NCBI GenBank assembly: GCA_947448205.1
Contig: CANFNL010000010.1
Span: forward strand, 1 to 36,910
DNA from: Bacteriovoracaceae bacterium
GTDB taxonomy: Bacteria > Bdellovibrionota > Bacteriovoracia > Bacteriovoracales > Bacteriovoracaceae
Length of the DNA: 36,910 nt
Direction of reading: 5' to 3'
Part shown: positions 1-36,910 of the stretch, piece by piece
How positions within the stretch are numbered: the stretch's first letter is position 1
Layout of the letters: every line of letters begins with the position of its first letter
Notes under the pieces: model-generated
Databases searched by the model: none
Told to the model about the DNA's origin: nothing
Seen by the model: only the letters and a program-made list of their open reading frames with translations
Made by a program: the position numbers and the translations under genes

Positions 1-188
1 CCTATTCCTAGAGCTAAGTCTAAGCTTAAGCAACCGGTTGGGATAAATGCCATTTTCTCAACAGTTGTTTTATTGTCGAGCTTCATGATCGCACCTTTAC
101 CAAATTGTTTTTCAATAGCTGAAAGGGCAAGATCAAGGGCCTTTAATTTTTCTGGAGATGGTGAAGTTGATACTTTCTGTAATGACAT
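1..188 (-). CDS. recA: RecA recombinase, N-terminal fragment (runs off window start)
   Basis: Reverse complement from ATG at 188 reads [63 protein letters not shown], the classic RecA N-terminus; GGAGGA Shine-Dalgarno just upstream. Confidence 0.95.
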
Positions 189-396
189 GATTCCTCCGAA
201 GTGTGTGACAAAATGCTTACACGTTTTTATTTTTATTGTGAATTCTCTAGCAAAATGTTTTTCCTATTTAATAACCAAAAGAGTGCTATTACTAGACGAA
301 TTAGGTCTAGAATCTCACTATTTGATTAGACAGAAATCAAAACTTGCTACTGAATTAGTTTGTGCGTAGTTTTTGCGTAAGTCAAGCATTGATTTA

Positions 397-885
397 TTAT
401 TTTAAAATAAATTGTGCAATGACTAAGTAGAGCGATCCGGCATAGATCCCGCTAATTATATCATCAATTATTGTTCCATAGCCGTGTTGAACTTTTTTAT
501 CAAAATAAGAAGCTGGCCAAATTTTAGCGATATCAAAAAATCTAAACAAAATAAAAAGTATGAAGAGGTGTAGAAGATTGTGCTCTCTAATGAAAAGCCA
601 GGCCGTGCTCATGCCTAGAACTTCGTCGATGACAATCCATTGAGGATCGTGCAGGTTAAATTCTTTTTGGATAACTTCTGCGATGAAGCAGGAAATAATT
701 GTGACAATGGTAATAAAAGGAATAAAAAGGAAAAAAGGTGGGTGAAATCGACCAATTCCATAAAGTAAAGGAAGGGTTGCTAAAGTTCCCCAGGTACCTG
801 GGGCAAAAGGCAAGTAACCAACTCCGAAAAAGGAGAGGAAAAGTATATCTAGTCTTTTAAGTGGTGGTCGATTATCTTGATTCAT
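397..885 (-). CDS. pgpA: Phosphatidylglycerophosphatase A
   Basis: 162-aa ORF with GVGYLPFAPGTWGTLATLPL and WIVIDEVLGM motifs; proximity to recA is common. Confidence 0.9.
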   Translation of the reverse strand: MNQDNRPPLKRLDILFLSFFGVGYLPFAPGTWGTLATLPLLYGIGRFHPPFFLFIPFITIVTIISCFIAEVIQKEFNLHDPQWIVIDEVLGMSTAWLFIREHNLLHLFILFILFRFFDIAKIWPASYFDKKVQHGYGTIIDDIISGIYAGSLYLVIAQFILK

Positions 886-2174
886 TAGATAATAATTCTA
901 GCGAAAAATGCCCGAGCTTACAAAGGCTAATAATGGATAGACCGAGTTACTTGCAAAAATATATGTTCGACTGGGAAATTCTCGACGTAGTTGTCAGTGG
1001 GAAATCAGCGCTCGATACTAAAAATTTTCTTGGCCCAATGTCTAATATCGAGCAAGTCAATCAATTCTTAAAAGGATATGGTCTCGACCCTGCTGATCAT
1101 GTAACGAAAGCAGAATTATTTGGAAATTTCCAAGAAGCTCTACAATTTATCAAGCGTTATTTCCTTAAAGAAGGAAACCCAGATGGATTGGATTTAAAAT
1201 TACCTAATTCTCTTTTGATGATCTCTGATATTAGCCAACTTTTTTTGATGGCAACAGATGATACACCAACCAAAAGAGAAGATAAATTATGGGCGGAAAT
1301 CATTTTAAAAGTTATGCACACAATTGTTCATGCTGATAAGGATCTTCGATCTAATTATTTTAATATTATTCAAACCCAAATTTTTGATCGTTTTTATAAA
1401 TATATTTTTAGAAGCAGTGACGATAAACTTTTTATTGGAATTAAAGATTCTGAATCGGTAGTCTCTCTTGTGGATTTTGAGACAAAATCAAAAAAAACCC
1501 GCGACAGTGTTATAATTAAACTACTTCATAAAGCTGAAAATGTAGCAGAAGAATTGTTTGATCGAGTTGGTGTTCGCTTCGTTACAGAATCGCGCTTTGA
1601 TACACTTCGAGTTATTCGTTTTTTAGTGGAAAAAAATATCGTTATTCCGCACAATAACAAACCTAGCCGAGCCATAAACACAATGATTGATCTACCCCAG
1701 TTTAAAGAGGCACATCAGCGAGTTATAAAAATGGCTTTAAGAAATAATTTATCAGAGGAGCGTTTTGTTGCAGCAATGGAGAGGGAGATTTTAGATTGCA
1801 ATCTTCAAGGTGAGACCAATGAGCGTAATAAGTTTACCTCTAAGAGTTACCAATCGATACAGTTTACTTGTCGCCAACTCATCGAATATAAAAATCCGTT
1901 CTTACAGGAATTTAATGACCTAAGAAGAATTGCTAAAAATTTAAATTCTGAAGAAAATGAATTAGCAAAACGAGTTTTGAGCATGGATATTTCATTGGTC
2001 GCAAGGGATATTCGTTTCTTTTATCCTTATGAAATTCAAATTGTTGACAAAGTTGCTTTTCAGGAAAACTCGCAAGGTGATGCCTCTCACATAGAGTATA
2101 AAAGAAGTCAGGTGCAATCTGCCTTAAAGCGTATTTTTAAGTCGATGATTGAATTTAAAAATATCAAAATTTAA
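861..2174 (+). CDS. Uncharacterised protein with RelA/SpoT synthetase-like motifs (start may be ATG at 933)
   Basis: 437-aa ORF; KSKKTRDSVIIKLL, LFDRVGVRFV, SKSYQSIQFT and YEIQIVDK...SHIEYK in the order of RSH nucleotidyltransferase motifs. The first 25 nt overlap divergent pgpA, so a later start is plausible. Confidence 0.65.
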   Translation: MVVDYLDSLDNNSSEKCPSLQRLIMDRPSYLQKYMFDWEILDVVVSGKSALDTKNFLGPMSNIEQVNQFLKGYGLDPADHVTKAELFGNFQEALQFIKRYFLKEGNPDGLDLKLPNSLLMISDISQLFLMATDDTPTKREDKLWAEIILKVMHTIVHADKDLRSNYFNIIQTQIFDRFYKYIFRSSDDKLFIGIKDSESVVSLVDFETKSKKTRDSVIIKLLHKAENVAEELFDRVGVRFVTESRFDTLRVIRFLVEKNIVIPHNNKPSRAINTMIDLPQFKEAHQRVIKMALRNNLSEERFVAAMEREILDCNLQGETNERNKFTSKSYQSIQFTCRQLIEYKNPFLQEFNDLRRIAKNLNSEENELAKRVLSMDISLVARDIRFFYPYEIQIVDKVAFQENSQGDASHIEYKRSQVQSALKRIFKSMIEFKNIKI

Positions 2175-3085
2175 TTTCTATTTTCCACTTTATCAATAAA
2201 GCGACCTAGTCTTTGATTAATTAGTTCTGGAAAATCCGCTTGGGGAACGTGGCTGCCATCTTTAACAATGTAGATTTCGCTCTGAGGAAGATTGGTTGTT
2301 AAAATTCTTTGCAAGTAATTTGGAATAATTTTATCTTTATCCCCACCAATGACAAGCGTAGGAGTGTTTATTGATTCAAGGTGATTAATAATGTCGTGGT
2401 CGTGCATAATCTTTAATAGATGAAAGAACAAAGCTTCAGGGAGTTCGCTGATTTTTTTCATGTAAAGCTGAATAAATTCCAAATCAACTTGCTTTTTATT
2501 AAAACCACCATCGAAAATAGCATATTGGGCAATTGGGTTTTTATAAGAATGACTCCAGAAGCTTTTAAAAAATGCAGGATATTTTTTAGTAAAATTTTTT
2601 AGATAAGGCTCAACAATGTCGAATATATTTGAATCAAACATTACATCTTGAGGAGGAATAACTGTTCCTGAAATTAGAACTTGTCCGATCATATCTTCTG
2701 GGTAGCGCCTTGCATGTTCCAGACAAATATTGACTCCCATACTATGTCCAACAAAGATAGATTTTTTGATTTGTAAGTTCTCAATGAGTTCATGAAGATC
2801 TTTAGTAATGTTTGGAAAATTACAAGTTTCTATATCTCCATCCTGAGAAGAAGCGAAATGAAAACGATAATCATGAATCAATATTTGGTAACCTCTTTCT
2901 TCGAAGTAGGGGATTTGAAATTTATAATGATTGTTACTACAAAGTAGTCCATAGATAAATATTAGCACAGGTCTCTTGGAATCAAGATTCTCTGTTGAAA
3001 AGTTAGTATTATAAAATATTCGTATTCCATCTTTTGTATAGAAATAATTAGGATGATTTTTTTTAAACACGAGTAGTTCCTTCAA
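2171..3085 (-). CDS. Alpha/beta hydrolase
   Basis: GHSMGVN nucleophile elbow, FIYGLLCSN oxyanion region, GGDKDKIIP and DGSHVP (Asp/His) motifs. Confidence 0.85.
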   Translation of the reverse strand: MKELLVFKKNHPNYFYTKDGIRIFYNTNFSTENLDSKRPVLIFIYGLLCSNNHYKFQIPYFEERGYQILIHDYRFHFASSQDGDIETCNFPNITKDLHELIENLQIKKSIFVGHSMGVNICLEHARRYPEDMIGQVLISGTVIPPQDVMFDSNIFDIVEPYLKNFTKKYPAFFKSFWSHSYKNPIAQYAIFDGGFNKKQVDLEFIQLYMKKISELPEALFFHLLKIMHDHDIINHLESINTPTLVIGGDKDKIIPNYLQRILTTNLPQSEIYIVKDGSHVPQADFPELINQRLGRFIDKVENRN

Positions 3086-3488
3086 GTTCGATTAATACTT
3101 CTTCGATGAAGTCCAATGCAAATTTAAGTTCAGGCGCCTCTTTGCTAAATTCTTCATAGGTTGCAGAAAAATCTTCGACCCTGTTTGTGAGAGCATAGTT
3201 TATTATACGAATATTGTGAGAAGCAAAAGAGAGAGTATCATTAATATGTAATTTTAAACTACCACTTAGCTTTTTCCCATTAATGAAAAAATAGGGAGAT
3301 TGGGGGGAACTTTGGATAATAAGTTGATTTTGAACTATTTTTAAAGTGAGATATTTTAGTGGAAGTTCTCGATTAAGAAAAACAAGGTCATTTTTTTTAG
3401 ATCGTCCAATACTTATTTGATCGAATTCATATTCATAGAGCCCTAGAGCTAGTGGTTCGCTACTGTTAATTACTTCGATATGGATCAT
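3063..3488 (-). CDS. FHA-domain protein
   Basis: IGRSKKNDLVF...FINGKKLSGSLKLHINDTLSFASHNIRI matches the FHA pattern. Confidence 0.75.
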   Translation of the reverse strand: MIHIEVINSSEPLALGLYEYEFDQISIGRSKKNDLVFLNRELPLKYLTLKIVQNQLIIQSSPQSPYFFINGKKLSGSLKLHINDTLSFASHNIRIINYALTNRVEDFSATYEEFSKEAPELKFALDFIEEVLIELEGTTRV

Positions 3489-3515
3489 GAAATTATTATA
3501 ACAAAAAAATCGTTG

Positions 3516-5708
3516 TTAGACTGTAGTGAAAATTCGTTCATCCTCAGCGTATTTAATTAATAGTTTTTCGACTTCAGAATCTTTATTTTGAATCAATTGG
3601 TAGGCATCCTCTCTAGCTTCATATAAAATATCGGAATGTAAAACAATATTAGCTAGCCGTTTTTGGGTAGCACTTCCTGATTGATCTGTACCAAAAAGAT
3701 CACCTTCTCCTCGGATTTTTAAATCTTCTTCGGAAATCTTGAAACCATCAGTGTTATTTTCAATAACTTTCAATCTCTCCATACTTAAATTGGAAATACT
3801 TTTGTCGTTAACAAGAAAACAAAAGCCAGGTTTATCGCCTCTGCCCACACGACCTCTGAGTTGGTGAAGTGAAGATAGACCAAATCGTTCGGGATTCATA
3901 ATTGCCATAACTGTAGCATTAATTACATTTATTCCCACTTCAATTACACTTGTAGAAACTAAAATATCAATTTTATGATCTTTGAAGGCTTGAAACATTT
4001 CACTTTTTTCATCTGATTTCATTTGGCCGTGAAGACCTTCGACAACATACTCTGGAAAATATTTTTTGAATTGCTCGAGAATATTAACTAGGTTATGAAA
4101 ATCCTGATCAACTTCAAGGCTCTCATTTATAGCAGGAACAACAATATAAATCTGCTCTTTTAAAGTAAGTCTTGTTTTTATAAAATTTAAAAACTGTTGG
4201 TATTTGTCGACAGTAACAATTCGAGTTTTATGCCCTTTGCGGCCAGATGGCATAACTTTTATTGTCGAAATATCTAAATCACCATATTGAGTAAGCGAGA
4301 GTGATCTTGGTATTGGAGTAGCAGACATTATTAGACAGTGAGCACCAGTTGTTTTGCTTATCAGTCTTATACGTTGGTCAACTCCAAATTTATGTTGCTC
4401 GTCTATAATGGCAAGCCCTAATTCCTTAAAGTGAACGCTTTTTTGTATCAGAGAGTGAGTTCCAATTATAAAATCAATTTTGCCTTCTTCTAAATCTTTT
4501 TGAATTATTTTTTTTTCTTTAGCCGCAGTTGAGCCTAGCAGTAGTCGAATATTGTATTGAGAGGAATTAAAGAGTTCCTTGGAACTCATAAAATGTTGGA
4601 TTGCCAATGCTTCTGTCGGACACATCAATGCTACTTGTGCCTTATTTGCAATAACGATCATGGCTGCGAGCATAGCTATCGTCGTTTTTCCACAACCAAC
4701 ATCTCCTTGAACCAATCTCATCATTGGATGAGCACCGGACAAATCTGCAATTACATCTAGCATTGCTTTTATTTGGTCATTGGTTAAATTATAAGGATAG
4801 CGCGAACAAAAATTTTCGAAGTCAGCTTGTTCAACTTTATAATTTTTTGCAAGTGGTTTTTTAAAATACTGTCGGCGAAGATGTATTTTGATTTGATCTA
4901 AGAAAAACTCCTCATAAATTAAACGCTTTTCAGCGTTCGATTCAAGTTCAGGAGTAGGTTTTACTTTGGCATGTATCACTTTAAAAGCTTCAGAAATTGA
5001 GAGAAATTTTTTTTTATCAATGAGGCTCTTTGGTAGTGTTTCTGGAATATTATTCCAAAGCTCGTTAGGGATTTTATCGAAAATTTTTTTTATATATATG
5101 CCTGAAATTGTATTAACTGTAGGATACTGAATTTTAAGTTCATTTGAAACTGTAACAAAAGGAGAGTCGCTTTCAACAGATTCAATTTGAAAAAAGTCAG
5201 GATTAGTAAATTGTAATTGACCATTAAAGACGCTGGCTTCACCCATGAATTCGATATAGGTTGCTTTGGAAATTTTGTCTTTTACCGAGCCATAGCTATT
5301 AAACCACTTTAGAGAGACAATTTTATCAGACAGGGTGTCTTGGACGTGAACCATGACATTGTAAAGCATGGCCCGAGCTTTGCCTTTAATTTTAAAATTG
5401 GGCTTGGCTTGAATATTTAAAATCTTTGCTCTTCCAATAAAGAGACGGCCCTCTTCAATAAAATCAAAATTACGAAGAGGGGGAAGTTCAACTACTCGCA
5501 AAGGAAAAATCCAAAGCATATCTTCTAAATCAAGAATTCCAGCAGCGTTAAGTTTTTCAATAGATTTAATTGAAGCTTTGCCAAGCAAAGCTTCAAGACT
5601 AGATGACCAGGTAAGTATTTTAGTCGATGAATTCAAACGATTCAATTTCATACTCCACATCACCCTTTGGAGCTTTGACGATAATTGTATCGCCTTCCTC
5701 TTTTCCAA
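3516..5708 (-). CDS. recG: ATP-dependent DNA helicase RecG (true start probably Met near 5651-5660)
   Basis: QGDVGCGKT Walker A, IIDEQHKFGVDQR, MSATPIPRSL, RGRVGRGDKPGFC; the N-terminus overlaps greA, so an internal Met is likelier. Confidence 0.93.
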   Translation of the reverse strand: MEKRKAIQLSSKLQRVMWSMKLNRLNSSTKILTWSSSLEALLGKASIKSIEKLNAAGILDLEDMLWIFPLRVVELPPLRNFDFIEEGRLFIGRAKILNIQAKPNFKIKGKARAMLYNVMVHVQDTLSDKIVSLKWFNSYGSVKDKISKATYIEFMGEASVFNGQLQFTNPDFFQIESVESDSPFVTVSNELKIQYPTVNTISGIYIKKIFDKIPNELWNNIPETLPKSLIDKKKFLSISEAFKVIHAKVKPTPELESNAEKRLIYEEFFLDQIKIHLRRQYFKKPLAKNYKVEQADFENFCSRYPYNLTNDQIKAMLDVIADLSGAHPMMRLVQGDVGCGKTTIAMLAAMIVIANKAQVALMCPTEALAIQHFMSSKELFNSSQYNIRLLLGSTAAKEKKIIQKDLEEGKIDFIIGTHSLIQKSVHFKELGLAIIDEQHKFGVDQRIRLISKTTGAHCLIMSATPIPRSLSLTQYGDLDISTIKVMPSGRKGHKTRIVTVDKYQQFLNFIKTRLTLKEQIYIVVPAINESLEVDQDFHNLVNILEQFKKYFPEYVVEGLHGQMKSDEKSEMFQAFKDHKIDILVSTSVIEVGINVINATVMAIMNPERFGLSSLHQLRGRVGRGDKPGFCFLVNDKSISNLSMERLKVIENNTDGFKISEEDLKIRGEGDLFGTDQSGSATQKRLANIVLHSDILYEAREDAYQLIQNKDSEVEKLLIKYAEDERIFTTV

Positions 5709-6096
5709 TAAGTGCTCTACCTAGTGGACTGCTATAAGAAATTTTATTTTCTTTAAACTCTGCTTCATCATCACCAACAACTTTATAGATGTGCCTTGTT
5801 CCTTTTTCAGTGTCGTGTAGTGTAACAGAGGCACCAAAGACAATTTTAGAGCTTTTTATTTTTGAGACTTCAATTACTCTTGATCTAGCGATAATCCCTT
5901 GCAGTTGCGAGATTCTGCCTTCGACAATTGATTGCCTCTCTTTAGCTGAATGGTATTCGGCATTTTCTTTTAGGTCGCCAAGTTCGCGGGCCTCAGAGAT
6001 AGCCACTTTAATTTCTTCGCGCTCAACTTTAACCAAATGATTAAGTTCAGCTTCAATTTTATTTTTTCCGGCCAAGGTTATAGGTACTTCATCCAT
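5620..6096 (-). CDS. greA: Transcription elongation factor GreA
   Basis: 158 aa; coiled-coil EARELGDLKENAEYHSAKERQ and C-terminal SPLGRALIGKEEGD. Confidence 0.93.
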   Translation of the reverse strand: MDEVPITLAGKNKIEAELNHLVKVEREEIKVAISEARELGDLKENAEYHSAKERQSIVEGRISQLQGIIARSRVIEVSKIKSSKIVFGASVTLHDTEKGTRHIYKVVGDDEAEFKENKISYSSPLGRALIGKEEGDTIIVKAPKGDVEYEIESFEFID

Positions 6097-6114
6097 AGAG
6101 ATTTCCTTTCAATT

Positions 6115-6432
6115 TTATTTTTTAAAGAGTGCATCGGCAGAACTAATCAAGGCCTCTTTAGAAGGACCGTTTGTACTTCCATCAGAGAGAATGAAATAGT
6201 CGCAAAAGTTATCTTTTTCTTTATCAACCACACGGTCTGCGTTTGTTTCATGACATTCGTTATAGACTTTAGGATCAAAGAATTTACACATTCTACAACA
6301 ATGCAGACTCTTAGAGCAATAGGGACATTCTTCAGTTCTCGTGATTTTGAACTGACCTAAAACAGGGATGCTTTTTTGACAACTATAACATTTAAAACTT
6401 TGAGGGTTTTGATTTATCATTAAAAACTCCAT
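6115..6432 (-). CDS. Small Cys-rich zinc-ribbon-like protein
   Basis: CYSCQK, CPYCSKSLHCCRMCKFFDP Cys pairs; start could be Met5 (MINQNPQ). Confidence 0.6.
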   Translation of the reverse strand: MEFLMINQNPQSFKCYSCQKSIPVLGQFKITRTEECPYCSKSLHCCRMCKFFDPKVYNECHETNADRVVDKEKDNFCDYFILSDGSTNGPSKEALISSADALFKK

Positions 6433-7028
6433 TCTTTGGCCAAGCCAATTTTTAATCCAGAAAAGTCTAATCGACTTTCTCGGTCATCTCCTGGATTGAA
6501 GTAAATTTTAGGAAGATTGCGCTTGTTATATTCCTCTATCGATCTATTGAGATTGACTTCGTTGCCAACTTCTAAAGTTCGAGCAATGAGAAAATTTACT
6601 AAGATAGTCGCACTGCCAGAAATAATATAAATCTGGCGGTCTTGAGAGTTTGAACTAAAAAAACCTAGCAGTAAAAGTCCGGTGCCGGCCGATCCTATAA
6701 TGGCATTTGGCCAATGAATAGCTGAGTTTTTTTGATATGTATTTAAATACTCCAAGGCAATTGGATCTTTTTCGAGATGATAGCGAAGGCCTTCTCCCTT
6801 TTCAGATGCATTGGAATCAACCAAAACCTCTTGAAAATTAATAACAGCAACACGACTGCATGTTTGAACAGCATTCGCAGTTTGATTGCAGATGATTCCA
6901 AATAAAATGAACAACAAAAGAAAATTACGCAATTTTACCTCTATTTTGATTTTATGATTATAATATAGCCATACCCTATTCAAAAGGTTTTTCATGGATT
7001 TGATTAGAGCTGGCTTAGGATTGACCAA
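6420..7028 (-). CDS. Hypothetical exported protein (start likely internal)
   Basis: Long ORF with hydrophobic NFLLLFILFGIICNQTANA signal-like segment and a second TM stretch; annotated start overlaps divergent ubiB. Confidence 0.55.
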   Translation of the reverse strand: MVNPKPALIKSMKNLLNRVWLYYNHKIKIEVKLRNFLLLFILFGIICNQTANAVQTCSRVAVINFQEVLVDSNASEKGEGLRYHLEKDPIALEYLNTYQKNSAIHWPNAIIGSAGTGLLLLGFFSSNSQDRQIYIISGSATILVNFLIARTLEVGNEVNLNRSIEEYNKRNLPKIYFNPGDDRESRLDFSGLKIGLAKEWSF

Positions 7029-8721
7029 AACAATTAGAAACGTGGGGCGCTTGCAAGAGATTGTCCTAGTTTTTGCTCGTCATGGTTTTGATGAGTTTAT
7101 AACAAACACCGTCACAGGTAAAATACCGAATTTTGTTCTACCTAAATCAAAAAAACGCATTTCTGAAGAATTGGCCAATAAGTCAGAAAAAGACTGGAAC
7201 CAAGTGTTGGGCTTCCGCCTGCGTAAATGTTTTGAGGAATTGGGCCCCGCTTTCATTAAATTCGGTCAACTCTTAAGTTCTAGAGAGGATATTTTTCATC
7301 CATCTTTCATTGATGAAATGAAAATGTTGAGGGATAAAGTGCGACCTATTCCCTACTTGGAAGTTGTTCCAATTATTGAGAAAGCACTTGGAAAAAAAAT
7401 CAATGAGGTGTTTAAATTTGTAGACCCTAAAGCGATTGGTACTGCTTCAATTGGTGTTGTTTTTAGGGCCGTACTTTTGGATGGCACACCGGTTGTCATA
7501 AAAGTGAGAAGGCCTGGTATTGAGCGTGAGATTGAAACAGATTTTTCGATTCTCATGTTTCTTGCTGTACAGGCAGAAAAAGTAAGCACTGAATTGCGAT
7601 ACCTGGGAGTCTCGAGAGTTATTAATGATTTTTCTTTTACTTTGCAAAGAGAGCTTAATTTTAATATCGAAGCTCTCAATTGTGAGAGGCTGAAAAAAAA
7701 CCTAGAAAAGCATGATGAGAAAAATCTTTATTATATTCCAAAAGTATTCAAAGAATATTTAGCCGAAGATGTATTGGTCATTGAAGAGTTAAAAGGAATA
7801 CCGTTTAGCCGCGATGATCTTATTTTAGAAAAAGGTGAAGAAGTTGCACCCAAACTAGAATATGGGATTCAGCTTTTTCTTAAAACTTTTTTAAAGGATG
7901 GTTTTTTTCATGCCGACCTCCATGGTGGTAATTTCTTTTATTTGAATGAAGGAATTAATAGTGGAAAAATCGGATTGATCGATTTTGGTCTTATGGGCAG
8001 TCTTAGCAAAAACGGACGGCATCATTTTATTGCCATTGTCTTTGCTCTCTTGTCTTATAATTATGAAAATTTAGTCTATGAATTTCTCGATGTCGCAGAA
8101 TACGACAATATTCCAGACATAGATGGACTTATTCGTGATGTAAGAGACGGCTTAAGTCCCTTTGTAGGCTTATCAGTTAAGCAGACAAATTTTTCTGACT
8201 TATTGAATGTCGTTATCAATACACTTAAGAAGCATCAAATCTATTTACCAAGAGAGTGGTATATTATTTTCAGGGCGCTTATAACCATTGATGGAGTCGG
8301 AAAATCTTTAGGAATAGATCTCAATATTTTTGGAATTCTTGAAGGCGATATAAATGAAATTGTTCAAAGTACATTCAATAAAGAAGAATTAATGGAAGAG
8401 GCTGCTTGGGCGGCCAGAGACTTAACGGCTTCAGTGCGTATACTTCCTAGGCACATAAGATGGTTTTTGCGTGACTTTGCTAAAAAAGGTTATGCCATTG
8501 AAATTAAAAATACAGGCTATGAACGAGAGTTTACTTCGGCGATAGGAGCGGTAATTTTTTTAAGCTTCTCACTGCTTGCGGGTGTCTTCATATTTTCAGG
8601 TGTGTATTTGATAGGGAATAAAGAGATACTAAATTGGATAAATATCCCCACTGTAAGCTGGATTTTTTGGAGCTTGGGGCTATTGCTTTTTGCTTCGGGG
8701 TTGGGCTCTCTTAAGAAATGA
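6994..8721 (+). CDS. UbiB/ABC1/AarF family atypical kinase
   Basis: GPAFIKFGQLLSSREDIFHP, AIGTASIGVVFRA, FHADLHGGNFF, GLIDFGLMG motifs; C-terminal TM pair. Confidence 0.92.
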   Translation: MDLIRAGLGLTKTIRNVGRLQEIVLVFARHGFDEFITNTVTGKIPNFVLPKSKKRISEELANKSEKDWNQVLGFRLRKCFEELGPAFIKFGQLLSSREDIFHPSFIDEMKMLRDKVRPIPYLEVVPIIEKALGKKINEVFKFVDPKAIGTASIGVVFRAVLLDGTPVVIKVRRPGIEREIETDFSILMFLAVQAEKVSTELRYLGVSRVINDFSFTLQRELNFNIEALNCERLKKNLEKHDEKNLYYIPKVFKEYLAEDVLVIEELKGIPFSRDDLILEKGEEVAPKLEYGIQLFLKTFLKDGFFHADLHGGNFFYLNEGINSGKIGLIDFGLMGSLSKNGRHHFIAIVFALLSYNYENLVYEFLDVAEYDNIPDIDGLIRDVRDGLSPFVGLSVKQTNFSDLLNVVINTLKKHQIYLPREWYIIFRALITIDGVGKSLGIDLNIFGILEGDINEIVQSTFNKEELMEEAAWAARDLTASVRILPRHIRWFLRDFAKKGYAIEIKNTGYEREFTSAIGAVIFLSFSLLAGVFIFSGVYLIGNKEILNWINIPTVSWIFWSLGLLLFASGLGSLKK

Positions 8722-8750
8722 AGGGGAACAATTAAAGGCAACTTCTTTTT

Positions 8751-9806
8751 TTATATGCTATCTGCTCCCGTTATATATAGAGACAAGTCATACTTTGCAA
8801 ATTCCACTAAAGGTTTAGGTCCAAATAAATATTGCAAAAAATCTTTATAGCTCACTTTAAATTTATCCTCTCTATATTGAAATTCAATGAGGTTATCTTG
8901 AGTATTGAGAATTCTTAATTCATTTTTTGTGATTTCTGCTAGAAATATGTTCAGGATTTCAGATGAAGCTATTTTGATAAATGAGGTATAAAAGACTTCA
9001 CTATGAGGAAAACTTTCAAGTTCTGTTTCTGGCAGCCAGACTTTAAATTGCGTTAATTCTCGAGCGAAAGAGAGGAAGTCTCTTTTATTGGAACAAGATA
9101 TTTCGTGTATAATATGGGTTAAGTCTCGTCCTTTATTGATGCAGAAATACTTATTAATAATTTTCTCTTTATTTTTTTTCACATAAAGATCAATTGAGCT
9201 CATCTCTCTAATGATTGACCACTCTTTGTCTTCTCTTTTAATCGTAAAAAAATATTTCTCATTGAAGTTCTTGTAACAAGCAACGACTTCATCGAATTCT
9301 TTATCACTTAATTGATCAAATGTTTTTTTTTCAAACCCCAAAGGCTTATCCGCTGAAATTAAATTTCGATTTCCTGTCTGAACCAAGCCTCCTGTGCGAA
9401 AAAAAGAAAATTTTTCATAAATATTTTCAAGATCACTCCATAAAATAAAAAGTCCTACTTTTTCTTGGTATTGAACAAGTGCATGATTCATTAAGTTTTT
9501 AAACAAACCAGCTCCACGGTGTTTTTTGTGGGTAACAATCCCTCCGATTAGGGCTACGCTGATTTCGGATTCTCCTTTAATCATCTTTCTTAGGCATACT
9601 CCTAAGTGGGCTACGACACGATTTGTCTCTTGTTCTACATAGAGAAAACAATTATCAAAATTAAGTGGATTGACTAAAGGAGCGAAGTCTCTCTCGTAGT
9701 GGTGATTATTTGTATAATGAAACTCTTCTTCTATCAGGGAGATTACTTCTTCGAAATATTCAGGATTATCAGAAAGTGTTGTTAAGACTAGATTATTTTG
9801 GTTCAT
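8751..9806 (-). CDS. GNAT-family N-acetyltransferase with C-terminal extension
   Basis: VALIGGIVTHKKHRGAGLFKNLMNHAL resembles the GNAT acetyl-CoA binding motif. Confidence 0.75.
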   Translation of the reverse strand: MNQNNLVLTTLSDNPEYFEEVISLIEEEFHYTNNHHYERDFAPLVNPLNFDNCFLYVEQETNRVVAHLGVCLRKMIKGESEISVALIGGIVTHKKHRGAGLFKNLMNHALVQYQEKVGLFILWSDLENIYEKFSFFRTGGLVQTGNRNLISADKPLGFEKKTFDQLSDKEFDEVVACYKNFNEKYFFTIKREDKEWSIIREMSSIDLYVKKNKEKIINKYFCINKGRDLTHIIHEISCSNKRDFLSFARELTQFKVWLPETELESFPHSEVFYTSFIKIASSEILNIFLAEITKNELRILNTQDNLIEFQYREDKFKVSYKDFLQYLFGPKPLVEFAKYDLSLYITGADSI

Positions 9807-9947
9807 TTGATCATTTTACAGACGGCCTGGAATAAATTGTCTATTTTTCTTTCAAAAAAATGCAAGAGCATTTTTGTACGGAATTTATTTTTATGATAAT
9901 ACAATAGGTTAGCAAAAAAAAATGTCTAAAAAGTGTTCACTTTTTTC

Positions 9948-9974
9948 TAAAGTTTATTTTTAGAGCGTCGATTA
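9948..9974 (+). promoter_or_regulatory. Sigma28 (FliA)-type promoter upstream of flagellin 1
   Basis: TAAA at 9948-9951, exactly 15 nt, GTCGATTA at 9967-9974 (consensus TAAA-N15-GCCGATAA). Confidence 0.75.
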
Positions 9975-10048
9975 GCTATACATGAAGCCGTGAGATGACT
10001 CTCACAGAAAGACATGATGTCTTTCAAACCAGAAATCAAGGAGGATGT

Positions 10049-10897
10049 ATGGGACTTCGAATTAACACCAACGTTGCGTCTTTAAACGCACAGAGGAATC
10101 TTGGTTCGACAAGAATTAACATGAACAAGTCTTTGGAGAAATTATCTTCAGGGCAAAGAATCAACAGAGCTGGTGATGATGCTGCTGGCTTGGCAATCTC
10201 AGAGAATTTAAAAGCTCAAATTAAAGGTCTAGGTCAAGCTGAAAGAAATGCTGAAGACGGTGTTTCATTAGTTCAGATAGCTGAAGGAGCCTTGGGGGAA
10301 GTTTCAAACATCCTCATTAGATTAAGAGAACTTTCGGTTCAAGCTGCTTCTGATACTATCGGTGGTACAGAAAGAAAATTCCTAAACGTGGAATTTGAAC
10401 AATTAACTTCGGAAGTTGATCGTATTGCAAACTCAACTGAATTTAACCGCGTACCACTTCTTAATGGTACTGGTGCCGTGTTTGATATTCAAATTGGAAC
10501 ACGAAATGATCCTATATCAGACAGATTAACTTTTGATGCATCTTCGGCTGACGTAAACGTAGCTGCTCTTGGATTAAATCTTGCTTCTGTATCAGATAAA
10601 ATATCAGCTCAAAACTCTTTGACCTCAATTGATCAAGCGATCATTTCGGTGTCAGGAATTAGAGCAGACTTTGGTGCTTTACAAAACAGATTACAATCAA
10701 CTGTTAACAACATCCAAGTGTCTATTGAGAACTTAGCTTCAGCAAATTCTCGAGTTAGAGATACTGACGTAGCTGCAGAAACTGCAGAATTAACTAAACA
10801 GAATATTTTAATGCAAGCTGGTACTAGTGTGCTTTCTCAAGCTAACTCAAGTACTAACTCAGCACTAAGTTTAATTCAGGCTGCTTCTCAGCGGTAA
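10049..10897 (+). CDS. fliC: Flagellin (paralog 1)
   Basis: MGLRINTNVASLNAQRNLGSTRINMNKSLEKLSSGQRINRAGDDAAGLAISE...; ATG at 10049 is in frame with the listed ORF (9995) and preceded by AAGGAGG. Confidence 0.95.
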   Translation: MGLRINTNVASLNAQRNLGSTRINMNKSLEKLSSGQRINRAGDDAAGLAISENLKAQIKGLGQAERNAEDGVSLVQIAEGALGEVSNILIRLRELSVQAASDTIGGTERKFLNVEFEQLTSEVDRIANSTEFNRVPLLNGTGAVFDIQIGTRNDPISDRLTFDASSADVNVAALGLNLASVSDKISAQNSLTSIDQAIISVSGIRADFGALQNRLQSTVNNIQVSIENLASANSRVRDTDVAAETAELTKQNILMQAGTSVLSQANSSTNSALSLIQAASQR

Positions 10898-11090
10898 TAA
10901 TCGCTGAGCAACAAGCATGCCTGCAAGTGTGAGTTGTTGCTAAGTAATTTTAATTAAAGAGTGGATTTTAACATTGTAGTAGATGTTAAGGGCATAGTTA
11001 CGAGAATTTTTGAAATTTAAAATAAATAACAATTTTTCGAACAAGAAGTTCGAAGTATTACCAGGAGGTTTTTTGTGAAAGGAGATTAAT

Positions 11091-11927
11091 ATGGGTTTAC
11101 GAATTAATACAAATATTCCGTCGCTAGCAGCACAAAGATCTTTAGGGATCAATACCAGAGCACAAAATGATAACCTAAGAAAGTTATCTTCTGGAGAGAG
11201 AATTACAAGATCTGGTGACGATGCAGCGGGATTGGCAATAAGTGAAAACTTAAAGTCACAGATACGTGGAATGAGACAAGCCAAAAGAAATGCTGGCGAC
11301 GCTATCTCAATGTTACAAACGGCAGAAGGTGGAATGAATGAAATTTCTAATCTTATTATCAGACTTAGAGAACTTTCAGTCCAAGCCGCTTCGGACACAG
11401 TGGGAGCTACGGAGAGAGGTTTTTCAGATATTGAATTTCAAAATCTCAAAGAAGAGATTGATAGAATTTCAAAATCTACCGAGTTTAACGGAATTAAACT
11501 TCTCGATGGAACAGGTGGAAAACTCGAATTCCAAGTTGGAATTAAAAATGATCCTATCCTTGATAGACTTCACTATGATGGATCAGGAGCGGACGCATCC
11601 CTGGAAGCACTTGGTTTGGCGATCGATGGGGTGTCTACGAAAGAAGGAGCACAAGCTTCGCTTAAGAAACTTGATGATGCACTGGTGCACATCAACGGTG
11701 TTAGAGCGAACTTTGGAGCACTTCAGAATCGGTTGCAATCGACAACTAATAACCTTGAGATCAGCGATGAAAACTTATCTGCTGCCAACTCAAGAATTAG
11801 AGATGTTGATGTAGCTGCTGAGACAGCAGATATGACTAAGAATAATATTCTTCTTCAGGCTGGTGTATCGGTACTATCGCAAGCGAATCAGTCGCCAAAT
11901 ATGGCCCTAAAACTACTACAAGGTTAA
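11091..11927 (+). CDS. fliC: Flagellin (paralog 2)
   Basis: MGLRINTNIPSLAAQRSLGINTRAQNDNLRKLSSGERITRSGDDAAGLAISE; conserved flagellin N- and C-terminal D0/D1 regions. Confidence 0.95.
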   Translation: MGLRINTNIPSLAAQRSLGINTRAQNDNLRKLSSGERITRSGDDAAGLAISENLKSQIRGMRQAKRNAGDAISMLQTAEGGMNEISNLIIRLRELSVQAASDTVGATERGFSDIEFQNLKEEIDRISKSTEFNGIKLLDGTGGKLEFQVGIKNDPILDRLHYDGSGADASLEALGLAIDGVSTKEGAQASLKKLDDALVHINGVRANFGALQNRLQSTTNNLEISDENLSAANSRIRDVDVAAETADMTKNNILLQAGVSVLSQANQSPNMALKLLQG

Positions 11928-11932
11928 TTCTA

Positions 11933-11970
11933 AGAAAAGTTGCTCCGAATGGAGCAACTTTTCTCTTTTT
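11933..11970 (+). terminator. Rho-independent terminator after flagellin 2
   Basis: Perfect 14-bp stem AGAAAAGTTGCTCC-GAAT-GGAGCAACTTTTCT followed by CTTTTTG. Confidence 0.95.
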
Positions 11971-11998
11971 GTTTTATAATAATGAAAAAGGAATTATC

Positions 11999-12994
11999 AT
12001 GGCCATAGATCTAGCAATACCCGACAAAAGAAAGACAGTACTTATCATAGGAATTAATTCCTTTGTAGGTTCTAATTTGGCAGAATTTTTGAAAAAAGAT
12101 TATCGAGTTCTTGGAACTTATCATAAAAAAAATTTCTCTCTCCCTGGTATTTTGACTTTACCTTGCGATGTTTTAGCAAAAGATGAAGTTCAATTAGTTC
12201 TTTATGCCTTCAAGCCAGATTTTGTACTCTATTGCGTAGGACTTACGAGCTTAAAAGATTGTGCAGAAAGACCTAATGTCTGTGATGCGCTGAATTCAGC
12301 AGGCTTATTTAATGTTGCAGAAATGGCTCCTCGTTATGGCGCACGCATTGTTTATTTTTCATCTCAATATGTATTCTCTGGAGCCAATAGAAACTACATA
12401 GAGATGGACAATCCCGATGTAGTTACTCAGTATGGAAAGTCACAAGCTTCTTCTGAGTTTTATTTGCAAAAATCTTCTCTGAATTATCTTATTATCCGCT
12501 GTTGTAATCTCTATGGCAGGGGAGTGACTCCTATGAAAAATACTTTTTTTGAACAGTTGCAGAAAAATATTAAATGTAATGTAAGTGATGTTTATGATAA
12601 TTTTTCACATCAAGGCTTCTTGGATGTTTATTATCTGGGAATGGTTTTAAAGATCTGTATTGATAAGAATGTTGCCAATCGTTTAATTCAGTTTTGCTCA
12701 CAAGATTTAATGACTTATTATGATTTCTCAAAAACCTATTGTGAAATTTTTAATGAATCAGATGGCCTCATTGGTAAAGGGAAATGGCATTTGCCTATTG
12801 CGAAGGGAAGCAATGTCGAGAAATTAGAAGAATTCCAATATTATAAATTAGATGTTTTAAATATTGAGGGCCTTTTGAAAATAAAAATGCCTACCATACG
12901 TGAATCGATGGAATTTACCTATAAAAGATTCAATGGCACCAAGGATGTGCATAAAGCAATCAAAAATCAAGGCGATGGTGTCTCTTTTATATAA
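11999..12994 (+). CDS. RmlD-like / extended SDR sugar-nucleotide reductase or epimerase
   Basis: GINSFVGSNLAEFL nucleotide-binding motif, YFSSQYVFSG, QYGKSQASSE (Y-x3-K). ATG at 11999; the listed start at 11969 lies within the terminator tail. Confidence 0.8.
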   Translation: MAIDLAIPDKRKTVLIIGINSFVGSNLAEFLKKDYRVLGTYHKKNFSLPGILTLPCDVLAKDEVQLVLYAFKPDFVLYCVGLTSLKDCAERPNVCDALNSAGLFNVAEMAPRYGARIVYFSSQYVFSGANRNYIEMDNPDVVTQYGKSQASSEFYLQKSSLNYLIIRCCNLYGRGVTPMKNTFFEQLQKNIKCNVSDVYDNFSHQGFLDVYYLGMVLKICIDKNVANRLIQFCSQDLMTYYDFSKTYCEIFNESDGLIGKGKWHLPIAKGSNVEKLEEFQYYKLDVLNIEGLLKIKMPTIRESMEFTYKRFNGTKDVHKAIKNQGDGVSFI

Positions 12995-13002
12995 GTTGAT
13001 TT

Positions 13003-13539
13003 TTATCGAGCGGAGTTAACTATAAATTCAGTCAGGTAGTGACGTACAAGAGCATCTACATCAACAACTTCATTGTTAAAGCGCCAAGTGATTTTATTGA
13101 AAGGACCAATATGAGCTCTTACTTCATGAATATTAGCAGAGCCAAATTTATCATTGAAGCTCAAGCGTGCTCCATAAATATCTTTACCATTAGCTAAAAA
13201 GCCGATTGAAATAACATCAAAGGATTTACGTGCAAAAATCAATCGCAGTGAATTTCTAAATAACATAAAATCATTAACGGTATTTGAAATTTTAAATGTC
13301 TTAATAGTGGCATTTGAATGATTGCGAGCGCGGTGCTCGTTAAATTTAGCAGCATAAGCTTCAAAGCGATCTTTGAGATTATTCATAAAGGCTATAGAGG
13401 ATTCTTCTAGTAATAACTCAGCATTTAAATGGCCATTGATATTCACAATGCCAGACTCATCCATGTTAATTTCGTCGAGAGCAAGGCCTTCGATCCATGA
13501 GTAATTAAGTGGTTGGTAGTTGAAATTATTTTCGATCAT
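13003..13539 (-). CDS. Hypothetical protein (178 aa) downstream of the 6S RNA
   Basis: Clean ORF on the minus strand; no recognised motif. Confidence 0.55.
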   Translation of the reverse strand: MIENNFNYQPLNYSWIEGLALDEINMDESGIVNINGHLNAELLLEESSIAFMNNLKDRFEAYAAKFNEHRARNHSNATIKTFKISNTVNDFMLFRNSLRLIFARKSFDVISIGFLANGKDIYGARLSFNDKFGSANIHEVRAHIGPFNKITWRFNNEVVDVDALVRHYLTEFIVNSAR

Positions 13540-13584
13540 ATAAAAATGATCGTTGCATAGAGCTATGCTGTCAAGAGTAATAAG

Positions 13585-13777
13585 AAAAGAGCCTAGGTTT
13601 TGGTCTTACTATCGAGGTTCCGCCCATTTTTAAATAGGTGGCTGCAGTTAGTAGTCTCTTTAGGCTTCTCACTGAAAAAACCCCTTGGGGTTTAATATGA
13701 GCTTGCTCACCGTGACCAGGGACCGCTCCCGAATATATCTTTATAGAGGAACCAACTTAATGCCAACTCCTAGACTC
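13585..13777 (-). ncRNA. ssrS: 6S RNA
   Basis: Minus-strand RNA: terminal helix GAGTCTAGG (13777-13769) with CCTAGGCTC (13597-13589), 9 bp including one G-U; GGTTCC/GGAACC inner helix; CGGTGAGCAAGCTC...GTGAGAAGCCTAAAGAGACT...GCCACC...GGGCGG resembles E. coli 6S GGTGAGCATGCTC...GAGAAGCCTTAAAACTG. TATAAT at 13789-13784 sits just upstream. Confidence 0.8.
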
Positions 13778-13783
13778 ACTTTA

Positions 13784-13789
13784 ATTATA
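13784..13789 (-). promoter_or_regulatory. -10 box of the 6S RNA promoter
   Basis: TATAAT on the minus strand, about 7 nt before the start of the 6S terminal helix. Confidence 0.6.
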
Positions 13790-13925
13790 CACCTAACGAC
13801 CACAGGTCTCTAGGAAACTTTTTACCTGATGTGTGAAATCGGTGGGTTGTCTAAAAAAAAGCCAACTTCGCAATTTACACGGATGGAAAAGTTGAGCGCC
13901 GTGATAAAATAATAGAGTAAAGAGC

Positions 13926-13953
13926 TAAAGTTTTCATACATAAATGTCGAAGA
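13926..13953 (+). promoter_or_regulatory. Candidate sigma28-like promoter upstream of Flp pilin
   Basis: TAAAGTTTT (13926-) with GTCGAAGA at 13946-13953; spacing 16 rather than 15 and -10 is 5/8 to consensus. Confidence 0.35.
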
Positions 13954-13990
13954 GTCACGTGTGCTGAATTTGCAATTAGGAGAGGATAAA

Positions 13991-14182
13991 ATGAAAAAGC
14001 TTATGGCTTATTTAAAAGACGAAAGTGGACAAACTTCTACAGAATACATTCTGCTAGTAGCCGTTGTAGCAATGATCGTTTTTAAATTTAAAAAGCAAGC
14101 GGATACTCAGCTGACTGCGATTACCGATACAGTTTTTGGTAAAGCAAAGGGAATGGCCGAAAGTATCGATACATCTAACTGA
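13991..14182 (+). CDS. flp: Flp/Fap-type pilin
   Basis: MKKLMAYLKDESGQTSTEYILLVAVVAMIVFKFKK: class III prepilin G/QTSTEY plus hydrophobic helix; GGAG SD before ATG 13991 (in frame with listed 13961). Confidence 0.88.
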   Translation: MKKLMAYLKDESGQTSTEYILLVAVVAMIVFKFKKQADTQLTAITDTVFGKAKGMAESIDTSN

Positions 14183-14281
14183 GTTAAAAGTTAAGTTTGC
14201 TTACCTTGAAAAATACTAATAATGCGCCGGCATTGTTTGCCTCCTATATGCACTAAATGCTTCATTATTTAATCTTAATTC

Positions 14282-14512
14282 ATGACTATCAAAATAAAAT
14301 TGAGAGCTCATGCCAAAGGGCAAGCTCTCATTGAATACCTACTGCTATTTAGCTTTATGACCTTTATAACGATCAATATGGTTAAAGGCTTAAGCAAAAC
14401 CATGTTTAGTTCTATTGGATTTTTAGGTTATGAACTCACTGAACAATTTAGTGTCGGTGTTTGCAAGCGCGATTGTTTTTATTCAGGCTATAAGAACCAG
14501 GAAGTTCACTAG
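14282..14512 (+). CDS. Pilin-like/pseudopilin protein of Tad locus
   Basis: AKGQALIEYLLLFSFMTFITIN prepilin-like segment; in the Tad operon. Confidence 0.6.
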   Translation: MTIKIKLRAHAKGQALIEYLLLFSFMTFITINMVKGLSKTMFSSIGFLGYELTEQFSVGVCKRDCFYSGYKNQEVH

Positions 14513-15021
14513 TGCTGCCTTTAATGGTTTTCATTTTTGTTTCCATTCAGCTCTTAGTAGTGGCCTATATAGATTTTAAAACGAGTAAAATTTCCAACGT
14601 ATGGATGTTTATCAATTTCTTTCTTTTTTGTGTCTTAACTTTTTTATATCCAAAAATTTATGTCTGGCATATTACAGCATTACTGTTTCCAATGGCTTTT
14701 CTCTTTGTAGGATTTATCCTTTTTATTATGAATATTATGGGAGGGGGGGATTCAAAATATCTCTCTTCGCTTTACGTACTCGTCCCACTTGGCTTTCAGG
14801 ATACAGTTTTTCTTTATTTATTATACACGACAGTAATTGTCGGAAGTTCGCTGTTATTATTTAATGCACTTAAAAATTTTGATAAAATATTATTGTTGGT
14901 AAAAATAGGCGACATCGACGGAATAAAAAAAATTTTTGGAAAAAAATTTACTTATGCTCCAGTAATCTTTATCGCATGGATGTGGTTTGGATGGCAAAAT
15001 CATTCAGTACTAGGTTACTAA
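14512..15021 (+). CDS. cpaA: Prepilin peptidase, TadV/CpaA type (A24)
   Basis: YIDFKTSKISNVWM and MGGGDSKYLSSLY (two catalytic Asp motifs), multi-TM. Confidence 0.88.
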   Translation: MLPLMVFIFVSIQLLVVAYIDFKTSKISNVWMFINFFLFCVLTFLYPKIYVWHITALLFPMAFLFVGFILFIMNIMGGGDSKYLSSLYVLVPLGFQDTVFLYLLYTTVIVGSSLLLFNALKNFDKILLLVKIGDIDGIKKIFGKKFTYAPVIFIAWMWFGWQNHSVLGY

Positions 15022-15323
15022 AAAATAAATTCGGACAAAGTTCGGTCGAGTATATTCTGCTGTTAGCAGTGCTAACTTCTTTAGGCTATACTTTTTATAA
15101 TAATAAAAAGTTTAAAGACTTTATGCGTGGAAAAGATGGAATGTTTGCCACCATGAAAAAGGGAATGAGTTATTCCTACCGATATGGCTTAGAATATACT
15201 CAAGAAGTTGATGCTGAAGAAAAATCAAATTTTGATTATAGAAGCAATAAGCATGATACATATTTAAATTCTCAAACTAATAGCAGTCGCTTTTTTTCAG
15301 GAACTCAAGCCTATCCGCCTTAA
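14991..15323 (+). CDS. Flp-like pilin/pseudopilin
   Basis: NKFGQSSVEYILLLAVLTSLGYTFYNN; overlaps the cpaA 3' end. Confidence 0.65.
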   Translation: MAKSFSTRLLKNKFGQSSVEYILLLAVLTSLGYTFYNNKKFKDFMRGKDGMFATMKKGMSYSYRYGLEYTQEVDAEEKSNFDYRSNKHDTYLNSQTNSSRFFSGTQAYPP

Positions 15324-15331
15324 GAGAAAAA

Positions 15332-15877
15332 ATGAAAAATAATAATAAAGGCCAATCGACAATAGAATTTATTATGACTTTCACTGCTGCAGTGGGATTT
15401 ATTTTTCTTTTTTTAAAGATGGCCTTAAATTACACCAATGGATTTATGGTTCATCATGCGACTTATATGGCGTCGCGGGCTTACTTAGTAGGAGATGCTG
15501 AACGCTATGGGGCGCCGGGAGCAGGGGATTCACAAGCCTTTAAGTTAGCTGAATCTGTATTTGCTAAAAATCTGCCTGAAGCGCTGATTCCAAAGTTTGA
15601 TGGTCAGCTAATGGAGAATAGTTTTGAAAAAGTCAGTTATCCCGTTTTTGTGGGAGTATGGGCTGAGTTTAATCAATTTTTTTCAGCTGGTTTTATTGGT
15701 GGAAGGGAAGCTGTAAAATTTCGTTCAGAATCTTTTCTTGGTCGAGAACCCACCCGGAGTGAATCGACATTGCAAACTTGCTTGGCCGTTAAAAGTGTAA
15801 TTACTGGCTCCGCAAGTTCAGGGAGTTCAGATCAGTGTGATGTAATTCAATCAACATTAGATGACAATGGGGGATAG
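15332..15877 (+). CDS. TadE-like minor pilin
   Basis: NKGQSTIEFIMTFTAAVGFIFLFLKMALNY, then MVHHATYMASRAYLVG. Confidence 0.7.
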   Translation: MKNNNKGQSTIEFIMTFTAAVGFIFLFLKMALNYTNGFMVHHATYMASRAYLVGDAERYGAPGAGDSQAFKLAESVFAKNLPEALIPKFDGQLMENSFEKVSYPVFVGVWAEFNQFFSAGFIGGREAVKFRSESFLGREPTRSESTLQTCLAVKSVITGSASSGSSDQCDVIQSTLDDNGG

Positions 15878-15882
15878 TTATT

Positions 15883-16425
15883 TTGAAATTAATTAAAAAA
15901 TATAAATATCTCACAGCCTTTCCTAACAATCAAAAAGGACAAGCTCTTTTTGAAATGATTTTATTTCTTCCATTTTTATTATTTCTTTATACAATTTTTT
16001 ATTCAGCAGGTAATTCCATAAGCGGCTCTATTAACCAACAAAAAGCTGTTAGAGGTTATTTTTATAATTTAGTAAAAGGAAATTCTTATTTGCTAACATC
16101 ATCAGACTTACAAGGTTTTAAAGATAAGGGACTAAAACTTATTGGTTTCAATGCCATCGGTTTCAATAGCCACTTGGGAAGCGGTACAGTCTCCTATGCA
16201 CCCTGTTTTCGTTTCTCATCACTTTTAAAAAATGGTTCTACCGAAGATTGTGATGGCAGCACCCGTGATGAACAAGGATCGAGTCGCTTTATCCGACTAT
16301 ATACCTTTTATGGGGTATGCGGGCCTGCTTATTTTTCAGTACAGGATTCTCAAGGAAAAGACTTTTTTGAAATCAATCCAAGCATCCAATCGGCCGCAGG
16401 AAGTTGTGCTCTGACAAATCATTAA
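15883..16425 (+). CDS. TadE/TadF-like minor pilin
   Basis: QKGQALFEMILFLPFLLFLYTIFYSAGNS prepilin-like N-terminus. Confidence 0.65.
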   Translation: MKLIKKYKYLTAFPNNQKGQALFEMILFLPFLLFLYTIFYSAGNSISGSINQQKAVRGYFYNLVKGNSYLLTSSDLQGFKDKGLKLIGFNAIGFNSHLGSGTVSYAPCFRFSSLLKNGSTEDCDGSTRDEQGSSRFIRLYTFYGVCGPAYFSVQDSQGKDFFEINPSIQSAAGSCALTNH

Positions 16426-16529
16426 TAGGCTGATGCGCTCTGGCAAGCTAGTCAAAATCTTCCCCTTTAAAAATTACCATTAAAATTTGTTAGAATTAAA
16501 AAGCTAGTTATTTAAACAGGTTGGAAAAA

Positions 16530-17357
16530 ATGAACACACGCGCCCTCACTCTGGCCCTAGTTATCGCAGCATTTGCCATGATGATGGTTTACACATATAT
16601 CGACGATCAAAAAGCCGCCATGATTAAACAATATGGAATCCGAAGTTCAGTCATCGTCGCTAAAGTAGATATTCAAGAATTAGAACTAGTTGATGATTCC
16701 AAAGTTGAAGTCATAACTGTGCCTGAAAATTTTCTTGCTCCTGGGCATTTTAAATCTGTTAAAGAATTAGAAAATACAATTGCCACAGTTCCTATAATGA
16801 AGGGCGAACAAATTACTAAACCACGATTGACTTATCCAGGTGTAAAAACCGGATTATCTAGACAAGTGTCCATGGGGAAGCGAGCTGTTGCTATAAACAC
16901 AACTGAGCGAGATGCTGTTGGAAGATTAATTAAACCAGGCGATCGAGTAGACGTCTTGGCAACAATTGATATTTCTCAAGGAGCTAGACAGGATTTAAGA
17001 AAAACGAAAACAATTTTACAAGATGTACTCATTCTTTCTACCGGAACGAGTATGACAAATTCAATTCCTATCGATGCGGTTGTTTCACCAGCAACAAAAA
17101 TTGTAAGAACAATGAACCTAAACACATACACTACTTATAATACAATAACCCTAGAGCTTGAGCCCTATGATGTTCAAAAGCTTTCGTTTATTCTTGGGAG
17201 TAACGGTAACCTTTCACTTGCGCTTCGGAATAATGCAGATAAGGAACCAGTGCGTTTAAAGGCTACTCAGATTTATGACATATTAGGAGAAGATGCTTCT
17301 GAAGCTAAAATATATTTCAATGACAAGTACAATAAAGAGAATAAGAATGCTCAATAA
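16530..17357 (+). CDS. cpaB: Flp pilus assembly protein CpaB/RcpC
   Basis: N-terminal TM, SAF-like VIVAKVDIQELELVDDSKVEVI, GRLIKPGDRVDVLATID, ILQDVLIL; ATG at 16530. Confidence 0.9.
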   Translation: MNTRALTLALVIAAFAMMMVYTYIDDQKAAMIKQYGIRSSVIVAKVDIQELELVDDSKVEVITVPENFLAPGHFKSVKELENTIATVPIMKGEQITKPRLTYPGVKTGLSRQVSMGKRAVAINTTERDAVGRLIKPGDRVDVLATIDISQGARQDLRKTKTILQDVLILSTGTSMTNSIPIDAVVSPATKIVRTMNLNTYTTYNTITLELEPYDVQKLSFILGSNGNLSLALRNNADKEPVRLKATQIYDILGEDASEAKIYFNDKYNKENKNAQ

Positions 17358-18852
17358 GTTCTATCTTTTTTTGTTTTTTATTTTGCTAAGTTTAAACTTG
17401 CTTGGACAAGACGAGGCAGCACAAAAAGATGAAACTCCTAAAGAAATTGATGTCATCGTTAATTTAGAAAAAATTATTCAGTTAGACTTTGTTCCTTATA
17501 CGGGTGCAGGTGGAGTTAAGTTAGGAAATGAGAATTTAGCTTCACTGCAAATTGTGCCTGCCAAAAAGCAAATTAATCTCATTGGAACAAAGGCCGGCGA
17601 AACAACACTCAATGTGCGAGATTCAGCTGGTGATATTCGTGCAAAGTACTTAATAAAAGTTTCAGGCTCTGATCAGTCTAAAGTAGTAGGGCAGCTTAAA
17701 GATCTCTTGAATGAAGTGGAGGGATTGGAGATTGGGATCAAGGGAGATGCGGTTTATGTTGGTGGGCAAATAGTTGTTCCCAGCGATATAGGTAAAGTTG
17801 TTGTTATCTTAGATAAATATCCTGATGTTTTAAGACTTGTTGAACTTTCACCTCAAACTCAATTAATCATTGCCAAGAAAATGCAGGATGAAATCCAAAA
17901 AAGTGGCTACAAGGATCTCACAGTGAGAGTTGTTAATGGTAGTTTTTGGATTGAGGGAGTTGCTGGGACTGAAGAAAAAGATAGGCCTAGAATAGTTCAA
18001 TTGGTTGAAGCTTATCTTCCTGATCAAATTCAAAATCTCGCCAGACGAACTGATTCAGTTCAATCAATAAAAAAGAAACCCTATGAAATTCTTGTCACTT
18101 ATAACGAGAAACCACCTCCAAAGCCTACACCAAAGCTCTTTAAATTAACGGCACAATTTGTAGAATTAACTAAAGGCTATGATCGCCTTTTTGCTTTTAC
18201 ATGGACTCCTTTTATTGGCTCTGATGGTGGACAAATTGCCATCGGCAAAAGTAACAGTGGAGGAGTGACGACAAGCTCTAATGGAACACTTGCTGCCACT
18301 ATTTCACATTTATTTCCAAAGTTAAATTCTGCTAAAAGTGCTGGTCATGCTCGAGTTGTGCAATCTGCAGTCCTGGTAGTCACTGAAAATGAAACCGGAA
18401 ATATAAAAAAACAAACAACTATTCCTTACCAAATTGGAAACACAGACAACGCTAAAGCGGGAAGTGCATCATCTGGGTTAAATATGAGTATTAAGCCCAA
18501 CATGGAACAAGATGAGAAAATTAAATTAAAAATTACAATAGATATAAGTTCAGCCTCTGGAGATGCGCCACCACAAACATTGTCAAACTTTGTTGATACT
18601 ACTGTTGTTGTAAAGTCTCAAGAATCTGCCGTCATTGGTGGGGTTGTTGTTAATAAAGCTTCAACTGACTTTGACAAAGACGGAGATAGGCCAACATCTA
18701 CTGATGGTAGTGCTCTCTTTTCATTTATCAAATCAAAAAAATACTCAACCAGCCGAAGTCAATTTGTAATCTTTGTTACTCCAGAAATTATTGAATCAGC
18801 TTCTAGTGGTGCTTCTGATATAGAGAGAAAGTTTAGAAAAAGGAGCCGATAA
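17347..18852 (+). CDS. cpaC: Tad secretin CpaC/RcpA
   Basis: Signal peptide MLNKFYLFLFFILLSLNLLG; secretin N-terminal domain, BON-like segment, C-terminal secretin beta-domain with ARVVQSAVLVV and ESAVIGGVV; ATG 17347. Confidence 0.85.
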   Translation: MLNKFYLFLFFILLSLNLLGQDEAAQKDETPKEIDVIVNLEKIIQLDFVPYTGAGGVKLGNENLASLQIVPAKKQINLIGTKAGETTLNVRDSAGDIRAKYLIKVSGSDQSKVVGQLKDLLNEVEGLEIGIKGDAVYVGGQIVVPSDIGKVVVILDKYPDVLRLVELSPQTQLIIAKKMQDEIQKSGYKDLTVRVVNGSFWIEGVAGTEEKDRPRIVQLVEAYLPDQIQNLARRTDSVQSIKKKPYEILVTYNEKPPPKPTPKLFKLTAQFVELTKGYDRLFAFTWTPFIGSDGGQIAIGKSNSGGVTTSSNGTLAATISHLFPKLNSAKSAGHARVVQSAVLVVTENETGNIKKQTTIPYQIGNTDNAKAGSASSGLNMSIKPNMEQDEKIKLKITIDISSASGDAPPQTLSNFVDTTVVVKSQESAVIGGVVVNKASTDFDKDGDRPTSTDGSALFSFIKSKKYSTSRSQFVIFVTPEIIESASSGASDIERKFRKRSR

Positions 18853-18853
18853 A

Positions 18854-21049
18854 ATGGCAGGTCATATAATTACTATTATTGGAGGAAAGGGCGGATTGGG
18901 AAAGTCTCAAGTTGCTGCCAATCTCGCCTTTGCCTATGCAATTGAGGGAAAAGTAAAAACACTCTTATTAGATTTTGATCAAAAAGCTAGCGGTGATCAA
19001 GATTTTATTACGGGTATGAAAGGTAAGAAAAACATCAAGGAGCTTGCAGAGTTTAAAGGTGCTATAGACCCAAACTCGATTCAACAATTCGTAAATATGA
19101 ATCAAAATGTTTTTTATATCGGAATGCCAAGTGATCCAGTTGCGACTAATGGAATAGAAGTTGAAGCTTTGGGGAGGACGCTAAAAGCTGTTACAAATAT
19201 ATATCCAATCACTATCATTGATGCAGGAAGCGAATTAACTCCGCTTGCCATTAAAGCTTTAGAATTTTCTACACTTATTTTTGTAGTTGTTACACCAGAT
19301 ATTCTCGCACTTAATCAAACGAAGAGGCTTTACTCTGATCTAGTAACTATGATGTTTCCCAAAGATATGATTCAATTTTTAGTCAATCAAACTCAGCAGG
19401 GTCACCCTGTCACAAATGATGTCATTACTAAAACATTAGGTAAGCCGATTTTTTCGGCTATCGCTAAAGATGATCAGAGTTGTATTTTGGCACTCAATCA
19501 AAAAAAACCAGTAATTCTTGTGGCAAGAGGCAGTGCTTTTTCGAAGGGAATTATTGATACCGTTAGAAAGCTAAATGAGAAGAGTGTTTTAAAAACACTT
19601 GAAAAATTATCTAAGCCAGCAGATGCTGGTATTAAAAAAGATGAGCCTAAAGACGCTAGCGGTGTACCGATTAAAAGTGGAAAAAATCCATGGACAGAAT
19701 TAAAATCACGCATCCATAAAGCCCTTGTCGAAGAAATGGATTTGAAAAAAGCCGATGACAACGATCCTAAAGCTCAAATTATCTTGAAAGAGCAAACTAA
19801 AAAAATAGTTGTAGAGCTTTTAGGTAAAGAAGATACCAAGGGAGTCCTAAATTCACGCGACGACATGAATCAAATTGTTAAGGAAATTATTGATGAAGCC
19901 TTGGGCCTTGGACCGCTAGAGGACCTACTAAGGGATAAGACTGTTTCTGAGGTAATGGTTGTCGGCCCCTATAAAATTTATTATGAGCAAAGTGGTAAAT
20001 TAAAATTATCAGATGTTACCTTTACTAATGATCGACAAGTCTTAAATGTAATTGAAAGAATTGTTGCTCCGATTGGTCGTCGCATCGATGAGAAGACACC
20101 TTATGTTGATGCTCGATTAAAAGACGGATCACGTGTTCATGCAATTATTCCACCTTCATCTATTGATGGCTGTACAATTACGATTAGAAAATTTCCAGAT
20201 AAGCGCCTAACTTATAAAGATCTAGTGAAATATGGATCGATGACTGAAAGTATGGCGGATTTTCTTCGTATTGCGGTTGAAGCACATAGAAATATTATTG
20301 TTTCAGGCGGTACCGGTTCAGGAAAAACAACACTGATAAATGTACTTGGTGGTTTTATTCAATCCAACGAACGCATTATCACCTGTGAAGACTCGGCCGA
20401 ACTCAATTTTCCCCAAGAGCATATCGTTCGACTTGAAACACGACCACCTTCTCTTGAAGGAGATGGCGCAATTGATATTCGTTGTCTTGTAAAGCAAACT
20501 CTTCGTATGCGTCCAGATAGAATTGTAGTTGGAGAGTGTCGTGGAGGTGAAACATTGGATATGTTACAGGCAATGGGAACTGGTCATGATGGTTCAATGA
20601 CAACTGTCCACTCTAATAATCCTCGTGAATGTATTGGACGTCTAGAAACATTAGTCCAATATGCTGGAACTTCAATTTCTGCACGGGCCATTAAAGAAAT
20701 GATCGCCAGCGCTGTTCATATGATTATTCAGCAGTCTCGTTTAGATGATGGATCAAGAAGAGTTATGTACATAACAGAAATTGGTGGCCTGCAAGGGGAT
20801 ACTGTTATCTTGCAGGATATTTTTCTTTTTGTTCAAAAAGATGTTGATAAGAGTGGAAAAATTATTGGAGAGTTTCAAGCAACGGGATTCATTCCTAAAT
20901 TTATTGAAGTCCTCGAGAGAAAAGGCTGGAACATTCCAAGAGGAATTTTTTCTAATCGGCCGCCTCCTGCGACGACTCCAGCTCCAGTTGCTCCAGCTCC
21001 AGTTGCTCCACCAACTACTTCGGCAGTGAAGCTGCCAGTGAAGAAATAG
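18854..21049 (+). CDS. cpaF: Fused CpaE/TadZ (ParA/MinD-like ATPase) and CpaF/TadA (secretion ATPase)
   Basis: N-term IIGGKGGLGKSQVAANLAFA deviant Walker A; C-term VSGGTGSGKTTLINVL, ITCEDSAEL, RMRPDRIVVGECRGGETLDMLQAMGTGHDGSMTTVHSN; one continuous 731-aa ORF. Confidence 0.93.
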   Translation: MAGHIITIIGGKGGLGKSQVAANLAFAYAIEGKVKTLLLDFDQKASGDQDFITGMKGKKNIKELAEFKGAIDPNSIQQFVNMNQNVFYIGMPSDPVATNGIEVEALGRTLKAVTNIYPITIIDAGSELTPLAIKALEFSTLIFVVVTPDILALNQTKRLYSDLVTMMFPKDMIQFLVNQTQQGHPVTNDVITKTLGKPIFSAIAKDDQSCILALNQKKPVILVARGSAFSKGIIDTVRKLNEKSVLKTLEKLSKPADAGIKKDEPKDASGVPIKSGKNPWTELKSRIHKALVEEMDLKKADDNDPKAQIILKEQTKKIVVELLGKEDTKGVLNSRDDMNQIVKEIIDEALGLGPLEDLLRDKTVSEVMVVGPYKIYYEQSGKLKLSDVTFTNDRQVLNVIERIVAPIGRRIDEKTPYVDARLKDGSRVHAIIPPSSIDGCTITIRKFPDKRLTYKDLVKYGSMTESMADFLRIAVEAHRNIIVSGGTGSGKTTLINVLGGFIQSNERIITCEDSAELNFPQEHIVRLETRPPSLEGDGAIDIRCLVKQTLRMRPDRIVVGECRGGETLDMLQAMGTGHDGSMTTVHSNNPRECIGRLETLVQYAGTSISARAIKEMIASAVHMIIQQSRLDDGSRRVMYITEIGGLQGDTVILQDIFLFVQKDVDKSGKIIGEFQATGFIPKFIEVLERKGWNIPRGIFSNRPPPATTPAPVAPAPVAPPTTSAVKLPVKK
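20981..21010 (+). repeat. Two exact 15-bp tandem copies (GCTCCAGTTGCTCCA) encoding a Pro/Ala/Val tail
   Basis: 20981-20995 and 20996-21010 identical; encodes APVAP repeats. Confidence 0.9.
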
Positions 21050-21058
21050 GTAAAGAGT

Positions 21059-21949
21059 ATGAGTATATTTTTAGAATTAGTAGGATTAAAAGGACTCATT
21101 TTTATAGTGGGCAGCTTAGTCTTTGCTCTAAGTTATAAATACTCTATTAATATTTTTGATTGGGTCGAGCATCAAACCTATGGAACTCGAACCTATATTA
21201 TGGAAAAACTGGAGTTTCTATTCATCGAAATTCCACAAGAGAAATTAACTTATATGTTACTTTGCTCTTCAGTTGGATTGGGTGGATTTATTTTCCTACT
21301 TTGTGGATTTACAGGCTCCTGGATTGCTGGAGCTATACTCGGTTCAATTTTTGCTTTTATGGGTTTCAAGGCTCCAAGAATGATTATTGATCATTTAGTG
21401 AAAAAGAGAATAAAAGCATACTCCATGCAAATGGTCGATGCTCTACAGCTTCTCTCCAATGGAATCAGAGCAGGATTATCAGTTCCGCAAGCCATTGGGA
21501 TGATCGTCGATGAAATGCCCGCCCCCATTTCTCAGGAATTTAATGTGCTCCTTCAGCAAAACAGAATAGGAGTTCCATTAGAGGAATGTTTTGAGAACTT
21601 AGCAAAGCGAGTTCCCCTTGAAGATAATGATATGTTCGTCTCTTCTATAAACATTTTAAGAGAGACAGGGGGAAATTTAGCAGAGACTTTTGACACTATA
21701 GTTGAAGTTATTCGCGAACGGGTGAGATTGCAGCAAAAAATAGACACATATACCGCACAAGGAATGTTTCAAGGTATGACGATAGGGGCAATGCCCTATG
21801 CTCTTGGACTTATTTATTATTTGCAAGATCCCGACTCAATGACTCCGCTTTTTACAACTGTCATTGGAATTCTGATGTTGTTTGTTGCTGTTCTTTTCGA
21901 TTTGGCCGGCATTTACGTTATAATGAAAATTGTAAAAATTAAAATTTAA
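21059..21949 (+). CDS. tadB: Tad inner-membrane platform protein TadB (T2SF domain)
   Basis: YSMQMVDALQLLSNGIRAGLSVPQAI and NILRETGGNLAETFDTIVEVIRERVRLQQKI. Confidence 0.9.
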   Translation: MSIFLELVGLKGLIFIVGSLVFALSYKYSINIFDWVEHQTYGTRTYIMEKLEFLFIEIPQEKLTYMLLCSSVGLGGFIFLLCGFTGSWIAGAILGSIFAFMGFKAPRMIIDHLVKKRIKAYSMQMVDALQLLSNGIRAGLSVPQAIGMIVDEMPAPISQEFNVLLQQNRIGVPLEECFENLAKRVPLEDNDMFVSSINILRETGGNLAETFDTIVEVIRERVRLQQKIDTYTAQGMFQGMTIGAMPYALGLIYYLQDPDSMTPLFTTVIGILMLFVAVLFDLAGIYVIMKIVKIKI

Positions 21950-22017
21950 AGAAATAGAGTTAAATGACCGAAATATTAAATGGATTTTTTTTTCTTAACA
22001 AGGACTTGGAGTTTATG

Positions 22018-23643
22018 AGTTTTAAAAAAGTACTGTTCGCATTTGCGTTGCTTCCAATGGTTGCATTTGGCGGAGTAAATTATAAAAATGGTAACTTCTA
22101 TATTACCTATACCGACATAATTGTTCCAGGTGGTGATCACGATTTAGAAGTGACGAGAACATACAATGCAAAATCTACTGAAAATGGTTGGTTTGGCTTT
22201 GGATGGGGATCGCTCTATGAAACAAAATTAGTCGTTTCAGCGGATGGCTCTGTCGTGGTTATTGAAAACGGCGCCGGGGCACAAACACGTTTTGTTCCTA
22301 AAGAAGCTATCAATGTAGAATCTGCTTCAAAAAAAATAGTAGAAGCTATGAGAAAAAAAGACCCAATGGGTGAAGCAGCTGCCAGTGCACTAGTGACAAG
22401 ACTTAATAAAGATGCGGAACTTCGTCAGGCTTATTCAAAAAAATACAACGTAGAGACAAAGCTTGCGGACGGAACAACTCTTTACTCCAATGACCGTGGA
22501 ATTCAAACAATCGTTAAAGAAAAAGATGGATACAAAAGAAGTAATTCAGATGGAAGAACTGATTATTTTGATAATGAAGGGAAGCTAGTAAAAATTACTG
22601 ATAAAAATGGCTATGCCATTTTATTTGAATATAAAGCAAAACAAGTTTATGCCATTAAAGACACTCAAGCTAAGCAAATTATTCTAGAATGGTACCCAGA
22701 TGGAAAAATAAAAAGTGCTTCTCGTGATGCTGAGAAGAAAACTAGCTATACATACGACACTAAAGGAAATCTTATACAAAGTAGTGATATTGGCAGCAAT
22801 AGCTACAAATACGAATACGACAACAACCACAATCTAACTCAAATTATTTATGCAGATAACTCCAAGATGCAAATTAAATATGATAAAAACTCTGCCGCCG
22901 TAGAAGTTATTGAGAGAAATGGAGAGTCTACAAAATATAAGTATGAAAGCAATCCTAAAAATCCAGAATTTCATTATTGGACAACTGTTATCAAAAAGCC
23001 AGTTGATGGAGCAGAGTCTTCAAGCCGTTATGAATATGAAATTAAATCGAAACCAGACGGTCAGCAATATACCTATAGAATTGCTACTGAGTTAGATGGA
23101 GTCAAAACCGAAACAATTTATTCAGAATGTTGTTCACTTCCTTTAAAAATTACCAGAGGAAAAGATGTCACAACTTTTGAATATAACGCGAGAGGGCTTC
23201 TAACAAAGAAAACTTCTACTAAAGGTGAGTTCGTTCAACTTGATTACGATGATAAAATTAATAAGATTACTAAAGTTATAAACAATGAAGGTTGGACAAC
23301 TTTTCAGTACGACAAATCTGGAAATCTTTCAAAAGCCGTCAATAGCACGGGTAAGTCTGTCCTTCTAATTTATGACCGCTTAGGGAAAATTACCAAAATG
23401 ATTGATCAAGAAAAAAATGATGAAAAATCAAGACGTACCCTTTCGTTTAAATACAACTCAATGGGAAAACCAGTTGAAATTGAAATGGAAAATGTTGGCA
23501 TCATCAATGTCGCTTACGACAATTTTGGGGAGATTAAAAAAGTAGAATCTAAAGCTGGAGCCAAAATGGCGTTACAGGTCACTCAAGCATTCCAATCACT
23601 ATTAAGTATTGTAAAACCAGCTGGTGTTAATTTAAATATGTAA
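22018..23643 (+). CDS. Secreted RHS/YD-repeat protein (DUF6531-like N-terminus)
   Basis: Signal-like MSFKKVLFAFALLPMVAFGG; DLEVTRTYNAKSTENGWFGFGWGSLYE; repeated YD motifs (YTYDTKGNLIQ, YEYDNNHNLTQ, FEYNARGLLTK, FQYDKSGNLSK, FKYNSMGKP). Listed ORF start is 21964; the Met at 22018 fits a signal peptide. Confidence 0.85.
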   Translation, partial: SFKKVLFAFALLPMVAFGGVNYKNGNFYITYTDIIVPGGDHDLEVTRTYNAKSTENGWFGFGWGSLYETKLVVSADGSVVVIENGAGAQTRFVPKEAINVESASKKIVEAMRKKDPMGEAAASALVTRLNKDAELRQAYSKKYNVETKLADGTTLYSNDRGIQTIVKEKDGYKRSNSDGRTDYFDNEGKLVKITDKNGYAILFEYKAKQVYAIKDTQAKQIILEWYPDGKIKSASRDAEKKTSYTYDTKGNLIQSSDIGSNSYKYEYDNNHNLTQIIYADNSKMQIKYDKNSAAVEVIERNGESTKYKYESNPKNPEFHYWTTVIKKPVDGAESSSRYEYEIKSKPDGQQYTYRIATELDGVKTETIYSECCSLPLKITRGKDVTTFEYNARGLLTKKTSTKGEFVQLDYDDKINKITKVINNEGWTTFQYDKSGNLSKAVNSTGKSVLLIYDRLGKITKMIDQEKNDEKSRRTLSFKYNSMGKPVEIEMENVGIINVAYDNFGEIKKVESKAGAKMALQVTQAFQSLLSIVKPAGVNLNM

Positions 23644-23654
23644 TTAGCCGACAA
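23628..23654 (+). promoter_or_regulatory. Candidate sigma28-like promoter upstream of the small secreted protein
   Basis: TAAT at 23628-23631, 15-nt spacer, GCCGACAA at 23647-23654 (7/8 to GCCGATAA). Confidence 0.45.
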
Positions 23655-23678
23655 GTTAGTCGAGGAAGGAGAAACGAT

Positions 23679-23966
23679 ATGAAAATTCTAATGACTATGA
23701 TTATGACGATGTTAGTGACGACTACTGTCTTTGCAGCTGAATGTAAGCTTAATACAGTGTGCTCTGCTGAAGATTGTAAGGCACTGAATTCGAAATATGG
23801 TATAGATGCAACCTCTAAGAAGTGTATTGATCCGGAGGCAGGTCAAGCAACATCCTTGGTTGACTGTAAAGATGGTGTGACAACGGGAACTCCTACCACG
23901 CCAGTGATAAGACCAGAAGCTCCAAAAGATGAGACTAAAACTGCACCGGTAAAAGGAAATTTGTAA
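23679..23966 (+). CDS. Small secreted Cys-containing protein (95 aa); possible Bd0108 (hit-locus)-like protein by position
   Basis: MKILMTMIMTMLVTTTVFAAECK signal peptide, five Cys, Pro/Thr-rich tail; GAAGGAG SD. Confidence 0.75.
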   Translation: MKILMTMIMTMLVTTTVFAAECKLNTVCSAEDCKALNSKYGIDATSKKCIDPEAGQATSLVDCKDGVTTGTPTTPVIRPEAPKDETKTAPVKGNL

Positions 23967-23981
23967 TATTTTGTTTTTTAT

Positions 23982-24017
23982 CAAGACTGTCTTAGCATTA
24001 GACAGTCTTGGTTTTTA
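23982..24017 (+). terminator. Rho-independent terminator
   Basis: Perfect 11-bp stem CAAGACTGTCT / AGACAGTCTTG followed by GTTTTTATTT. Confidence 0.92.
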
Positions 24018-24126
24018 TTTTCTAGATCAAGTATCAAATCGTCTAAAGTTTAGATAGGCTGAAAAATTCTTGTTCATATTTTTCTATTCCTCAGTTTCAA
24101 CTTCTTTAAATCAGATTGAATTAATC

Positions 24127-24144
24127 TTGGCACCCTCAATGCAT
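24127..24144 (+). promoter_or_regulatory. Sigma54 (RpoN) -24/-12 promoter
   Basis: TTGGCACCCTCAATGCAT: exact TTGGCAC, GG-N10-GC spacing. Confidence 0.8.
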
Positions 24145-24176
24145 TAAATATAAGTAAACCAACACTAGGGGAACTT

Positions 24177-24362
24177 ATGAAACTTTTAATACTTTTAATA
24201 CTATCTCTTACTTCATTTAATATTTTTTCTGAAGAATTAGGCGAAAACCAAAAAAGTGAATGTCCTTATGCCAATCAATCAGCCAAAAGAGAAGCTAAGG
24301 TAATTGCTGTTGATTCAGTAGAAGAAAGTAAACAAGAAGCTACCAAAATTATTAGTAAGTAA
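24177..24362 (+). CDS. Small secreted protein, paralog A (61 aa)
   Basis: Signal peptide then GENQKSECPYANQSAKREAKV; shared motif with 24596-24781. Confidence 0.8.
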   Translation: MKLLILLILSLTSFNIFSEELGENQKSECPYANQSAKREAKVIAVDSVEESKQEATKIISK

Positions 24363-24387
24363 AATTTAGCTAGAATAGACTATCATT

Positions 24388-24425
24388 GCATAAAAAGCCC
24401 GAAAAAATGTTCGGGCTTTTTTATG
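24388..24425. terminator. Intrinsic terminator (possibly bidirectional)
   Basis: AAAAAGCCCGAA-AAAATG-TTCGGGCTTTTTT hairpin. Confidence 0.93.
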
Positions 24426-24535
24426 CCATTTTTTACATCAATACTTTGTTCATTTTATCAACACCTGCTTGTCCATTCTTTGGTCACCAAGAAAAAAATA
24501 CAGATATAAACTATCTAAATTCCATTCATAAAGCG

Positions 24536-24553
24536 TTGGCACGATGACTGCAT
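24536..24553 (+). promoter_or_regulatory. Sigma54 (RpoN) -24/-12 promoter
   Basis: TTGGCACGATGACTGCAT: exact TTGGCAC, GG-N10-GC spacing. Confidence 0.82.
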
Positions 24554-24595
24554 TAGTTAAAGCAAGAACCCATTAAAAATCGTCAGGGAGATTTT

Positions 24596-24781
24596 ATGAA
24601 AGCATTAGTTATAGCCTCACTTTTATTTTTTACATTAAGAGCAATGTCATCAGAAGAAGGTGAAAATCAAAAGACAGAATGTCCTTTTGCAGTTCAAACT
24701 GCTAAAAGAGAAGTTAAATTAGTAGCTCCTGCAACATCTGAGGAAGAGATAAAAAAAGAATCAAGCAATATTACAAAATAA
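24596..24781 (+). CDS. Small secreted protein, paralog B (61 aa)
   Basis: Signal peptide then GENQKTECPFAVQTAKREVKL; paralogous to 24177-24362. Confidence 0.8.
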   Translation: MKALVIASLLFFTLRAMSSEEGENQKTECPFAVQTAKREVKLVAPATSEEEIKKESSNITK

Positions 24782-24805
24782 ATCTTTATACCACTCCACG
24801 AACTA

Positions 24806-24838
24806 AAAGGCCCGTCGAATGACGGGCCTTTGCTTTTT
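24806..24838. terminator. Intrinsic terminator
   Basis: Perfect 11-bp stem AAAGGCCCGTC-GAAT-GACGGGCCTTT followed by GCTTTTT. Confidence 0.93.
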
Positions 24839-24859
24839 CAAAATGAACATTTTTGATAA

Positions 24860-25195
24860 TTAATCATTGCTCAATACTTTTCTTAAACGCTCTCTTTCTT
24901 CATCGGTATAATAATCATCAGGCTTGGTTTGCCTTTTTGATTCAATAGTTTTTTTCTGAAGCCCTGAAAGTTTAGTTTTAATTTCATCTTTTTCAAAGGG
25001 CTCTGAATTTGAGTAAAGTTTTTTAGAGTAACGTTTGGTTGTCGTAAACTTTTGCTTAGTTGTCAGTACTGCTTTATCGGCATAAGGGGTAATGATTGCA
25101 TATAATTTATCAAAAAGATGTCTTCCATTTCCAACAGGAATACAAAGAATGGCAAAGCTTAATGTAAAATAGAAAATAAAGCGAATGAGAAACAT
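24860..25195 (-). CDS. Hypothetical protein with N-terminal membrane/signal segment
   Basis: MFLIRFIFYFTLSFAILCIPVG then a charged C-terminus. Confidence 0.5.
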   Translation of the reverse strand: MFLIRFIFYFTLSFAILCIPVGNGRHLFDKLYAIITPYADKAVLTTKQKFTTTKRYSKKLYSNSEPFEKDEIKTKLSGLQKKTIESKRQTKPDDYYTDEERERLRKVLSND

Positions 25196-25212
25196 ATATT
25201 AACCTACTCTGT

Positions 25213-25620
25213 TTAGTTTGTATTTTTTTCTACAAGTCTTTCGATCTTTTCAACTGCTTTTATTAAATCCTCACTTTCAAATGGCTTCTGCATATAATCG
25301 ATAGCACCATTAGAAATTGATTCAATAACTATACTTTCAATGTTGATTGAAGACATCATGACTAGAAATCGTTCTCCGGAATGCTTATCCTGGAAATGCT
25401 TTGTAAGCTCCAGCCCAGAAATTTCTGGCATAACTACATCGATAAAAATAAGATTTGCTTTACTTGAGTGAGCGAGCTGGATTGCTTCGCTGGCAGAACC
25501 TGCGGAACCTACAACATTGAAGCCCTCGTTTGTAAGGATTTCTGTCATTGATCTACGGTTAAAGGCAGAATCATCGACGATAAGAATTTTTAAAATGTCA
25601 TGGCTGCGAGGAGGTTTCAT
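25213..25620 (-). CDS. Single-domain response regulator (CheY-like)
   Basis: ILKILIVDDSAFNRRSM, FIDVVMPEISGLELT, MQKPFES; ATG at 25620 preferred since the listed start (25698) overlaps the lon terminator. Confidence 0.88.
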   Translation of the reverse strand: MKPPRSHDILKILIVDDSAFNRRSMTEILTNEGFNVVGSAGSASEAIQLAHSSKANLIFIDVVMPEISGLELTKHFQDKHSGERFLVMMSSINIESIVIESISNGAIDYMQKPFESEDLIKAVEKIERLVEKNTN

Positions 25621-25686
25621 AAATTGATCCCATATAATAAAATTACTTATTGATATGATATCAAGAAAACATTGAATCAAAATAAG

Positions 25687-25712
25687 AAAAACCAACAATG
25701 CTGTTGGTTTTT
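25687..25712 (-). terminator. Terminator of lon
   Basis: AAAAACCAACA-GCAT-TGTTGGTTTTT perfect 11-bp stem with U-rich tail on the minus strand. Confidence 0.88.
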
Positions 25713-25750
25713 CATTTTAAACTGACAGTTTTAATCAAATACTCGCTAAA

Positions 25751-28168
25751 CTATGCAGCTGCAGGCGGCAATGTTTCTTTTGCTCGAGCGTAGGCTTTTT
25801 TCTTCTTTTTCTCTTTCCAGCCAATAAGAGCAACATCGAGAACTTCTTCGATATTCTTAACTGGAATGAAAGTTAATTTTGCTCTGTATTCTTCAGGTAT
25901 TTCTTCTAAATCTTTTCTGTTTTTCCAAGGAATGATTATCGTTTTAATATTCATTCTCATAGCTGCTAAAGCTTTTTCTTTTAAACCACCTATCGGTAAA
26001 ACTTTTCCCGTTAGGGTAATTTCTCCAGTCATCGCTACTTCGCGACTAATAGGAGTATTTGTAAGAAGTGAAACAATGGTAGTGGCAAGTGTAATTCCAG
26101 CACTCGGACCATCTTTTGGAGTAGCACCAGCTGGAAGATGTATGTGAAGTTCATTTTTTTCAAAAACATCATCATCAATGTACAGCTCGGTAGCTTGACT
26201 TCTTATATAACCGATGGCGGTCTGGGCTGATTCTTTCATGACGTCACCAAGTTGCCCCGTAAGAGTTAGTCCTCTTCCTTTCATTTTGGTTGCTTCAATA
26301 TAGAGAACTTCACCACCGTGAGATGTCCAGGCTAGTCCTGTTGCAACACCTACTTCATCGACATCTTTTTCATCGTCCTTTGTATAAACAGGCGGCCCGA
26401 GAAGTTTAAAAACAGTCTCTGTCATTATGTGAGTTTGTTCAGCTTCTCCTTTAGCAATCTTCATTGCTACTTTTCTACAAATGGCACCAATTTTTCTTTC
26501 AAGATTTCTAAGACCTGCTTCAGCGGTATAGCCTTTGATAACACTGGCAACACCGTCGTCGGTAAAAGTAATATGCTTATCACTTATTCCATTTTCATCC
26601 ATTTGTTTTGGGATGATGTACTTTTTAGAGATAGCGACTTTTTCTTCTTGGGTGTAACCAGAAAGATTAATAATCTCCATTCTGTCTCTGAGTGGAGCAG
26701 GGATTTGATCTAAAATGTTAGATGTTGCAATAAACATTACGTTTGATAAATCGAATGGAATATTTAAATAATGATCGCGGAAATTACAATTTTGTTCTGG
26801 GTCCAACACTTCAAGCAATGCAGATGATGGGTCACCTTTAAAATCTCCACCCATTTTATCTACCTCGTCGAGAAGAATAACTGGATTGTTAGTCTTTGCT
26901 TGTTTTAATGCTTGAATGAATCTTCCAGGCATTGCTCCAACGTATGTTCTTCTATGTCCCCTGATTTCAGCTTCATCTTTTACACCGCCGAGTGAAATTC
27001 TTACAAATTCTCTTCCACAGGCTTTCGCAATAGATTTTCCAAGAGAGGTTTTACCAACACCAGGAGGTCCTGAAAAGCAAAGGATTGGTCCTTTCATTCC
27101 ATGTCCCTTTAGCTGTCTGACTGCCAGGTATTCTAAAATTCTCTCTTTTACTTTAAATAGATCAAAGTGGTCCTCATTTAAAATTTCCAATGCAGCATCG
27201 AGATCAATGTGTTCTTCACTTGATTTACTCCAAGGAAGATCGCACATCCATTCAAGATAAGTTCGAAGTATAGATGCTTCAGAAGAATCCGGATGCATCT
27301 TTTCTAGTCGTGTAATTTGTTTGATAGATTCTTTTTCTGCTTCTTCAGACATTTTTGCTAGCCTGATTTTCTCTCTTAATTCTCCAAATTCATCGTCACT
27401 TTCTTTTTGATTTTCATCTCCGAGTTCTGACTTGATGGCTTTGATTTGCTCTCTAAGAAAATATTCTTTTTGAGTCTTAGATATTTCTTCTTTAGCATTG
27501 CTTTTAATTTTATTTTGCATTGCCAATATTTCAAGCTCGCGAGAAAGAATATCATTAATTTTATGAAGTCTTTCCATTGGGTCTAAAATTTCTAAAATAG
27601 TTTGAGCTTCACCAACATGCAGGTTTAAGTTTGAAGCTACTAGATCAGCAAGTCTTCCCGCATCTTTTATATCTTCTAGGATCATCAAAATGTCAGGAGA
27701 GAGAACTTTTCCCATGTTGATAACTTTTTCAAGTTGCTCTCTAATATTTCTCATTAATGCATTGGCAGCTACATTATTTTCTGGAATTGCCACATCAGAG
27801 ACTTTCATAAGTTTACACATAAAGTAAGGAGCTTCTTGAGTGTATTCTGTAATGCGCGCTTTAGAGAGACCTTGTACAAGAATTTTAACTCTTCCATCTG
27901 GGAGCTTTCTCATTCTCATGATCATAGCGATCGTTCCCACTTCGAAAATTTCATCAGGGGAAGGAGCCTCTGCTTTCATGTCCTTTTGACTTGAGAGTAA
28001 AATGAGTCTTTCACTTTTGTTCAAAGCATGATCTACAGCTTGTATCGAAGAATCTCGCCCAACGAAAAACGGTAAAATCATAAACGGATAAACTACTATG
28101 TCCCTAATTGGCAGGAGAGGGAGATGATCTTTAAGTTCAATGTTGTCACCCTCATAATTAGTTACCAT
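25751..28168 (-). CDS. lon: ATP-dependent protease Lon
   Basis: LPLLPIRDIVVYPFMILPFFVGRD, GPPGVGKTSLGKSIA, DEVDKMG, PKDGPSAGITLATTIVSLL (Ser-Lys protease site). ATG at 28168 (MVTNYEG) with GGGAGGAAAG SD; listed start is 28270. Confidence 0.97.
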   Translation of the reverse strand: MVTNYEGDNIELKDHLPLLPIRDIVVYPFMILPFFVGRDSSIQAVDHALNKSERLILLSSQKDMKAEAPSPDEIFEVGTIAMIMRMRKLPDGRVKILVQGLSKARITEYTQEAPYFMCKLMKVSDVAIPENNVAANALMRNIREQLEKVINMGKVLSPDILMILEDIKDAGRLADLVASNLNLHVGEAQTILEILDPMERLHKINDILSRELEILAMQNKIKSNAKEEISKTQKEYFLREQIKAIKSELGDENQKESDDEFGELREKIRLAKMSEEAEKESIKQITRLEKMHPDSSEASILRTYLEWMCDLPWSKSSEEHIDLDAALEILNEDHFDLFKVKERILEYLAVRQLKGHGMKGPILCFSGPPGVGKTSLGKSIAKACGREFVRISLGGVKDEAEIRGHRRTYVGAMPGRFIQALKQAKTNNPVILLDEVDKMGGDFKGDPSSALLEVLDPEQNCNFRDHYLNIPFDLSNVMFIATSNILDQIPAPLRDRMEIINLSGYTQEEKVAISKKYIIPKQMDENGISDKHITFTDDGVASVIKGYTAEAGLRNLERKIGAICRKVAMKIAKGEAEQTHIMTETVFKLLGPPVYTKDDEKDVDEVGVATGLAWTSHGGEVLYIEATKMKGRGLTLTGQLGDVMKESAQTAIGYIRSQATELYIDDDVFEKNELHIHLPAGATPKDGPSAGITLATTIVSLLTNTPISREVAMTGEITLTGKVLPIGGLKEKALAAMRMNIKTIIIPWKNRKDLEEIPEEYRAKLTFIPVKNIEEVLDVALIGWKEKKKKKAYARAKETLPPAAA

Positions 28169-28365
28169 ATCTTTCCTCCCAAATTGGCCATCACAAATAC
28201 ATTTGCGTTCAGTGATAACAATCGGGAAATGGCGAAAACACTTTAAGGAAAACTTCAAAATTATAATCATTTCTTAATTATTTTTATGTATACTTGATTG
28301 CAAATATCAATGTATTAAATGAAATATACAGGTGATGTCTGATCAGTTTTGTAGGGAGTTGTGTT

Positions 28366-29772
28366 ATGAGTTTGTCTATAGGGGCAGTTATCTTAGCAGC
28401 TGGAGAAGGAAAGCGCTTGAAATTAAAAGAGCCAAAACCTTTAGCGCCCTGCTTAGATAAAAAATTAGTAGATTTTCCAATTAGAGAATTACAAAAGTTT
28501 TTTAATCAGAATAAAATTCATGGAAAATTGACAGCAGTCATAGGTCACCAGCGAGATATCGTTCGTGCTTATATAGAAAAAAATTATTCATCTGTTAATT
28601 TTGCAATACAAGAAAAACAGCTAGGCACAGGTGATGCCCTGCGATCATATTTTCAATCTTCCAATGAAACATTAAGTTATGATTACACTTTGGTTATCTG
28701 TGCGGATACGCCAGTGGTTTCTGCCGATGAATTATCTGCCTTGCACTCACTTCTTCTTGCAGAAAAACTCGAAGGTGTTGCTGCTAGTTTTATTGAAAAA
28801 AATCCCAAAGGATATGGGCGAATTGTAAGGGGAGTAAAAGGTTTTCATATAGTAGAAGAAAAAGATGCTACGGATGAAATTCGAAAAATTACAGAAGTAA
28901 ATTCAGGTTTGTATATATTGAAAACTAGCTATCTTGTAGAGCATTTAAAGGGGATAGATACTAAAAATAAATCAGGTGAGTTTTACTTAACTGATGTTTT
29001 TAAAGATGGCTTAAATGTAAAAGCTCATTGCTTTCCTGAAGCTTCAACTTTTTTAGGTGTCAATACTCTAAGCCAATTGGAAGAAGTTGAGCACGCTCTT
29101 CGCAATAAAATAAAATTTAATCTAGTAGAGTCGGGAGTGAGATTAATTGATAGTTCACATTGTTATATTGATAGCGAAGTGGAAATTGGCGAAGGTACAG
29201 TTATCTATCCTAATACTTTTATAACTGGTCGAAGTAAAATTGGAAAAAATGTCACAGTAGAAATGGGTGCACAAATCAAAGACTCAATTGTTGACGATAA
29301 TGCTAAAGTATTGGCTTATACTATCCTTGAAGGTGCCCATCTTCATAGTCAAGTAACGGCTGGACCATTTGCTAGGCTTCGTCCAGGTGCAGATATTGGC
29401 CCCGAGTCAAAAATTGGAAATTTCGTAGAAATTAAAAAATCAATTTTAGCCAAAGGCGTGAAGGTGTCTCACTTAAGTTATGTTGGTGATGCTTTTATTG
29501 GAGAGGAAACTAATATTGGATGTGGTTTCATTACTTGCAACTACGATGGTGTTAATAAACATTTAACTAAAATAGGTAAAAACTGTTTTATTGGATCGGA
29601 TTCTCAATCTGTAGCACCTGTTGAAATTGGCGATGATTGCTTCGTCGCTTCGGCCACGACCATTACCAAAGATATGCCCAATGGCTCTTTTGCCATCTCA
29701 AGAGGAGCCCAAGTTACAAAAGAAGGGATGGCTAAAAAATTTATTAAGAAGAAAGACGACAAAAAGATCTAA
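28366..29772 (+). CDS. glmU: Bifunctional UDP-GlcNAc pyrophosphorylase/GlcN-1-P acetyltransferase GlmU
   Basis: ILAAGEGKRLKLKEPKPLAP, QLGTGDAL, left-handed beta-helix hexapeptides, NYDGVNKHLTKIGKNCFIGSDSQSVAPVEIG. Confidence 0.95.
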   Translation: MSLSIGAVILAAGEGKRLKLKEPKPLAPCLDKKLVDFPIRELQKFFNQNKIHGKLTAVIGHQRDIVRAYIEKNYSSVNFAIQEKQLGTGDALRSYFQSSNETLSYDYTLVICADTPVVSADELSALHSLLLAEKLEGVAASFIEKNPKGYGRIVRGVKGFHIVEEKDATDEIRKITEVNSGLYILKTSYLVEHLKGIDTKNKSGEFYLTDVFKDGLNVKAHCFPEASTFLGVNTLSQLEEVEHALRNKIKFNLVESGVRLIDSSHCYIDSEVEIGEGTVIYPNTFITGRSKIGKNVTVEMGAQIKDSIVDDNAKVLAYTILEGAHLHSQVTAGPFARLRPGADIGPESKIGNFVEIKKSILAKGVKVSHLSYVGDAFIGEETNIGCGFITCNYDGVNKHLTKIGKNCFIGSDSQSVAPVEIGDDCFVASATTITKDMPNGSFAISRGAQVTKEGMAKKFIKKKDDKKI

Positions 29773-29848
29773 ACACTTAATAAAGAAAATGCTATTTTGT
29801 GGGTTCGGTTTTTTTAAGATTACTTAAACCATTTTCGGTAGGTATAAC

Positions 29849-31675
29849 ATGTGTGGAATAGTCGGCTACTTTGGTCCTTCGCAAAATTCAGTTGAAATTG
29901 TATTAGAGGGACTTAAGCGCCTAGAATATAGAGGTTATGATTCTGCTGGTGTGAGTTTTATTGATGAACACAATGAGCTTCAAAATTATAAGAAAGCTGG
30001 AAAATTAGACAACTTAAAAGAAGAGTTAAAAGGAAAGAATCTCATAGCTCGTACTTGTATCGGTCATACTCGTTGGGCAACTCACGGTGGAGTAACTGAT
30101 GAAAATGCTCATCCGCATCACAATGACATTCTTTCAATCATCCATAATGGGATTATTGAAAACGCTAATGAACTTAAAAAAGAATTGATGTCTCAAGGAG
30201 TAAAATTTAAATCTGAAACTGATTCCGAATCATTTTTAGAATTAGTCTCGTTTGAACTTCGCAATGGAAAACCAATTCTGGAAGCCATTTCTGATTCATT
30301 TAGAAGAATTCACGGGAACTCAGCTTTTGTTGTTCTTTATCCAAAGACTGGTGAAATTTTCGCCATAAAAAGAGGAGCACCTCTCGTTTGTGGAATTAAT
30401 GAAATCACTAGCGAGGCTCTTGTTTCATCAGATCCTTATGCATTAGCAGGCATTGTTCATAAACTTTATTTTCCAGAAGATGAAGTTATTGTTCATTTGT
30501 CTGGAGGGAATAAAAACTTAGTTAATTTTTACGAATTAGATTTAACTAAAACGACTCGATATCTTTCCAAGAAGCAAGACATGACAGTAACAGTTAGTGA
30601 GAAAGGTGAATACGAACATTTTATGCTTAAAGAAATTCACGAGCAACCAGAACTGATACGCAATTTAACTCAATATTATTTTGCAGGAGAGGGGCGCGAG
30701 ACATTAGAGAGAATTGGTCATTTTAGCCCCAAACGAATATATATTTCAGCCTGTGGAACTGCTGCTTATGCTGGGTTGGTTGTAAGAGATTTTCTAGAAG
30801 GAATTAATAGAATTCCAACTAATGTTGAATTGGCTTCCGAATTTCGTTACAGAAATCCCATATTGAGTGAGGGAGATTTTGGTATTTTTGTTTCACAATC
30901 TGGAGAAACAGCAGATACTTTGGCTGCTCAATCACTTTGTAAAAAATCAGGAATTAAAACTCTCTCAATTGTTAATGTCGATGGATCAACTCTCTTTCGT
31001 GAATGCGATGATAATCTTTTAATTCGTGCTGGAGTTGAAATTGGAGTTGCTTCCACTAAAGCTTTCACTCAGCAAGCCCTTACGGGGAGATTAATGTCTG
31101 CCGCTTTTGCAGGGGACTTAAAAGATGAAAATAAAAAAGTCGCACTCTCTGGGAAATTTGCACTATTAGCAGAACGAATCGATAAGCTCTTAGCAGCAAG
31201 TGATTCGATTAAAACAGTTGCTGAAGCGATATATAATTATAAAGGGTTTTTCTATACTGGTAGAGGGGCTTATTTCCCAATAGCATTGGAAGGTGCTTTA
31301 AAATTAAAAGAAATTGCCTATGTACACGCGGAAGGTTACGCCTCTGGTGAATTGAAACATGGACCCATTGCACTTATCGATGAGGAGATGGTCAATATAG
31401 CTTTAGTAGCCCCAGATTTATTTGAAAAAACGGTTTCTAATATTCAAGAAATTAAAGCAAGAAAAGGAGTTATTGTTAGTGTTGGTCCTAGAGGCAATCA
31501 AGAACTACAAGCTTTGAGTGATTATTATATACCATTGGACTTTGATGGGCTTGAAGAACTTGCGCCCCTTTATGTCAATGTTGTGAATCAACTTCTAGCT
31601 TACTACATGGCTAAGTTCAAAGGAACTGATATTGATAAACCAAGAAATTTGGCGAAGTCTGTAACAGTAGAATAA
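29849..31675 (+). CDS. glmS: Glutamine-fructose-6-phosphate aminotransferase GlmS
   Basis: MCGIVGYFG N-terminal Cys nucleophile, HTRWATHGGVT, SQSGETADTLAAQ, C-terminal LAKSVTVE. Confidence 0.98.
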   Translation: MCGIVGYFGPSQNSVEIVLEGLKRLEYRGYDSAGVSFIDEHNELQNYKKAGKLDNLKEELKGKNLIARTCIGHTRWATHGGVTDENAHPHHNDILSIIHNGIIENANELKKELMSQGVKFKSETDSESFLELVSFELRNGKPILEAISDSFRRIHGNSAFVVLYPKTGEIFAIKRGAPLVCGINEITSEALVSSDPYALAGIVHKLYFPEDEVIVHLSGGNKNLVNFYELDLTKTTRYLSKKQDMTVTVSEKGEYEHFMLKEIHEQPELIRNLTQYYFAGEGRETLERIGHFSPKRIYISACGTAAYAGLVVRDFLEGINRIPTNVELASEFRYRNPILSEGDFGIFVSQSGETADTLAAQSLCKKSGIKTLSIVNVDGSTLFRECDDNLLIRAGVEIGVASTKAFTQQALTGRLMSAAFAGDLKDENKKVALSGKFALLAERIDKLLAASDSIKTVAEAIYNYKGFFYTGRGAYFPIALEGALKLKEIAYVHAEGYASGELKHGPIALIDEEMVNIALVAPDLFEKTVSNIQEIKARKGVIVSVGPRGNQELQALSDYYIPLDFDGLEELAPLYVNVVNQLLAYYMAKFKGTDIDKPRNLAKSVTVE

Positions 31676-31681
31676 TTTAAT

Positions 31682-33976
31682 ATGGTAGATATAAGTGGAT
31701 TAAATCCAGTACAACAAAAAGCCGTTTTGGAGACAGATGGTCCTGTTATGATTTTGGCAGGAGCTGGATCGGGCAAGACCAAAACCCTGGTTACACGAAT
31801 AACATATTTACTCGATGAAAAGAACTTAAGTCCGCATCAGTTATTGGCTCTTACATTTTCCAATAAAGCTGCTCGCGAAATGCGCGAGCGCATAGCTCAC
31901 GAAGTTCCTTCGCTTGATATTGGATCTTTGCAAATAACAACTTTTCATGCTTTTTGTGCCAAATTACTTCGTTCAGAAGCTAATTATTTAGGTCTCTCTC
32001 GTAATTTTACCATTTACGACGAAGGTGAATCCAAAGCGATTGCTAAATCACTTCTTGAACGTAGAGGTATTTCAACAAAAGAAATAAATCCTTATGAAAT
32101 ATTGACTTATATAGATTCTTTAAAAAATAATGGTTACTACGCTGGTCGAAAAATGATTGAAGGGGCAGCTGATCCAGGAGATGAATATTTTTCGTATTTC
32201 GAAGAATATGAATCTGAACTTCACCGGGCAAATGCAGTTGATTTTGGTGGATTAATTACTGCAGTCATTCAGCTTTTTGATAAATTTCCCGACGTTTTAA
32301 ATCGATACCAAAACCGATATCTTTATGTTTTGGTTGATGAGTATCAAGATACAAACCGAGCTCAGTTTGAACTCATAAAAATGCTTTGTGGAAAACGCAG
32401 AAATATATGTGTGGTTGGCGATGAAGACCAATCAATTTATTCCTGGCGAGGCGCTGATATTAGAAATATTTTAGACTTTGAAAAAATCTTTCCAGATGTC
32501 CTTGTTTTAAAACTTGAACAAAATTACAGATCAAGTAAGACAATTATTGAGGCTGCTTCTTGTGTTATAGAAAAAAACACCATGAGAAAAGGCAAGCATA
32601 TGTGGACTCAAAATCCTGAAGGTGATGCAATTGATATCATTGAATGCTTCAATGATAAGGATGAAGCAGAATTTATTGCCCAAGAAACTAATAAACTTAA
32701 CAAGACAGGAGTGTCTTTTAAGGAGATGGCCGTTTTTTATCGCTCGAATGCTCAGGCCAGGCTTGTTGAAGATGCTTTGAGAAAATATAAAATTCAATAC
32801 CGAGTTATTGGTGGTGTGAAGTTTTATGAGAGAAAAGAAATTAAAGATATGCTCTCTTATTTGCGCTTAATCATTAACGCCAAAGATTCGTTAGCGTTAA
32901 GTAGGATTATTAATGTGCCGGCCAGAGGAGTCGGAGCTACTTCATTGCGAAAATTAGAAATGGAATCGGTTAATTCGAATTGTTCTTTGTGGGAAAGTAT
33001 TGAGCGTATTGTAGAAAATGCTGCTGAATATGGACATATAAAACTTTCCGCTAAAATTAAATCGACTCTGACTGAGTTTGTAACATTAATTAGTGAACTA
33101 AGGCACCTCGATCAAAATAAAGTTAAGCCCTCACTCATTTATGAAAAAGTTTTGCATGAATCAGGTTATTATTCTTTTTTAAAAGCCAATAAAGATTATG
33201 AAACTCTTGCTCGCCTAGAAAATCTTGATGAACTCCTCAATGCCATTACTCAATTTGAAGAATCTGCAGAAGTTCCTACACTTTCTGGGTTTCTTGAAAC
33301 CATTACTCTTGATTCAAGTTCTGATTTTGATGAAGCAAGCCTGGTTAATCAGGGAGAAGTTTCTCTAATGACAGTTCATGGGGCAAAGGGATTAGAGTTT
33401 ACTCATGCTTTTGTAATTGGAGTAGAAGAAAATCTTTTTCCAAGCTATAGAAGTGTAGACGGTGGTGAAACGGCTATGGAAGAGGAGAGAAGACTTTTCT
33501 ATGTGGCAATGACTAGGGCAATGATTAAACTCTATATTACTTTTGCTCAGGGACGGATGCTTTTTGGGCAAGTGAAATTTAATGGACCAAGTCGCTTTAT
33601 TGATGAAATTCCTGACAAACTCTACACCTGGAAAAAATTAAAAAGTGCACCACGAGCTGGAGAAGAATATAATTCAAGTTGGGGAGGTGCGAGTAAATTT
33701 GGCAACAAAAGTGAAGACAACTACGACCCTTATGATCAATCTCAAGAGACAAAATATGACAATGAAGAAGTTGTTTATCAGGTCAAAGAGCCTATAAGAG
33801 AATCTTATCATCAGCCTAAATTTCCAAAAGGATCTAAGGTTGTTCATTCTTTGTATGGAATTGGGAAAGTTGAAGAGTCTGAAGGAGCAGGAGCTGATGA
33901 AAAAGTACTCATTCGCTTCTCCGATGGGAATCGAAAAAAATTCATGGTGAAGTTTGCACCTATAGTGTTGGGGTAG
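31682..33976 (+). CDS. UvrD/PcrA/Rep-type ATP-dependent DNA helicase
   Basis: LNPVQQKAVLETDGPVMILAGAGSGKTKTLVTRI, VDEYQDTN, VGDEDQSIYSWRGAD, MTVHGAKGLEF, VAMTRA. Confidence 0.95.
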   Translation: MVDISGLNPVQQKAVLETDGPVMILAGAGSGKTKTLVTRITYLLDEKNLSPHQLLALTFSNKAAREMRERIAHEVPSLDIGSLQITTFHAFCAKLLRSEANYLGLSRNFTIYDEGESKAIAKSLLERRGISTKEINPYEILTYIDSLKNNGYYAGRKMIEGAADPGDEYFSYFEEYESELHRANAVDFGGLITAVIQLFDKFPDVLNRYQNRYLYVLVDEYQDTNRAQFELIKMLCGKRRNICVVGDEDQSIYSWRGADIRNILDFEKIFPDVLVLKLEQNYRSSKTIIEAASCVIEKNTMRKGKHMWTQNPEGDAIDIIECFNDKDEAEFIAQETNKLNKTGVSFKEMAVFYRSNAQARLVEDALRKYKIQYRVIGGVKFYERKEIKDMLSYLRLIINAKDSLALSRIINVPARGVGATSLRKLEMESVNSNCSLWESIERIVENAAEYGHIKLSAKIKSTLTEFVTLISELRHLDQNKVKPSLIYEKVLHESGYYSFLKANKDYETLARLENLDELLNAITQFEESAEVPTLSGFLETITLDSSSDFDEASLVNQGEVSLMTVHGAKGLEFTHAFVIGVEENLFPSYRSVDGGETAMEEERRLFYVAMTRAMIKLYITFAQGRMLFGQVKFNGPSRFIDEIPDKLYTWKKLKSAPRAGEEYNSSWGGASKFGNKSEDNYDPYDQSQETKYDNEEVVYQVKEPIRESYHQPKFPKGSKVVHSLYGIGKVEESEGAGADEKVLIRFSDGNRKKFMVKFAPIVLG

Positions 33977-34934
33977 TCAGATCGATTGAATTTTCACTAG
34001 AAAATTTTAATCTTGGTAAGCTCAGATCTAAGAATAAAATCCAATAAAAATAAGCACCCATTGGAAACAAAAAAAGCATTAGAATGGCCCTGTCAACTAA
34101 GCTTGCTAAAAGTGCCGCTTCAAATTGAATGCCATATTGATTAGCAATATAAGCTGTCGCAACTTCTTTTACCCCTATATTTCCAGGGAGAATTTGAAAT
34201 AAACCAGTGGCCAATAATATCAAGCTTATTTCTAAAGAATCAAATAATCTCATCTCAATGCCAATGGCCCGAAAGGAGAGATAAACTTTTAGGGGATAGA
34301 GGGCAAAAATACCCAGATAACAAATGAGTGATATCAGAATAATGTTTCTATCGATTAGGTATTTTTTTAAAGAGTATTTTCTTTCTAGCTTAAAAATTCT
34401 GGTAAAGAGTTCATTTGAAAGTATAAGCATAAAAGAAGAAAGAGTGAGTGCTATGAAGAGAGATTCTAGAGCATCGAAGACAATATTATGTTTAGTGAGA
34501 AAATAATGACAATAAATACTTCCCGCAAGTCCTAGGAAAGAGAAGCCAATTAATAATACAGCCAAACCCATAGAGAGAAATTCTCTCATCGGAAGATCTT
34601 TTTTCTCATTCATATACATCATACGAATTGCTGTCCCTCCCTTAGCAGGAAGGAGCATATTGAAGAGCTCTGAAATCGTGCAAAGACCAAACCATTCATT
34701 TGTGTTGAGTTTTATGGAGTGAATTTTTTTAAGAGGGTAGAAATGAGTGATACCAAGAAGAATATAATTGAGTGCATGGATACCAATTAGTGAAAATGCG
34801 ATGGATAGATTAATGGATTTTATCCGCTCAAAAGAGGAGGAGTTTTTACGTACATATAAAACAAGACCAATTAATAAAGCTAACGATAAAAATAGTAAGG
34901 CCTGATGATATGTTTTTTTATAGCGGGTCTTCAT
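33960..34934 (-). CDS. Lysylphosphatidylglycerol synthase TM / UPF0104-family membrane protein
   Basis: Multi-TM; LLPAKGGTAIRMMYM, LPGNIGVKEVATAYIANQYGIQFEAALLASLVDRAI typical of the family. Confidence 0.75.
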   Translation of the reverse strand: MKTRYKKTYHQALLFLSLALLIGLVLYVRKNSSSFERIKSINLSIAFSLIGIHALNYILLGITHFYPLKKIHSIKLNTNEWFGLCTISELFNMLLPAKGGTAIRMMYMNEKKDLPMREFLSMGLAVLLIGFSFLGLAGSIYCHYFLTKHNIVFDALESLFIALTLSSFMLILSNELFTRIFKLERKYSLKKYLIDRNIILISLICYLGIFALYPLKVYLSFRAIGIEMRLFDSLEISLILLATGLFQILPGNIGVKEVATAYIANQYGIQFEAALLASLVDRAILMLFLFPMGAYFYWILFLDLSLPRLKFSSENSIDLTTPTL

Positions 34935-35028
34935 AGAGTCCTATTGAAAAAATTGAGCCATTCTACCAATAGATCCTAGTGTCATGGTAAAACTTGTAAA
35001 GATTACATAGTTAAAGTAAATTTTAAGT

Positions 35029-36222
35029 ATGCTTAAAACATTATTAAAATGGACTCTTCTTGCTATTCTCGTTGGAGGGCTTACTGGAGTGGTCTCTGCT
35101 GCTTTTTTCTTTACCTTAAATTGGTCGATTGCATTCAGACACGCCCACAAAGAATTTATCTATTTTCTTCCCTTCGCTGGGGCGGGCATTGCCTGGGTTT
35201 ATAAAAAAATTGGCTCGGAGATTGATAGTGGTACTAATCTTATTCTCGATGAAATTCACGTTCACAAAAAGCATATTCCACTACGCATGGTACCTATGAT
35301 TTTTTTAAGCACTGCTATTTCTCACTTGTTTGGAGCCTCTGTTGGGCGAGAAGGTGCAGCCGTTCAAATTGGAGCTGGCATTAGTGATCAGTTTTCAAAA
35401 TGGGCTGGGGATTTCTTCTCAAATCGAAAAATTATTTTAATGGTTGGGATTAGCGCAGGATTTTCCGCCATCTTTGGAGCTCCAATTGCCGGAACTATTT
35501 TTGGGATGGAAGTCATCAGCCTCGGCACTATTAGCTATGAGGCTTTTTTTCCATGTTTATTGGCTTCGATTGTTAGCTATGTGGTCGCACTTTCTATGGG
35601 AGTTATCCATAGTCATTTTAATTTAATTCCTATTCCCGGATTTAGCTTGATCGCCCTTTTCTCTGCAACATTGGCCGGAGCCATCTTCGGTTTAGCTGCA
35701 CGATTTTTTATTTGGCTATTGCATTCGATAAAAGATGTATTGCAAAAATATTTTCCCAATGCCATTTATCGTCCGTTTATAGGTGGCACATTAATTGCGA
35801 TATTTTTTTATTTTTCACAAAATGATCGTTATCTAAGTTTGGGTGAAGATATTATAAATTCAAGTTTTATAGGCATGGTAAAGCCTTGGGATTTCCTTGG
35901 GAAAATTTTATCGACTTCGCTCTCAGTTGGTTCCGGTTTTAAAGGAGGTGAGGTGATGTCTCTCTTTTACATTGGAGCGACACTGGGTAATGCACTTGGT
36001 TTAATAATTCCTTTAACGACACCACTTTTGGCAGCCCTTGGTTTTGTTTCTGTTTTTGCCGGAGCTGCCAACACACCAATTACTTGTTTGTTTTTAGCAT
36101 TGGGTCTATTTGGATCTAACATTGGAGTATTTGCGGGGATTGCTATTGTCATGAGCTATCTCTTTTCTGGCAATAAGGGATTGTATGGCTCGCAGAGAAA
36201 ATATTTGCTAAAAAAGCTTTAA
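35029..36222 (+). CDS. ClC-family anion channel/antiporter, CLC-F-like
   Basis: GASVGREGAAVQIGAGISDQF, GFSAIFGAPIAGTIFGMEV, GSGFKGGEVMSLFYIGATLGNALG, GTNLILDEIH; no CBS domains. Confidence 0.85.
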   Translation: MLKTLLKWTLLAILVGGLTGVVSAAFFFTLNWSIAFRHAHKEFIYFLPFAGAGIAWVYKKIGSEIDSGTNLILDEIHVHKKHIPLRMVPMIFLSTAISHLFGASVGREGAAVQIGAGISDQFSKWAGDFFSNRKIILMVGISAGFSAIFGAPIAGTIFGMEVISLGTISYEAFFPCLLASIVSYVVALSMGVIHSHFNLIPIPGFSLIALFSATLAGAIFGLAARFFIWLLHSIKDVLQKYFPNAIYRPFIGGTLIAIFFYFSQNDRYLSLGEDIINSSFIGMVKPWDFLGKILSTSLSVGSGFKGGEVMSLFYIGATLGNALGLIIPLTTPLLAALGFVSVFAGAANTPITCLFLALGLFGSNIGVFAGIAIVMSYLFSGNKGLYGSQRKYLLKKL

Positions 36223-36269
36223 CTAAAATGCAGTTGATAATGACTATTTTATAGTTGATAATTATCTTC

Positions 36270-36560
36270 ATGCTCGAAGGTCTTTTTGGAAATAAATCTG
36301 CTGAAAAAGTTATGCTCTCTATTTTTATAAATGGAGAAATACACGCATCTGCAATTGCTCAACAGCACCACACAGCACTTGATCCGATAAAAAAACAATT
36401 AGAAAGATTTGAAGAAGCTGGCTTTCTAAAATCACGTATTGTTGGCAGATCAAAACTCTATAAGTTCAACGATCAAAATCCGTTGATAAAACCTTTAAAA
36501 GAGCTAATAAAAATCGCAAAAAAAAATGAAAACTTTAACAATGAAATAGGACTATTATGA
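36270..36560 (+). CDS. Winged-helix (ArsR-like) DNA-binding protein
   Basis: SAEKVMLSIFINGEIHASAIAQQHHTALDPIKKQLERFEEAGFLKSRIVGRSKLYKFN. Confidence 0.65.
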   Translation: MLEGLFGNKSAEKVMLSIFINGEIHASAIAQQHHTALDPIKKQLERFEEAGFLKSRIVGRSKLYKFNDQNPLIKPLKELIKIAKKNENFNNEIGLL

Positions 36561-36880
36561 GTTTAGAAATTACTAAAGAATTGGTCGCTCATGTCGCCAA
36601 ATTAGGAATGATAAAAATTGATGAAAAAGAAATGGGTGAATATCAGAGTCATCTTACTAAAATACTAAAGTCTGTTGCAGAATTAGAATCGATAAACACT
36701 GATGGAGTTAAGCCCTTTGCCAATCCCATGAGAGAGTGTCTCGAGCTTTTTTCGAATAATATTGATCGCAGAAACGATGAGATTGCAGCTTCTCTTCCTG
36801 TCAATGAAGTAATTCGAAATGCCCCAGATCAAAAGCTCAATCAATTTAAAATTGAAGCTGTTATTGGAGAGGGGGAATAA
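36557..36880 (+). CDS. gatC: Asp/Glu-tRNA(Asn/Gln) amidotransferase subunit C
   Basis: ITKELVAHVAKLGMIKIDEKEMGEYQSHLTKILKSVAELESINTDGVKPFANP; typical GatC. Confidence 0.88.
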   Translation: MSLEITKELVAHVAKLGMIKIDEKEMGEYQSHLTKILKSVAELESINTDGVKPFANPMRECLELFSNNIDRRNDEIAASLPVNEVIRNAPDQKLNQFKIEAVIGEGE

Positions 36881-36882
36881 TC

Positions 36883-36910
36883 ATGGAGCATATTTATAAA
36901 AAGCATCTAG
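36883..36910 (+). CDS. gatA: Start of gatA (truncated by window end)
   Basis: ATG at 36883 directly after gatC with GGAG SD; only about 9 codons visible, call rests on synteny. Confidence 0.5.

Follow-up and report, generated by a model that had tools for sequence, protein, structure and literature searches.

Genetic access to the Bdellovibrio-type switch between prey-dependent and prey-independent growth comes mainly through the hit locus. A second point of reference is the control of pilA by PilS/PilR and σ54, in which a σ54 activator reads the state of the pilus. For the hit locus, published accounts describe Bd0109 as a 62.5-kDa RHS protein and Bd0108 as a 101-aa disordered secreted protein that binds Bd0109, link mutations in bd0108 to prey-independent growth, and report that Bd0108 alters piliation and growth mode (PMC3818213, PMC4267844). 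A 'small, non-coding RNA' has been reported at 96455-96716 of the HD100 genome, with levels raised in bd0108 mutants relative to wild-type bd0108 (PMC3818213). In Bacteriovorax marinus, the Bd0109 homologue BMS_0182 is described as having two small signal-peptide neighbours unlike Bd0108, BMS_0183/4 (PMC4267844).

The window analysed here is a stretch of 36,910 nucleotides from a member of the Bacteriovoracaceae (contig CANFNL010000010.1, positions 1 to 36,910). It contains a block of Tad and RHS genes followed by two small transcription units, and both the block and the units were compared with the systems above.

A Tad/RHS block with the gene order of the hit locus

The genes that precede the two units are as follows.

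17293..21949, forward strand: Tad pilus genes (secretin, TadZ/TadA-like ATPase, TadB/C-like)
21964..23643, forward strand: RHS/YD-repeat secreted protein, equivalent of Bd0109 (Pfam RHS_repeat, 8.6e-24)
23679..23966, forward strand: 95-aa secreted ORF in the position of Bd0108, without a σ54 site of its own

Reading from the secretin through the TadZ/TadA-like ATPase, the TadB/C-like protein, the RHS protein and the 95-aa ORF to the σ54 pair, the gene order corresponds to that of bd0112, bd0111, bd0110, bd0109 and bd0108. Judged from sequence, the block corresponds in the Bacteriovoracaceae to the hit locus of Bdellovibrio. As far as the published descriptions of that locus go (Bd0108/Bd0109 and bd0110-bd0119; PMC3818213, PMC4267844, PMC5430801), the two share the same succession of Tad, RHS and small secreted proteins, and in both, small disordered exported proteins are found next to a 60-kDa RHS protein. 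The RHS protein occurs in 54 of 59 family genomes and in 105 of 112 across the phylum, and in most relatives too it is directly followed by a small secreted ORF. In the Bdellovibrio genomes compared, this first ORF encodes 101 aa with N32, D36 and a CXXC motif, as described for Bd0108. The 95-aa ORF of the window had no detectable family in Pfam or NCBIfam; together with the RHS gene it stands directly before the σ54 pair. A first-pass annotation of the window had proposed a host- or prey-contact role for the paired units. The equivalence of the block to the hit locus makes such a role plausible and, on sequence evidence, no more than that.

Two features of the neighbouring proteins were also recorded. 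A single 731-aa ORF at 18854-21049 of the window joins a TadZ-like (CbiA/ParA) to a TadA-like (T2SSE) ATPase domain. The RHS protein of the family carries a vicinal Cys pair in the motif Y[ST]ECC[SG]LP, almost its only cysteine (L038-L067, L234-L293); the pair was found in 28 of an initial set of 30 genomes of the family and is absent from Bdellovibrio RHS proteins, HD100 included. Structure modelling of the RHS protein was poor (pLDDT 57).

Two tandem transcription units

Each of the two tandem units consists of a σ54-type -24/-12 element, a short leader whose ribosome-binding site is rich in purines, an ORF for a 61-aa signal-peptide protein and a terminator. ORF, promoter and folding checks bore out the coordinates and geometry given to them by the first-pass annotation. 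The regulatory unit reaches upstream of promoter 1, as far as the first palindrome in the list below.

24040..24056, forward strand: upstream palindrome 1, CGTCTAAAGTTTAGATA, 88 bp before TGGC; candidate regulator site, with the family motif TGTCTAAANTTTAGACA, helically phased
24127..24143, forward strand: σ54 promoter 1, TTGGCACCCTCAATGCA, exact GG-N10-GC, kept in all genus members
24177..24362, forward strand: predicted 61-aa exported single-Cys protein, copy 1
24385..24426, forward strand: terminator 1, fold -20.4 kcal/mol, z -6.0
24470..24486, forward strand: upstream palindrome 2 (weak), TGTCCATTCTTTGGTCA, 67 bp before TGGC; fits the phased bins, poor sequence match
24536..24552, forward strand: σ54 promoter 2, TTGGCACGATGACTGCA, exact GG-N10-GC
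24596..24781, forward strand: predicted 61-aa exported single-Cys protein, copy 2
24806..24831, forward strand: terminator 2, fold -21.2 kcal/mol, z about -6

Transcription of the first unit would start near 24154. Folding of the window units gave no notable fold for the leader RNA, and no Rfam family exceeded its gathering score. A C-rich 3′ UTR element, (A)CTCCACTCCAC, lies at 24796-24804, just 5′ of the copy 2 terminator, and is common to several genus members (L003 at about 5670, L004 at about 5620); it could be a single-stranded RNA element. The number of cassettes per genome varies and is usually one or two, so that the high expression which had been read from the duplication is not a necessary interpretation. 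In one genome (G009, L017) a transposase-like ORF follows the single cassette copy, and in another (G002, L008) the two copies are separated by an additional small secreted ORF that appears to be broken.

σ54 promoters are maintained across genera and families

A scan of the window for TTGGCAYN6TGCA with up to one mismatch matched the two cassette promoters and nothing else, which by itself is a weak test, as 1.1 matches are expected at that tolerance. Across the organism's own genome, exact matches to the same pattern numbered nine, against none for the reversed control. The DNA 3′ of the RHS gene was surveyed in 102 genomes of the phylum, and contained 90 strict σ54 sites on the gene strand and 2 on the other; dinucleotide shuffles of this DNA gave a mean of 0.76 sites and a maximum of 3. 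At least one site followed the RHS gene in 69 of these genomes, representing 8 of the 16 families sampled (f1, f4, f6, f8, f14, f15, f17 and f18). Downstream of 84 of the 90 sites, at no more than 130 nt, an ATG opens an ORF of 35-140 aa whose N-terminus is hydrophobic. Related genomes contribute to these counts, which are therefore not made up of independent events; the weight of the argument falls on the asymmetry between strands and on the range of families represented. Conservation of this kind, with 90 forward against 2 reverse sites and a shuffled mean of 0.76, rules out chance.

The promoter geometry is maintained across genera and families, and cassette and RHS gene likewise stay linked from genus to genus and in several of the phylum's families. 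Of 53 genomes tested, 52 encode RpoN, among them the organism's own, which also has 11 matches to the σ54-activator domain. These results strongly support the σ54 assignment of the first-pass annotation, and the window units are very likely σ54-driven genes for secreted proteins, as predicted from their sequence. Some RHS-bearing genomes lack the cassette. The presence of RpoN was considered as an explanation for this distribution and rejected, since RpoN is nearly universal.

The small proteins and their proposed role

The two window proteins are 43-48% identical to each other, have one Cys each, and share the motif GENQK[ST]ECP[YF]A.Q.AKRE, confirming an earlier description of this motif. 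Neither Pfam nor NCBIfam gave a match for the 61-aa proteins, in line with the earlier view that they belong to no known family. By sequence search, a homologue was found in all 14 genomes of the genus, 12 of which have the pair, and none was found in the 21 family genomes that belong to other genera. An orphan confined to the genus was nevertheless rejected, as synteny via the RHS gene recovers the cassette in other genera and families. Beyond residue 18, exactly one Cys is present in 82 of the 84 proteins identified in this way; no other feature of the protein is as constant, and the remaining sequence diverges fast. A profile built from the mature part of the genus proteins picked up 11 of 45 proteins from other genera at E<0.01 and nothing in shuffled sets, which makes the single-Cys family real between genera. 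With a whole-family profile, the 66-aa proteins of Bdellovibrio scored no better than shuffled sequences; in the absence of sequence homology to Bdellovibrio, equivalence across families is a matter of shared position, promoter, size and signal peptide, and of the single Cys. A charge-hydropathy plot classes the mature part as disordered in 73 of the 84 proteins, and a structure model of the 61-aa protein had a pLDDT of 58, low apart from the signal helix. The mature protein is probably disordered, as is Bd0108.

Relative to Bd0108, the window 61-aa proteins come in addition to the protein at the Bd0108 position, carry a single Cys and no CXXC, show no detectable similarity, and are provided with σ54 promoters and terminators of their own. 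The arrangement described for BMS_0183/4 of B. marinus, a member of the same family, is, by that published description, probably of the window type. A mixed disulfide between the small-protein Cys and the vicinal Cys pair of the RHS protein was also considered; co-occurrence of the two fell short of significance (Fisher p 0.09), and the pair is absent from HD100, leaving this candidate unsupported.

The explanation that best accounts for these observations, to which we would give roughly even chances, is that the cassettes encode σ54-induced periplasmic single-Cys microproteins that tune the RHS/pilus apparatus of the hit locus. An activator sensing the state of the envelope, the pilus or prey contact would switch on RpoN-dependent transcription, and the short, separately terminated mRNAs would yield a pulse of exported, probably disordered microprotein. 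In the periplasm, this microprotein would tune the Bd0109-type RHS protein and the pilus apparatus, adding an inducible component alongside the Bd0108-type protein that the operon encodes. That the small protein acts on the RHS/pilus apparatus, taken as a separate proposition, falls a little short of an even prospect. The logic would be analogous to that of PilS/PilR, σ54 and pilA, where an activator that reads pilus state drives a small exported pilus-related product; unlike the pilA product, the window 61-aa products have no prepilin cleavage site by eye.

The fast divergence of the sequence around a fixed signal peptide and Cys, the tandem copies, the dedicated switch and terminator, and the adjoining Tad genes would also suit a peptide released against prey or rivals, made in a contact-induced burst and delivered through or beside the Tad/RHS apparatus. 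We regard this as unlikely, given that the product is short and of low complexity, that no recognisable toxin or immunity partner occurs in the unit, and that the HD100 unit is reported to be up in prey-independent bd0108 mutants and not, as a prey weapon would be, in the wild-type attack phase.

An upstream palindrome shared with genes for envelope proteins

A de novo search for palindromic motifs in the 220 bp upstream of 81 promoters found TGTCTAAANTTTAGACA, with a log-likelihood of 418 compared with 41-46 for shuffles; in the genus by itself, the log-likelihood was 170 compared with 25-36. Its positions fall into bins near -57, -67, -76, -87, -97, -106 and -125 from TGGC, with a Rayleigh R of 0.73 at 10 bp (p about 1e-14, kinship ignored). 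Such phasing would place the palindromes on the same face of the helix, as expected of an activator site.

In the near-complete genome of a genus relative (G003), TGTCTAAANTTTAGACA occurs at 37 places, 8 of them perfect, compared with 15 for a control pattern. Many of these palindromes (loci L199-L231) precede exported proteins and lipoproteins without a σ54 element, and the sites are possibly those of an envelope regulon. The reading of the palindrome as the site of a dedicated σ54 activator, which its phasing would suit, is put in doubt by its occurrence before genes without σ54 sites; its many copies before such exported proteins and lipoproteins mark it as the probable site of a regulator of envelope proteins, which may not be the only factor acting on the σ54 units. 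Both elements are found together at some other genes: in the same genome, two tandem lipoprotein genes (L177/L179; G003:C1:672302 and 673078) have identical σ54 cores, TGGCACGACTGTTGCT, and the palindrome at -87.

The excess of palindromes, many of them before exported proteins, the tandem lipoprotein genes with both palindrome and σ54 site, and the one near-invariant Cys are what might be seen if the 61-aa proteins served a general envelope response, as a redox, metal or stress buffer, with adjacency to the RHS gene reflecting shared regulation and nothing more. A general stress protein would, however, have no need of a linkage to the RHS gene that persists across genera and families, and this reading appears improbable beside that of a microprotein tuning the RHS/pilus apparatus.

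The HD100 'sRNA' read as an mRNA

In Bdellovibrio, a signal-peptide ORF of 66 aa with one Cys follows Bd0108, 75 nt 3′ of TGGCACACGCGATGCA. Its features in HD100 (genome G130; L142, G130:C1) are listed below.

96758, minus strand: beginning of the σ54-type promoter
96483-96683, minus strand: 66-aa ORF
96450: beginning of a terminator-like hairpin

The transcript would start near 96733. The identification of G130 as HD100 rests on the agreement of the coordinates and on exact primer matches, as both RT-PCR primers given in PMC3818213 match this genome exactly, inside the 66-aa ORF. Between two Bdellovibrio genomes the ORF differs by 18 substitutions, 15 of them at third positions, and the codon changes are 13 synonymous and 3 nonsynonymous, much like those of Bd0108. 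Given the overlap with the ORF, the primers inside it and the mostly synonymous substitutions, the transcript is best read as an mRNA; the pattern of substitution disfavours a non-coding unit. It is very probable from sequence and from the published positions that the HD100 'sRNA' is the mRNA of the 66-aa ORF, the match being one of coordinates and primers and not of strand. The HD100 unit has the same place, size and promoter type as the window units, whereas the 66-aa protein has no sequence homology with the window proteins; the RNA was described as non-coding and is here read as an mRNA. The RNA is absent among the attack-phase sRNAs listed in PMC3627812, and a literature search found no paper naming the HD100 66-aa ORF or a σ54 promoter there.

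A dual-function or regulatory RNA, with the transcript acting as an sRNA and the ORF secondary, would agree with the published response of the HD100 sRNA to bd0108 genotype (PMC3818213) and with the sRNA size that a short leader and terminator impart, but it is the least likely of the alternatives in view of the synonymous pattern in the HD100 ORF, the signal peptide and Cys conserved in highly diverged copies, and the lack of an Rfam match over threshold or a notable leader fold.

The tuning microprotein can be extended, more tentatively still, to the phylum: across much of it the hit locus may have an unrecognised second layer, in which RpoN drives periplasmic microproteins with a single Cys that report on the RHS/pilus sensor or reset it, the HD100 'sRNA' being the mRNA of one of them, and the growth switch would then involve σ54 feedback via a protein and not an RNA. 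What makes the window units interesting is that they tie in with the hit locus and that the HD100 sRNA can probably be re-read. At this locus, a conserved and inducible gene for a protein, published in HD100 as a non-coding RNA, offers a concrete, testable component of the switch; it points to RpoN (bd0843 in HD100, PMC3464611) and to the regulator site, and the mRNA reading turns follow-up away from sRNA target prediction. The reported rise of the HD100 transcript in bd0108 mutants fits with feedback of this kind.
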